From an uncultured Prevotella sp. (GTDB lineage: Bacteria > Bacteroidota > Bacteroidia > Bacteroidales > Bacteroidaceae), in NCBI GenBank assembly GCA_905233245.1, contig CAJODK010000014.1, positions 1 through 64,000 of the forward strand: 64,000 nt of DNA, read 5' to 3'. The notes below the pieces were generated by a model, which was not told the DNA's origin, did not search any database, and saw only the letters and a list, made by a program, of their open reading frames with translations. Each line of letters starts with the position of its first letter. Position 1 is the stretch's first letter. Of this stretch, positions 1-64,000 are shown piece after piece. The translations under genes and the position numbers were made by a program.

Positions 1-2700
1 GCGGCGGCGAGACGTGCGATAGGCACGCGGAATGGAGAGCAAGAAGCGTAGTTCATGCCTACCTTGGCGCAGAACTTCACTGAACTTGGTTCGCCACCGT
101 GCTCGCCACAGATGCCTGTGCGCAGGGTAGGACGAACAGCACGGCCATTCTTGACTGCCATCTCGATGAGCTGACCTACACCTTCCTGATCGAGAACTTG
201 GAATGGGTCAACCTTCAGAATCTTCTTGTCGAGGTATGCTGGCAGGAATGAAGCGATGTCATCACGAGAGTAACCGAAGGTCATCTGCGTTAGGTCGTTG
301 GTACCGAATGAGAAGTACTCTGCCTCTTCTGCTATCTGGGCAGCGGTGAGGGCAGCACGTGGTATCTCTATCATAGTACCAATCTCGAACTCGATGCTGA
401 CGCCAGCCTCTGCGAAAACTTCCTCAGCGGTCTTCTTGATAACGTCCTTCTGCTGCTTCAACTCAGCTACAGAGCCGATGAGCGGAACCATGATTTCTGG
501 ATGCGGGTCGAAGCCTTCCTTCTTGAGCTGACATGCTGCACCGAGTATGGCGCGAGTCTGCATAGCAGTGATTTCAGGGAATGTGATACCCAGACGGCAA
601 CCACGGTGACCGAGCATTGGATTGTTCTCAGCCAGTGAGTTTACGCGCTTCTGTATCTCAGCGATGCTCACACCCATCTCATTAGCCATAGTCTGCTGAC
701 CAGCCAGATCGTGTGGAACGAACTCATGCAGTGGTGGGTCGAGCAAGCGGATGTTTACTGGCAGTCCGTCCATAGCCTTGAGTATTCCGTAGAAGTCCTT
801 CTTCTGGTAAGGCAGGAGCTTAGCAAGAGCCTTCTCGCGTCCCTCTACGGAGTCGGCAAGAATCATCTCACGCATAGCCACAATCTTCTGGTCTTCGAAG
901 AACATGTGCTCGGTACGTGTAAGACCGATACCCTTGGCACCAAACTCGCGTGCTATCTGAGCATCCTTTGGTGTGTCGGCATTGGTGCGCACCTGCATCT
1001 TGGTGTATTTGTCGCAGAGGTACATCAGAGCCTTGAAATCGCCTGACAGCTCTGCAGCCTTAGTCTTTATCTCGCCGGCATATACCTGACCTGTAGTACC
1101 ATTGAGGGAGATATAGTCACCCTCCTTATATACTACGCCCTCGATTTCCACTGTCTTCGCCTTGTAGTCCACATTGATGGCACCAGCACCTGATACACAG
1201 CACTTGCCCATACCACGTGCCACAACAGCAGCGTGAGAGGTCATACCACCACGAGCGGTAAGGATACCCTCAGCACTTGCCATACCAGCAAGGTCCTCAG
1301 GAGAGGTCTCAATACGCACCATGACAACCTTGTGACCATTGGCAGCCCACTCCTGAGCGTCGTCAGCGTGGAAGACTATCTGACCACAGGCAGCACCCGG
1401 AGATGCTGGCAGACCCTGTGTGATGACCTTAGCCTTCTTGAGGGCGTCCTTGTCGAATACTGGGTGAAGGAGTTCATCGAGCTTCTGTGGCTCGCAACGC
1501 ATGATGGCTGTCTTCTCGTCTATAAGGCCTTCCTTGACAAGGTCCATAGCAATCTTCACCATAGCAGTACCTGTGCGCTTACCGTTACGAGTCTGGAGGA
1601 ACCAGAGTTTGCCTTCCTGAACAGTGAACTCCATATCCTGCATATCGTGATAGTGGTGCTCCAGTTTGTCCTGAAGTGCGTCGAGCTCCTTGTAGAGTTC
1701 TGGCATTGCCTCCTCCATAGAAGGATACTTAGCCACGCGCTCTGCCTCAGAGATGCCTGCACGCTCAGCCCAGCGCTGAGAACCTATCTTGGTAATCTGC
1801 TGTGGGGTGCGGATACCTGCCACAACGTCCTCACCCTGTGCATTGATGAGGTACTCACCATTGAAGAGGTTTTCACCATTACCTGCATCACGGGAGAAGC
1901 ACACACCTGTAGCTGAGGTGTCGCCCATATTGCCGAATACCATCGCCATAACGCTGACGGCTGTACCCCACTCGTCAGGTATGCCCTCCATCTTACGATA
2001 GAGGATAGCGCGCTCGTTCATCCAAGAACGGAAGACAGCGCAGATAGCGCCCCAGAGCTGTGTGATTGGGTCTTCAGGGAAGTCTGAACCTGTCTGCTCC
2101 TTGATGGCTTTCTTGAAGAGCTGAACGAGTTTCTTGAGCGACTCTACAGAGAGGTCTTTGTCTAGCTCTACGCCCTGCTCCTTCTTCACCTCCTCGATTA
2201 TCTTCTCGAATGGGTCGATATCAGTCTTGTTTACGGGTTTCATGCCAAGCACCACGTCACCGTACATCTGAACGAAACGGCGGTATGAGTCATATACGAA
2301 GTGTGGGTTGCCTGTCTTCTTCACCATACCCTCTGCCACGGCGTCATTGAGACCGAGATTGAGGATGGTGTCCATCATACCCGGCATAGAAGCACGAGCA
2401 CCAGAACGAACGCTCACCAAGAGGGGATTCTCAACAGAACCAAACTGGCAATTCATCAAGGTCTCTACATGCTTTACTGCAGCATTGACCTCGCCCTGAA
2501 GCAGTTCTACTATCTTCTCCTGACCTACCTCATAATATTCATTACATGTATCAGTAGTGATGGTAAAGCCAGGAGGTACTGGCACACCTATAAGATTCAT
2601 CTCGGCAAGGTTAGCACCCTTACCACCAAGCTGTTCGCGCATCTGCGCATTACCTTCTGCCTGTCCGTTACCGAAGGTATAAACTCTTTTCTGTGACATT
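1..2700 (-). CDS. ppdK: Pyruvate, phosphate dikinase (3' end truncated by window start)
   Basis: Reverse-strand reading from ATG at 2698-2700 gives MSQKRVYTFGNGQAEGNAQMREQLGGKGANLAEM... and ends ...GMNYASCSPFRVPIARLAAA; open to the window edge, so missing from the ORF track. Confidence 0.95.
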
Positions 2701-2880
2701 GTTTGTTTTGGTTGTTTTTTATATTATTGGTTTAGTTATTACTCGACAGAGCATTCGCAAAGGTACAAAAAAGTTGAAAGTTGAAGGTTGAAAGTTGAAA
2801 GTTTTTTTGTAAATAATACATAAAAAGGGTATTTTTTTAATTTATACCGCTCTTCTCTTCCTGTTTTCAACTTTTTTTTG

Positions 2881-2888
2881 TAACTTTG
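2881..2888 (+). promoter_or_regulatory. Bacteroidetes-type -7 box TAACTTTG upstream of rlmD
   Basis: TTTTTTTTGTAACTTTGTCCC just upstream of the CDS. Confidence 0.55.
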
Positions 2889-2905
2889 TCCCAAATTGCT
2901 TCGTT

Positions 2906-4411
2906 TTGAAAAAGAAAAACTTTCCTTTACTACAGAATATCACCATTGAAGCCGTCGCAGCAGAGGGCAAATGCCTCTTCCATCACGACGGCATAGTTGT
3001 TTTTGTGCCCTTCTGCGTGCCTGGCGATGTGGTCGATGTACAGATAAGGCGCAAGAAGCACTCATTCGCAGAGGGCGAGGTGGTGCGTCTCGTACAGCCT
3101 TCTCCTAAGCGCATCGAGCCCCAATGCCAGCATTTCGGCATCTGCGGGGGCTGCAAGTGGCAGAATATGCCTTACGAGGAACAGTTGGCATTCAAGCAGC
3201 AGCAGGTCTTTGACCAACTCACTCGCATAGGAAAGATAGAACTGCCCGAATTCATGCCCATTAAGGGTAGCGTGAGGCAATGGGAGTACCGCAACAAACT
3301 GGATTTCGGTTGTTGTAACAAAAGGTGGTACACGCGCGAACAACTGCAGACCATGCCCGACGGCAACGGGCTGACAGAACCTGGCATAGGATTTCATATC
3401 ACGGGTGCTTTTGACAAGATTCTGCCTATAGAGAAATGCTGGTTGATGGACGACCTGCACAACGACATTCGCAACTCCATCTATGATTATGCCCGCGAGA
3501 ACGGCATCACCTTCTATGACCTGCGCCAGCAGGTGGGACTGCTACGTGACATTGTGATAAGGTGTAGCAACTCCGGAGAATGGATGGTGGTAGTGCAGTT
3601 CGGAAACGAAACCCCTCTCAAGCTCCCCCAAAGGGGAGAGTCGCAATCTCCCAAACAAGCAAGCAAGGAGGCACTTGACAGGGAGATTCGAGAGCAAAAA
3701 CTCTTTGAGCGAGAGAAAGCCATGCAACTCATGCAGTTCGTGGCTGACAGATTTCCACAGATAACCTCCCTGATGTGGGTGTACAACCCCAAATGCAACG
3801 ACACCTTTGGCAACCTAAACGTAGAGGTATTCAAGGGCAATGACCATATCTTCCTTCTGATGGAAGACCTAAAATTTAAGGTTGGTCCAAAATCCTTCTA
3901 CCAAACCAATACGGAGCAGGCTTTGCACCTCTACGAAGTGGCAAGGGATTTTGCAGGGCTTACAGGAACTGAACTTGTTTATGATTTGTACACGGGAACA
4001 GGCACTATCGCCAATTTCGTTGCTCGCAAGGCAAAGCAAGTGATAGGTATAGAGTACGTACCAGAGGCTATCGAGGATGCGAAGATAAACTCTGAGATAA
4101 ACAACATAGACAACACCCTCTTCTATGCTGGCGACATGAAGGACATCCTCACTGACGACTTTATCAAGGAGCACGGGCGTCCTGACATCATCATCACCGA
4201 CCCGCCACGAGCCGGCATGCACCCCGATGTCATCCAGGTCATCATGAACGCTCATCCGCAACGCATAGTATATGTCAGCTGCAATCCTGCCACACAGGCT
4301 CGCGACCTGCAACTGCTCGACCCTCTCTACAAGGTCACCAAAGCGCAGCCAGTGGATATGTTCCCCCACACGCCACACGTAGAAAACGTAGTGCTGCTGG
4401 AACAGAGATAA
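2906..4411 (+). CDS. rlmD: 23S rRNA (uracil-5-)-methyltransferase, RumA/RlmD family
   Basis: TRAM-like N-terminus, CxxCGGCxxQ cluster (HFGICGGCKWQ), ...LYTGTGTIANF..., DPPRAGMH, VSCNPATQARDL motifs. Confidence 0.9.
   Translation: MKKKNFPLLQNITIEAVAAEGKCLFHHDGIVVFVPFCVPGDVVDVQIRRKKHSFAEGEVVRLVQPSPKRIEPQCQHFGICGGCKWQNMPYEEQLAFKQQQVFDQLTRIGKIELPEFMPIKGSVRQWEYRNKLDFGCCNKRWYTREQLQTMPDGNGLTEPGIGFHITGAFDKILPIEKCWLMDDLHNDIRNSIYDYARENGITFYDLRQQVGLLRDIVIRCSNSGEWMVVVQFGNETPLKLPQRGESQSPKQASKEALDREIREQKLFEREKAMQLMQFVADRFPQITSLMWVYNPKCNDTFGNLNVEVFKGNDHIFLLMEDLKFKVGPKSFYQTNTEQALHLYEVARDFAGLTGTELVYDLYTGTGTIANFVARKAKQVIGIEYVPEAIEDAKINSEINNIDNTLFYAGDMKDILTDDFIKEHGRPDIIITDPPRAGMHPDVIQVIMNAHPQRIVYVSCNPATQARDLQLLDPLYKVTKAQPVDMFPHTPHVENVVLLEQR
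3611..3640. repeat. GC-rich palindromic element in frame in rlmD (ACCCCTCTCAAGCTCCCCCAAAGGGGAGAG)
   Basis: Palindromic core CTCCCC(CAAA)GGGGAG; encodes ETPLKLPQRGES. Confidence 0.6.
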
Positions 4412-4416
4412 AGAAA

Positions 4417-4446
4417 AGTCCTCTCCACTTTCTGGTGGGGAGGACT
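4417..4446. terminator. Bidirectional intrinsic terminator between rlmD and small ORFs
   Basis: AGTCCTCTCCAC...GTGGGGAGGACT hairpin flanked by A- and T-rich tracts. Confidence 0.7.
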
Positions 4447-4476
4447 CCTTTTAAGGTTAGGTTACTTTTTTTCTTG

Positions 4477-4545
4477 TTATGCCTCAGCATAAAACTCTGT
4501 GATTGGAGTATGTGAGGCCATCCAAATCAACACTTTCTTAATCAT
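4477..4545 (-). CDS. 22-aa small protein MIKKVLIWMASHTPITEFYAEA (tandem paralogue 2)
   Basis: Below ORF-track cutoff; purine-rich AAAGGA upstream; 15/22 identical to the adjacent ORF at 4628-4696 with synonymous third-position differences. Confidence 0.7.
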   Translation of the reverse strand: MIKKVLIWMASHTPITEFYAEA

Positions 4546-4627
4546 AATACAATCCTTTCCTTTAAAAATAACTAACCAATATTCTAACTAACTATACTAA
4601 CTTCTATTCTAATAATGTTGCGCATCA

Positions 4628-4696
4628 TTATGCCTCAACATAGAATTCCGTGATTGGGGTATTCTGTACCATCCAAACTAATAAATTCTTAATCAT
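4628..4696 (-). CDS. 22-aa small protein MIKNLLVWMVQNTPITEFYVEA (tandem paralogue 1)
   Basis: As above; AAAGGACAACGTT-ATG; promoter box TACCTTTGC about 40 nt upstream. Confidence 0.7.
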   Translation of the reverse strand: MIKNLLVWMVQNTPITEFYVEA

Positions 4697-4728
4697 AACG
4701 TTGTCCTTTCTTTTTTTAATTTGACGGT

Positions 4729-4759
4729 GCAAAGGTACGTCGATTTTCGTTATCGTGCA
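4729..4759 (-). promoter_or_regulatory. Bacteroidetes-type promoter for the tandem small ORFs
   Basis: Reverse strand: TTGCACGATAACGAAAATCGACGTACCTTTGC (TTG ... TAnnTTTG, ~20 nt spacer). Confidence 0.65.
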
Positions 4760-4839
4760 AGAAAAAATAAAATTGTGTGCGCACACAATGGCTTTTTATT
4801 GATTTAGGTCAGCTATCTTCGCTTTTGTTAAGAATAAAA

Positions 4840-4860
4840 AAGCAGGCTAACTGCCTGCTT
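4840..4860 (-). terminator. Terminator after tRNA-Gly
   Basis: AAGCAGGCAGTTAGCCTGCTTTTTT on reverse strand. Confidence 0.7.
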
Positions 4861-4881
4861 ATACATTTGAGCGTTGAGTGG

Positions 4882-4953
4882 AGCGGTAAACGGGATTCGA
4901 ACCCGCGACTTTCAGCTTGGGAAGCTGACGCTCTACCACTGAGTTATTACCGC
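4882..4953 (-). tRNA. tRNA-Gly(CCC)
   Basis: Cloverleaf GCGGTAA...TCAGC-TTCCCAA-GCTGA...GGTTCGAATCC...TTACCGC-T with encoded CCA. Confidence 0.95.
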
Positions 4954-4958
4954 AAAAA

Positions 4959-4982
4959 AGCCCCACCTGACTTGTGGGGCTT
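4959..4982 (-). terminator. Hairpin between tRNA-Thr and tRNA-Gly
   Basis: AAGCCCCACAAGTCAGGTGGGGCTTTTTT on reverse strand. Confidence 0.7.
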
Positions 4983-4985
4983 AGG

Positions 4986-5058
<73 letters not shown>

Positions 5059-5116
5059 ACTCTTGTTAGTTTACGTGTGCAAAGGTACAAAAACTTTTCG
5101 ACACACGCAAACTTTT

Positions 5117-6196
5117 TTATGCTTTCTTGATGTATTCAACTATCCAAGCACCTACTTCCTTGGTACCATACTTAGCACCGCCCTCTACCTGAATTTCTGG
5201 TGTGCGGACATTCTGATCCAGTGAAGCATCAACAGCCTTACGGATAAGAGCGCCCTCTTCCTTGAGGTCAAAATACTCATAGAGCATAGCGACAGAGAGA
5301 ATCTGTGCGAGTGGGTTGGCTATATTGAGGCCTTTACCCTGTGGCCATGAACCGTGGATAGGTTCGAAGACTGGGGTAGAAGAACCTGTAGAAGCTGATG
5401 GGAGCAGCCCCATAGAACCCGTGATGCAAGAACCCTCGTCGGTCAGTATGTCGCCGAAGGTATTCTCCGTCACCATGACGTCAAAGAATGTTGGTTCCTG
5501 AATCATACGCATTGCAGCATTGTCAACATACATAAAGTCTGTCGTAACGTCAGGATACTCTGGTGCCATCTCCTGTGCCACCTTACGCCACAGGCGAGAT
5601 GATGCGAGCACGTTAGCCTTATCTACAACTGTGAGGTGCTTTCTGCGCTGACGAGCATACTGGTATGCAACCTTCAGAATACGCTCTACCTCTGGACGAG
5701 AGTAGTAGTTAGTGTCGAGTGCATCTTCCACTCCTTCTGCATTAACTGAAGGCTCTTGCTTCTTACCGAAGTACATACCACCGGTAAGTTCACGAATGCA
5801 GATAAAGTCAGCACTCTTAACAATCTCATCCTTCAGAGGAGACTTGTGAACAAGGCAGTCGAAGGTTGTAACAGGACGGATATTGGCAAAGAGACCGAGC
5901 TTCTTACGCATAGCAAGGAGTCCCTGCTCAGGACGTACCTTAGCAGATGGGTTGTTGTCAAACTTAGGGTCACCAACAGAAGCGAAGAGCACTGCATCAG
6001 CCTCCTCACATGTCTTGAAGGTCTCCTTTGGGAAAGGGTCACCCACCTCATCGATGGCGTGAGCACCGCAAAGTGCTTCCTTGTAACTAACCTCGTGGCC
6101 AAACTTCTCTGCTACAGCAGACATAACAGCCACACCCTGCTCCATAATCTCTGGTCCGATGCCGTCACCAGCCAGAACTGCAATCTTTAGTTTCAT
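5117..6196 (-). CDS. leuB: 3-isopropylmalate dehydrogenase
   Basis: [21 protein letters not shown]..., [42 protein letters not shown]. Confidence 0.95.
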
Positions 6197-6245
6197 ATAT
6201 CCGTTATACCTTATTAATAATAATATTAGTTGCTTCTAAAAAAAA

Positions 6246-6274
6246 GCGGCAAGTGATAAATCTCACTAGCCGCC
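6246..6274 (-). terminator. Terminator after tRNA-Pro
   Basis: GCGGCTAGTGAGATTTATCACTTGCCGC followed by T8 on reverse strand. Confidence 0.75.
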
Positions 6275-6285
6275 GTTTGTAAGTG

Positions 6286-6358
6286 TCGGGGTGACAGGAC
6301 TCGAACCTGCGACAGCCTGGTCCCAAACCAGGAACGCTACCAACTGCGCTACACCCCG
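6286..6358 (-). tRNA. tRNA-Pro(TGG)
   Basis: CGGGGTG acceptor; CCTGG-TTTGGGA-CCAGG anticodon arm. Confidence 0.95.
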
Positions 6359-6386
6359 ATTGCGATTTGCGGGTGCAAAGGTACTA

Positions 6387-6421
6387 ATAAAAGTTGAAAG
6401 TTGAAAGTTGAAAGTTGAAAG
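6387..6421. repeat. (GTTGAAA)n heptamer tandem repeat
   Basis: aaaagttgaaagttgaaagttgaaagttgaaagt. Confidence 0.85.
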
Positions 6422-6451
6422 TTTGCCTCTTTTTAGCGTTTATTAACAAAA

Positions 6452-6480
6452 GAGTCCCCGAACCAATGGTTCAGGGACTC
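6452..6480 (-). terminator. Terminator after uxaC
   Basis: GAGTCCCTGAACCATTGGTTCGGGGACTCTTTT on reverse strand. Confidence 0.75.
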
Positions 6481-6510
6481 CTCATTATACTCTATACTTT
6501 ATACTAACAA

Positions 6511-7926
6511 CTAGAACTGGAAGAAGTTCTTAGCGTTGTTGTAGCAGATATCTTCAATCATCTGATATACACGCTGCTTCTCATAGCCCTCGAATGGGAT
6601 GAGACCTGCCTCGATGTCGTTACCAACGAGATTGCAGAGAGTACGACGGAAGTACTCGTGACGTGGATAAGAGAGGAATGAACGAGAGTCGGTCAGCATA
6701 CCTACGAAACGAGACAGCAGGCCAAGAACTGAGAGAGCATTCATCTGCTTCTCCATACCGTCCTTCTGATCGAGGAACCACCAACCTGAACCGAACTGTA
6801 TCTTACCAGCAACACTTCCGTCCTGGAAGTTACCCAGCATGGTAGCAATAACCTCGTTAGCAGATGGGTTAAGACAGTAGAGGATAGTCTTAGCGAGCTT
6901 GCCCTCAGAGTTGAGTTCGTCGAGGAAGTGGCTCATAGCCTTAGCTGTGGTGAACTCGCCGATAGAGTCGAAGCCTGTGTCAGGACCGAGCTTAGCGAAC
7001 ATCTTAGAGTTGTTGTTACGGATAGCACCATAGTGGTACTGCTGAGTCCAGCCTGAAGCGTAGTCCATCTTGCCCTGCTCCTTCATGTAAGCATGCTTAT
7101 ACTTACGCTGCTCTTCAACGGTGAGAGCATTGCCAGCGAGAGCCTTCTTCATGATAGCATCAACCTCAGCGTCTGTGTATGGTTCGTCGTAGAACTCCTC
7201 GATACCGTGGTCAGAGAGCTTACAACCCATAGACTCGAAGAAGTCATGACGCTTCTGCAGAGCCTCATTGAGCTCAGCGAAGCCAGTGATGTCAACACCT
7301 GACACCTCAGAGAGTTTCTTGATATAAGCACACCATGTAGCAGCCTCAATGTTCATACCTGCATCAGGACGCCATGTTGGCAGCATGCGTGTCTTTGCCG
7401 TTGGGTCTTCTTTCACCACCTTGTGCCACTCCAGAGAGTCAGCAGGGTCATCGGTAGTGCAGACAACCTCTACGTTGTAGTGCTCCATCATACCACGAGG
7501 ACAGAAGCGATCCTCGTTCTTAATCATATCATTACACTTGTCGTAGATTTCCTTAGCGGTCTCAGGGTTCAGCAACTTATCGATACCGAAGGCTGTCTTC
7601 AGTTCCAGATGAGTCCAGTGATAGAGAGGGTTACGGAAGGTGTAAGGCACTGTCTCAGCCCACTTCTCAAACTTCTCCCAGTCTGTAGTATCCTTACCAG
7701 TGCAATACTTCTCATCGATACCGTTGGAACGCATAGCACGCCACTTGTAGTGGTCGCCCATGAGCCAAATCTGTGCGATAGAGTCAAACTTCTTATTCTC
7801 TGCTACCATCTGAGGGATGAGGTGACAGTGATAGTCGATGATAGGCATCTTAGCCGCATGGTTGTGGTAAAGATCCTTCGCGGTTTCGGTTTCCAGCAGG
7901 AAATCCTTGTCATTAAATTTCTTCAT
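6511..7926 (-). CDS. uxaC: Glucuronate (uronate) isomerase
   Basis: MPIIDYHCHLIPQMVAENKKF..., GWWFLDQKDGMEKQMNALSVLGLLSRFVGMLTDSRSFLSYPRHEYFRR. Confidence 0.95.
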   Translation of the reverse strand: MKKFNDKDFLLETETAKDLYHNHAAKMPIIDYHCHLIPQMVAENKKFDSIAQIWLMGDHYKWRAMRSNGIDEKYCTGKDTTDWEKFEKWAETVPYTFRNPLYHWTHLELKTAFGIDKLLNPETAKEIYDKCNDMIKNEDRFCPRGMMEHYNVEVVCTTDDPADSLEWHKVVKEDPTAKTRMLPTWRPDAGMNIEAATWCAYIKKLSEVSGVDITGFAELNEALQKRHDFFESMGCKLSDHGIEEFYDEPYTDAEVDAIMKKALAGNALTVEEQRKYKHAYMKEQGKMDYASGWTQQYHYGAIRNNNSKMFAKLGPDTGFDSIGEFTTAKAMSHFLDELNSEGKLAKTILYCLNPSANEVIATMLGNFQDGSVAGKIQFGSGWWFLDQKDGMEKQMNALSVLGLLSRFVGMLTDSRSFLSYPRHEYFRRTLCNLVGNDIEAGLIPFEGYEKQRVYQMIEDICYNNAKNFFQF

Positions 7927-7985
7927 TGTCTTCTTTTTTTAGTTGTTTGGTTATTTAGTTGTTTAGTTGTTTAGTCGTTTAGAAT

Positions 7986-10301
7986 CTACTCAAAGACATC
8001 CTCTATACCGAAGAAGTCATCCTGTGAATCAACTGCCCTGCCACAGCCGTCGAAATCCTCCGGGACGTCGAAGATAGCATTGGACTTATACGGCAGCGCC
8101 TCATTGGCATATACCTTCTTTATGAAGTATGCATAGATAGGCAGTGCCATAGTAGCACCCTGACCCATAGCCATAGAGTCAAAGTGTATATCACGGTCTT
8201 CGCCACCTACCCACATACCACTGACGAGGTCTGGCGTAACGGCCATAAACCATGCATCAGAGTTGCGGTTCGTAGTACCTGTCTTGCCACCCATCTGCGC
8301 ATTTATGTTGTATTTGAAGCGCAGACGACTACCCGTTCCGCCATCGACAACGCCTTGCAGGAGGGTAAGCATCTTGAATGATGACTCCTCGGATATCACC
8401 TCATTGACACGCGGTTCGAAGTGAGCTACCACCTGACCATTACTATCCTCTATGCGAGTAACGAAAAGCGGGGCGCACCTGATGCCGTGATTAGCAAAGG
8501 CGGTGTAGGCACTGACCATCTCGCCCACAGTGATATCACAAGGACCGAGACAGAGTGACATTGATGGGTGTATTTCAGGGTTGTTGATGCCATATTCATG
8601 CAACAGTTGCACAAACTGCTGTGGGTCAAGACGTGACATGAGATATGCCGATATCCAGTTGTTAGACTGCGCGAGACCCCACTTCAGCGTTACATTCTCG
8701 CCGTAATGTGAACGTGAACCGTTGCGCGGCGTCCACGGTTTGCCTGCCACGATGTAGGTCTGTTGCACATTGGGTGCATAGTCACAGGGAGTAAAACCAT
8801 TCTCCATAGCCAGAGAATACAGGAATGGCTTTATGGTAGAACCCACCTGGCGGCGTCCCTCCATCACCATGTCATACTGGAAGTGAGCAAAGTCCAGACC
8901 TCCTACGTAGGCCTTCACTGCACCAGTCTTCACATCCATACTGCAGAATCCGGAACGTAGGAATGACTTGTAGTAGCGTATAGAGTCCAGAGGGGTCATC
9001 ACGGTATCTATCTCGCCGTGATATGAGAATACGGTCATCTCTGTCTTCTCCTTGAATGAAGCGCGTATCTCCTCTTCCGAATAACCTGCCGCCTTCATAT
9101 TGCGCCAACGGTCGCTCTGCACCATTGAGCGATTGAGTATCTGGCGTATCTCGTTCTGCGTCAGTTGGTTTGTAAACGGCGCATTAGGCTTATGACGGTT
9201 CTCACGGTTGAAGGCTGGCTGCAGGTACTTCGCCACATGGTTATAGACAGCCTCCTCAGCATACTGCTGCATGCGAGAGTCGATAGTGGTATATACCTTC
9301 AGACCGTCCTTATATATATTATAAGGTGTACCGTCCTTCTTCAGGTTCTTGTTGCACCACCCATACAGTGGGTCTTGTTCCCATGCTATTGAGTCTATGG
9401 TGTATTGCACCTGCTGCCATGATGGGTATTTCTCGCGCTCAGGCTTCTGTGCCATGAGGTATCTGCGCAGGAACTCACGGAAATACGTTGCCGTACCATC
9501 CTTATGGTCTGCACGATGGAAATTCAGCGCCAATGGCTTCTGTGATGACTGAGCACATTCCTCCTCTGAGATATATCCTGCTTTCTGCATCTGCTGAAGC
9601 ACCACGTTGCGGCGCTCTCGGCATCGTTCCTCATGTCTCACGGGATTGAAGTAAGAAGGGTTCTTGCAGAGTCCTATCAGCATGGCCGACTCCTCCAGTG
9701 TCAGGTCTTTCGGTTCCTTGCTGTAGTACGTATTGGCAGCAGTCTTGATGCCCACTGCATTATGTAGGAAGTCAAACTGGTTGAGATACATCATCACTAT
9801 CTCTTCCTTCGTAAAGTTGCGCTCCAGTTTGACGGCTATCACCCACTCTATCGGTTTCTGCAGCAAGCGCTCGAAGGTACTGTGGGCCTTACCTGAGTAC
9901 AATTGCTTAGCCAACTGCTGCGTAATGGTCGAACCGCCACCAGCACTAGTCTGTCCCATCAGACCACGCTTCACTATGGCACGGCTGAGCGCTATGAAGT
10001 CCACGCCGGAATGCTCATAGAAGCGCACATCCTCCGTAGCCACGAGAGCCTCAACGACATAGGGTGAAATCTTGTCAAAATTTACATGCACACGATTCTC
10101 TCGGTCCTGATTCCATGTACCTATCACCTTGCCGTCAGCACTGTATATCTGTGTGGCGTATCGATCGATGGGGTTCTGCAGGTCTTCCATATCGGGCATG
10201 TAACCTATCCAACCGTTCCATATAAATACGAAAATTGCTAGCACCAGTACCATCACCGCTGCTAACGCTTTCCACAAAAAATGCACGAATTTCTTTCTCA
10301 T
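7986..10301 (-). CDS. Bifunctional penicillin-binding protein 1A (GT51 + transpeptidase)
   Basis: TSAGGGSTITQQLAKQLYSGKA, RRQVGSTIKPFLYSLAMENG, GGKTGTTNRNSDAWFMAVTP. Start set at MRKKFVHFLWKALAAVM (TM anchor) rather than the longer ORF start. Confidence 0.9.
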   Translation of the reverse strand: MRKKFVHFLWKALAAVMVLVLAIFVFIWNGWIGYMPDMEDLQNPIDRYATQIYSADGKVIGTWNQDRENRVHVNFDKISPYVVEALVATEDVRFYEHSGVDFIALSRAIVKRGLMGQTSAGGGSTITQQLAKQLYSGKAHSTFERLLQKPIEWVIAVKLERNFTKEEIVMMYLNQFDFLHNAVGIKTAANTYYSKEPKDLTLEESAMLIGLCKNPSYFNPVRHEERCRERRNVVLQQMQKAGYISEEECAQSSQKPLALNFHRADHKDGTATYFREFLRRYLMAQKPEREKYPSWQQVQYTIDSIAWEQDPLYGWCNKNLKKDGTPYNIYKDGLKVYTTIDSRMQQYAEEAVYNHVAKYLQPAFNRENRHKPNAPFTNQLTQNEIRQILNRSMVQSDRWRNMKAAGYSEEEIRASFKEKTEMTVFSYHGEIDTVMTPLDSIRYYKSFLRSGFCSMDVKTGAVKAYVGGLDFAHFQYDMVMEGRRQVGSTIKPFLYSLAMENGFTPCDYAPNVQQTYIVAGKPWTPRNGSRSHYGENVTLKWGLAQSNNWISAYLMSRLDPQQFVQLLHEYGINNPEIHPSMSLCLGPCDITVGEMVSAYTAFANHGIRCAPLFVTRIEDSNGQVVAHFEPRVNEVISEESSFKMLTLLQGVVDGGTGSRLRFKYNINAQMGGKTGTTNRNSDAWFMAVTPDLVSGMWVGGEDRDIHFDSMAMGQGATMALPIYAYFIKKVYANEALPYKSNAIFDVPEDFDGCGRAVDSQDDFFGIEDVFE

Positions 10302-10419
10302 TGTTATATAAAAAACTCGTTTTCGATGCAAAAATACAAAAAAAAGTTGAAAGTTGAAAGTTGAAAGTTGAAAGTTTTGTAGTTTTCTATATTTTTTGTA
10401 ACTTTGTGGCTCAAAAAGC

Positions 10420-11187
10420 ATGAAAAGAGTAATTACAAAGACAGCGTATCTGCATATTTTCACCGCCATCGTTATCGTCTTGGCGTTGTATCGGTGTGTG
10501 GCCCTACCCCCGACTCCTCCCGAAGAAGGGGAAGAAATACTGGCCGACAGTATCGAAGCCCCTGAAATACCTATTCCGCCTGTTGAGGGTGATGTCCCAA
10601 AGGGACAGAGGGGGGCTACTCCTCATCGTATCCTTTCCGTCCCCAACTACAAGGTGGCATTCCCTGACAGCAATGAGGTGCAACTCGTTGCAGCAAAGAA
10701 ATACGGTGTAACTCCCGTGCAGAATCGTGAGGATGCCGAGAAGCGTAAGACCGAACTGGTCTATGCCGCCGCCAATCCCTATTTCCACGTTGACAAACTA
10801 CGCGAGAGTATCCCCTATCTGGTGCCTCGTGCCAACGTGCTGTTACAGGACATTGGTCGTGCATTCTATGACTCTCTCTATGTCAAGGGTGTGCCTCTCC
10901 ACCAGATTATCGTGACCAGCATACTGCGCACTGAGGAGGATGTGGCACGCCTGCGCCGCCATAACCTTAACGCCAGCGAGAACTCCTGCCACCGTTTCGG
11001 CACTACATTTGACATCTGCTACAACCGCTATATTACCGTACAGACCGATGCCAACCGTCGCCGTGCCGTACAGAACGACACTCTCAAATGGGTGCTCTCT
11101 GAGGTGCTACGCGACATGCATGAACGGGGACGCTGCTACATCAAGTACGAGGTGAAGCAAGGATGTTTCCATATTACTACGAGGTAA
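10420..11187 (+). CDS. DUF5715-type protein (M15 peptidase-like, N-terminal membrane anchor)
   Basis: TM-like start, SILRTEEDVARLRR..NASENSCHRFGTTFDICYNR. Confidence 0.7.
   Translation: MKRVITKTAYLHIFTAIVIVLALYRCVALPPTPPEEGEEILADSIEAPEIPIPPVEGDVPKGQRGATPHRILSVPNYKVAFPDSNEVQLVAAKKYGVTPVQNREDAEKRKTELVYAAANPYFHVDKLRESIPYLVPRANVLLQDIGRAFYDSLYVKGVPLHQIIVTSILRTEEDVARLRRHNLNASENSCHRFGTTFDICYNRYITVQTDANRRRAVQNDTLKWVLSEVLRDMHERGRCYIKYEVKQGCFHITTR
10505..10534. repeat. GC-rich element in DUF5715 CDS (TACCCCCGACTCCTCCCGAAGAAGGGGAAG)
   Basis: Resembles the rimM copy CCCCCGACCCCTCCCAAGGAGAGGAG; encodes LPPTPPEEGEE. Confidence 0.5.
10591..10615. repeat. GTCCCAAAGGGAC palindrome followed by AGAGGGGG in DUF5715 CDS
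   Basis: GATGTCCCAAAGGGACAGAGGGGGG, encodes GDVPKGQRG. Confidence 0.45.
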
Positions 11188-11221
11188 GAGGTAAGAGGTG
11201 AGAGGTAAGAAAAAGTGGGGC

Positions 11222-11674
11222 TCAGCAGAGCTCCACTTTCTTTATATTCTGTTCCTTATCACAATAGTGGCATCTCACCGTACCCGCCACTTTGTCCACG
11301 CTGAAGTATGTCAGCATCGGTTCGTTGTTGGTGATACACTTCGGATTGTTGCATCTTATGATGCCCCTGAGTTCGTCAGGCGTCTCCACCGTCTTTTTCT
11401 CCACCACCTCGTAGTCCTTGATGATGTTCAGCACCACCTTTGGCGCCACGACGGAGAGCTGGGATATTTCAGCATCGGTGAAGAATTTGTCATTCACCTT
11501 GATGATGCCCTTCTTGCCCACCTTCTTTGAGGCAAAATTCATGCCTATGCTGATGGGCGTGTTTATGGTCTGCAGTCCCAGCAGTTCCACTACCTTGTAT
11601 GTCACCTCTGCAGGTATATGGTCTATGACGGTGCCGTTCTCTATGGCGGCTACTAGTCTCTCTTTCTTATTCAT
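11222..11674 (-). CDS. pyrI: Aspartate carbamoyltransferase regulatory subunit
   Basis: [14 protein letters not shown]..., [12 protein letters not shown]...CHYC zinc motif. Confidence 0.95.
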
Positions 11675-12621
11675 CGTATTATTGTTTTATCATTACGAAC
11701 GTCTTCCAGAGTGATTCCCAGGCAACGGCAGAAGATAGCCTCACGGGCGTACAGTCCGTTCTGTGCCTGCTGTATGTAGTATGCGTGCGGATCATCGTCC
11801 ACGTCGTATGCTATCTCATTGACACGAGGCAGTGGGTGCAGTATCTTCATGTTTTCCTTTGTCTTTCCCAGCATAGCACGGTTGAGGATATACACATTCT
11901 TCACTCTCTCGTATTCCATTAGGTCGGAGAAGCGCTCCTTCTGCACTCGTGTCATATATATGATGTCGGCATCAGCTATCACATCCTCGTTGAAGGCAGT
12001 GTGCTCCATGAAGTTCACTCCATGCTCCTTGCAGTATAGTTTGTACTCCTGCGGCATAGCCAGTTCCTTTGGTGCTACGAAGTGGAATGTGGGGTTGAAG
12101 TGCCTCATCGCCATGATGAGCGAATGCACGGTACGACCATATTTCAGGTCACCTACGAGGTAGATATTGAGATTCTCCAGCGTCCCCTGAGTCTTGTATA
12201 TGGAGTAGAGGTCCAGCAGACACTGTGATGGGTGCATGTGAGCACCATCACCAGCGTTTACTATAGGCACTGGAGCCACCTCTGAGGCGTACTGCGCTGC
12301 CCCCTCTATATAGTGGCGCATGGCTATAATGTCTGCATAGTTGCTCACCATCAGGATGGTGTCCTTGAGGGTCTCTCCCTTGGTGGTGCTGGTCACCTTG
12401 GCATCAGAGAATCCTATCACGCGTGCTCCTAAGCGGTTGGCAGCTGTCTCAAAGGACAGGCGTGTCCTCGTACTGGGTTCGAAGAACAGTGTAGCGACCA
12501 CCCTTCCCTTGAGCAGTTCGCGGTTAGGGTGCTTCTCAAATTCCTCGGCCATCGCCATCATGTACATTATGTCGTCACGAGACAGGTCGGCTATTGTCAC
12601 AAAGTCATGCTTTTCCATCAT
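11671..12621 (-). CDS. pyrB: Aspartate carbamoyltransferase catalytic subunit
   Basis: [41 protein letters not shown]. Confidence 0.95.
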
Positions 12622-12699
12622 TGTCTGGGTAGTTAGGTTCTATCGTGCAAAGGTACATAAAAATCTTGGAACGTGCAATAAATCTGTTTAAGTTTTTCT

Positions 12700-13692
12700 T
12701 CAGAGATGCTCACGCACGGCCTGTAGGGTGAGTTGTTTCGCCTTCTCCAGGTCGTCATTGACGATGACAGTATCAAACTTCTCCGCAAAGGACAGTTCAT
12801 ACTCTGCACGTGCCAGGCGCTGCTCTATCACCTCCGGGCTGTCGGTGCCACGACCGTTGAGTCGCTTTCTGAGTTCCTCCACTGACGGGGGTTGTATGAA
12901 GAGACTCAGGGCGCGGTCTCCGTAGGCATTCTTGATAGCCATAGCACCGTGCACATCAACATCGAATATGACATTCTCCCCTTCTGCCAGTTGCTTATCC
13001 ACCTGCGACTTCAGCGTACCATAATAGCGGTCCTTATAGACCTCTTCGTACTCCACAAACTCGTCACGCTCTATCTTCTCACGAAACTGCTCCGGGGTGA
13101 GGAAGAAATACTCCACGCCGTCCTTCTCCGTACCGCGAGGGGCACGAGAGGTGCAACTGATGGAGAAGTGCATATTGAGTTCGGGATGGTTCTCCATCAA
13201 CCATCCGATTATCGTTGACTTGCCACTGCCCGAGGGGGCGGCAAAGATGAACAACCTCCCCCTTTCCCCTCCCAAGGAGGGGGTATCAGCCGATGGTTGC
13301 AAATTATTTTTTAGCTCTTGCATCTTTTGTTTTATCCTTGTTATTACGTTATCTATTGACTGCAAAACCTCATCATTTGTAAATCTCATTACGGTATAAC
13401 CTTTCGCATTGAGAAAACTTGTTCTTTCCTGATCATGCCGATGTTGCTCTGCCTCCAAGTGGTAATCGCCGTCAACCTCTATTACTAGTTGAAGTGGCAG
13501 ACACACGAAATCCACAATATAATCATCTATGGGATGCTGACGTCTGAACCTTTCACCCAATTGCTTTCTCTGAAGGTGATGCCATATAACAGACTCTGCC
13601 GTCGTCTGTTTTTTGCGATTTTCTTTAGCCATTGACTTCAGCAAGTGGTAATTGCCTGTTCTTGATGTAATGTAGAACGGAGTTTTCATCAT
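12700..13692 (-). CDS. gmk: Single ORF: N-terminal DUF559 endonuclease-like domain + C-terminal guanylate kinase
   Basis: Residues ~1-130 DUF559-like (ESVIWHHLQRKQLGERFRRQHPIDDYIVDFVCLPLQLVIEVDGDYHLE...GYTVMRFTNDEV); then palindrome-encoded DTPSLGGERGR; then Gmk (LFIFAAPSGSGKSTIIGWLMENHPELNMHFSISCTSRAPRGTEKDGVEYFFL). Confidence 0.85.
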   Translation of the reverse strand: MMKTPFYITSRTGNYHLLKSMAKENRKKQTTAESVIWHHLQRKQLGERFRRQHPIDDYIVDFVCLPLQLVIEVDGDYHLEAEQHRHDQERTSFLNAKGYTVMRFTNDEVLQSIDNVITRIKQKMQELKNNLQPSADTPSLGGERGRLFIFAAPSGSGKSTIIGWLMENHPELNMHFSISCTSRAPRGTEKDGVEYFFLTPEQFREKIERDEFVEYEEVYKDRYYGTLKSQVDKQLAEGENVIFDVDVHGAMAIKNAYGDRALSLFIQPPSVEELRKRLNGRGTDSPEVIEQRLARAEYELSFAEKFDTVIVNDDLEKAKQLTLQAVREHL

Positions 13693-13743
13693 TCATGCAT
13701 CTCCAGTTTCTCCCCCTCCTTGGGAGGGGGCCAGGGGGAGGTT
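13253..13743 (-). mobile_element. Putative DUF559 element with ~31-bp terminal inverted repeats
   Basis: 13253-13283 AACCTCCCCCTTTCCCCTCCCAAGGAGGGGG versus reverse complement of 13712-13743 AACCTCCCCCTGGCCCCCTCCCAAGGAGGGGG; only the DUF559 coding region lies between. Confidence 0.55.
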
Positions 13744-15196
13744 ACATCCAACCAAAGTAACGGAGTATATCATTGAGATTTGCCACGACCATGAGGAGCA
13801 GCAGTATGCCCATACCTACGTACTCTGCACGGAGCATGAAGGTGTCAGAGGGTTTTCTACGGAATATCATCTCGTAGAGCAGGAAGAGCACATGGCCACC
13901 GTCCAGTGCGGGGATAGGCAGGATATTCATGAAGGCAAGGATAATGGACAGAAATGCCGTCATCATCCAGAACATGTACCAATCCCATACCGGTGGGAAC
14001 ATCGAACCGATGGCTCCGAAGCCTCCGAGACTCTTGGCGCCCTCTGAGGTGAATACGTACTTTAGGTCTGAGACATATCCGCCGAGCATATCGAGGGCAT
14101 ATCCGATGCCTGCTGGTATGCAGGAGAGCAGATTATAGTCTATGTGCGTGGGCTTCATGTACTTGCCGATAGAGGTCATGCCTACTCCCATCACTACGCC
14201 CGTAGCGCTCTCCTCCTGAGCCTCAAAGACCACTGTCGCCGTGTCAGTCTTTTCACCGCGTTGATATACTATGGCATGAGTGAGGGCACGTGTGGAGTCT
14301 GCCTTCGTCGTGCAGTCTGCCAGCGCATCAGCGATGCGTCCTGTCTCGTAGGAGAATGTGTTCCATGAATCCACTGCCGTACTGTCGATGCCTATGATGC
14401 GGTCACCCTTCATCAGTCCTGCCTTAGCGGCAGAGGTAGCAGGGATGACGGTATCGATGTCTGCCGGCACGAATGGACGACAGAATACGGGGTCGGTCTT
14501 GAGCATGGAGAGCAGTGAGATGTCACCAGGCAACTGTATCTTCACCTCCTTGCCCTGACGCAGTACGGTGACCTCATGAGCGGTGGAGATATCGCGCAGC
14601 ATATTGGCACTGAAGTCACGGAATTCTCCCTGTTCGGTGCCCAGCAGACGGTCACCGTCGCGGAAACCGTAGCTCTTGGCATCTGCATTGAATTTCATGC
14701 CGTACGGCATATCCTTCAGGGCGTAGTATTCCTCTCCCCATGTGTAGAATACGGCACTGTAGATTACGAGGGCGAGAAGGAAATTGACCAGTACGCCGCC
14801 TATCATGATGAGCAGTCGCTGCCATGTAGGCTTGCCACGAAACTCCCATGGCTTGGCTGGCTCCTTCAGTTTCTCCACGTCATGCTGTGTCTCGTCTATC
14901 ATACCCTCTATCTGGCAGTATCCGCCCAGCGGTATCCATCCCAGACCGTACTCCGTCCCCTCGTACTCGTAGTTACCGTCCTTGTCCTTTGGCGCTGGCG
15001 TGGGTTTGCCACGCAGGCGGCGCCACCAATTGAACTTGGTGGAGAAAAGCGAGAACTTATAGTCAAAGAAGATGTAAAACTTATTGACGCGCACTCCGAA
15101 GAGTTTGGCAAAGAAGAAGTGCCCACCTTCGTGCAGTGCCACGAGGATTGTTATCGCAAGGATAAATTCCAGCGTTCTAATTATAAATGGATCCAT
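13742..15196 (-). CDS. rseP: RIP metalloprotease (site-2 protease)
   Basis: HEGGHFFFAKLFGVRV, PDZ region, NILPIPALDGGHVLF. Confidence 0.93.
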   Translation of the reverse strand: MDPFIIRTLEFILAITILVALHEGGHFFFAKLFGVRVNKFYIFFDYKFSLFSTKFNWWRRLRGKPTPAPKDKDGNYEYEGTEYGLGWIPLGGYCQIEGMIDETQHDVEKLKEPAKPWEFRGKPTWQRLLIMIGGVLVNFLLALVIYSAVFYTWGEEYYALKDMPYGMKFNADAKSYGFRDGDRLLGTEQGEFRDFSANMLRDISTAHEVTVLRQGKEVKIQLPGDISLLSMLKTDPVFCRPFVPADIDTVIPATSAAKAGLMKGDRIIGIDSTAVDSWNTFSYETGRIADALADCTTKADSTRALTHAIVYQRGEKTDTATVVFEAQEESATGVVMGVGMTSIGKYMKPTHIDYNLLSCIPAGIGYALDMLGGYVSDLKYVFTSEGAKSLGGFGAIGSMFPPVWDWYMFWMMTAFLSIILAFMNILPIPALDGGHVLFLLYEMIFRRKPSDTFMLRAEYVGMGILLLLMVVANLNDILRYFGWM

Positions 15197-16331
15197 ATGC
15201 TATTTTTCGTGCTTCGTTATCTGACTGAATATAATCTTCGTATGTTGGTTTCTGTATTACCGTTGCTTTGTCGAGTGTCTTCTCTATGATGTCGCCCATG
15301 TCGAGGAATCCTATCTTCCCCTGACGGAAGGCGAGATTGACCACTTCATTGGCAGCATTCACCACGCAGCATGCATTGCCTCCTCTCTTTATGGCTTCAA
15401 AGGCGAGGGCGAGACACCTGAATTTCTTCAGGTCGGGCTCAAAGAACTCCAGTTTCTGTGCGAAGAAGTCCAGTCTGTCACCCGTCATGGTGAGGCGGTC
15501 GGGATAGGTGAAGGCATACTGTATAGGCAGGCGCATGTCGGGCACACCGAGCTGTGCCTTCACGGCACCGTCACGGAATTGCACCGCACTGTGCACTATC
15601 GATTGTGGATGCACGAGCACCTGTATCCTGTCGGCCTCCACTCCGAAGAGCCACTTGGCCTCGATGACCTCAAATCCCTTGTTCATCATGGAGGCGGAGT
15701 CGATAGTGATTTTCGCTCCCATGTCCCATGTAGGGTGCTTGAGGGCATCGGCTGCCGTCATCGTGCGCATCTCGTCGAGAGTCTTCAGACGGAACGGTCC
15801 GCCACTTGCCGTGAGCAGTATCTTCTCTATATCGTTATTTCCCTCCCCTACTATACTCTGGAATATCGCCGAGTGTTCTGAATCCACAGGCAGGATGGGA
15901 GCATGGTATTCGTTGGCCAGTTCGCAGATTAGTTCGCCTGCCACCACGAGTGTCTCCTTGTTTGCCAGGCATATCTTCTTCCGTGCCTTGATGGCGGCAA
16001 TGGTAGGCGCCAGTCCTGCGAAGCCCACCATAGCGGTGAGCACCATATTGATGGGTTCGGCCTGCACCACCTCGCAGAGCGCCTGAGCACCGGCATACAC
16101 CTTGATGTCAGGGCAGTCCTCGAGCATATCGCGCAGGTCTTCGTATTTCTCTTCGTTGGCTATCACCACGCACGCCGGTCTGTACTTGCGTGCCTGTTCT
16201 GCCAGGAGTTCCACGCGGTTGTTGGCGGTCAGGCAGTATGCCTCGAAGCGGTCGCTGTGCTCAGCGATGACTTCCAGTGCCTGTGTGCCTATGGAACCAG
16301 TGGAACCTAATATGCATATCTGTTGTTTCAT
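15177..16331 (-). CDS. dxr: 1-deoxy-D-xylulose-5-phosphate reductoisomerase
   Basis: ICILGSTGSIGTQALEVI, LANKETLVVAGE, SEHSAIFQS, TASGGPFR, DSASMMNKG. Confidence 0.95.
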   Translation of the reverse strand: MKQQICILGSTGSIGTQALEVIAEHSDRFEAYCLTANNRVELLAEQARKYRPACVVIANEEKYEDLRDMLEDCPDIKVYAGAQALCEVVQAEPINMVLTAMVGFAGLAPTIAAIKARKKICLANKETLVVAGELICELANEYHAPILPVDSEHSAIFQSIVGEGNNDIEKILLTASGGPFRLKTLDEMRTMTAADALKHPTWDMGAKITIDSASMMNKGFEVIEAKWLFGVEADRIQVLVHPQSIVHSAVQFRDGAVKAQLGVPDMRLPIQYAFTYPDRLTMTGDRLDFFAQKLEFFEPDLKKFRCLALAFEAIKRGGNACCVVNAANEVVNLAFRQGKIGFLDMGDIIEKTLDKATVIQKPTYEDYIQSDNEARKIAYGSIYN

Positions 16332-16382
16332 TTTTTTCAGGAGTTAAGAAGTTAAAGGAGTTAAGGAGTTAAGACACTAGTA

Positions 16383-16892
16383 CTATAGCTCCAGCAACCC
16401 TTCGGGGAGCGTCATCTCTATTCTTTTATTCTCTATGTCTATATCCTCTATCAGTTCTTCTGCTGCGGGGAGGAGCGTGCCGTCGGTGAGTTCAAACATG
16501 ATGTTGTCCGTCTGGTCGTCTATCAGGGCTATCTCGCCCACCGCCTTGCCTGTATTAGCGTCCACTACGCTGAATCCCACGAGCGAAGCGTAGCTTATCT
16601 CCTCTCCTTGGGAGGGGTCGGGGGAGGTTCTCGGAAAATACACGTCGGCACCCGTCAGCTCGCGGGCTCGCTCCTGGGTGTCTATGCCCTCAAACTTGAT
16701 GAGCGCCACATCGTCATTCTTGAAGCGGTACTCCTCCATGTAGAAGGGCACCTTGATACCGTCGAGTTCCAGTACGAGGTACTCAGCGTCCGTGCGGTCA
16801 AAGATGTCATCATCGACCTGCATGGTGACCTCACCCTTGATGCCGTGGGTCTTGCCTATCCTACCTATCTTATATACCTCTTCTCTTAACAC
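16383..16892 (-). CDS. rimM: Ribosome maturation factor RimM
   Basis: YKIGRIGKTHGIKGEVTM... and PRC-barrel-like C-terminus. Confidence 0.9.
   Translation of the reverse strand: MLREEVYKIGRIGKTHGIKGEVTMQVDDDIFDRTDAEYLVLELDGIKVPFYMEEYRFKNDDVALIKFEGIDTQERARELTGADVYFPRTSPDPSQGEEISYASLVGFSVVDANTGKAVGEIALIDDQTDNIMFELTDGTLLPAAEELIEDIDIENKRIEMTLPEGLLEL
16601..16629 (-). repeat. Solo palindromic element in frame in rimM (AACCTCCCCCGACCCCTCCCAAGGAGAGG)
   Basis: Nearly identical to the DUF559 element termini; encodes TSPDPSQGE. Confidence 0.75.
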
Positions 16893-18202
16893 TACTTTCG
16901 TTCGATTTTAGCACCAAGGGCGTTGAGGCGCGCCTCGATATTCTCGTAGCCTCGGTCTATCTGTGCGATATTGCTTATCTGCGAAGTACCGTCAGCAGAG
17001 AGGGCTGCTATGAGCAGGGCTATGCCTGCGCGGATGTCAGGGCTCGACATGCGGGCGGCTCTCAGGCGTATCTTGCGGTCGTGTCCCACCACGACAGCGC
17101 GGTGCGGGTCGCAGAGGATTATCTGTGCACCCATGTCTATGAGTTTATCTACGAAGAACAGTCGGCTCTCAAACATCTTCTGGTGGAAGAGCACGCTGCC
17201 CTGCGCCTGTGTTGCCACCACGAGGAGCACGCTCAGCAGGTCTGGCGTGAGTCCAGGCCACGGTGCGTCGGCGAGTGTCATGATGGTGCCGTCTATGAAG
17301 GAGTCTATCTGGTAGTGCTCGTGACGAGGTATGTAGAGGTCGTCGCCTTCCTCCTCTATCGTGATACCCAGACGGCGGAAGGCATCGGGTATGATGCCCA
17401 GGTTGCGTATCGATGCATTCTTGATGCGTATGCCGTCGCCCACCATCGCTGCCATAGCGATGAATGAGCCCACCTCTATCATGTCGGGCAGGAGTCGGTG
17501 CTCCGTCCCTGTGAGTCGCTCCACTCCCACGATGGTGATGAGGTTGCTTCCTATGCCCGAGATATTGGCTCCCATGCGGTTGAGCATGTGGCACAGTTGC
17601 TGTATGTAGGGTTCGCAGGCGGCATTGTATATCGTGGTGGTACCCTCTGCCATCACTGCTGCCATGATAATGTTCGCCGTTCCAGTCACCGACGCTTCGT
17701 CGAGGAGCATGTAGCACCCCCTGAGATGGTCAGCGGTCAGTTCATAGACGTCACGCCCTGCCACTCGCTGGTATGCGGCGCCCAGTTTGTGGAATCCCAG
17801 GAAGTGGGTGTCCAGTCTTCTGCGCCCTATCTTGTCGCCACCGGGCTTGGCTACGGTAGCCTTGCCGAAGCGGCCGAGCAGCGGACCTATCATCATGACG
17901 GAACCGCGCAGTCGGGCACACTCGCTGACAAACTCATCGCTGCTCAGGTAGTTGAGGTCCAGCGTGTCCGCCCTGAATGTGAAGACGCCCTTTTCGGGAT
18001 TGGTGACCTTCACACCGATGTCCTTGAGCAGTTTTATGAGGTTGTTGACATCCAGTATGTCCGGGACATTGCTGATGGTCACCTGCTCATCGGTGAGCAG
18101 TGTGGCACAGATGACCTGCAGAGCCTCGTTCTTGGCGCCCTGCGGTGTGATATCGCCCTTCAGCGGATGTCCGCCCTCTATTACAAACGTCTCCATACTC
18201 AC
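16892..18202 (-). CDS. murA: UDP-N-acetylglucosamine 1-carboxyvinyltransferase
   Basis: GGHPLKGDITPQGAKNEALQVI, RLRGSVMMIGPLLGRFG. Confidence 0.95.
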   Translation of the reverse strand: MSMETFVIEGGHPLKGDITPQGAKNEALQVICATLLTDEQVTISNVPDILDVNNLIKLLKDIGVKVTNPEKGVFTFRADTLDLNYLSSDEFVSECARLRGSVMMIGPLLGRFGKATVAKPGGDKIGRRRLDTHFLGFHKLGAAYQRVAGRDVYELTADHLRGCYMLLDEASVTGTANIIMAAVMAEGTTTIYNAACEPYIQQLCHMLNRMGANISGIGSNLITIVGVERLTGTEHRLLPDMIEVGSFIAMAAMVGDGIRIKNASIRNLGIIPDAFRRLGITIEEEGDDLYIPRHEHYQIDSFIDGTIMTLADAPWPGLTPDLLSVLLVVATQAQGSVLFHQKMFESRLFFVDKLIDMGAQIILCDPHRAVVVGHDRKIRLRAARMSSPDIRAGIALLIAALSADGTSQISNIAQIDRGYENIEARLNALGAKIERK

Positions 18203-18798
18203 TTCCTTTTCTTCTTTGCCTTAGCCCTGTCCTCTGTACCTTCCACTGCCGAAACCTTCACGTCCTGAGGCATGAGCTGTATCTTGCCGCCAGTGTATTT
18301 GGCGAGGTCTGACACTACGCGCTCCTTGTCCACCGAACCGAATCCCCATGCAGCCAGACTGCGGTACATCTGCTCCGCAGCCTCTACAGCGAGAGCCTGT
18401 CGCTCCTCGTTGTCGGGCATCTCCTTCAGTCGGTCGAATATCTGGAAGAGCAGTTTGCCATAGTGTCTCACGGGCACGTTCTGCTTGCTGTACTCTATCT
18501 TGTCGGGCGCGGTGAGCATCTTGTCCTCGCGCTCAAACTCCACTGGGTAGTCGATGTCCAGTTTGAAGTCCGACATCAACGCCAGGTGATACCACAGCAT
18601 AGGCATGCGCTCCTTGTAGCTGTGCTGACTCTGCACCACTCGCTTCATCGTTTCGATGATGCTCTCTGCACACTGCTGTCGCTCCTCCTTGGTAGGGAGG
18701 CTGACGGCGTGGTCCACCATCTGCTGCACGTCACGTCCGTACGCCTTGAGGCGCATCTTCTCTCGTTCCGTATTGTAGTCCAGTCCTGTTATATCCAT
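18199..18798 (-). CDS. DUF4290 family protein
   Basis: LDYNTEREKMRLKAYGRDVQQMVDHAVSLPTKEERQQCAESII in the expected neighbourhood upstream of murA. Confidence 0.8.
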   Translation of the reverse strand: MDITGLDYNTEREKMRLKAYGRDVQQMVDHAVSLPTKEERQQCAESIIETMKRVVQSQHSYKERMPMLWYHLALMSDFKLDIDYPVEFEREDKMLTAPDKIEYSKQNVPVRHYGKLLFQIFDRLKEMPDNEERQALAVEAAEQMYRSLAAWGFGSVDKERVVSDLAKYTGGKIQLMPQDVKVSAVEGTEDRAKAKKKRK

Positions 18799-18843
18799 TG
18801 TTTGGTCGTTTGGTTGTTTGGTCTCCTAAACCACTAGAACACC

Positions 18844-19722
18844 CTACAAGGCGTTCAGCACCTGTTCCTTTATCTGTTCCAGTTCATCCTTCATCTGCAC
18901 AACGATGTTCTGCATCTCAGCATTGTTGCTCTTCGAACCCGTGGTATTTATCTCTCTGCCCATCTCCTGGGCTATGAAGCCAAGCTTCTTGCCCTGTCCC
19001 TGAGCGATGTCCTCGTCCATCGTGTCGAGGAAGTACTTCAGGTGGTTGGTGAGTCGCTGCTTCTCCTCCGAGATGTCGAGTTTCTCGATATAGTATATCA
19101 TCTCCTGCTCGAGGCGGTTCTCGTCGTATTCCACGTCAGGTATCATCCTGAGGTTGTCCGTGAGTCGCTGGCGTATCTTCTCCACGCGGCTCTGCTCATA
19201 GGGCTCTATCTCGCCCATCAGTCGTGCGATGTTGGCTATCTTCTCCTCAAATTTCTTCTTCAGCGCAGCGCCCTCCTGCTTGCGGAATTCGTAGAGGTTC
19301 TGCAGAGCCTCGTCTATCGCCTTGCTCGCCACTGCCCACTCCTCGTCGGAGAGTTCCTCCACCTCCTGACGGCTCACCACGTCGGGCATGCGCATCAGCA
19401 CGGGCAGCAGGTCCTCGGTGGAGATACCCAGTTCGCTCTGGAGTCCCTTGAGTTGCTCGAAGTAACTCCTCACCAGGGGCATGTTGATGCTCTGCGAGTC
19501 GGAACCCGTCTCGCGCTCCACCCAGATGGAGAAGTCCACCTTGCCCCTCACTACGCTCTCCTGTATCGCCTTGCGCATGTCCATCTCCTTCTCGCGGTAG
19601 ATGGGCGCTATGCGTGTAGAGCAGTCCAACGCTTTGGAATTCAGCGCCTTCACCTCTACATGGATTGTCTTGTCCTGATATTTCGCTACGGCCTTGCCGT
19701 AACCTGTCATCGATAGTATCAC
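18844..19722 (-). CDS. yicC: YicC/YloC family endoribonuclease
   Basis: MILSMTGYGKAVAKYQDKTIHVEVKALNSKALD...GKKLGFIAQEMGREINTTGSKSNNAEMQ. Confidence 0.93.
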   Translation of the reverse strand: MILSMTGYGKAVAKYQDKTIHVEVKALNSKALDCSTRIAPIYREKEMDMRKAIQESVVRGKVDFSIWVERETGSDSQSINMPLVRSYFEQLKGLQSELGISTEDLLPVLMRMPDVVSRQEVEELSDEEWAVASKAIDEALQNLYEFRKQEGAALKKKFEEKIANIARLMGEIEPYEQSRVEKIRQRLTDNLRMIPDVEYDENRLEQEMIYYIEKLDISEEKQRLTNHLKYFLDTMDEDIAQGQGKKLGFIAQEMGREINTTGSKSNNAEMQNIVVQMKDELEQIKEQVLNAL

Positions 19723-19740
19723 AGTCTTATTTTTTTAATA

Positions 19741-19782
19741 TTTCTGCAAAGGTACAAATTTTTTTTGTAACTTTGCACAAAA
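19741..19782. promoter_or_regulatory. Divergent promoter region (yicC / tsaB)
   Basis: gcaaaggtacaaattttttttgtaactttgc: TACCTTTGC (-) and TAACTTTGC (+). Confidence 0.6.
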
Positions 19783-19791
19783 TTTCGCAAA

Positions 19792-20499
19792 ATGACAATT
19801 CTTAATATAGAAACAAGCACCGACATCTGCAGCATAGCCCTCAGCAAGGACGGCATGATACTGCATGACAAGGTAGTAGGCAACAACTCTGAGCACCACT
19901 CTCAGGCCTCTGAGCAACTCGGTTCTATGGTCGATGAAACGATGACCATCCTTGAGGACCGCCATCTGAAGCTCGACGCCGTAGCCGTCAGTTCGGGACC
20001 AGGCAGTTACACAGGTCTGCGCATCGGCGTCTCCATGGCCAAGGGCATCGCCTACGGCAGTGACGCCCGTCTCATCGCCATCCCCACGCTCGAGCTCCTT
20101 TGTGTGGCCCCCCTCTTATCCCCCCCTCAGGGGGGAGTTGGAGAGGGGCTCCTCCTCTGCCCTATGCTCGACGCCCGTCGCATGGAGGTCTATGCCGCCA
20201 TCTACGACACCTCGCTCCGTGTCGTCCGTGCCCCTCAGGCCGACGTGGTGGACGGTGAGACCTACAAGAGTTTCCTCGACGAGCACGACATCTATTTCTT
20301 TGGCAACGGAGCAGAGAAGTGCATGCCTGTCATCAACCACCCCCGCGCCCACTACCTCCCTGACATCCAACCACTTGCCAAGAACATGATGCCACTGGCA
20401 GAGAAGCGTTTCTATGCAGGGCAGTTTGAGGATGTAGCCTACTTCACACCCGAATATCTGAAGGCATATCAGGCCAAGTTACCCAAGAAATTATTGTAA
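19792..20499 (+). CDS. tsaB: tRNA threonylcarbamoyladenosine biosynthesis protein TsaB
   Basis: ILNIETSTDICSIALSKDG, AVSSGPGSYTGLRIGVSMAKGIAYG. Confidence 0.93.
   Translation: MTILNIETSTDICSIALSKDGMILHDKVVGNNSEHHSQASEQLGSMVDETMTILEDRHLKLDAVAVSSGPGSYTGLRIGVSMAKGIAYGSDARLIAIPTLELLCVAPLLSPPQGGVGEGLLLCPMLDARRMEVYAAIYDTSLRVVRAPQADVVDGETYKSFLDEHDIYFFGNGAEKCMPVINHPRAHYLPDIQPLAKNMMPLAEKRFYAGQFEDVAYFTPEYLKAYQAKLPKKLL
20110..20148. repeat. GC-rich palindromic element in frame in tsaB
   Basis: CCCCTCTTATCCCCCCCTCAGGGGGGAGTTGGAGAGGGG; encodes LLSPPQGGVGEG. Confidence 0.7.
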
Positions 20500-20580
20500 A
20501 TATTTGGTCATGCGAAGAAAAATGTGTAACTTTGCACCTCTTTTTTGTATAAAGTATAAAAAGTATAAAGTATAACGACA

Positions 20581-21930
20581 ATGAACATCAATTTTGAAAA
20601 GAACCAGAAAGCAAGCGGCGTGATGACCATCACCGTAGAGGAGATGGACTATCAGGACAACGTGCGCAAGCAGCTCAACGACTACCGCAAGAAGGCCAAC
20701 ATCCCTGGATTCCGTCCTGGTCAGGCTCCTATGGGCATGATCAAGCGCCAGATAGGTGCACAGGTCAAGGTGGACGCCATCAACCGCCTCGTAGGCGAGA
20801 AGCTCTACGAGTACGTCAAGGAGAACAAAATCAACATGCTCGGCGAACCAATGCCACACCTCGGCGAGGAACCAGTGGACCTCGACAAGGAGGCACCATA
20901 CACCCTCAAGTTTGACATCGCAGTAGCACCAGAAATCGACATCAAGCTCTCCAAGAAGAACAAGATAGCTTACTACAACATCTCTGTCGATGACAAAATG
21001 ATAGACCAGCAGGTTGACGCCTACGCATCACGCGGCGGCTCATACGAGAAGGTCGAGGCATACGAAGACAACGACATGCTCAAGGGCGACCTGCGCGAAC
21101 TCAATGCCGACGGCACCACCAAGGAAGGCGGCATCACCGTCGCTGACGCTGTCATGCTCCCCAACTACATGAAGGTAGATGAGCAGAAGGCACTCTTCCA
21201 GGGCTGCAAGGTAGGCGACATCATCACCTTCAACCCCAAGAAGGCATACCCAGAGTCAGACATCGAGGTATCATCACTCCTCAAGGTCACCAAGGAAGAG
21301 GCTGCCAACATCACCTCCGACTTCTCATACCAGGTGACAGAAATCTCACGCTACAAGAAGCACGACATCAATCAGGAACTCTTCGACCAGATATTCGGCA
21401 AGGACGCCGTAAAGGACGAGAAGGAATTCCGCCAGAAAATCAGCGACCAGCTCAAGGAGCAGCTCGACACCAACGCCGAGTACCGCTTCCTCGCTGACGT
21501 TCGCGACTACGTAGAGAAGAAGCTCGGCAAGGTAGAGTACGACGACGAACTCATGAAGCGCATCATGCTCGCCAACAACAAGGACAAGGACCAGAAGTTC
21601 GTGGACGACAACTACGAAGGCTCCGTCAAGGAACTCACCTGGCACCTCGCCAAGAACCAGCTCCTCGAGCAGTGCGAGGTCAAGATAGAAGACGCCGACG
21701 TCAAGGCAGTAGCCAAGGAGATGACCAAGATGCAGTTCGCCCAGTACAGCATGAACAACATCCCCGACGAGTACATCGACCAGTACGCCGAAGAGATGCT
21801 CAAGAAGCCAGAGCAGGTGGACCAGCTCGTCAATCAGGCAGCCGACCGCAAGCTCATGACCGCCCTCAAGGACGTCGTAGCCCTCGACGAGAAGACCATC
21901 TCCTTCGAGGACTTCCAGAAGCTCGCGTAA
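20581..21930 (+). CDS. tig: Trigger factor
   Basis: IPGFRPGQAPMGMIKRQIG, FKBP and C-terminal domains. Confidence 0.92.
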   Translation: MNINFEKNQKASGVMTITVEEMDYQDNVRKQLNDYRKKANIPGFRPGQAPMGMIKRQIGAQVKVDAINRLVGEKLYEYVKENKINMLGEPMPHLGEEPVDLDKEAPYTLKFDIAVAPEIDIKLSKKNKIAYYNISVDDKMIDQQVDAYASRGGSYEKVEAYEDNDMLKGDLRELNADGTTKEGGITVADAVMLPNYMKVDEQKALFQGCKVGDIITFNPKKAYPESDIEVSSLLKVTKEEAANITSDFSYQVTEISRYKKHDINQELFDQIFGKDAVKDEKEFRQKISDQLKEQLDTNAEYRFLADVRDYVEKKLGKVEYDDELMKRIMLANNKDKDQKFVDDNYEGSVKELTWHLAKNQLLEQCEVKIEDADVKAVAKEMTKMQFAQYSMNNIPDEYIDQYAEEMLKKPEQVDQLVNQAADRKLMTALKDVVALDEKTISFEDFQKLA

Positions 21931-21953
21931 CTACGAGCTAAGCAATAAAATCC

Positions 21954-22121
21954 AATTAACGCGTTAATTCTCGAAATTAACGCGTTAATTTTTTAAATTT
22001 ACGCGTTAATCTGAAATCGGACTCGTATTACTTGCAGAAGCTAAGCGCCTACATCTGGAAGCTAAGCACCCACACGTGGGCGCTTAGTACCCGCAAATGG
22101 AGGCTAAGCGCCCGCACCCTA
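21954..22121. repeat. 21-bp-periodic tandem array, ~8 units in two sequence families
   Basis: Units start at 21954, 21975, 21996 (AATTAACGCGTTAATTnnnnn) and 22038, 22059, 22080, 22101 (AAGCTAAGCgCC...). Confidence 0.75.
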
Positions 22122-22441
22122 CATCATTTTTTCAATTTTTGCCCATTTTCTCCCAACTTTTTTATGCGTTTTTAGACAAAAACCTCCACTCTCCACTAAT
22201 CCTCCACCACTCGCCAGCCCAGTGTTTATAAGCCTTCCCGATGACGAGTGTAGGTTTTTAGGTTGATTTGCAAAAATGTTACGCGCGTACGCGCGAAGCG
22301 ACGTGATAAAGAGCAAAAAGCGAAGTGATAACCTGTGACATTTGAAAAGAAGGATGTCACTATATGTGCGCGCTGATAATCAGCAGTTTAACCCTCAAAA
22401 GTGACAAGTGACAACCTAAATGCACAACTTCTTGTGAGAAG

Positions 22442-22618
22442 TTAAGCACAAGATAGCACGTGGATTACCCATGCGGAGTGGTTATGGTGACACAACACTC
22501 TGGCAATCTCCTTCTTGAAATACTCCAAGTCCGACTCCTTCTGACTCATCACACCTATCTTGTGACTCATTATGCTACTGATAAAAGTTTCTTCACCAGC
22601 TTCATCCATCTCCATCAT
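22442..22618 (-). CDS. 58-aa hypothetical protein (below ORF-track cutoff)
   Basis: MMEMDEAGEETFISSIMSHKIGVMSQKESDLEYFKKEIARVLCHHNHSAWVIHVLSCA*. Confidence 0.35.
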   Translation of the reverse strand: MMEMDEAGEETFISSIMSHKIGVMSQKESDLEYFKKEIARVLCHHNHSAWVIHVLSCA

Positions 22619-22661
22619 ACGTTTTGTAGTTTATAATTAGATTTTAATAGTCGCAGTTCAT

Positions 22662-23501
22662 CTACTTTCGATTCATAATTAGCTTTCCATTATAAGAATC
22701 ATATGTATTTTTGTATTTTAAAACACCCTTGATGGTATTTTTGTTTACAGGATATGCTGTTATGTATATATAATTACCATCTTCATCTGGTGCTTGCGCA
22801 ATATGTAAAGTATTGTTGTCTACCCATCCTGTTGCATTTTCGTAATTTGCTATGCGATAATTAATGAGATAGTCAATTTTAACATTGTTAGTTGTCGGAT
22901 TATGAATTAAAGTTAGACAAACATTCATCCCCCCCTCATATAAATTAGGACATTCCCAATTTCCCGTATAATCAAATCCTTGGATATTATCTTCTTGATG
23001 AGCATTGTAGGAGGAGTTGTTTGATAAAGATAAGTTAGAGGAAGCTGTTGTATGTGCAGTCTCTAGGCTTGTAGTTGGGTAAATCGTGGAATTCTGTTTT
23101 TTTTCTACTCTGTTCCAGGGAAAAGATTTCTCGATATATGTCTGTCCACGGAAAAAGTTATAAGAAGCATATTTTTTTACCTCACTTGCGCTTAGCGTCG
23201 TGACTTGAATTGGAGTTCCATTATAATAGTTACCATATTTGTCTAAGAATTGTATAATTACTGTTATAGTGTATAATCCATCATAACTTCGCCCTCTAAT
23301 TTCGTCAAACACTTCCTTTTCGACTTCCTCGTAGGTAAATCCATCAAAACTAACTTGATTAATTCCAACTATACCCATTGTTGGGCAATGCATAGTCACA
23401 TATATTTGACCATCTTGGATTTCAACATTATAATTCTTTCTTTTACAAGAATAAAGTAATAAAATACAACATGCTACAATCAGAATATTTAGAGATCTCA
23501 T
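22662..23501 (-). CDS. Hypothetical lipoprotein
   Basis: MRSLNILIVACCILLLYSCKRK: lipobox-like signal; AT-rich. Confidence 0.65.
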   Translation of the reverse strand: MRSLNILIVACCILLLYSCKRKNYNVEIQDGQIYVTMHCPTMGIVGINQVSFDGFTYEEVEKEVFDEIRGRSYDGLYTITVIIQFLDKYGNYYNGTPIQVTTLSASEVKKYASYNFFRGQTYIEKSFPWNRVEKKQNSTIYPTTSLETAHTTASSNLSLSNNSSYNAHQEDNIQGFDYTGNWECPNLYEGGMNVCLTLIHNPTTNNVKIDYLINYRIANYENATGWVDNNTLHIAQAPDEDGNYIYITAYPVNKNTIKGVLKYKNTYDSYNGKLIMNRK

Positions 23502-23574
23502 TTTTATGATGTTTATGTTGACTATAGTATAATATTTTGCATTGTCGTTTATGCAAATTTTAATCACATAATTT

Positions 23575-24360
23575 TTATTTTAAATATTCAATATATGTAT
23601 TTCTATCTAGCATCTTAAGAACTATTTTTATTACATCTTCGCCTGAAATATATACATCCATTGCATAGTCGGAAAATGTATTACCCATTAAGTCATAACC
23701 AAATCCTATAAGAGAGATTACATCCTCAGATACTTTTGTGACTCTCATTTGTTTGGGTGCCATTTGGACATTATTACCCCATAAAGGATGGTTGGTATCT
23801 AGATTATATATAGTAATAGTATACCCTTCGTTTCCATTAATATTATTTTTAATTTCAACTTGTCTATTACATCCATAGTTGTGTCCAGAAACATCAACAC
23901 CATTTTGATACCTTATATGATTTGAAGATGTGAATTTCAATTCTCCTGGTTCGGGGTTATTACTTCCAGATTTTAAAGAGTCGATGATTGATGTCTTTTT
24001 CAAAGAACTAATATCATAATTATCAAGAGTGACATCTACTAAATCAAACTCATAAGATACATCTGAAACTGGCAGTCCAAATATTTTCATGGAAGAACAT
24101 ATTGCATCAGCATGCCCTCGAAGATTTAAACCGTAGATTGCAATAGAACCTATCTTTCCTTCGTCGCCATCCGCATAAAAATCAAAACGATTTATTATCT
24201 CGCCATTTTTTTCTACTTGCAAAGATATTACACCATTAGGATTCCTGAAAGATTCGATGTTATAAGATGAATACATCGGGGTTCTTTGAAAGTTCTCATG
24301 TACGTTATTTATGAGACTTTCACTTTCTTTTGAGAAATGATTATATCCAAAACCAAACAT
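23575..24360 (-). CDS. Hypothetical protein
   Basis: 261-aa ORF, AT-rich, no recognised family. Confidence 0.55.
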   Translation of the reverse strand: MFGFGYNHFSKESESLINNVHENFQRTPMYSSYNIESFRNPNGVISLQVEKNGEIINRFDFYADGDEGKIGSIAIYGLNLRGHADAICSSMKIFGLPVSDVSYEFDLVDVTLDNYDISSLKKTSIIDSLKSGSNNPEPGELKFTSSNHIRYQNGVDVSGHNYGCNRQVEIKNNINGNEGYTITIYNLDTNHPLWGNNVQMAPKQMRVTKVSEDVISLIGFGYDLMGNTFSDYAMDVYISGEDVIKIVLKMLDRNTYIEYLK

Positions 24361-24419
24361 ATTTATACTAATGTTGGGTATCTGAGGTTTCCCTCAGATA
24401 CACATATACTTTTTTCTGG

Positions 24420-24791
24420 TTAGTTATTATTCCAAAACAAAAGAGCTTCGTGAATGTTCATTGTTGGAAAACTACTAAGCGTACATATTACTTGCCAAAG
24501 TTTCACCTCAGATGGGTCTACATCCCCATCAGAAGCCATAATAGCAGCCAAATAACCTGTTGCATACTTTTTTTGTTCGTTTGTCATGTTGGACAATGTG
24601 GCAATCGCATCACTTGCATCCATAATCTGACTGTTGGAGATAATAACAGCCGCATCATTCCCTTTAACTCCAAACTTTACTAATTCAAAAGCAATAGCAG
24701 CTTTTTCTACTTCTTCCACTTTACCATCTGCCATTGCCATAGCCACGCCCATCTTTACTAGAGCTGAAAGCTGTTTTCCATTTAAAATCAT
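24420..24791 (-). CDS. TerB-like (tellurite-resistance TerB superfamily) protein
   Basis: VAMAMADGKVEEVEKAAIAFELVKFG...YLAAIMASDGDVDPSEVKLWQVICTLSSFP helical DG repeats. Confidence 0.5.
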   Translation of the reverse strand: MILNGKQLSALVKMGVAMAMADGKVEEVEKAAIAFELVKFGVKGNDAAVIISNSQIMDASDAIATLSNMTNEQKKYATGYLAAIMASDGDVDPSEVKLWQVICTLSSFPTMNIHEALLFWNNN

Positions 24792-24869
24792 AGTATTTTA
24801 TTTACGTTTTTCCTCTAGCTCCTAAGGAAAATTTTAATGTTTAGTTTTAGGTTATAGACATACACAAAA

Positions 24870-25180
24870 AACGTGGAGCCAGTCTCTTTTGCCCGGTCCA
24901 CATTCTGAAGGCTCTCGCATCGCCCTGTTCATCCAACCGAGCAACGCTGAAAGCCCCACGCCGATGTATCATAGATGGAGGAACCTGTATAGGATACTCA
25001 CATGCAGATCTACACCTTCAAGGGGCGTTCCCGTTGCTTTGTTTTTGACGAACAGTTAGAATTTGCGAGATTCTCAGAATGTCAAAACCAAAGCGTCCAG
25101 AAAACGCCTTTTATATGTATGTATGAGCCTTTCAATCACACCGCTTCACGAAGCGGAACTTAGAACTCACGTGGCAAAGT
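24870..25180 (-). ncRNA. Possible structured RNA or long 5' leader upstream of the TerB-like gene
   Basis: Reverse-strand TAACTTTGCC box at ~25172-25181, then hairpins incl. CCGCTTCGTGAAGCGG and GTGGA..TCCAC; no good ORF. Confidence 0.3.
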
Positions 25181-25207
25181 TAAGAATTAATTTTGAAATA
25201 AACAAGA

Positions 25208-25234
25208 AAAGGAGCGAAAAATCTTCGCTCCTTT
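25208..25234. terminator. Hairpin AAGGAGCGAAAAATCTTCGCTCCTT
   Basis: Perfect stem AAGGAGCGA/TCGCTCCTT. Confidence 0.65.
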
Positions 25235-25338
25235 GTATGAAATGCCTCTCTCAGCGTACGAAATTGTAGGGTGAACAAATCTATTTTCTTTTGAATCTTA
25301 CTACCAAATTAGACAAATGAAAATTTCTACTTGCCCTA

Positions 25339-25401
25339 GCTTAGTAATAGACTTTTGTTGCTAAGTGATAGACTTTTATTGCTAAGTAATGTCGGATTGA
25401 C
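25339..25401. repeat. 21-bp tandem array, 3 units
   Basis: GCTTAGTAATAGACTTTTGTT / GCTAAGTGATAGACTTTTATT / GCTAAGTAATGTCGGATTGAC. Confidence 0.8.
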
Positions 25402-25412
25402 ACTCTTCAACT

Positions 25413-25562
25413 CATTTTACCCTCACTTACTCACCTGTTGGCTTCTATCCCGCGTAGTTACTGGGCTCAGCCAGGTGGGGGGTAAACTATTTCTCCCCCA
25501 CTCGCTTCAGCCCAGTATTCATGCGGGTTGCAGACGAGCAAGTGAGTAATTGGGGGTAAAAT
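25413..25562. repeat. ~150-bp imperfect palindrome (MITE-like or structured)
   Basis: Ends CATTTTACCCTCACTTACTCAC / AAGTGAGTAATTGGGGGTAAAATG; nested CCCGCGTA, ACTGGGCT/AGCCCAGT and GTGGGGGG/CTCCCCCAC arms. Confidence 0.6.
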
Positions 25563-25597
25563 GCAAAAAGTAGTAATGTCAAAGGTCAAAGGTAAAG

Positions 25598-26215
25598 CTA
25601 AACGCCCTGCATTGCTATTTCTGTGAGGGCTGTTTTTATTTGCTCTTCCGTTGGTGGATTATCTATCAGGTATTCCACTTCTTCTGTATAATCGATGTCT
25701 TCGAAGAAGCATAGTTGAGAACGAAACATCTTTTCTGAATACAATTGTCCGAAAATCTTTTGGGCTTCTTGTGATATTTCCTCTATATTAAAGTGATGAG
25801 TGAGAAGGAAATAGAGGTCAACGTAATCTTTCCATTTCGAACGCCTTCCTAAAGCATATGCCTTCATCGCTGCCAACTGCAACAGGGATGGCATACGGAA
25901 AATGTTCTCAAATCTCTCGCTAGGCTCTATTGGAAATGGATACTCGAAGAATGTGACCTTTACATCATTGATGATAAGATTCATCTGATCTTCCACTCTG
26001 CGCGTTACTACATAGCTATATGGAGATTTCTCAAGTTTGTCTAAGTTGCGTTTGTGATTTATATATGTTGGCTTAAACATATCGAAGTCTATAGAACGAC
26101 GATGACCGATATGCATAGCTATAGCTGTCCCACCGACAAGGTAATACTCCCTTTTGAATTGTGACATTATAGGGAGCAATTCCTGTTGTTTCTTATTTAG
26201 TATTTCGCTATGCAT
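25598..26215 (-). CDS. Nucleotidyltransferase, AbiEii/AbiGii toxin-like
   Basis: YYLVGGTAIAMHIGHRRSIDFDMF signature; LAAMKAYALGRRSKWKDYVDLYFLL. Confidence 0.75.
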   Translation of the reverse strand: MHSEILNKKQQELLPIMSQFKREYYLVGGTAIAMHIGHRRSIDFDMFKPTYINHKRNLDKLEKSPYSYVVTRRVEDQMNLIINDVKVTFFEYPFPIEPSERFENIFRMPSLLQLAAMKAYALGRRSKWKDYVDLYFLLTHHFNIEEISQEAQKIFGQLYSEKMFRSQLCFFEDIDYTEEVEYLIDNPPTEEQIKTALTEIAMQGV

Positions 26216-26468
26216 ACTTCTTTAATACCAGTGAGAAGAAGTGGTATATCTCAGGGTAGTAATTTAGTTTCTGTCTGCCATTGGCAGAAAAGAATATCTC
26301 CGCTACCCGCTTACCTCCGAGTGTGTCAACCAACTCTCTGTAATCGTCAAGCGTGCCATCATTGAGTATGCGCTCCACCAACAGGGCATCACTGATGTCC
26401 TGCTTCTTGGCTTCTGGAGTGTACCAGAAGAGGTTCTTGTGCTTCTCTATAATCTGCTGACGTGACAT
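26208..26468 (-). CDS. Putative cognate antitoxin (small protein overlapping toxin gene)
   Basis: 86 aa, overlaps toxin ORF by 8 bp, upstream in the same transcript. Confidence 0.5.
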   Translation of the reverse strand: MSRQQIIEKHKNLFWYTPEAKKQDISDALLVERILNDGTLDDYRELVDTLGGKRVAEIFFSANGRQKLNYYPEIYHFFSLVLKKYA

Positions 26469-26542
26469 ATTCGGATACTATATTATCTACACGGCAAAGG
26501 TACTAAATATTTCTGAAACCAACAAGAAAAAGGAGCGAAAAA

Positions 26543-27895
26543 TCACAGATTGATGGCCTGCATGAGTTTGACGGCATCGACGTACTGGGCGATGCCCTCG
26601 GCTACCTTCTTGGCGTCACGCATGGCATGGACTACGGTGGCCTGGCGGCCTACGACGTCACCGCCTGCGAAGATGCCCTTGCGGGTGGTCATGCCATAGG
26701 GGACTTCTCGGGTGACGAGGTATTTGTGTTCGTCGTTCTCGAGTCCCTCGGTGGTGCGTACTATCTTGGTGTGGGGCGTGGCACCGATTGCCATGATGAT
26801 ATTGTCGGCAGGGAGGGTCTGGATGACGGGCTCCTTGTCGGGCTCACGGGTTTCGAGCACTATCTCCCGGATGTCAAGTTGGTCATCGACGTGTATCTCC
26901 TTGATGGCGCTCCACCAGTTGAAGTGGACGCCCTCGGCGAGGGCATCTTCATACTCTGCATGGAGGGCTGCCATGGTGTCTATGCCTTTGTGATAGATGA
27001 CTTCTACCGACGAGGCTCCTATGCGGAGCGACGAACGGGAGGCGTCCATGGCGGTGTTGCCGCAACCGATAATCCATACCTTGGCGCCTTCATCGACGGG
27101 TATCTCATTGCGCGCCATGAATCCCTCGGAGATGAGTTCGATGCGACGCAGATAGTGGGTGGCGAGGCGGATGCGCCTGAGGTCGGCGCAGTGGAGGTCG
27201 TCACGGAGTTTGCCGTTCTGATAGATGGGTATCTCGAGGGACTTGGGTTTGCTGGTGCCTGTACCGATGAAGATTGCATCGAAGCCCTGTGCGAAGAGGT
27301 CATCGACGGTGGTGTCAACGCCGATGTGGTAGCCACGATGGATGATGACGCCCATCTTCTCGATATGGCGTATCTCGCGTGCCACGACTTCCTTGGGCAG
27401 GCGGTATTCGGGGATGCCGTAGCGCAGCATGCCGCCGCACTGATTCTCCATCTCGAAGACCTCCACGGCGAAGCCCATCCTGCTGAGGTCACCAGCTACG
27501 GTGATGCCCGCTGGTCCTGCTCCGATGACGGCCACCTTGCCGCGTGTCTTCTCCGTGATGTCCTCGTGAGTGAGGCCGTTCTCGGAGTCGAAGTCGGCGA
27601 TGAAGCGCTCCAGTTTGCCGATGCTGACGGGACGGTCTTTCTTGCCCAGGACGCAGGAGCCCTCGCACTGTTTCTCATGTCCGCAGACACGGCCGCAGAC
27701 GGCAGGCAGATTGCTCTTGGCGCGTATGATAGAGATGGCGTTACCGAGGTTGCCCTTCCTGAGTTCGTGTATCCAGTCGGGGATATCGTTCTCTATGGGG
27801 CATCCTTTCTTACACTGTGGCACTTTGCAGTGCAGGCATCGCTGTGCTTCCTGTATGGCTTCCGCCATGGTGAAGCGGTCGTGAATTTCGTTCAT
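26543..27895 (-). CDS. NAD(P)-binding FAD oxidoreductase, glutamate synthase small-subunit (GltD/NfnL) family
   Basis: CLHCKVPQCKKGCPIENDIPDWI, AVIGAGPAGITVAGDLSRMG, MAIGATPHTKI, GGDVVGRQATVVHAMRDAKKVAEGI. Confidence 0.85.
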   Translation of the reverse strand: MNEIHDRFTMAEAIQEAQRCLHCKVPQCKKGCPIENDIPDWIHELRKGNLGNAISIIRAKSNLPAVCGRVCGHEKQCEGSCVLGKKDRPVSIGKLERFIADFDSENGLTHEDITEKTRGKVAVIGAGPAGITVAGDLSRMGFAVEVFEMENQCGGMLRYGIPEYRLPKEVVAREIRHIEKMGVIIHRGYHIGVDTTVDDLFAQGFDAIFIGTGTSKPKSLEIPIYQNGKLRDDLHCADLRRIRLATHYLRRIELISEGFMARNEIPVDEGAKVWIIGCGNTAMDASRSSLRIGASSVEVIYHKGIDTMAALHAEYEDALAEGVHFNWWSAIKEIHVDDQLDIREIVLETREPDKEPVIQTLPADNIIMAIGATPHTKIVRTTEGLENDEHKYLVTREVPYGMTTRKGIFAGGDVVGRQATVVHAMRDAKKVAEGIAQYVDAVKLMQAINL

Positions 27896-29223
27896 ATTTT
27901 TTTACTTTTAATCCAAACTTCATGCTCACGCTCCATCTGCTCACTGGTCCAGTGCTCGTTGACGGGAGTGATGACGGACTGCTTGGGACAGGTGAGGACG
28001 TTCCATGCAGCATAACTGGTGGTAGGAGGACAGGTGGGGTCGTTGTAGCCCCAGGTCATGCGCACGGGGCACTTGACGAGGCGACAGAAATTGATGACGT
28101 CGTAGTAGCGGAGCATATCGATGACCTCGGGAGTGAGTTCCGAAGTCTTGAAATGGGGATAGCCTCCCGTGCGTCCCTTCTCTGCATAGCCTGCCATATC
28201 GGTGAGGGCAGGATGATTGACACAGCAGGCGGTGACGCGAGGGTCGAGGGCAGCGGTGATGAGTGCCAGTGCTCCTCCCTGCGAACCGCCCTGCACGGCG
28301 AGGTTCTTACCGTCCCATTCGGGCAGCGAACAGAGGAAGTCCATCCATCGCACCATACCTGCATAGACGTGGCGCATGTAGTAGGCATCACGATTGCCGA
28401 GACGGTTCTTGAAATAACTGTTGTCGCTGGAGTGGAACGCCCTGGAGATTTCAGAGAATGTCTCTGGGGAGAGGCGCGGGTCTAGACCGTGTATCTCTGC
28501 CTCAAGGCGTATAAAACCGTCCTCTGCGTAGTACTTATGGCGCAGGGGTTCCTTGATGGTCTTCACACCAGCTCCTGGAGGGCAGAAGCAGGCGGGCAAA
28601 CCTCTCCCCCCGCCCTCTCCCGTAGAGAGGGAGCTCTTGGGCATTGTCAAGTAACCGTACATCGAGTGGGACTTGTCTATCTGCAGGCGGATTAGCCAGC
28701 AGTCTATCTTGTCGGTGCACAGTTCCTTAGCCAGTTCGCGGGTGTATTGCAGGGGTGTCTGGCGCATCTCGTCGATGGTCTTCTGCCAGAAGTCCGTGAA
28801 GTCACCGGGCATCTGCGTGTAGGGTTGTATCTTGTCAGCATCGAAACCCACCTTGATATGGTGCTGAGTCGTCTTGCCATTGACGGTGGCAGTGAGGGAA
28901 AGGTCGATGAAACCGGGCTTTTTCATCGTTCCCATGTTGATGACAGCCTTACCATTTCGGAGCGTCACGGTGCCCTTCTTGTAAGCAGGCAGCATATCCT
29001 GCGATATCTCGTAGGAAACCTTGGCATCCTGAGGCACGCCATACTCCATCAGCGAGACCTCTACCCTAGCCTCTTCACCGCTCTTGTAGAGCCAGTCGCT
29101 GTGGTCGGGGGTGGTGACCCAGAGGAAGTCACTGCGGTAGGGGTTATTCTCTGTTCTTGCTGATGATGGCAATATCAGCAAGAACGAAACGCAAGCCATG
29201 CTTGCTACGAATAATCTTTTCAT
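27892..29223 (-). CDS. Acetylxylan esterase / cephalosporin-C deacetylase family (CE7) with signal peptide
   Basis: LAVQGGSQGGALALITAALDPRVTACCVNHPALTD; VKCPVRMTWGYNDPTCPPTTSYAAWN. Confidence 0.85.
   Translation of the reverse strand: MKRLFVASMACVSFLLILPSSARTENNPYRSDFLWVTTPDHSDWLYKSGEEARVEVSLMEYGVPQDAKVSYEISQDMLPAYKKGTVTLRNGKAVINMGTMKKPGFIDLSLTATVNGKTTQHHIKVGFDADKIQPYTQMPGDFTDFWQKTIDEMRQTPLQYTRELAKELCTDKIDCWLIRLQIDKSHSMYGYLTMPKSSLSTGEGGGRGLPACFCPPGAGVKTIKEPLRHKYYAEDGFIRLEAEIHGLDPRLSPETFSEISRAFHSSDNSYFKNRLGNRDAYYMRHVYAGMVRWMDFLCSLPEWDGKNLAVQGGSQGGALALITAALDPRVTACCVNHPALTDMAGYAEKGRTGGYPHFKTSELTPEVIDMLRYYDVINFCRLVKCPVRMTWGYNDPTCPPTTSYAAWNVLTCPKQSVITPVNEHWTSEQMEREHEVWIKSKKI
28599..28633 (+). repeat. 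Solo palindromic element in frame in CE7 esterase (AACCTCTCCCCCCGCCCTCTCCCGTAGAGAGGGAG)
   Basis: Same AACCTC-Cn plus palindrome structure; opposite orientation relative to the gene; encodes SLSTGEGGGRG. Confidence 0.7.
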
Positions 29224-31295
29224 ATAAACCAGAATTTTTTCTTTTTCTTCTTTGTAGTATCATTCTTGGCAGCCTCTTTCTCTGCTGCTTTCCTGGCTGC
29301 CTTCTCAGCCTTGCGGGCTTCCTTCTCCGCCTTCTTGGCTTCCTTGGCTGCCAGTTTCTCGGTTCTCAGGGCAGACTTCTGCTTGGCTTTTTCTTTTTCT
29401 TCCTCAGTCCATTCGCGAGGGTCTTTCTTGTCGTGTTTGGTAAAGTAGGTCTTATAGGTATAGTACTGTTCTTTGTCAGTCTGGTGGTACAGGAAATCCA
29501 TGCCGATATTGAACAGTTTCTTTATCCACATAGCGGTGCCGGAAGCAGTGGAACCGTCACTGCCGAATCCTATATAAGCCTTGTGGATGATGAGTTTATT
29601 ATTGAGCAGATTTGCCTCGGTGATAGTTGCCTCCACGTTGCCGATTGGCAGTTTGCCGCGATTGAGGCGCAGAGCTTTCTGTGTCTTCTTGCCCGTGATG
29701 TCAAACTTGTATTTTGCCGTGAAGCTGGCAGTGCTTATCTCCTTGACCTCCATCACCTCGCCAAACTTGAAGTTCTTGGTGCTCATCGTACCCTGCATGG
29801 TGCGTAGGTAGCGCGTGCGTCCATCCACGATGCCTCCTGGTGTGCCGTGTATATTGAAGTCAAAGCGCAGATTGCCGAACTTGGAGCGTACCGTACCATG
29901 AAAATCCTGATCAGTCTTATAGATATTCATGTAGCCGTCATAGTCTATATCGCCGAGTTTGCGCATCTGGTCCTGCATCTTCAGGTTGGTCGTTTTGGCG
30001 AAATGCCCTACGAGCTGTTCCTTGATGCCGCCATGCGCCTTCAGATGTATTTTGCGGAAGTGGAACTTGAATTTCTTCTTGACCGTGATATCCTTCATCA
30101 CGCCCTCAGCACGGAGGTCAAGACGCTTTTTCGACTCATCGGTGATACGGATATTGCGCATGTTGAGATTGTCCAGTTCGCCATCAAAGTTAGCCGTGAC
30201 CAGCAGTGGCGTAGTGAAATTCTGCAATGGCGGCACCCTGTAGCGCGCAAAGTCCCTACAAATCACTCTCGCTGAGAGCGACGAGGGAGAGAACGCCAGC
30301 CTAGGTTTCATCACCATCTTTCCAGGCACCTTCTGGCTTGGCGCCTGTCTGAAGGTTATCTTCATCGGCACCTTCGGAACATTCACCGTAGTGCTTCCCG
30401 TCCTGACATTCAACTCCTTCACCTCTGCCTCGATAGGCTGAGAGAAGTCAAACTTCACCTTCTTGCCCTCCTCCTTGAATGGTATGGAAGAGAAATTCAC
30501 GTCATCGATGGTGAAGCTCCATCCCTGGAAGGTACCACTGAGATTCTCTATCTCGCTCTTCAGGCTGGTCTCGCTTCCCAGCGCCAGATCCAGCATATCG
30601 AATGCCACAACAGTCTGTGAATGCTCTTCGCGAGCCTTGAGCTTCTTTACCGTGATATTCTCAGGCAGGTCATCGCCCAGATGTCCGCTGATTCTCACAT
30701 TGTCAAGGACGACGCTGAGGTGATTGGTATCCAACTGCTTCTTGCCATCAAACTTATACAGTTTATGGGGCAGCGACCTGACATCCCACTTGAAGGATGT
30801 CCTCTGCAGACTCAGCAGCTTAAGGTCAAGAGCCAGAGGGGTCTGCTTAGTTTGGTCGTCTGGTTGTTTAGACGTTTTGGATGACTTGCTGAGTTCCTTT
30901 ATGACATCGAGAGCAAACTGGTAGTTGGCGGCTGTATCGGGGCGCTCCTTGTAGAACACGCCCTTGGCACCATGCAGATATATGCGCTCTATCTCCACCT
31001 TACGCTCAAATATCCTCGTCAGGTCCACCATAGCCTCCAGCGTGTCCACCGTCAGCATGGTGACGTCCTGACGGTCATCCACCTCCAGTCCGTAGAGAGC
31101 TACGCCACCCTTACTGAAACTGACGGCTATCTTATCCACTTTCACACGAGTGCCAAGGGTCTCCTGCAACATCTCCACACCCTTACCGTAAAGCCACTGC
31201 TGCACCTTGTCAGTAGATAATAAGTAGATACCACCGCCCAAAAGTAGGAGCAGCACCAGGAAAAATGCGCCTATAATCTTCAATAGTGTTTTCAT
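29220..31295 (-). CDS. AsmA-like membrane-anchored protein
   Basis: MKTLLKIIGAFFLVLLLLLGGGIYL TM start, AsmA/DUF748-like repeats, Lys/Ala-rich C-terminus. Confidence 0.55.
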   Translation of the reverse strand: MKTLLKIIGAFFLVLLLLLGGGIYLLSTDKVQQWLYGKGVEMLQETLGTRVKVDKIAVSFSKGGVALYGLEVDDRQDVTMLTVDTLEAMVDLTRIFERKVEIERIYLHGAKGVFYKERPDTAANYQFALDVIKELSKSSKTSKQPDDQTKQTPLALDLKLLSLQRTSFKWDVRSLPHKLYKFDGKKQLDTNHLSVVLDNVRISGHLGDDLPENITVKKLKAREEHSQTVVAFDMLDLALGSETSLKSEIENLSGTFQGWSFTIDDVNFSSIPFKEEGKKVKFDFSQPIEAEVKELNVRTGSTTVNVPKVPMKITFRQAPSQKVPGKMVMKPRLAFSPSSLSARVICRDFARYRVPPLQNFTTPLLVTANFDGELDNLNMRNIRITDESKKRLDLRAEGVMKDITVKKKFKFHFRKIHLKAHGGIKEQLVGHFAKTTNLKMQDQMRKLGDIDYDGYMNIYKTDQDFHGTVRSKFGNLRFDFNIHGTPGGIVDGRTRYLRTMQGTMSTKNFKFGEVMEVKEISTASFTAKYKFDITGKKTQKALRLNRGKLPIGNVEATITEANLLNNKLIIHKAYIGFGSDGSTASGTAMWIKKLFNIGMDFLYHQTDKEQYYTYKTYFTKHDKKDPREWTEEEKEKAKQKSALRTEKLAAKEAKKAEKEARKAEKAARKAAEKEAAKNDTTKKKKKKFWFI

Positions 31296-31368
31296 ATCAG
31301 TGCAAAAGTAAGAAATTATTTGCAAACTACCAAATAAATGCAATAAAAAAAAATCACGCACGTTAATT

Positions 31369-31995
31369 ATGAGGTATAAAGTACTAACCAGACTTATGAT
31401 AGAATACATAAAAGGCGAACTGACCGACATAACGCCAACGACAGCAGTGATAGAGGCAAACGGCGTGGGGTATATGCTCAATATATCCCTCAACACATAT
31501 AGCGCGATACAGGGCAAGAAGGAAGTGAAACTATACGTTCACGAGGTGCTCATGACAGGCGGGCGCGCCCTCTACGGCTTTGCCAACAAGCAGGAGCGCG
31601 AGCTGTACCGCATGCTCATCACCGTCAGCGGCGTGGGCAGCAATACTGCCAGGATGATACTGAGCGCCATGAGTCCTACCGAACTCATCAACGTCATCTC
31701 CAGTGGCAATGACAAGGCACTGAAAGGCGTGAAGGGCATAGGACTGAAGACGGCTCAGAGAATCATCGTGGACCTGAAGGACAAGACACCAGAGACGGGT
31801 ATCAGTTCACAGTTCACAGTTAACAGTTCACAGTCCACAGAGAATTCAGCAGTACGTTCCGAAGCTTTCGGCGCCCTCACCATGCTGGGCTTTGCTCCCG
31901 CACCTACCAGCAAGGTGGTCAACGAGATACTGCAAGGCAACCCCGACATGTCCGTGGAGCAGGTGGTGAAACTGGCACTGAAGATGATTAAATAA
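31369..31995 (+). CDS. ruvA: Holliday junction DNA helicase subunit RuvA
   Basis: [67 protein letters not shown]. Confidence 0.94.
31803..31841. repeat. (CACAGTT)n heptamer repeat in frame in the ruvA linker
   Basis: cagttcacagttcacagttaacagttcacagtccacag encodes [14 protein letters not shown]. Confidence 0.75.
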
Positions 31996-32012
31996 GAGGT
32001 GATAGGTAAGAG

Positions 32013-35000
32013 GTGAGAAGGCAGATAAACATAATGATGATGCTCGTAGCGATGGTGATGATAGCCACCGCTATGACGCCATTAGGTTTATCATTCGGCA
32101 CACCAGTGCTTGACGACCCTCCCACCTCTCTGGAGAAATACCGTCAGCAGATGGCAGAACTGGAACTGGAGACTGACTCCATCCCCGACAGCCTGCTGCA
32201 TCCACGATGGCCCATACAGCGTACCACACCCATAACATACGACGACCTGCAGCAGGGCACGGCTGACCTGCCAAGACCTGAGAACATGAAGCAGGAGGTG
32301 GAGTACAACGACACGCTCAACAAATACGTCATAGGCACCAGAATGGGCAAGACATGGGTATCCGCTCCTATCATGATGGATCAGGGAGAGTACCTGAAAT
32401 GGAGCGAGAAGAAACTCTTCGATGACTACTTCCGCAGCAAGAACAGCGAGATATTCGAGAAGAAGGGCAAGGAGAAGTTTGACTTCACAGACATGCACTT
32501 CGACCTCGGTCCGGCAGAGAAGATATTCGGCCCTGGCGGCATCAGGGTAAAGACACAGGGAACGGCGGAGATACGTCTGGGAGCCACGATGAAGAGCATC
32601 GACAATCCATCACTGCCACTCAGCAACAGAAAGACCACAACGGTGGACTTCGACGAGAAGATTAACGTCAACGTGACGGGTAAGGTGGGTGACAAGATGA
32701 ACTTCAACCTCAACTACAACACCGACGCTACCTTCGACTACGATGCCCAGAACATGAAACTCAAATACGAGGGCAAGGAGGACGAAATCATAAAACTGGT
32801 AGAGGCAGGCAACGTCAGTTTCCCCAGCAACTCATCACTCATCACCGGTGCCTCGTCACTCTTCGGTGTGAGAGCAGACATGCAGTTTGGCAGACTGAAA
32901 CTCCAAACCGTACTGTCACAGAAGAAATCCTCCTCGAAGTCAGTATCATCAAAAGGCGGTGTGCAACTGACGCCATTCGAATTCAACGTAGCCAACTACG
33001 AAGAGAACCGCCACTTCTTCCTCGACAATTACTTCCGCGAGAACTACGACGACTGGATGTCGCGTCTCCCTACCCCAGTGACCTCCGTCACCATCAATCG
33101 TGTGGAGATATGGGTGACCAACAAGAACGGTTCGACTGCCAACACCCGTGACATCGTGGCATTCGCCAATCTGGGCGACATGGGCGTCACTAACGTGCCT
33201 AACAACCACGAGGACCTCCTCTATCAGGACCTGGCAGCAAACCCCGACCTCAGAATACTGGACAATGTCTATGACATCCTCGAGGGACAGAACTACGGCG
33301 GCGTGACGATGCAGGGCGGCAAGACCTACGAGAAGGTGGGCAAGGCACGCCTGCTGACATCATCGGAATACTCGCTGAATACGGCGATGGGTTATGTGAC
33401 ACTCAAATCGAACCTGCAGACCGACCAGGTACTCGCCATAGCATACGAATACACCTCAGGAGGCGTGACATATCAGGTGGGTGAATTCTCCACAGACAAC
33501 ACCTCTACCGAACAGACCATCTTCGTCAAGGCGCTGAAGAATACCGAGGTGTCACCAAGTCAGCCTAACTGGGACCTGATGATGAAAAACGTCTATTATC
33601 TCGCCTCATCCGTCAACAAGGAGAAATTCCGTCTCGACGTAAAGTATCAGGGCGATACAATAGGCACATACACCACCTACATACCAGACCCTACAGTCAA
33701 GAGCATACCTATCATCCGTCTGCAGGGCGCTGACCGTCTGGACAACAACAACCGCACGCATCCTAACGGACAGTTTGACTACGTAGAGGGCTACACCGTG
33801 GCTAACGGACGCGTGTATTTCCCTATGGCGGAACCATTCGGTGAGGGACTGAAGAATGCACTCATATCACACGGCATGGACAGCCAGACGGCTGAGAAAT
33901 ACTCCTACTGCGAACTCTACGACACCACCAAGACAGCTGCCAAGCAGATGGCCGAGAAGAATAAATTCCTCATGACGGGACAGTTTAAGGGTACCTCGGC
34001 AAACGTCATCTCGCTGGGTGCCTACAACGTGCCTCAGGGGAGCGTTGTCGTGACGGCAGGCGGCGTGACTCTCGTGGAGGGCGTGGACTACTCCGTGGAC
34101 TACTCTGCTGGTGAGGTGACAATACTCAATCAGAGCATCATCGACGCTGGTACCAGTGTCAATGTTTCCCTCGAAAGTCAGTCGGACTACACGATGGAGA
34201 GAAAATCGATGTTCGGTGTCAACTGGCAGTATGATTTCTCCAAGGACTTCAATATCAGCGGTACATTCCAGCATCTGCGTGAACAGAGCCTCACCTCGAA
34301 GGTGGCGATGGGCAGCGAACCTGTCAACAACACCCTCGTGGGATTCAACATAAGTTGGAAGAAGGAAAGCCAGTGGCTCACCGACATGCTCAACAAGATA
34401 CCGTTCCTGCATGTCAAGCAACCGTCACAGATACAGTTTACGGGTGAGTTTGCCAAACTATTCTCAAGCATAGCCAGCGGTACTCAGGACAATGCTTCGT
34501 ATGTGGATGACTTCGAGAACTCCACATACAACATCAGCCTCCTCGCCCCTACATCATGGCAGCTCTCCAGTGCTCCGAAAGACCTGCTCACTCCGAGCGA
34601 ATACAACAAGAGCGACCTGCAGTCAGGATATCGACGTGGTAAGCTGGCGTGGTATTTCATCGACAATCTCTTCACCAACCGCTCCTCTTCACTGACTCCG
34701 GCACATATACGCGGCAATGTGGAACTGCTCTCCAATCACTACGTTCGTGAGGTATATGTGAGCGAGGTGTATCCTAATCGTGACCAGAGCACATACAACG
34801 GCGCTACCAACGTGCTGCAGATAATGAATATGGCCTACTACCCCAAAGAGCGCGGACCATACAACTTCAGCACCAACCTCAACAGCGACGGTACGCTCAT
34901 GACTCCGCAGAAATCATGGGGCGGTATGATGCGCAAACTGGATACCACAGACTTTGAGGAGGCTAATATAGAATATGTGGAGTTCTGGATGCTCGACCCA

Positions 35001-38000
35001 TTCATCTACTACGACCGAGACGGCACCTCAGCACAGCACTCCGGAAAACTGCATATCAACCTCGGTGAGATATCAGAGGACATACTGCTCGACGGAAAGA
35101 AGTTCTACGAGAGCGGCATGCCTGTGTCAGACTCCGAGAAGACCATAGATACGCAGTGGGGTAAGATACCTATGCAGACCACCATCACCTATGCCTTCGC
35201 CACCTCGGAGGGTTCTCGTGCCAAGCAGGACGTGGGTCTCGACGGTCTCACCGATGACGAGGAGCGTACATGGTACAATGACTATCTGCAGCAACTCCCA
35301 GCCAGCGTGCAGCAAGAGATAGGCCGTGACCCCGCTGGTGATAACTACCACTACTTCCGTGGCAGTGACTACGACGCTGAGCAACTGGGCATCCTGGAGC
35401 GATACAAGAATATCAACAACCCTCAGGGCAACTCCCCAGACTCCAGTTCGCAGACGGAGTCATACGATACGTCATACAAGAGCGGACCTGATATCGAGGA
35501 TATCAATCAGGACTACACTCTCAATGAATACGAGAAGTACTACGACTATGAGATAGACATCTCACCTGATGCCCTCAAGAACAATACCCAGGGCTACGTA
35601 GCCGACGTGCGCACCGCCCGTCCTCTGCTGCGTAATGGTACTCAGGAGGAGGTACACTGGTATCTCATGCGCATACCTATCAGCAGTCCGAGCAACAAGG
35701 TGGGTAATATCTCGGACTTGACATCCATACGTTTCATGCGTATGTATATGACGGACTTCCCTGACTCCTGCGTACTGCGTCTGGCAAGCCTCAACCTCGT
35801 ACGCGGTGACTGGCGCGTATATGACCAGAGCACACAGACTCTCAGGGACTGCAACCCTCATCCAGGAGCACAGGTCACAGCTTCGTCCATCAATATCGAG
35901 GAGAATAATGACAAGGAACCAGTAAACTATATCCTGCCTCCTGGCATCTCCCGCGTAGTGGACCCATCACAGCCACAGCTCGTGGAGAACAATGAGCAGT
36001 CTCTCCGCATGGATATCATCGACATGGCTACCAATGATGCCATTGCCGTGTACAAGAACACGCACTTCGACATGCGCTACTACAAACGCCTGCAGATGTT
36101 TGTACATGCCAACTCCACTAAGAATAATCCTACCGGCCTCAAGGACTACGACATCGCACTCTTCGTAAGGCTGGGCAGCGACTACAACAACAATTACTAC
36201 GAATACGACATACCGCTGAAGCTCACCGAGCATCGCTCCAACTACACCTCTAACTCCGATGCTGACCGCGCTGCAGTATGGCCAGCGGAGAATATGCTCA
36301 ACCTCGACCTAAGCAAATTCACGGCTCTCAAGAAGCGTCGTAACATAGAGAAGAGAAATGGGCGTGCCTCATACAACGTTGTCTTCTCGCAGACCGATGC
36401 CGATAACCAGAAGAACACCTTGCGCATCCTCGGCAATCCATCGCTCGGAGAGGTGAAGACGATGATGATAGGCATCAAGAAAGTGGGCACATCATCCACA
36501 CCGCAGGATGCAGAGGTGTGGGTCAACGAACTGCGTCTCCTCGAACCAGAGAGCGAGGGCGGTTGGGCTGCTGCTGCCAACCTCAATGTACAACTCTCTG
36601 ACCTCGGTTCGGTACAGGCTTCGGGCAAGTATATCAGCGATGGCTTCGGAGGACTGGAACAGAAGGTCATGGAGCGCACCACTGACAAGTACGCCACATA
36701 CAGTGTCACCACCAACCTCGACCTGGGAAAATTCTTCCCTGAGAAGGCTAAGGTCACTGCACCTCTTTATTATAGCGTCACGCGCGAGCGCACATCTCCT
36801 AAGTACAGTCCTGTCGATACCGACATGAAGTTGGAGGATGCTCTGGAGTCTGCACAGAATCAGCATGAGCGTGACTCCATAGAGTCTCTCGCTGTCACCA
36901 AGAAGGTAAGTAAGAACTTCTCCCTCTCTGGCGTTCGTGTGGGCATCGCTACCAAGGGACATCCTATGCCTTACGATCCCGCCAACTTCACCTTCTCCTA
37001 CTCTCACTCTCATGCTCACACCGAGGGTAACACCACCGTATATGAAAATGAGGATACATGGAAAGGTTCTCTCAACTACTCATGGTCACCGGTATACAAG
37101 TCCATCGAACCGTTCAAGAAGATAAAGTCCAAGTCCAAGTACTACGACATCCTCAAGAAGTTTGCACTCAACTATATGCCGCAGACCATCGCCTTCAATA
37201 CGGAGATATCACGCTACTACTACGAATTGCAGGAGCGTGACCTGGAAGATATCAGTTCTACTTCGTCGATACCTGCTACATGGAACTCCCGCTTCCTCTG
37301 GGACCGTGACTTCCAGCTGAGATGGGATCTCACGAAGAATCTCCACATGTCATTCCACAGCACTACGCAGGCAGAGATAGAGGAACCATACGTACAGGTC
37401 AACAAAGACCTCTACCCAGAGCAGTATGAGGCATGGAAAGACTCAGTATGGCAGAGCATCAAGCATCTGGGCACTCCACTGGACTACAACCAGTCCTTCA
37501 ATGCCTCATATCAGTTGCCTCTCAATCTCATTCCTATCTTCGACTGGATTAGTGCTGACGCCTCATATGCTGCTACCTACCACTGGGCTCGCGGTGCAGA
37601 GGAAGATGGCAAGGTAAAGTATGGCAATACCATCACCAACAATCGTGTCATCAATCTCAATGGCACGCTCAACATGGAGAAACTCTACAATCATGTGCCT
37701 TTCCTCAAGAAGGCTAATGAGCGATTCAATAAGACGCCAAAACGTAATCAGAATCAGAACAAGAACAAAAACACCAAGGACAAAGATAAGGATAAAGATA
37801 AGGACAAAGATAAGGACTCTAAGGCTCCGAAGAATGCCTTCGTAAAGGAAATAGTCATCCAAGCCGACACATCCGTCATCATCACTCACGGCAAGAAGAC
37901 ACGCCGACTCGCAGTAACCGCCCGCAGCGAGGATGGTAAGATTATCCCCGTGAAGTACAAGAAGATGGATGACAACAAGATAAAGATTATCAATAAGGGT

Positions 38001-39557
38001 GACACCACCGTCAAGATGAAAATCAGCGTCGTCGCCCTTCCGCCGCTCGATGATTTGAAGTGGTACAAGTTTGCTCAGTCTGCTGCTCGCGTGGCAATGA
38101 TGGTACGCTCCGTGGGCATCACCTACCGCACTCAGTACGGCATGGTGCTCCCAGGCTTCACTCCACAGGTGGGTGATATCTTCGGACAGCGTTCTGGTTA
38201 TGGTGCTCTGTCACCTGGTCTGGACTTCGCCTTCGGACTCATCGATGACAATTATATCAGCAAGGCGCGTGACAACAATTGGCTTCTCTCCGCAGCTGAC
38301 GCTGTCTCTACGCCTGCCACCACGTCACTGACTAAGGATTTGCAGGTGAAACTCACTCTGGAGCCCATACGCAATCTGAAGATTGACATGAATCTGGCAC
38401 ACACCAGGTCACGCTCCAAGTCCATACAGTATATGTATGAATCCACACCAACCACACAGAGTGGTTCGTTCTCCATGACTACCATCAGCATCAAGTCGGC
38501 CTTCGAAGGTACGGGCGATGCCAACAATGGTTACCACTCTGCTTCCTTCGAAAAGTTCTGCGGACTCCTCGACAGCTACCAGGCTCGTGTGCAGGCTCAG
38601 TACGATGGCGTGCGCTATCCTAATAACAGCACGATGAACGGCACAAAGTATGACCCATCCAAGACACCTGTCAAGAAGTACGGTGCTGATGTCATGGTAC
38701 CTGCATTCCTCAATGCCTATACGGGCTACAGTGGCCTGAGCATATTCCCTACTATCGCCTCTATGCTGCCCAACTGGACTCTGAAGTACAGTGGTCTGAC
38801 ACAACTGGCGTGGTTCAAGCAGCGTTTCAAGAGTGTCAATATCAATCACGGCTACAAGAGCATCTATGCAGTAGGTTCTTACTCATCATACTCTTCTTAT
38901 CAGAGCGTCATGGGCGACGAGATAGGCTTCATCACCGATGCCACTACGGGCAATCCTACCCCAAGTTCTATGTTCAATGTCTCCACCGTCAGCATCAACG
39001 AGGCCTTCTCACCACTGCTCGGCGTGGATGTCACACTCAAGAACAACATGACCTTCAAGGCAGAGTATCGCACCACACGTGTGCTGAGCCTCTCCATGAC
39101 CAGCATGCAGATTAATGAGACCACATCCAAGGACTGGGTGTTCGGCATGGGATATAAGATTAATGACTTCCGCTTCGTAAAGAGTCGTGCTCTCAAGGCT
39201 AATCGCAGCAAGAACAAGAGTGGCGACGGCGATGATGACGACTCTACCTCCAAGAACAAGAGAAGCAGTAAGACATCGAAGAAGACTGACTTCGCTCACG
39301 ACCTCAACCTGCGCCTTGATTTCTCTCTCCGCAAGCAGGCTGCCATCACTCGTGACATCGCTACCGTAACCTCTACGGCTACCAGCGGCAACACGGCTTT
39401 CAAACTGGCTTTAACAGCAGATTACACACTCTCCAAACTCCTTACCATGAGTTTATATTACGACCGTCAGAGCAACACTCCACTGCTCTCCGCAGGCTCA
39501 TATCCTACCGTCACTCAGGACTTTGGCGTATCTATGAAGTTCTCACTCACCCGTTAA
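32013..39557 (+). CDS. sprA: Cell-surface/translocon protein SprA (type IX secretion)
   Basis: 2514 aa; GPGGIRVKTQGTAEIRLGAT, VDDFENSTYNISL, TSIRFMRMYMTDFPDSCVLRLASLNLVRGDWRVY, VSMKFSLTR C-terminus. Confidence 0.9.
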   Translation: MRRQINIMMMLVAMVMIATAMTPLGLSFGTPVLDDPPTSLEKYRQQMAELELETDSIPDSLLHPRWPIQRTTPITYDDLQQGTADLPRPENMKQEVEYNDTLNKYVIGTRMGKTWVSAPIMMDQGEYLKWSEKKLFDDYFRSKNSEIFEKKGKEKFDFTDMHFDLGPAEKIFGPGGIRVKTQGTAEIRLGATMKSIDNPSLPLSNRKTTTVDFDEKINVNVTGKVGDKMNFNLNYNTDATFDYDAQNMKLKYEGKEDEIIKLVEAGNVSFPSNSSLITGASSLFGVRADMQFGRLKLQTVLSQKKSSSKSVSSKGGVQLTPFEFNVANYEENRHFFLDNYFRENYDDWMSRLPTPVTSVTINRVEIWVTNKNGSTANTRDIVAFANLGDMGVTNVPNNHEDLLYQDLAANPDLRILDNVYDILEGQNYGGVTMQGGKTYEKVGKARLLTSSEYSLNTAMGYVTLKSNLQTDQVLAIAYEYTSGGVTYQVGEFSTDNTSTEQTIFVKALKNTEVSPSQPNWDLMMKNVYYLASSVNKEKFRLDVKYQGDTIGTYTTYIPDPTVKSIPIIRLQGADRLDNNNRTHPNGQFDYVEGYTVANGRVYFPMAEPFGEGLKNALISHGMDSQTAEKYSYCELYDTTKTAAKQMAEKNKFLMTGQFKGTSANVISLGAYNVPQGSVVVTAGGVTLVEGVDYSVDYSAGEVTILNQSIIDAGTSVNVSLESQSDYTMERKSMFGVNWQYDFSKDFNISGTFQHLREQSLTSKVAMGSEPVNNTLVGFNISWKKESQWLTDMLNKIPFLHVKQPSQIQFTGEFAKLFSSIASGTQDNASYVDDFENSTYNISLLAPTSWQLSSAPKDLLTPSEYNKSDLQSGYRRGKLAWYFIDNLFTNRSSSLTPAHIRGNVELLSNHYVREVYVSEVYPNRDQSTYNGATNVLQIMNMAYYPKERGPYNFSTNLNSDGTLMTPQKSWGGMMRKLDTTDFEEANIEYVEFWMLDPFIYYDRDGTSAQHSGKLHINLGEISEDILLDGKKFYESGMPVSDSEKTIDTQWGKIPMQTTITYAFATSEGSRAKQDVGLDGLTDDEERTWYNDYLQQLPASVQQEIGRDPAGDNYHYFRGSDYDAEQLGILERYKNINNPQGNSPDSSSQTESYDTSYKSGPDIEDINQDYTLNEYEKYYDYEIDISPDALKNNTQGYVADVRTARPLLRNGTQEEVHWYLMRIPISSPSNKVGNISDLTSIRFMRMYMTDFPDSCVLRLASLNLVRGDWRVYDQSTQTLRDCNPHPGAQVTASSINIEENNDKEPVNYILPPGISRVVDPSQPQLVENNEQSLRMDIIDMATNDAIAVYKNTHFDMRYYKRLQMFVHANSTKNNPTGLKDYDIALFVRLGSDYNNNYYEYDIPLKLTEHRSNYTSNSDADRAAVWPAENMLNLDLSKFTALKKRRNIEKRNGRASYNVVFSQTDADNQKNTLRILGNPSLGEVKTMMIGIKKVGTSSTPQDAEVWVNELRLLEPESEGGWAAAANLNVQLSDLGSVQASGKYISDGFGGLEQKVMERTTDKYATYSVTTNLDLGKFFPEKAKVTAPLYYSVTRERTSPKYSPVDTDMKLEDALESAQNQHERDSIESLAVTKKVSKNFSLSGVRVGIATKGHPMPYDPANFTFSYSHSHAHTEGNTTVYENEDTWKGSLNYSWSPVYKSIEPFKKIKSKSKYYDILKKFALNYMPQTIAFNTEISRYYYELQERDLEDISSTSSIPATWNSRFLWDRDFQLRWDLTKNLHMSFHSTTQAEIEEPYVQVNKDLYPEQYEAWKDSVWQSIKHLGTPLDYNQSFNASYQLPLNLIPIFDWISADASYAATYHWARGAEEDGKVKYGNTITNNRVINLNGTLNMEKLYNHVPFLKKANERFNKTPKRNQNQNKNKNTKDKDKDKDKDKDKDSKAPKNAFVKEIVIQADTSVIITHGKKTRRLAVTARSEDGKIIPVKYKKMDDNKIKIINKGDTTVKMKISVVALPPLDDLKWYKFAQSAARVAMMVRSVGITYRTQYGMVLPGFTPQVGDIFGQRSGYGALSPGLDFAFGLIDDNYISKARDNNWLLSAADAVSTPATTSLTKDLQVKLTLEPIRNLKIDMNLAHTRSRSKSIQYMYESTPTTQSGSFSMTTISIKSAFEGTGDANNGYHSASFEKFCGLLDSYQARVQAQYDGVRYPNNSTMNGTKYDPSKTPVKKYGADVMVPAFLNAYTGYSGLSIFPTIASMLPNWTLKYSGLTQLAWFKQRFKSVNINHGYKSIYAVGSYSSYSSYQSVMGDEIGFITDATTGNPTPSSMFNVSTVSINEAFSPLLGVDVTLKNNMTFKAEYRTTRVLSLSMTSMQINETTSKDWVFGMGYKINDFRFVKSRALKANRSKNKSGDGDDDDSTSKNKRSSKTSKKTDFAHDLNLRLDFSLRKQAAITRDIATVTSTATSGNTAFKLALTADYTLSKLLTMSLYYDRQSNTPLLSAGSYPTVTQDFGVSMKFSLTR
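37765..37822. repeat. 6/12-bp microsatellite encoding (KD)n in sprA
   Basis: aaggacaaagataaggataaagataaggacaaagataaggac; KDKDKDKDKDKDKD. Confidence 0.85.
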
Positions 39558-39570
39558 AAGTGAGAAAAAT

Positions 39571-39625
39571 ATTCAACTTTCAACCTTCAACTTTCAACTT
39601 TCAACTTTTTTTTGTACCTTTGCAC
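39571..39625 (+). promoter_or_regulatory. phoH promoter preceded by TTTCAAC heptamers
   Basis: ttcaactttcaaccttcaactttcaactttcaacttttttttgTACCTTTGCac. Confidence 0.6.
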
Positions 39626-39632
39626 TCTTGAA

Positions 39633-40570
39633 ATGATAGAGAAGCATATCATATTGGAAGACATTGACCCCGTGACCTTCTACGGCGTCAACAATGCACA
39701 CCTGCAGATGGTGCGCTCACTGTACCCAAAACTGCGCATCATGGCGAGGGGTAACGTCATACGTGTCTTGGGTGACGAAGAGGTGCTATGTCATTTTGAG
39801 GACGATATGGAGCGACTGCGTCAGCATGTCCTCCGCTACAACGTCCTCACCGATGAAGACATAGTAAATATAGTAAAGGTGAGGGTTAATGTTAGCGCTG
39901 ATAATAGTTCCGCAATTGTCTATTCCATGTCTGGCAAGCCCATCAAGGCTCGTTCCGAAAATCAGCAGGCACTCATTGACAGCTACATGCGCAATGATAT
40001 GGTCTTCGCCGTAGGCCCTGCCCGTACCTCTCAATAGCACTCGCCGTCAAAGCGCTCAAGGAGAAGACGGCACGCAAGATTATCCTCTCTCGTCCTGCAG
40101 TCGAGGCGGGCGAGAAACTGGGCTTCCTGCCTGGTGACATGAAGGATAAGATAGACCCGTATCTCCAACCTCTCTACGATGCTCTGGAGGATATGCTCCC
40201 ACAGGTCAAACTGCAGGATATGATGGACAAGCATATCATACAGATAGCACCACTAGCCTTCATGCGCGGACGCACACTCTCTGATGCCGTCGTCATCCTC
40301 GACGAGGCACAGAATACCACCCCCGCACAGATTCGTATGTTCCTCACCCGCATGGGATGGAATACCAAGATGATTATTACTGGTGACCTCACGCAGGTTG
40401 ACCTCCCCAACAGTCAGAAGTCAGGACTGCACTACGCCACCGAAGTACTCAAGGATATTGACGGCATCGGCATTGTGCGCCTCACAGACAAGGACATCGT
40501 TCGACATAAATTAGTAACAAAAATAGTAAACGCATTTGACAACAATGAACAACTCTCTCACAAAAACTGA
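39633..40570 (+). pseudogene. phoH: PhoH-like ATPase, frameshifted at Walker A
   Basis: ...RNDMVFAVGPA then stop; downstream frame resumes YLSIALAVKALKEKTARKIILSRPAVEAGEKLGFLPGDMKDKI...LDEAQNTT. Confidence 0.75.
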
Positions 40571-41498
40571 ATTCTCCTTCCCTGGACAGACCGCTGTCTA
40601 TCATGGTAAGGTTCGCGACGTTTACACTATCAATGACGACCTCATGGTCATGGTAGCCACTGATCGCATCAGCGCTTTTGATGTAATCCTCCCTAAGGGA
40701 ATCCCCTTCAAGGGACAAGTGCTCAATCAGATAGCAGCGAAGTTCCTTGATGCTACTAAGGACATCTGTCCCAACTGGAAACTTGCTACTCCCGACCCAC
40801 AGGTTACCGTAGGTCTCAAGTGTGAGGGCTTCCGCGTGGAGATGATTATCCGTGGCATCCTCACAGGTTCGGCTTGGCGCGACTACCAGAAGGGCGTACG
40901 CGAGATTTGTGGTGTAAAACTTCCTGAAGGAATGCGTGAGAACGAGCGCTTCCCAGAGCCTATCATCACTCCTACCACTAAGGCTGACGAGGGACACGAC
41001 CTCAACATCTCCAAAGAGGAAATAATCACTCAGGGCATCGTATCTCGTGAGGACTACGAGGTGATGGAGGACTACACTCGCCGTCTCTTCGCTCGCGGTC
41101 AGGAGATTGCCGCTAAGCAGGGCCTTATCCTCGTGGACACCAAGTACGAGTTTGGCAAGCGTGACGGCAAGGTGTATCTCATCGATGAGATTCACACCCC
41201 TGACTCTTCCCGCTATTTCTATGCTGACGGCTATGAGGAGAAGTTTGCCAAGGGTGAACCTCAGAAGCAGCTCTCAAAGGAGTTTGTGCGTCAGTGGCTC
41301 ATCGAGCACAATTTCATGAACGAGCCTGGTCAGCAGATGCCTGAGATTACGGACGAGTATGCAGAGTCTGTGGCTGAGCGTTACATCGAACTATACGAGC
41401 ACATCGTAGGCGAGAAGTTCGATCGCACTACAGACCAGTCTGACATCAATGCACGTATAGAGAAGAACGTTACTGAATGGTTGAAGTCGAAGGCGTAA
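40545..41498 (+). CDS. purC: Phosphoribosylaminoimidazole-succinocarboxamide synthase
   Basis: [32 protein letters not shown]. Confidence 0.94.
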
Positions 41499-42214
41499 AA
41501 CCATATTCGCAGGATGGCGAGAAAGCTCCGCAGGTAGAGACGATGTTCGACAACATCGCCCCTACCTACGACAAGCTCAACCACCGTCTCTCCCTGAATA
41601 TCGACCGCTACTGGCGCTCTCGTGCCATTAAGGCTCTAAGGGCTACCCTCTCTTCTCCACAAATCCTAGATGTTGCTACCGGCACTGGTGACTTCGCCAT
41701 CCTCATGGCTCAGCGACTACACCCAGAGCACATTACGGCGACGGACATCTCAGAGGGGATGATGCAGGTGGGTCGCAGGAAGGTCAGCGAACTGGGATTG
41801 CAGGGCGTTATCTCCTTCGAGAGAGAAGACTGCACCGCACTCTCCTATCCCGACGCCTCCTTCGATGCTGTCACTGCCACCTTCGGCATACGCAATTTCC
41901 AAGACCTGGAGCAAGGGTTACGCGAGATGCACCGAGTGCTGCGTCCTGGTGGTTCTCTCTGCCTCCTCGAACTCTCCACTCCCGTTTGCACTCCATTCAA
42001 GCAACTCTTCACCCTATACAGCCGCTTCATACTACCTCTCTACGGACGTCTCGTCTCTCACGACTCACAGGCATACTCCTACCTCAATCGCTCCATCGCT
42101 GCCTTTCCGCAGGGTGAGACGATGCTCTCTATACTAAATAAGGTAGGGTTCCGTCATTCTGAGTTCAATAGATTAACCTTTGGCATTTGTACACTATACA
42201 CTGCAACAAAATGA
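41477..42214 (+). CDS. menG: Demethylmenaquinone methyltransferase
   Basis: [51 protein letters not shown]. Confidence 0.92.
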
Positions 42215-42957
42215 AACGCTACGGTATCATAGGCACTCCTCTCGGCCACTCGTTCTCTCCTGGTTACTTCAATGAGAAGTTCCACAACGAGGACATCGAC
42301 GCCATCTACGAGAAATACGAACTCCCCGTCATCACTGATGTCATGGGGCTAGTCAAATACACGCCCGACCTCTGTGGCTTTAATGTCACCATCCCTTACA
42401 AGGAGAAGATTATGTCCTTCCTCGACATCGTCTCTCCTGAGGCACGCGCCATAGGAGCCGTCAACCTCGTGAAAATTACCAATAAGGAGAACGGGGAACG
42501 ATTCCTCGAAGGACATAACACCGACGTCATCGGTTTCACTCGTTCCATACAGTCTCTCCTCAACCCCCTCTACCACAAGCGCGCGCTCATCCTCGGTACA
42601 GGTGGTGCGAGTAAGGCTGTAGGCTACGCCCTACGTCAATTCGGGCTCGACACTCTCCTCGTCTCCCGCTACCATAAGAACGACACCATCACCTACGACC
42701 AGATTACCCCTGAACTGCTTGCCGACTATACCGTCATCGTCAATTGCACCCCATGCGGTATGTCTCCTCACTTCGATGAGTGTCCCTCTCTCCCCTACTC
42801 CGCCCTCACCTCGCACCACCTGCTGTACGACCTCATCTACAACCCCGACGAGACCCTCTTCCTCAAGAAAGGACGCGCTCAGGGCGCCATCACTAAAAAC
42901 GGCCTAGAAATGCTGCTCCTGCAGGCCGAAGCAGGCTGGGAAATTTGGAACAAATGA
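42211..42957 (+). CDS. aroE: Shikimate dehydrogenase
   Basis: [44 protein letters not shown]. Confidence 0.93.
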
Positions 42958-44843
42958 TTTCTGTAGAGAATCTCAAAATAGAATTCGGCGTAAAGCCTCT
43001 CTTCACGGACGTCTCGTTCGTGATTAACGAGCGTGACCGCATCGCCCTTGTCGGCAAGAACGGGGCAGGCAAATCTACCATGCTCAAGATTCTCTCTGGT
43101 CTCAAGTCCCCGACATCAGGTACCGTCGCCATACCCAACGACTGCTCCATCGGCTATCTCCCACAGGTTATGATACTTCAGGACGATACTACTGTGCGTG
43201 AAGAAGCCCGCAAAGCCTTTTCTGACGTGGATAAGATGAAAGCTAAGGTAGACCGTCTGCAGAAGGAGATGGAAACACGCACCGACTATGAGTCTGACTC
43301 CTACATGGAACTTGTCGAACGCTTCACCACCGCCCACGAGCGCTACCTCATGATGGGAGCAGAAAGCCGTGAGGCTGAGATGGAGCGCACTCTCACTGGA
43401 CTGGGATTCCTGCGCACCGACTTCGACCGTCCTACATCAGAATTCTCTGGTGGCTGGCGCATGCGTATCGAACTTGCCAAACTTCTCTTGCGACACCACG
43501 ACGTGCTACTCCTCGATGAGCCCACCAACCACCTCGACATCGAATCCATACAATGGCTGGAGCAGTTCCTCGCTCAAAGCTCGCAGGCAGTAGTACTTGT
43601 CTCCCATGACCGCGCCTTCATTAACAATGTCACTAATCGCACCCTCGAAATCTCATGCGGGCGCGTCATAGACTATAAGGTGAAGTACGACGAGTATGTG
43701 GTACTCCGCAAGGAGCGTCGCGAACAGCAGTTACGTGCTTACGAAAACCAACAGAAAGAGATAGCAGATACCAAGGCCTTCATTGAGCGCTTCCGCTATC
43801 AGGCCACCAAGGCAGTGCAGGTGCAGCAACGCATACGCCAACTTGAGAAGATAGTCCCCATCGAAGTCGATGAGGTGGACAACTCAGCCCTGCGACTTAA
43901 ATTTCCTCCCTGTCTCCGCTCTGGCGACTACCCCATCATCTGCGACTCTGTGAAAAAGACTTACGAGGAGCACCTTGTGTTCGCCGATGTCACCCTCACT
44001 ATCAAGCGCGGTGAGAAAGTCGCTTTTGTGGGCAAGAACGGCGAGGGTAAGACCACCCTCGTAAAGTGCATTATGGGCGAGATACCCTTCGAGGGAAATC
44101 TCAAGGTAGGTCACAACGTACAGATAGGCTACTTCGCCCAGAATCAGGCACAACTCCTCGATGAAGACCTCACAGTCTTCGAAACCATCGACAGCGTAGC
44201 CCGTGGCGAGATACGCCTGCGCATCAAAGACATCCTCGGTGCCTTCATGTTTGGTGGCGAAGCCAGCGACAAGTATGTCCGTTACCTCTCTGGAGGTGAG
44301 CGTACACGCCTTGCTATGATACGCTTGCTACTGCAACCCGTCAACCTCCTCATCCTTGATGAGCCCACCAACCACCTCGACATGGTATCAAAGGATGTCC
44401 TCAAGGAAGCCATCCGAGCCTTCGATGGCACGGTTATTGTAGTGTCACACGACAGAGAGTTTCTTGACGGCCTAGTCGATAAGGTCTATGAGTTCGGTAA
44501 TGGTAAGGTACGCGAGCACCTCGGTGGCATCTATGACTATCTACGCACCAAGAATGCACAGACCATAGAAGAGAGCCTCAGGACCACCCCTCCTCCCCCT
44601 CCTAGTAAGTCTAGCCAGCCTAGTAAACCCAGTCCCTCTGGTAAGTCTGGCCCATCTAGCAAAAACAGGAAAAAAATGAAGACCCTCGAAGAGCAAATCG
44701 AGAAACTAGAGCAGCAGAAAGCCGAACTCGATGAGCTCCTCCTCCTACCCGAGAATGCAGCCAATATGCAGATGGTCACCCAATATACCGAACTCCAAGC
44801 CGAATTAGACAAACTCGAAGAAGAATACTTTTCATTAGAATAG
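42954..44843 (+). CDS. ABC-F family ATPase
   Basis: Two ABC domains (GKNGAGKST, FSGGWRMRIELAKLLL; GKNGEGKTT, LSGGERTRLAM), C-terminal coiled coil. Confidence 0.92.
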   Translation: MISVENLKIEFGVKPLFTDVSFVINERDRIALVGKNGAGKSTMLKILSGLKSPTSGTVAIPNDCSIGYLPQVMILQDDTTVREEARKAFSDVDKMKAKVDRLQKEMETRTDYESDSYMELVERFTTAHERYLMMGAESREAEMERTLTGLGFLRTDFDRPTSEFSGGWRMRIELAKLLLRHHDVLLLDEPTNHLDIESIQWLEQFLAQSSQAVVLVSHDRAFINNVTNRTLEISCGRVIDYKVKYDEYVVLRKERREQQLRAYENQQKEIADTKAFIERFRYQATKAVQVQQRIRQLEKIVPIEVDEVDNSALRLKFPPCLRSGDYPIICDSVKKTYEEHLVFADVTLTIKRGEKVAFVGKNGEGKTTLVKCIMGEIPFEGNLKVGHNVQIGYFAQNQAQLLDEDLTVFETIDSVARGEIRLRIKDILGAFMFGGEASDKYVRYLSGGERTRLAMIRLLLQPVNLLILDEPTNHLDMVSKDVLKEAIRAFDGTVIVVSHDREFLDGLVDKVYEFGNGKVREHLGGIYDYLRTKNAQTIEESLRTTPPPPPSKSSQPSKPSPSGKSGPSSKNRKKMKTLEEQIEKLEQQKAELDELLLLPENAANMQMVTQYTELQAELDKLEEEYFSLE

Positions 44844-44846
44844 AAT

Positions 44847-45770
44847 ATGCCATTAAGATTACCCGATAACCTCCCCGCTATCAAGCTCCTCGAAGACGAA
44901 AACATCTTCGTCATCGATGAGACACGTGGTCATTCACAGGACATACGTCCCCTGAAGATAGTCGTCCTCAATCTCATGCCACTAAAGGTAACCACCGAGA
45001 CCGACCTCATCCGTCTGCTCTCCAACACCCCATTGCAGCTTGATATCACCTTCATGAAACTCAAGTCGCACACCTCCAAGAACACCCCCGTGGAGCACAT
45101 GAAGCAGTTCTACATCAACTTTGAAGAACTGCGCAACCGTAAGTTTGACGGCATGATTATCACAGGTGCTCCCGTTGAAGACATGCCCTTCGAGAATGTC
45201 ACCTATTGGGATGAGATAACCACCATCTTCGACTGGGCACGCACCCATGTCACCTCCACCCTCTACATCTGCTGGGCAGCACAGGCAGCACTCTATCATT
45301 TCTATGGAATAGAGAAACACAAGTTACCTAAGAAACTCTTTGGCATCTTCCCACAGGACATCAACCCAGACGAGGCAAACAAACCCCTCTTCCGTGGTTT
45401 CGACGATAAATTCAATATGCCGCAGAGCCGTCACACGGAGATAAACTCCGAAGACGTGCTTGCTATCCCCGACATCACCGTCCTAGCCTCATCGCCAGTC
45501 TCAGGCATAGGCATCGCAGCTGCTCGTGAAGGCAGAGAAATCTTTGTCACAGGTCATCTGGAGTACAATCCTGACACCCTCGACAATGAGTACAAGCGTG
45601 ACAAGGGCAAGCGTGACGACGTTGACCCGCCTAAGAACTACTATCTCAATGACGACCCCTCACAAGGTCCTCTCGTCACTTGGCGCGCCCATGCCAATCT
45701 CTTCTATCACAACTGGATAAACTACTACGTTTATCAGAAAACACCATACGATATCGACGAAATCAATTGA
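44847..45770 (+). CDS. metA: Homoserine O-succinyl/acetyltransferase
   Basis: PLRLPDNLPAIKLLEDENIFVI; LNLMPLK; ICWAAQAALYHFYGI. Confidence 0.94.
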   Translation: MPLRLPDNLPAIKLLEDENIFVIDETRGHSQDIRPLKIVVLNLMPLKVTTETDLIRLLSNTPLQLDITFMKLKSHTSKNTPVEHMKQFYINFEELRNRKFDGMIITGAPVEDMPFENVTYWDEITTIFDWARTHVTSTLYICWAAQAALYHFYGIEKHKLPKKLFGIFPQDINPDEANKPLFRGFDDKFNMPQSRHTEINSEDVLAIPDITVLASSPVSGIGIAAAREGREIFVTGHLEYNPDTLDNEYKRDKGKRDDVDPPKNYYLNDDPSQGPLVTWRAHANLFYHNWINYYVYQKTPYDIDEIN

Positions 45771-45802
45771 TATTCATCAATTAAATCACAGAAACCCAAA
45801 AA

Positions 45803-45864
45803 CTTTCAACTTTCAACTTTCGTCTTTCAACTTTTCTTTGTACCTTTGCACTCGCTTTCGTAAA
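45803..45864 (+). promoter_or_regulatory. tRNA-Lys promoter module, duplicated upstream of tRNA-Val
   Basis: 62 bp matches 62347-62408 with one mismatch by eye. Confidence 0.75.
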
Positions 45865-45868
45865 GCAT

Positions 45869-45941
45869 GCACCCTTAGCTCAGTTGGTAGAGCAACTGAC
45901 TCTTAATCAGTGGGTCCAGGGTTCGAATCCCTGAGGGTGTA
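45869..45941 (+). tRNA. tRNA-Lys(CTT)
   Basis: ACTGA-CTCTTAA-TCAGT anticodon arm; GGTTCGAATCC. Confidence 0.95.
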
Positions 45942-45949
45942 CAAAGAAT

Positions 45950-45991
45950 AATCGCAAGAGCTTAGTTTACAAGCCCTTGCGATTATTTTTT
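45950..45991 (+). terminator. Terminator after tRNA-Lys
   Basis: AATCGCAAGAGCTTAGTTTACAAGCCCTTGCGATTATTTTTT. Confidence 0.75.
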
Positions 45992-46003
45992 ATGTGATAC
46001 ACT

Positions 46004-46948
46004 TTATTTGTAGTTCACAGGCTGCAACTTGGCACCCAGCGCCTGCACTACGCCGTACTGCCCATTCACGGTCTTCTGCAAATCCATCTTCTGCATCATG
46101 TATTTACCGTTCTGCTTAACTATATTTGACTTTATGTCAGCAGAAACATTCACGCCCTTAGGCATATCTACTGGCGCCATAGCACTTGTGCTGCAGAGGT
46201 CGAGCATCTGACGAAACAACTCGCCCTGATTGTTCTGCCACTTAGCAGACTCAGCCTCCACCTTGTGAACCATTTCGTCGGAAGCATTGTACTGTGAGTG
46301 TCCCTCTATGACACGTGTCTTAATAGCCTCAGCCATGAAGCATCCATGAGCCAAACTGGCAGACCCCTGCTGGATAGCAGCCTCAGCACGCTGATACTGC
46401 ATGAGAGTGTATTCGCAGATATCCTTCAGGGCAATCTTCCTCTTGGCTATCTCTATGGCATACTCCTCACGGCTTCTGCGCTCGGTTATCATGTCCGACT
46501 CAGAAGGCCATGCCAGCATCCAGCCCTTGCTGCTGTTGACAACACCGCTCGTCGCATTGCTCATCGGATACTGCAGATAAACCATGTAGGTAGGAGTATC
46601 ATATAGCAGCACCATGGCAAACACCTTGAAGTAGTCCAGTATAGGATTGTCAACGAAAGCCTTTGTCCAAGCATAGCGAGGTATTTCGTCAATAGGGAAA
46701 GCGTTCTTCTTGTCAGGACCATAAGTGATATATTCCGTCAGACCATAAGCCTCCGTAGAGCCTACCTTTGCAAATACCTTATTGAATATATCCATGTGCA
46801 ACTTCACCTGCTGCATGTAAGCGGTAGATTTCCTGTCGCCACTGAAGGTAATTGACTTAGCCCAATCACCCAGTTCACTCTCCTTGCCCTTCCAGCGCCG
46901 TGGCCACGTCCTCCACGAAAACGCAGTCATTAAAGTCTCTAAAGTCAT
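46004..46948 (-). CDS. Hypothetical protein, start uncertain (possibly 5'-truncated)
   Basis: Long ORF but the predicted ATG lies in an inverted repeat; no signal peptide or clear N-terminus. Confidence 0.5.
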   Translation of the reverse strand: MTLETLMTAFSWRTWPRRWKGKESELGDWAKSITFSGDRKSTAYMQQVKLHMDIFNKVFAKVGSTEAYGLTEYITYGPDKKNAFPIDEIPRYAWTKAFVDNPILDYFKVFAMVLLYDTPTYMVYLQYPMSNATSGVVNSSKGWMLAWPSESDMITERRSREEYAIEIAKRKIALKDICEYTLMQYQRAEAAIQQGSASLAHGCFMAEAIKTRVIEGHSQYNASDEMVHKVEAESAKWQNNQGELFRQMLDLCSTSAMAPVDMPKGVNVSADIKSNIVKQNGKYMMQKMDLQKTVNGQYGVVQALGAKLQPVNYK

Positions 46949-47064
46949 TAGTCATTAAGCAATGAAAACATCCCCTCGGAGCTCACTATTAAATATATAT
47001 ATATATTATAATAGTGCCACCCAATCCGTGTCCAAAACCCTTAATGACCTTAATGACTAATGAC
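46944..47064. repeat. 16-bp perfect inverted repeat enclosing an AT-rich hairpin
   Basis: GTCATTAGTCATTAAG ... CTTAATGACTAATGAC; inner CACTATTA(AT)nTATAATAGTG at 46984-47016. Confidence 0.7.
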
Positions 47065-47113
47065 AATGCCGAGCACCCCAAATGTTAAAAATCACAAGCC
47101 ACACCACAGCCCC

Positions 47114-47197
47114 AGCAGAGAAATAGCCGATCCTCGCTAAGCAACAGCCAGTCCTTGCTAAGCAACAGCGCGCCCTAGCTATGCAAGGGCGTCCTTT
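47114..47197. repeat. 21-bp tandem array, 4 units
   Basis: AGCAGAGAAATAGCCGATCCT / CGCTAAGCAACAGCCAGTCCT / TGCTAAGCAACAGCGCGCCCT / AGCTATGCAAGGGCGTCCTTT. Confidence 0.75.
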
Positions 47198-47251
47198 CTT
47201 TGCAGTAACATTATGAGCGCCTAAATAACTAACTGAACCACTAAATTATCT

Positions 47252-48184
47252 TTATCTCCTTCTGAAGGCTCGGGTGCGGGTGGCGATATTCCTGGCGAGG
47301 CAGTCACTGTAGAGCCAGGGTTCGCAGCTGTGGATGTCACCGACATTGATGAATCCGCGGTAGGCGGGGTACTCGGTGGCGCTGTAGCCGGTGGCTACGA
47401 GGACATGGTACTCGGGAGAGAGGGTGACGGTGATAGTGTCGTGGAGCGTGGCGGGGGTGGCGTCGGTGCGCCAGTTGACGGGATTGATGCAGACATCGGA
47501 GGCGGAGATGATGGGTACGATGTACCTGACGTCCTTCACGGTGTTGTAGCAGATGGTGACGCCTGTATCTGACTCGCCCTGGGCTGGACGGATGCGGGGA
47601 CAGGAGGATATATCGGCCTGCGTCACCTTGTACCCCAGAACATAGGCGGCTGCCAACTGCTGATAGGTAGTGTCGGAGATGTGCTTGAGGAGTTCTACGA
47701 CGGCTCTGCCACCCTGACTGAATCCTGCTATGATGAGGGGACGGCGCTGGTCGCGATGTGCCTGGAAATAGTCGAAGGCGTCACGGACATCGTCCATCGC
47801 CACGGAGAGGCGCTGGGTGAGGGTGTCCTCATTCTGCGTCAGCCACGCATCAATGGTGGTGTGGCGGTAGTAGGGTGCGAAGAAACGGTTGCCTGGCAAC
47901 ATATAGCGTGCTACCTTGTTGATTTCTATCGCCATGTGACTGCGGTGCGCTGCGCTCCACACGTCGGCGTAGTGGCAGGGTCGTCCGTCCGTGGTAGTCC
48001 AGTCTTCTTCCCACGTAGATACGACATAGAAGACGTCGGCTCCCGTGCCGTCGGCATCACCGTCGGCTGTCACCCACATTGTGGTGTCGCGGTAGTCGGG
48101 TGCTTGGGGAACGAAGTCTGCCGCCCACGTTCCCTGTGCCACTATGCACAGGAGTATGATTATGAGGTGTATTCTGTGAGACAT
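47252..48184 (-). CDS. Alpha/beta hydrolase, DUF3089-like, secreted
   Basis: Signal peptide; RRPLIIAGFSQGGRAVVELLKH. Confidence 0.7.
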   Translation of the reverse strand: MSHRIHLIIILLCIVAQGTWAADFVPQAPDYRDTTMWVTADGDADGTGADVFYVVSTWEEDWTTTDGRPCHYADVWSAAHRSHMAIEINKVARYMLPGNRFFAPYYRHTTIDAWLTQNEDTLTQRLSVAMDDVRDAFDYFQAHRDQRRPLIIAGFSQGGRAVVELLKHISDTTYQQLAAAYVLGYKVTQADISSCPRIRPAQGESDTGVTICYNTVKDVRYIVPIISASDVCINPVNWRTDATPATLHDTITVTLSPEYHVLVATGYSATEYPAYRGFINVGDIHSCEPWLYSDCLARNIATRTRAFRRR

Positions 48185-49437
48185 TTGTCGAGTTCTGTAG
48201 TGATGGCGTCGGGATCGAGGTGCTGACCGATGAAGACAATCTTCTGGAGACGGTCACCATACTTGTCATCCCAATCGCGGTTGACACCGGGATTGTCAAT
48301 GCGGAACTGACGGAGTTCGTCTTCCGGCATCGTGGCATACCACTGCCCTGCATTGGTGAGTTTGACCTGACGGCCTGCCTGTTCAAAGATATAGCAGAGG
48401 CGTGGCTGGTCCTCAAACCAGCAGAGGCCCTTGGCGCGGATGATACTCTTGGGCCAACGGCGCGCTACGAAGTCATCGAAGAGGGTGATGTCGAATGGTT
48501 TGCGAGCGTAATAGACAAACGAACCGATGCCGTACTCCTCCGTGTGAACGCGTTCATCACCGTTGTGATGGTGATGATGGTGGTGGTGACCACAGGTGCA
48601 CTCGCCTCCGTGATGGCTCTCGCAGTCATCGTCATGGTCGTCATGGTCATCATCATCGTCATCATCGTCATGGTGATGGTGGTGCTCATGCTCGTGCTCA
48701 CCATGCTCCTCAATCTCCTTAATCCACGCTGCTGAGGTGGCTACGTCGTCGAAGTTGAACATGCCCGTACCGAGTATCTCCTCGAAATCCACCTCGCCGT
48801 AGTCGCAGGGGATAATCTTCGCCTTGGGCTGGATGGCGTGGATAATCTGGCGCACGCGCTCCAATTCCTCTGGTGATACCTCGGAAGCCTTGTTGAGGAG
48901 GATGATATTGCAGAACTCTATCTGCTGGATGACGAGATTCTCGATGTCCTCCTCGTCGCGTTTGGAGCCCAGGAGCGACTTGCCGCAACCGAATTCGTCC
49001 TTCATCCTCAGGGCATCAACGACGCTGACGATGCAGTCCAAAAAAGGAGCTACTCCCTCTCCTTGGGAGAGGGCTGGGGAGAGGTTTGGTATAGAACAGA
49101 TAGTCTGGGCGATAGGGGCGGGTTCGCAGATGCCGCTGGCCTCAATGACGAGGTAATCAAACTTCTGCATCTGGGCGATGTCCTGTATCTGCTGTACGAG
49201 GTCCATTTTGAGCGAACAACAGATGCAGCCATTCTGCAGGGCAACGAGCGAGTCGTCCTGTTCGCTGACTATGCCACCCTTTTGTATAAGGTCGGCATCA
49301 ATGTTTACTTCGCCTATATCATTGACTATCACGGCAAAGCGTATGCCTTGCTCGTTCTTGAGTATGCGATTGAGGAGTGTTGTCTTGCCGCTGCCCAGAT
49401 AGCCTGTCAGCAGGAGGATGGGGAGGGAGTTATTCAT
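48160..49437 (-). CDS. CobW/G3E family metallochaperone GTPase with His/Asp-rich loop
   Basis: LTGYLGSGKTTLLNRIL; EHEHHHHHDDDDDDDDHDDHDDDCESHHGGECTCGHHHHHHHH; CobW C-terminal domain. Confidence 0.9.
   Translation of the reverse strand: MNNSLPILLLTGYLGSGKTTLLNRILKNEQGIRFAVIVNDIGEVNIDADLIQKGGIVSEQDDSLVALQNGCICCSLKMDLVQQIQDIAQMQKFDYLVIEASGICEPAPIAQTICSIPNLSPALSQGEGVAPFLDCIVSVVDALRMKDEFGCGKSLLGSKRDEEDIENLVIQQIEFCNIILLNKASEVSPEELERVRQIIHAIQPKAKIIPCDYGEVDFEEILGTGMFNFDDVATSAAWIKEIEEHGEHEHEHHHHHDDDDDDDDHDDHDDDCESHHGGECTCGHHHHHHHHNGDERVHTEEYGIGSFVYYARKPFDITLFDDFVARRWPKSIIRAKGLCWFEDQPRLCYIFEQAGRQVKLTNAGQWYATMPEDELRQFRIDNPGVNRDWDDKYGDRLQKIVFIGQHLDPDAITTELDKCLTEYTS
49053..49086 (-). repeat. Solo palindromic element in frame in the CobW gene (AACCTCTCCCCAGCCCTCTCCCAAGGAGAGGGAG)
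   Basis: Matches element family; encodes NLSPALSQGEG. Confidence 0.75.
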
Positions 49438-49558
49438 TGGTCGTTTGTTTGTTTAGTGGTTTGGTCATTTAGTTGTTTGGAGTGCAAAGGTAATAAAAAA
49501 TTTTGTAATTCGATAAAATCTTTGTACCTTTGCAGAAAATTACACAAAATAAAAGTGC

Positions 49559-51073
49559 ATGATTAAGAAAGTCTTAGTAGCAAATCGTGGTGAGATAGCC
49601 CTGAGAGTGATGCGCTCGTGCTATGAGATGGGCATCAGGAGCGTAGCGGTGTATAGCACTGCTGACCGCACTTCGCGCCACGTACTCTTTGCCAATGAGG
49701 CCGAGTGCATCGGCGGAGCACAGAGTAGCGACAGTTACCTGAATATAGACCACATCATAGCGGCAGCCAAGAAGCACAAGGCTGACGCCATACACCCTGG
49801 ATATGGTTTTCTGAGTGAGAATGCGGAGTTTGCCCGCCGTTGTGAGGCAGAGGGAATCACGTTCATCGGTCCGCGTCCTGAGACGATGGAGGAGATGGGC
49901 GACAAAATCTCTGCCCGCAAGAAGATGATAGAGGCTGGCGTGCCTGTGGTGCCTGGCACCGAGGAACCGCTGAAGAGCGCTGAGGAAGCAGTGAAGGTGG
50001 CCAAGGAGATAGGATTCCCTGTGATGCTGAAAGCCTCTATGGGCGGCGGTGGCAAGGGTATGCGCCTTATCACCAAGGAGGAGGACGTCATCGAGATGTA
50101 CAACGCTGCCAAGAGCGAGGCAATGTCTGGCTTTGGCGATGACACCGTTTATATAGAAAAGTTTGTAGAGGAGCCTCATCACATAGAGTTCCAAATACTG
50201 GGCGACAAGCACGGCAACGTGGTGCACCTCTTCGACCGTGAGTGCTCCGTGCAGCGCCGTCACCAGAAGATAGTGGAGGAGAGTCCGTCACCATTCATCA
50301 ATGACGAGCTACGCAAGGAGATGGGCGAGAAGGCAGTAGCAGCTGCCAAGGCAGTGGGCTACGTAGGTGCGGGCACCATCGAGTTCCTCGTGGACAAGTA
50401 TCATAAGTTCTACTTCCTCGAGATGAACACCCGCCTGCAGGTGGAGCATCCTATCACTGAGGAAGTGGTGGGCGTGGACCTAGTGAAGGAACAGCTCAGA
50501 GTGGCAGCAGGCGAACCGCTGCGATTCAAGCAGGAAGACCTGAGCCAGAGAGGTCACGCCATAGAATGCCGTATATGCGCTGAGGACACTGAGCACAACT
50601 TCATGCCTTCGCCTGGCGTGATACAGCAGTTGACAATACCACAAGGTATAGGCGCGCGCGTGGACTCACACTGCTACGAGGGTTACGAGATACCGATGTA
50701 CTACGACCCGATGATAGGCAAACTGATAGTATGGGCAGTGACACGCGAATACGCCATAGAGCGCATGCGCCGTGCTCTGTACGAATACAAGATTACGGGT
50801 CTGACAACCAATATACGTTATCTGAGAAGGATAATCGATGTGCCCGACTTCAAGAAAGGCAACTACAACACCTATTTCATAGAGCGCAATCAGGAGCGCC
50901 TGCAACCACGCTCGGGCTTCAAGAACGATGCAGAGCCTATGGCGGTAATTGCTGCATACATCGATTACCTGATGAACGTAGATGAGAACAAATCACAAGA
51001 TGCTACCGAGGACAGCACTGCACTGACACGCTGGCGCGCCTTCGGACTGCAGAAAGGAGTATTGAGAGTATAG
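49559..51073 (+). CDS. accC: Biotin carboxylase (acyl-CoA carboxylase)
   Basis: KVLVANRGEIALRVMRSCYEMGI; GGGGKGMR; EMNTRLQVEHPITEEV. Confidence 0.92.
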   Translation: MIKKVLVANRGEIALRVMRSCYEMGIRSVAVYSTADRTSRHVLFANEAECIGGAQSSDSYLNIDHIIAAAKKHKADAIHPGYGFLSENAEFARRCEAEGITFIGPRPETMEEMGDKISARKKMIEAGVPVVPGTEEPLKSAEEAVKVAKEIGFPVMLKASMGGGGKGMRLITKEEDVIEMYNAAKSEAMSGFGDDTVYIEKFVEEPHHIEFQILGDKHGNVVHLFDRECSVQRRHQKIVEESPSPFINDELRKEMGEKAVAAAKAVGYVGAGTIEFLVDKYHKFYFLEMNTRLQVEHPITEEVVGVDLVKEQLRVAAGEPLRFKQEDLSQRGHAIECRICAEDTEHNFMPSPGVIQQLTIPQGIGARVDSHCYEGYEIPMYYDPMIGKLIVWAVTREYAIERMRRALYEYKITGLTTNIRYLRRIIDVPDFKKGNYNTYFIERNQERLQPRSGFKNDAEPMAVIAAYIDYLMNVDENKSQDATEDSTALTRWRAFGLQKGVLRV

Positions 51074-51075
51074 CT

Positions 51076-51603
51076 ATGGAAATACAAGTAGGTGATAAAA
51101 TGGTGGAAGCAACCCTCCTGCAGAAAGAGGGCAACCACGTAAAGGTAGAGATAGACGGCAAGGTGTATGACGTCGATGTGTGTATGGTGGAGAAGAATGT
51201 CTGCTCGCTGATACACAAGGGTACGTCGTACAATGCCCAACTAATGAAGGATGGGGAGGGCAAGCACTATAGCGTGCACCTGAACTATTCAGTCTATGAC
51301 ATCAGCATGCTCGACTCGCAGGCCAAGTACATGCGCATGCGCAAGAACAAGGCTGCTGGTAACACTGGTTTGCAGGCAGACACCATCACGGCGCCTATGC
51401 CTTGCAAGATAGTGAAGATATTCGTAAAGCCTGGCGACGAACTGAAGGCTGGCGACTCCGTACTGACCATGGAAGCCATGAAGATGCAGTCCAACTACAA
51501 AGTGGCTGAGGACTGCACCATCAAGGAAGTATTGGTCAACGAGGGCGACAGCGTGATGGCGAATAAGGTAATGGTGAAACTTGAGTTGAAGGTTGAAAGT
51601 TGA
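51076..51603 (+). CDS. Biotin carboxyl carrier protein
   Basis: ITAPMPCKIVKIFVKPGDELKAGDSVLTMEAMKMQ. Confidence 0.9.
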   Translation: MEIQVGDKMVEATLLQKEGNHVKVEIDGKVYDVDVCMVEKNVCSLIHKGTSYNAQLMKDGEGKHYSVHLNYSVYDISMLDSQAKYMRMRKNKAAGNTGLQADTITAPMPCKIVKIFVKPGDELKAGDSVLTMEAMKMQSNYKVAEDCTIKEVLVNEGDSVMANKVMVKLELKVES

Positions 51604-51609
51604 AAGAAT

Positions 51610-53070
51610 ATGGAAAGAGTACAGAAACCAATAGAGAAACTCTCAGCAAGGGAAAGAATCAACACCCTGCTGGATAAGGATACGTTCGTAGAACTGGACA
51701 AGCACGTGATGCACCGCTGCACGGACTTCGGTATGGAGAAGAAGCGCATCGAGGGCGACGGCGTGATAAGCGGCTATGGCAAGATAGACGGCCGACAGGT
51801 TTTCGTCTATGCCTTTGACTTCGCCGTGCTGGGCGGTTCGCTCAGTGCTGCCAACGCACAGAAGATAGCCAAGGTGCAGGATCTGGCACTCAAGAACGGT
51901 GCGCCAATCATAGGTCTCAATGATTCTGGCGGCGCCCGCATCCAGGAGGGCGTGGAGTCGTTGACAGGTTTTGCTCACATCTTCAAGCGCAACGTGATGG
52001 CTAGTGGTGTGATACCACAGATATCAGCCATCATGGGACCATGCGCCGGAGGTTCGTGCTATTCCCCTGCCCTGACGGACTTCATCCTCATGGTGAAGGA
52101 GCAGAGCCAGATGTTTGTGACGGGTCCTAACGTAGTGAAGGCCGTGACCAACGAGGACGTGGACAAGGAGACACTCGGCGGTGCTATGACGCACAACAGC
52201 GTGAGCGGTGTGAGCCACTTCATCTGCAACGATGACGAAGAGACGCTGATGACCATCAGGGAACTCATCGGATTTATACCTTCTAATAATATGGAGGATG
52301 CGCCGATACACCCTGTGACTGACGAGGTGAGCCGCGTGTGCCACGAACTCGATGAGGTGGTGCCTACAGACCCTAACGTGCCTTACGACATACGCAATAT
52401 CATAGAACCTATCTGCGACCAGCAGTATTTCTTCGAGGTACAGCCAGAGTTTGCCAAAAATATTGTGATAGGTTTCGGCAGAATGGCAGGCAGGACGGTA
52501 GGTTTCGTAGCCAACCAGCCAAACTATCTCGCTGGTGCCCTGGACATCGATGCCAGCGACAAGGCAGCGCGCTTCATACGCTTCTGCGACTGCTTCAACA
52601 TACCTCTCGTAGCCGTAGAGGACGTGCCAGGTTTCCTGCCTGGCGTGGATCAGGAGCACAACGGTATCATACGCCACGGTGCGAAGATAGTATATGCCTT
52701 TGCAGAGGCTACGGTGCCCAAGGTGACGCTGATTACCCGAAAGGCATACGGCGGTGCGTACATCGTGATGAACTCAAAGAGCATCGGTGCTGACGTGAAC
52801 CTCGCCTACCCTACTGCGGAGATTGCCGTAATGGGTGCTGAGGGTGCCTGCAACATACTCTACCGCAAGGCAACGCCAGAGGAGCGTGAGGAGAAAATAG
52901 CTGAATACAGGGATAAGTTTGCCAACCCAATGCCGGCAGCCCGTCTGGGATACATCGATGAAATCATCCAGCCATGCGACACCCGCATCAGACTGATTCA
53001 GGCGCTGGAGATGAGTCGCAATAAGAACGAGAGCAACCCACCGAAGAAGCATGGGAATATGCCTCTTTAA
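51610..53070 (+). CDS. Acyl-CoA (methylmalonyl/propionyl-CoA) carboxyltransferase subunit
   Basis: MERVQKPIEKLSARERINTLLD; GPCAGGSCYSPALTDF; VPGFLPGVDQEHNGIIRHGAK. Confidence 0.9.
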   Translation: MERVQKPIEKLSARERINTLLDKDTFVELDKHVMHRCTDFGMEKKRIEGDGVISGYGKIDGRQVFVYAFDFAVLGGSLSAANAQKIAKVQDLALKNGAPIIGLNDSGGARIQEGVESLTGFAHIFKRNVMASGVIPQISAIMGPCAGGSCYSPALTDFILMVKEQSQMFVTGPNVVKAVTNEDVDKETLGGAMTHNSVSGVSHFICNDDEETLMTIRELIGFIPSNNMEDAPIHPVTDEVSRVCHELDEVVPTDPNVPYDIRNIIEPICDQQYFFEVQPEFAKNIVIGFGRMAGRTVGFVANQPNYLAGALDIDASDKAARFIRFCDCFNIPLVAVEDVPGFLPGVDQEHNGIIRHGAKIVYAFAEATVPKVTLITRKAYGGAYIVMNSKSIGADVNLAYPTAEIAVMGAEGACNILYRKATPEEREEKIAEYRDKFANPMPAARLGYIDEIIQPCDTRIRLIQALEMSRNKNESNPPKKHGNMPL

Positions 53071-53089
53071 GGTTTAAAGGTTATAAGGG

Positions 53090-53848
53090 TCAGGGCATCT
53101 GAGATGCCTTGACCTTTTTAAATAGTTCGGAAGCGAAGACAAGGTCGTTGAGGTCTTCATTGGTAGAAGCCATAACACCTGCGGAATTACCCTTCCATCC
53201 TACCTTGCCCTTGCTGATAAAGACGATGTTCTCACCAATGCCGAGAACGGAGTTCATATCATGAGTATTGATGATGGTCGTGATACCATACTCCTGAGTG
53301 ATACTGTGCAGGAGTTGGTCGATGACCAGCGACGTCTTAGGGTCGAGACCCGAATTGGGTTCGTCGCAGAAGAGATACTTAGGATTCATCACTATAGCAC
53401 GTGCTATAGCCACACGCTTCTGCATACCACCAGATATCTCGCCAGGGTACTTGCCACCAGCGTCAGTGAGGTTCACACGGTCGAGGCATTCCTGAGCACG
53501 CTGCTTGCGCTCACGATAGGTCTTGTGAGAGAACATATCGAGAGGGAACATCACATTCTCAAGTACGGAGAGAGAGTCGAATAGAGCGGCAGACTGGAAT
53601 ATCATGCCCATCTCACGACGCATAGCGACACGCTCGTGTTTGTTCAACTTGACAAAATCACGTCCGTCGTAGAGTATCTCGCCACTCGTAGGGGTAAAGA
53701 GGCCAACGAGATTCTTCATCAGCACCGTCTTGCCTGAACCCGACTGTCCGATGATGAGATTGGTCTTACCAGGCTCAAAGTCGGCATTGATATCATGGAG
53801 AACCACACGGTCGTCAAACTGCTTATATAGATGTTTTACTTCAATCAT
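53090..53848 (-). CDS. ABC transporter ATP-binding protein, MlaF-like
   Basis: IGQSGSGKTVLMKNLVGL; EISGGMQKRVAIARAI. Confidence 0.85.
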   Translation of the reverse strand: MIEVKHLYKQFDDRVVLHDINADFEPGKTNLIIGQSGSGKTVLMKNLVGLFTPTSGEILYDGRDFVKLNKHERVAMRREMGMIFQSAALFDSLSVLENVMFPLDMFSHKTYRERKQRAQECLDRVNLTDAGGKYPGEISGGMQKRVAIARAIVMNPKYLFCDEPNSGLDPKTSLVIDQLLHSITQEYGITTIINTHDMNSVLGIGENIVFISKGKVGWKGNSAGVMASTNEDLNDLVFASELFKKVKASQMP

Positions 53849-54594
53849 GACAATAGCTGTGTTAGGAAGACATCTGCGAATAGAATAAGTATAGAACTAT
53901 TGACCACAGCAGAGGTGCTGGCCTTGCCTACCTCTACCGAACCGCCCTCAACGGTATATCCGCAGAAGGATGATACGGAGGCGATGATGAAGGCGAAGAC
54001 GAGACTCTTAATGATAGACATCCAAACAAACCAAGAATTGAAGGAATGCTGGAGACCGAGGGTGAGGTCGTCAGGAGGCAGCACATGGCCGATATATGCA
54101 GTGGCATAGGCTCCGAGAAAACCCGTGACATCAGCAAAGATGACAAGACAGGGCATGAGAGTTATAAGGCCCAGTATCTTTGGAGTGATGAGGTAATTGG
54201 CAGAGTTGATACCCATGATATCAAGAGCGTCTATCTGCTGCGTGACACGCATGGTGCCCAGTTCGGAGGCGATATTACTGCCTACCTTGCCTGCTAGGAT
54301 GAGACACATGATAGAGGAAGAAAACTCCAGGAGCATAATCTCACGAGTGGTGTAACCACTCACCCAGCGAGGCATCCAGGGAGACTGGATATTGAGTTTC
54401 ATCTGGATGCAGATAACTGCACCGATGAAGAAAGAGATGAGGAGCACTATGCCAATGGAATCGACACCCAACTGCTGCATCTCCTTGATATACTGCTTGC
54501 CGAAGAGTCTCCAACGGTCAGGAATAGCCATGCAACGCCACATGAGTTGCAGGTATTTACCCAGTATGTGTAGATAATTAAAAGGGAATATCAT
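53845..54594 (-). CDS. ABC transporter permease, MlaE-like
   Basis: MlaE-type multi-TM; LAGKVGSNIASELGTMRVTQQIDALDIMGIN. Confidence 0.88.
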   Translation of the reverse strand: MIFPFNYLHILGKYLQLMWRCMAIPDRWRLFGKQYIKEMQQLGVDSIGIVLLISFFIGAVICIQMKLNIQSPWMPRWVSGYTTREIMLLEFSSSIMCLILAGKVGSNIASELGTMRVTQQIDALDIMGINSANYLITPKILGLITLMPCLVIFADVTGFLGAYATAYIGHVLPPDDLTLGLQHSFNSWFVWMSIIKSLVFAFIIASVSSFCGYTVEGGSVEVGKASTSAVVNSSILILFADVFLTQLLS

Positions 54595-54614
54595 GTTACA
54601 ATATTTGTTAAAAG

Positions 54615-54665
54615 CGATGCAAAGGTACGAAAAAAAAATATTTTTTTAGTAACTTTGCAGTCAAA
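54615..54665. promoter_or_regulatory. Divergent promoters (mlaE-like / guaB)
   Basis: gcaaaggtacg...tagtaactttgcag. Confidence 0.55.
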
Positions 54666-54674
54666 ATACTCTAA

Positions 54675-56164
<1,490 letters not shown>

Positions 56165-56165
<1 letters not shown>

Positions 56166-57577
56166 TGAAACGACTTTTTTTAGCAATATTCACTCTATTT
56201 ACTCTTCACTCTTTCGCACAGAATGACCCTACCGTGATGACCATCAACGGTAAGGCGATACCACAGTCGGAATTTGTGTATTCATACAAGAAGAACAACG
56301 GCCCAGACGTGATAGAGCAGAAGACCGTGAAGGAGTACGTGGACCTCTTCATCAATTACAAACTGAAAGTGGAAGCTGCGCTGGATGCCCACTATGACAC
56401 TCTGACCTCCTATAACAAGGAATTTCGTCAGTATCGTGACCAGCAGGTACTGCCAACCCTCATCAATGATGCTGATGTGGAGCAGGAGGCTATCAAGATA
56501 TACAATGACACAAAGGAGCGTATCGGTGCCGACGGTCTAGTACTGCCACAGCATATCCTGCTGATGACAGGTCAGAATCCCTCCGACTCACTGATGGCAG
56601 CCAGCAAGGCTAAGGCAGACTCTCTGTATGATGCTCTGAAGAAGGGTACGGATTTTGCAGAGGCGGCTAAGAAGTACAGCCAGGACCCTGGTTCGGCTCA
56701 GCGTGGCGGCGAGATAGGATGGATAAGTCGCGGACAAACCCTGAAGGCCTTTGATGATGCAGCATTCTCTCTCAAGAAGGGCGAGATGTCACAGCCTGTA
56801 CTCTCAGAAGTGGGTTACCATATCATCAAGATAAAAGACAAGAAGCAGTTGGAGCCATACGACTCTTTGCGCAGTGACATCATGACCTTCATAGAGCGTC
56901 GCAACCTGCGTCAGGAGATAGCCAAGAATCGTCTGAAGGCTATCGCTGAGGATAAGAAGGAGAGCGAGCAACAGGTGATGGATATGCGTGCAGACTCTAT
57001 CTCTGCCATCGATCAGGATATGAAGTATCTCATACAGGAATATCACGACGGTCTGCTGCTCTATGAGGCAAGCAATCGTGAGGTATGGGAAAAGGCGGCA
57101 AACGACGAGGCTGGATTGCAGAAGTTCTTCAAGAAGAACAAGAAGAAGTATGTATGGGACGAACCTCGCTTCAAGGGTATAGCATATCACACCAAGGACG
57201 CTGCTGACATCAAAGCAGTGCAGAAGGCCGTGAAAGGCAAGAAGTTCGATGAATGGGCACAGATACTGCGCACCACATTCAACAACGATTCCGTACTGCG
57301 CATCCGTGTGAACAAAGGCATCTTCAAGAAAGGTGACAATGGACTTGTGGATAAGATGGAGTTTGGTGTGGCTGACGCCAAGGTAAAGAATATCAAGGGA
57401 TTCCCTCATACTGCTGTCTTCGGCAAGAAACTCACCACCCCAGAGGAGATGAGCGACGTCAAGGCTCTCGTGGTAGCAGACTATCAGGAGCAGATGGAGA
57501 AAGCATGGGTGGAGGCTCTCCGTGCCAAATACCCCGTAGAGGTGAATTGGGAACTCATTGAAAAAATAAAGGATTGA
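56165..57577 (+). CDS. Peptidylprolyl isomerase, parvulin/PpiC type
   Basis: FAEAAKKYSQDPGSAQRGGEIGWISRGQ. Confidence 0.85.
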
Positions 57578-58926
57578 AAAAGCTATTAACCATATTGCTG
57601 TGTATCCTGACAGGAGCAATTGTTTCTGCTCAGGATATCAACTACATCGACGAAGTAGTGTGGGTGGTAGGCGACGAAGCTATACTGCGCTCGGACATTG
57701 AGATGACACGTATGCAGGCCGAACAGGAAGGTGTGAAATGGGATGGAGACCCAGACTGTCGCATACCTGAGCAGTTGGCCGTGCAGAAACTATTCCTCAA
57801 CCAAGCTGCGATAGACAGTATCGAAGTGACGGAGAGTGAGATAATGCAGGGCGTGGATCAGCAGATTAACGCATGGATTCAGATGGTGGGTTCGAAGGAG
57901 AAACTGGAGGAATACCGCAAACAGAGTGTTACCCAGATGCGAAGTGACCTGCATGATGAATTTAAGAATCGTGAACTGATACAGCGCATGCGTCGCAAAC
58001 TGGTGGAGAACGTCAAGGTGACACCTGCGGACGTAAAGGAATATTTCCGTGACCAGCCACAGGATAGTGTGCCTATGGTGCCTACCACCGTGGAGGTGCA
58101 GATTATCACCATGCAACCACGCATTCCTATTGATGAGATAAACAGAGTGAAAGACCGCCTGCGTGACTTTACCGACCGCGTGCAGAGCGGCAGGACAAGT
58201 TTCTCTACTCTTGCGAGGATGTATTCCGAGGACCCTGGCAGTGCTGCACAGGGTGGCGAACTGGGATTCACGGGCAGGGGAATGTTGGACCCGAACTTCG
58301 CTTCTGTGGCATTCAATCTGAGTGACCCTAAGAAGATTTCAAAGATAGTGGAGTCTGAATACGGATTCCATATCATACAGCTCATCGAGAAGCGCGGTGA
58401 CAAGATTAACTGCCGTCATATCCTGATGAAACCACGTGTGGCACAGTCAGACATCGACTCTACTATGGTACACATGCAGAAACTGACCGACGACCTCAAC
58501 GCCAAGAAATTTGAATTTGACGATGTCGTAGCCCTTCTCTCCGATGACAAGGACACAAAGAACAACAGAGGTCTGATGTCTAACAATTCTGAGAATGGAC
58601 GCACATCGCGCTTCGAGATGAAAGACCTGCCTACTGAGGTGGCACGACAGATAGAAACTCTCTCTGTAGATCAGGTTTCTAAGCCATTTACTATGGTTAA
58701 TGCGAGAGGCAAGACCGTATGCGCCATAGTGAAACTCAAGAGCAGGACACCAGCTCACAGAGCTACCATACAAGAGGATTTCCAAGTGCTCAGCAACGTA
58801 GTGCTCAACAAAAGACGTGAGGATACCATAAAAGAGTGGGTCAAAAACAAGATAAAGACCACCTACGTCAAGATGGATGACCGCTACAAGAACTGCAACT
58901 TTGAATATGAAGGATGGGTGAAATAA
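57574..58926 (+). CDS. SurA-like peptidylprolyl isomerase
   Basis: Signal peptide; LARMYSEDPGSAAQGGELGFTGRGML. Confidence 0.85.
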   Translation: MKKLLTILLCILTGAIVSAQDINYIDEVVWVVGDEAILRSDIEMTRMQAEQEGVKWDGDPDCRIPEQLAVQKLFLNQAAIDSIEVTESEIMQGVDQQINAWIQMVGSKEKLEEYRKQSVTQMRSDLHDEFKNRELIQRMRRKLVENVKVTPADVKEYFRDQPQDSVPMVPTTVEVQIITMQPRIPIDEINRVKDRLRDFTDRVQSGRTSFSTLARMYSEDPGSAAQGGELGFTGRGMLDPNFASVAFNLSDPKKISKIVESEYGFHIIQLIEKRGDKINCRHILMKPRVAQSDIDSTMVHMQKLTDDLNAKKFEFDDVVALLSDDKDTKNNRGLMSNNSENGRTSRFEMKDLPTEVARQIETLSVDQVSKPFTMVNARGKTVCAIVKLKSRTPAHRATIQEDFQVLSNVVLNKRREDTIKEWVKNKIKTTYVKMDDRYKNCNFEYEGWVK

Positions 58927-60569
58927 AGACTTTGGCAGTGGTTCTGTGCTTTTTTGCTTTTGCCACCACCTTCTCTGTGATGGCCAAGAAAGGACGCGCC
59001 GTAACAAAGAAAGTAGATGAGAGAGTGTACCTGCAACATGCTGACGAACTGTCATACGACATCTATGGTTCGCATCCCGATGCACAGTTTCTCAGAGGCA
59101 ATGTAGCATTCCTACACAAAGGAATGCACCTCAATTGTGACAGTGCCTATTTCTATGAGAGCACAAACTCCTTTCAGGCTTTCGGACATGTTAAGATGCG
59201 ACAGGGAGACACCCTGACACTGGTTGGGGACAGGGCGTTCTACGATGGCAATGACGAGATGGGGCATGTATATGAGAACGTTATACTGACCCACAAGAAA
59301 TCAAAACTCTATTGCGATACTCTGGACTACGACAAGATGTATGGCATAGCTGATGCCTACGGTGCCGCTGGCATAAAACTCGTGGAAGGCAAAGATGTGC
59401 TGACTGCCGATTGGGGAAGGTATTTTACTGATACACGCCATTCCGAATTCTACTATAACGTAATACTGACTAACGACCAAGGACTGCGCATAGAAACTGA
59501 CACGCTGCACTATGCCAATAACACTTCGCTGGCACATGTATTAGGACCTTCCACCATAACATCAAAGGACAGCAAGGTAGAGACCGAAAACTCATACTAC
59601 AATACCCGCACTGAGGCGTCACAACTATTCGGGCGTTCCACAGTGTGGAACGAGGGGAAAGCAATCACTGCCGACACCCTACTCCATAATGACAAGACGG
59701 GACACAACGAATGCTACGGGCAGGTGGTGTATAACGATACTCTCAACAAAAACATACTGCTGAGCAACTATGCCATCTACAACGACAAGACTGGTATGGG
59801 ATACGCCACCGACAGCGTAGTGGTAATAGACTATTCACAGAAGGACTCACTCTGGATGCACTGTGACACCATCAGGATACGTACCTTATATATAAATACA
59901 GACTCTGTACAGAGGGAGGTGTACTGCTACAATCATGTGAGGGCATACAGACAAGACCTGCAGGCTGTGTGCGACTCGTTGGTCATACTCTCCAGAGACT
60001 CATGCGCTACGATGTATAAAGATCCTATCGTATGGAATAATGGCAGCCAGTTGCTGGGAGAGAAGATAAACATCTACGCCAATGACTCTACCATACGCTA
60101 TGCTGAGGTATTAGGGCAGGCTCTCTCCGTAGAACGAGTCAATGCTGACACCACACGATATAATCAGGTAGCATCCAGGAACATGTACGCCTACTTTAGA
60201 GATGGTAAACTTAGAGAGAACTGGTCTATAGGCAATGTGATGGTAGTGTATTACCCCGTAGAAGAAAGTGATACAACCATCATTGGCCTCAACTACACCG
60301 AAACAGACACCCTAAAAATGTATGTCTCGCCACAGCGACGACTGGAGAAACTCTGGATGAGTGCCAGCACAGGTACATTATATCCTATCACGCAAGCTCC
60401 GCCAGAGAAACATCGACTGCCTTCCTTTGCATGGTTTGACTATATACGCCCTGTCAGCAAAGATGACATCTTTGTATGGAGGCCAAAGGCAAGGGGTACG
60501 GAACTAAAACAAGAAAAGAGACGCGAACCGCCAAAGCGCAAAAATGGACATAATACAACTGCTCCCTGA
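58914..60569 (+). CDS. OstA-like (LptA-domain) protein
   Basis: FLRGNVAFLHKGMHLNCDSAYFYESTNSFQAFGHVKMRQGDTL. Confidence 0.8.
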   Translation: MGEIKTLAVVLCFFAFATTFSVMAKKGRAVTKKVDERVYLQHADELSYDIYGSHPDAQFLRGNVAFLHKGMHLNCDSAYFYESTNSFQAFGHVKMRQGDTLTLVGDRAFYDGNDEMGHVYENVILTHKKSKLYCDTLDYDKMYGIADAYGAAGIKLVEGKDVLTADWGRYFTDTRHSEFYYNVILTNDQGLRIETDTLHYANNTSLAHVLGPSTITSKDSKVETENSYYNTRTEASQLFGRSTVWNEGKAITADTLLHNDKTGHNECYGQVVYNDTLNKNILLSNYAIYNDKTGMGYATDSVVVIDYSQKDSLWMHCDTIRIRTLYINTDSVQREVYCYNHVRAYRQDLQAVCDSLVILSRDSCATMYKDPIVWNNGSQLLGEKINIYANDSTIRYAEVLGQALSVERVNADTTRYNQVASRNMYAYFRDGKLRENWSIGNVMVVYYPVEESDTTIIGLNYTETDTLKMYVSPQRRLEKLWMSASTGTLYPITQAPPEKHRLPSFAWFDYIRPVSKDDIFVWRPKARGTELKQEKRREPPKRKNGHNTTAP

Positions 60570-62325
60570 CTCGGTAGCCAATCAGATAGCAGCAGGCGAG
60601 GTAATACAGCGACCTGCTTCTGTCATCAAGGAACTGATGGAGAATGCTATCGATGCCGGAGCCACACACATACAAGTGCTGGTCAGCGATGCTGGCAAGT
60701 CGTCAATACAGGTTATTGACGATGGTTGTGGCATGTCGGATACAGACGCCCGCCTATCTTTTGAGCGTCATGCCACATCCAAGATACGCCAAGCTATGGA
60801 CCTCTTCTCCCTTCATACGATGGGTTTCCGCGGTGAAGCTCTGGCAAGTATAGCTGCAGTAGCACAGGTGACGCTACAAACACGCAGAAAGGACGACGAA
60901 GTAGGTACGAGGATACGCATAGATGGTTCGCAGATTGTGGAGCAGGATGTTGTGTCATGTCCTGCAGGCTGCAACTTCCTCATTGAAAACTTATTCTTTA
61001 ATATCCCTGCACGCAGGAAATTCCTCAAGTCTAACGCTACGGAGATGAGCAATATCATGCAAGCGTTTGAACGTATCGTGCTGGTATATCCTGAGATAAA
61101 TTTCTCACTGTACAGCAATGGACAAGAAGTTCTCAATCTCTTGGCCACTAATTTCCATCACCGCATCTTAGATGTCTTTGGCAAGAAGCTCAATCAGCAA
61201 CTTCTCACCGTAGAGGCGGAAACTTCGGTATGCAAGATTTCTGGTTTCGTTGGCAAACCAGAGTCTGCACGCAAGAAAGGTTGCCATCAATACTTCTTTG
61301 TCAACGGCAGATACATGAAGCACCCATACTTCCATAAGGCTGTCATAACGGCTTTTGACCGTCTGCTACCTGATGGCGAGCAGGTTTCATACTTCATACA
61401 CTTCAATGTGAATCCTGAGGATATTGACGTCAATATACATCCAGTAAAAACAGAGATAAAATTTGAGAACGAACAGGTCATCTGGCAAATTCTGATGGCA
61501 GCAGTTCGCGATGCAGTGGGTAAGTTCTCTGAGGTAACCTCACTGGATTTTGACGTGGAGGGGAGGCCCAACATTCCCGTTTTCAATGCAAACAGTAACG
61601 GAAATACAAGTGTTAAAGTTCCGCGTATAGATTTCAATCCTACATATAACCCCTTCTCTGAAAAGCACCGTCCAGCAAAGGGCTGGGAGGAACTATTTCC
61701 TAATAAGGAAACGGCACCTAAACAGAACAATCTCTTTACCACAGAGGCATCTGCTACCATAAATACGGAAGCACCTCTGCAGCACCAAGCAAAATATATT
61801 ATCATATCACAGAATGACGGCGTGATGATAATAGACCAGCACAGGGCAAGTATGCGAGTACTATACGATGAGTACATGAGGAATTTCCAGAATCATACCT
61901 CACACACGCAAAAAGTCCTGTTCCCTGAGGTAGTGCAGTTTCCACCGTCATACGCATCCTCTTTGGATGAAATCCTCACCGAACTACGTACTCTTGGATT
62001 TGATATCACTCCTCTCGGCGGAGGTAACTATAGCGTGGCAGGCATTCCGTCTGGACTTGGCGGACTGGATGCGGTAAGCCTCGTAGGTGACCTCGTAACC
62101 GAGGCCTTCGAACAAGGATTAGGAGCCTCCGAACAGATACACTCTATTATAGCACTCGGTTTGGCGCGTCGCGCAGCTGTCCCCTATGGCGAAATTCTCG
62201 ATGATTCTGCTATGAAACAACTGCTTACACAACTGTCAGGATGCGAGAACATGCGCTACACACCTGATGGCAAAAAAATTATGAATCTCATTAGAGATGA
62301 TGAGATAGAACACTCTTTGTGTTAA
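60544..62325 (+). CDS. mutL: DNA mismatch repair protein MutL
   Basis: MDIIQLLPDSVANQIAAGEVIQRPASVIKELMENAIDAGAT. Confidence 0.96.
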   Translation: MDIIQLLPDSVANQIAAGEVIQRPASVIKELMENAIDAGATHIQVLVSDAGKSSIQVIDDGCGMSDTDARLSFERHATSKIRQAMDLFSLHTMGFRGEALASIAAVAQVTLQTRRKDDEVGTRIRIDGSQIVEQDVVSCPAGCNFLIENLFFNIPARRKFLKSNATEMSNIMQAFERIVLVYPEINFSLYSNGQEVLNLLATNFHHRILDVFGKKLNQQLLTVEAETSVCKISGFVGKPESARKKGCHQYFFVNGRYMKHPYFHKAVITAFDRLLPDGEQVSYFIHFNVNPEDIDVNIHPVKTEIKFENEQVIWQILMAAVRDAVGKFSEVTSLDFDVEGRPNIPVFNANSNGNTSVKVPRIDFNPTYNPFSEKHRPAKGWEELFPNKETAPKQNNLFTTEASATINTEAPLQHQAKYIIISQNDGVMIIDQHRASMRVLYDEYMRNFQNHTSHTQKVLFPEVVQFPPSYASSLDEILTELRTLGFDITPLGGGNYSVAGIPSGLGGLDAVSLVGDLVTEAFEQGLGASEQIHSIIALGLARRAAVPYGEILDDSAMKQLLTQLSGCENMRYTPDGKKIMNLIRDDEIEHSLC

Positions 62326-62346
62326 TAAACACTAAAAAGAGAAAAT

Positions 62347-62408
62347 CTTTCAACTTTCAACTTTCATCTTTCAACTTTTCTTTGTACCTTTGCACTCGCT
62401 TTCGTAAA
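62347..62408 (+). promoter_or_regulatory. tRNA-Val promoter module, duplicate of the tRNA-Lys promoter
   Basis: ctttcaactttcaactttcatctttcaacttttctttgtacctttgcactcgctttcgtaaa. Confidence 0.75.
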
Positions 62409-62417
62409 AATGCGAAA

Positions 62418-62492
62418 GGGCGTTTAGCTCAGCTGGTTTAGAGCATCTGCCTTACAAGCAGAGGGTCGGCGGTTCGAATCCGTCAACGCCCA
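62418..62492 (+). tRNA. tRNA-Val(TAC), copy 1 (CCA encoded)
   Basis: TCTGC-CTTACAA-GCAGA anticodon arm; GGGCGTT acceptor. Confidence 0.95.
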
Positions 62493-62505
62493 CCACCCCA
62501 CACTG

Positions 62506-62580
62506 GGGCGTTTAGCTCAGCTGGTTTAGAGCATCTGCCTTACAAGCAGAGGGTCGGCGGTTCGAATCCGTCAACGCCCA
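62506..62580 (+). tRNA. tRNA-Val(TAC), copy 2
   Basis: Identical sequence to copy 1. Confidence 0.95.
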
Positions 62581-62603
62581 CTTTTCTCTCTCTCTAACTC
62601 TTT

Positions 62604-62639
62604 AACCCCGTGGTCATCTCCCTTTCTGACTGCGGGGTT
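62604..62639 (+). terminator. Terminator after tRNA-Val pair
   Basis: AACCCCG...CGGGGTT hairpin. Confidence 0.6.
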
Positions 62640-62674
62640 ATACTTTAAAAGAGACGACTAATTCTTCAATAGAA

Positions 62675-64000
62675 ATGAATATAGCAGTAGCAGGAACAGG
62701 TTACGTAGGTCTGAGTATTGCCACATTGTTGGCACAGAAGAACCACGTGGTAGCAGTTGATGTAGTACCAGAGAAGGTGCGACTCATCAACGATCGCAAA
62801 TCTCCTATTCAGGATGAGTATATCGAAAAATACCTTGCAGAGAAGCAGTTGGATCTCACTGCCACTCTTGATGGCGCTTCAGCATATCGGGATGCAGATT
62901 TCGTTGTCATTGCAGCCCCTACGAACTATGATCCTCACAAGAATTTCTTTGATACCAGTCACGTAGAAGAGGTAATTGACCTCGTCCTTAGCGTCAATCC
63001 CGATGCTGTGATGGTCATCAAGAGTACTATTCCTGTGGGCTATACTCGTAATCTCTACGTACGATATGCTGCCAATGGCGTAAAACGTTTTAATCTGCTT
63101 TTCTCCCCAGAATTTCTTCGCGAGAGCAAGGCTCTGTACGACAATCTCTATCCCAGTCGCATTATTGTCGGCAGTCCAAAGATAATAGGACGTCCAGAGT
63201 TTGCAGAAGAGGATAATGCTATCAAACAGGTTACCGATGTGAATTTCCTGCAGCAGAAGGCTAAAGAATTTGCTGCGCTCCTACAAGAAGGAGCTCTCAA
63301 ACCTGACATCGACACTCTCTTCATGGGCATGAAGGAAGCAGAAGCTGTAAAACTTTTTGCCAACACATATCTGGCTCTACGTGTCAGCTACTTCAACGAG
63401 CTAGACACTTACGCAGAGGTAAAGGGCCTCGACACACAAGCTATAATAGAGGGCGTTGGACTTGACCCACGCATTGGCACCCACTACAATAATCCATCAT
63501 TCGGCTACGGCGGTTACTGTCTGCCTAAGGATACTAAACAATTGCTCGCCAACTATGCTGACGTACCAGAAGATCTTATACGCGCTATCGTGGAGAGCAA
63601 CCGCACCCGTAAGGATTTTATCGCTGACCAAGTTCTCAGGATGGCTGGTTACTATGACTATACAAAGAATAATCAGTATCAGTCTGCACGCACCTCTGAC
63701 CAGACAGTTCTTTCTACTCCTGTCATTGGTGTATATCGTCTTACAATGAAGAGTAACAGTGATAATTTCCGTCAAAGCGCCATACAGGGTATCATGAAAC
63801 GTATCAAGGCCAAAGGCGCTCAGGTTATCATCTACGAGCCCACCCTAGCTGATGGCGATACATTCTTTGGTTCCCTTATTGTCAACGACCTCTCACAATT
63901 TAAGGCTCAGAGTAAAGCTATTATAGCAAATCGCTACGACAGCTGTCTGGATGATGTCAAGGACAAGGTTTATACCCGTGATATTTTTAAGCGTGACTAG
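62675..64000 (+). CDS. ugd: UDP-glucose/nucleotide-sugar 6-dehydrogenase
   Basis: [48 protein letters not shown]; stop at window end. Confidence 0.93.

Follow-up and report, generated by a model that had tools for sequence, protein, structure and literature searches.

Tandem 22-residue small-protein genes of Prevotella and the composite promoter in front of them

Can two open reading frames of only 22 codons, lying in tandem and unannotated on the reverse strand of a 64,000-nucleotide stretch of an uncultured Prevotella genome (the window), be genes, and, if so, what governs them and what might they do? We regard it as nearly certain that both frames, smORF1 and smORF2, are real genes. By their sequences, the 22-mers appear to form a small-protein family that is new, narrow in its range and overlooked by gene finders. 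Whether they make up an operon of two genes whose 22-aa products are small regulatory proteins is an evenly balanced question. The features to which the argument refers are as follows.

4416–4446, reverse strand: intrinsic terminator hairpin, then a T-rich tail (about -17 kcal/mol; kept in five pair-bearing loci)
4477–4545, reverse strand: smORF2, MIKKVLIWMASHTPITEFYAEA, 22 aa and a stop (orthologues; pN/pS 0.13)
4553–4560, reverse strand: Shine-Dalgarno sequence GGAAAGGA of smORF2 (duplex with the 16S tail -10.1 kcal/mol; kept in orthologues)
4571–4600, reverse strand: UUAG-rich spacer between smORF1 and smORF2 (TTAGTTAG retained in orthologues; enriched relative to shuffles)
4628–4696, reverse strand: smORF1, MIKNLLVWMVQNTPITEFYVEA, 22 aa and a stop (orthologues; pN/pS 0.18)
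4704–4711, reverse strand: Shine-Dalgarno sequence AGAAAGGA of smORF1 (duplex with the 16S tail -10.0 kcal/mol; kept in orthologues)
4729–4737, reverse strand: -7 promoter element TACCTTTGC (position invariant across seven loci)
4756–4761, reverse strand: -33 region CTTGCA (sequence and seven-locus alignment)
4773–4788, no strand assigned: CG-centred palindrome TTGTGTGCGCACACAA, likely an operator of LacI-type shape (conserved in seven loci; found genus-wide with the -7 element)
4799–4812, no strand assigned: CRP/FNR-like box CTGACCTAAATCAA (one mismatch to TTGAY-N4-RTCAA)

The tandem pair and its relatives

The two products are identical at 15 of 22 residues, and at five of the identical residues the codons differ synonymously. 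These figures, along with the placement of the 22-mers at 4696–4628 and 4545–4477, were given in an earlier note on this DNA and were recovered when the sequence was re-read, as were the purine tracts that it placed ahead of both ATGs (AGAAAGGA and GGAAAGGA), the TTG-N20-TACCTTTGC promoter upstream of the pair (4760–4729) and the terminator 3' of it (the hairpin at 4446–4416, about -17 kcal/mol). That note had also proposed selection at the protein level, which the comparison of orthologues bears out. Specifically, pN/pS pooled over five genomes is 0.18 for smORF1 and 0.13 for smORF2, ratios that are estimates, given small counts and related genomes, and 13 of the 20 variable columns fall at third codon positions, while the UTRs are mostly unalignable between species. 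This pattern of substitution indicates that both frames are under purifying amino-acid selection.

The pair lies downstream of leuB, tRNA-Thr(CGT) and tRNA-Gly(CCC), and is followed by a convergent gene for an RlmD-like 23S rRNA methyltransferase and by PPDK (protein gene names were read from the sequences). Four other Prevotella genomes (five with the window) keep the tandem pair at the same spot, all with the gene order tRNA-Thr, tRNA-Gly, smORF1, smORF2, convergent rlmD-like gene. The tRNA-Thr/tRNA-Gly pair has a promoter-like site of its own, TTG-N-TACCTTTG, at 5110–5080 of the window (reverse strand), apart from the smORF promoter.

The earlier note had proposed a search for homologues, and relatives were found both by exact motif in GTDB species and by profile within the genus. 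An exact degenerate search for TPITEFY.EA across 85,488 GTDB (r220) species returned the motif as a 22-aa gene in only four other Prevotella or Prevotellaceae MAGs, each with two copies in unchanged order and place; those MAGs whose titles state a source come from yak reticulum or roe deer rumen. One of the pairs spans two pieces of a single contig (L037/L034) and is complete in L170. An HMM profile search of 300 genus genomes detected pairs in G000, G008, G134 and G181 (E-values per genome 3e-18 to 8e-17), plus one divergent 24-aa single copy, MIKKVLVWMVYHTPVVEPSYYARA, in G170; a sister of this copy (in G360) and a fifth pair (in G373) were found via the promoter search. The single 24-aa copies of G170 and G360 lie in a neighbourhood that differs from that of the pair-bearing genomes. 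Across the pairs, smORF1 always begins MIKN and smORF2 always MIKK, so the duplication is older than the split of these species. On these searches, the 22-mers appear confined to a small Prevotella clade, whose known size is a lower bound, because genomes G299–G398 lay outside the protein-profile search.

No Pfam or NCBIfam model matches the 22-mers up to E = 10, neither the family sample nor the viral contigs contain convincing relatives of them, and Rfam returned no match. Other apparent relatives, for example on a Tenericutes contig (L038) and in G066, were dismissed because they match only by chance, in frames that are longer or different.

A composite promoter in the genus

Alignment of the seven loci revealed three conserved blocks (the box, the palindrome and the -33/-7 elements), with constant spacing between them and a highly variable 5' UTR length. 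In the window, the box ends 61 bp and the palindrome 36 bp before the -7 element; both of these upstream sites had been overlooked in the earlier note. The palindrome is perfect in the window and carries one change in G170 and in G360, and the box has one mismatch to TTGAY-N4-RTCAA in the window and in G360. Since the single copies of G170 and G360 sit in another neighbourhood behind the identical promoter type, promoter and gene travel together. The view of the locus as an unannotated tandem family of paralogous small proteins, with its own promoter and terminator, is supported.

The same arrangement extends well beyond the 22-mers. The palindrome occurs at seven places in the window's own genome with two or fewer mismatches (the reversed pattern at none), and the palindrome together with the -7 element occurs in 199 of 399 genus genomes (the reversed control pattern in 0). 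About 70 of these loci were examined, 63 of them non-duplicate, and a perfect TTGAY-N4-RTCAA box, which was outside the search pattern of palindrome plus -7, stands 60–62 bp before the -7 element in 60 of the 63. A composite promoter shared across Prevotella is, on this evidence, highly probable. The loci fall into two classes by the distance from the palindrome's end to the -7 element: 11–13 bp in class a and 36–37 bp in class b, to which the window belongs. Class a products are mostly 25–34-aa proteins, many of them TM-like (14 of 18 loci with an ORF of 40 aa or fewer), or an ORF-less RNA with repeated TTTAGGTTAG. The class b product is a probable secreted protein of about 120 aa in 28 of 41 loci, and otherwise sometimes a protein of about 30 aa (of MKKLINKWLKSEAYTEYCNNMAKLYNYRAAN type) or the 22/24-mers. 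Two tandem small ORFs stand behind the composite promoter in G045 and G296 also. The ~120-aa protein was not detected in the seven genomes with 22/24-mers (incomplete assemblies, 71–91%), apart from weak matches in G170.

Several of these products merit description in their own right. The ~120-aa probable secreted protein behind most class b promoters (P0001, L204:287-649, and 30 relatives) ends in a C-terminal NTT.NNRGL motif, and Pfam and NCBIfam gave no confident match for it. A family of 30–34-aa proteins of MKKLINKWLKSEAYTEYCNNMAKLYNYRAAN type occurs behind both classes (L171, L177, L178, L185, L143, L151, L157 and L163); homology of the 22-mers to this family (MKKLINKWLKSEAYTEYC...) is unsupported by comparison of the profiles, which are very short. 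TM-like proteins of 25–32 aa stand behind class a or intermediate promoters (L141, L146, L153, L158, L162, L164, L166 and L136), several of them between a UPF0104-like gene and ksgA, and two with tandem pairs. The ORF-less RNA gene (L097:1580-1900, in G000 C35, and L119, L120 and L121; also L148 and L167) has lptB as its neighbour in four clade genomes and combines this promoter type with repeated AAAGATTGTTTAGGTTAGTAG segments and a terminator; the loci searched against Rfam gave no match, and we consider it a candidate sRNA family.

Strong Shine-Dalgarno sequences

The second shared property of these loci is translational. GAAAGG within 22 nt of the ATG was found in 46 of 59 regulon loci, whereas of 292 long ORFs taken from the fetched loci only 1 has it, and the median pairing energy with the 16S tail is -9.2 in the regulon against -1.8 in the background. 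Both comparisons carry a caveat: selection of the regulon ORFs relied in part on an SD-like filter or on best energy, and the background starts are those of the longest ORFs. Even when other in-frame ATGs are allowed, only 9% of the background reaches -7 kcal/mol or below. The UCU by which the 16S tail was extended is general knowledge. The core to which it was added, ACCUCCUU, is that of the literature (PMC3155529). In G170 and G360 the Shine-Dalgarno register differs (AAAGGAG) and the pairing is retained, and the distance from the -7 element is variable, so it is the ATG that the motif follows.

The window pair, with both the box/palindrome spacing and the strong Shine-Dalgarno sequences of this group, has good support as one of its members. 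The composite-promoter, Shine-Dalgarno-led small-protein regulon appears to be broader than the 22-mers and apparently undescribed; our search of open-access literature text found no paper describing one. Annotation overlooks the members of what seems to be a genus-wide regulon, and some of the shortest genes of rumen Bacteroidales prove findable, and trustworthy, through promoter and ribosome-site signatures instead of length.

Such strong Shine-Dalgarno sequences are unexpected, given that Prevotella bryantii showed no functional Shine-Dalgarno interaction (PMC3155529) and that Bacteroidia ribosomes conceal the anti-Shine-Dalgarno (PMC9976891). The rpsU gene of Flavobacteriales is likewise an exceptional strong Shine-Dalgarno case in a phylum normally without them, translated in a Shine-Dalgarno-dependent manner by otherwise SD-blind ribosomes (PMC9976891), although there a single ribosomal gene is involved, with pairing below -13 kcal/mol, whereas here the pairing, at about -8 to -10, is spread over many small-protein genes. 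One could imagine a translational regulon of co-regulated, strong-SD small-protein mRNAs in Prevotella, in which the 22-mers and others would be synthesized chiefly at times when the anti-Shine-Dalgarno tail is accessible on some of the ribosomes (for example, those without bS21 or bS18), atop CRP/FNR- and LacI-type control; we hold this to be improbable. If the sites do work, they would offer a test case, beyond ribosomal-protein genes, for why Bacteroidia retain a mostly unused anti-Shine-Dalgarno tail.

Possible roles and regulators

What the 22-mers do is the least certain step. We tentatively propose, as one possibility with rather less than even prospects, that they bind and tune a partner protein, such as a metabolic enzyme or a membrane protein. 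SgrS is a sugar-stress dual-function RNA, and SgrR is not a LacI-type regulator. The pair is like SgrT/SgrS in placing a small protein on an RNA of regulatory size, with control by a sugar-linked transcription factor suspected here; it is unlike SgrS in that the suspected control is LacI-type and in that a known base-pairing target is not among its features. The analogy behind the partner-binding proposal, by description, is with AzuC and VcdP, small proteins that bind GlpD and citrate synthase, respectively, and are encoded by CRP-controlled dual-function RNAs of E. coli and Vibrio (PMC8672173). Those loci also combine very short proteins (VcdP has 29 aa), short transcripts and a CRP-family site, and in the window the CRP/FNR-like box and a short transcript are predicted from sequence; however, CRP represses the AzuC and VcdP genes (PMC8672173), whereas here the control would be of activator type and the genes are a tandem pair. 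The membrane association or signalling role suggested in the earlier note is unproven: the hydrophobicity of the N-half is mild, a protein of this length has no room for an ordinary TM helix and a tail, the helical hydrophobic moment is not above that of shuffles (the N-half shows no significant amphipathicity) and a signal peptide is not apparent.

Alternatively, the RNA could be the main agent, as a dual-function or base-pairing sRNA whose UUAG-rich single strands are bound by an RRM protein (RbpB-like), with the peptides secondary. Relative to shuffles, TTAG is indeed repeated more often in the spacer and the 3' part; at a sister locus, this promoter drives the ORF-less RNA with TTTAGGTTAG repeats; and the RRM protein RbpB binds RNA globally in Bacteroides (PMC11697453) and is reported, as quoted in PMC12119571, to bind GUAGGAUA. 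Yet wobble positions vary and the UTRs diverge while the protein is kept, Rfam gave no match and RRM binding to the UUAG motif is something that we infer, so we judge this reading unlikely. A type I toxin pair (Ibs/Ldr-like) under antisense RNA is disfavoured and far less likely: Ibs and Ldr are likewise tiny tandem paralogues, and the N-half of the 22-mers is partly hydrophobic, but a simple motif search of the opposite strand, in the window and its orthologues, turned up no promoter-like site, there is no TM helix, the polar TPITEFY.EA end is conserved and the promoter looks to be of activator type. We give equally little credence to an exported, sensed, pheromone-like peptide, for which short length and tandem copies would be suitable, as no signal peptide and no adjoining receptor or exporter is apparent and the neighbours are tRNAs and an rRNA methyltransferase in all pair-bearing genomes. 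Attenuator leader peptides or chance ORFs, also disfavoured, are scarcely credible, since the next gene is convergent and so leaves nothing downstream for this short, terminated transcript to attenuate, and chance is excluded by pN/pS and exact length conservation.

Returning to the partner-binding proposal, its conditions of expression would depend on the two upstream sites. A CRP/FNR-family activator may occupy the box, at its fixed distance, and a LacI-type regulator, perhaps the KdgR-like protein whose gene adjoins kdgK-eda, may recognize the CG-centred palindrome; these identities are plausible, though we would put them at somewhat less than an even chance. Under such control, the peptides would be made in a particular carbon or redox state. 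The clade genomes encode CRP-like proteins; G000 has two by the cNMP-binding model, while the HTH_Crp_2 model found no CRP-like gene there. In FNR, the recognition helix carries E..SR. The CRP-like protein encoded next to lepA in G000 has MTPETLSRVR for its recognition helix, whose FNR-type E..SR would be fitting for the TTGA half-sites. At L240, a LacI-type gene (4481–5554) and a CRP-like gene (7165–7761) are located. The BT4338 (Cur/Crp) motif of Bacteroides, TATGTT-N-TAN-AACATA (PMC6989115, PMC3878776), was compared and does not match the TTGAY box.

Exactly one LacI-domain gene, adjoining kdgK-eda, is present in each of G000, G008, G134 and G181; it is near-universal in the genus by phylogenetic profile, so its presence is non-discriminating and its link to the palindrome is conjectural. 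The lacI-kdgK promoter region contains related, imperfect palindromes (2–5 mismatches, five genomes). A repressor would fit two pectate-lyase-like loci of G000, where the palindrome overlies the -33 region or the 5' UTR. The KdgR uronate regulon of Bacteroides (PMC3878776) likewise has a LacI-family gene beside kdgK-eda, and the CG-centred palindromes here also occur at pectate-lyase-like genes of the window's own genome; unlike in that regulon, the palindrome is found at uronate-unrelated genes too, and a KdgR-like protein is a candidate binder. In four genomes the palindrome lies in the promoter region of a lytic-transglycosylase-like gene (L094, in G000 C6, L122, L128 and L242:77-905), and in four a CG-centred palindrome lies upstream of a MiaB/MtaB-like methylthiotransferase gene (L123, L124, L126 and L131).
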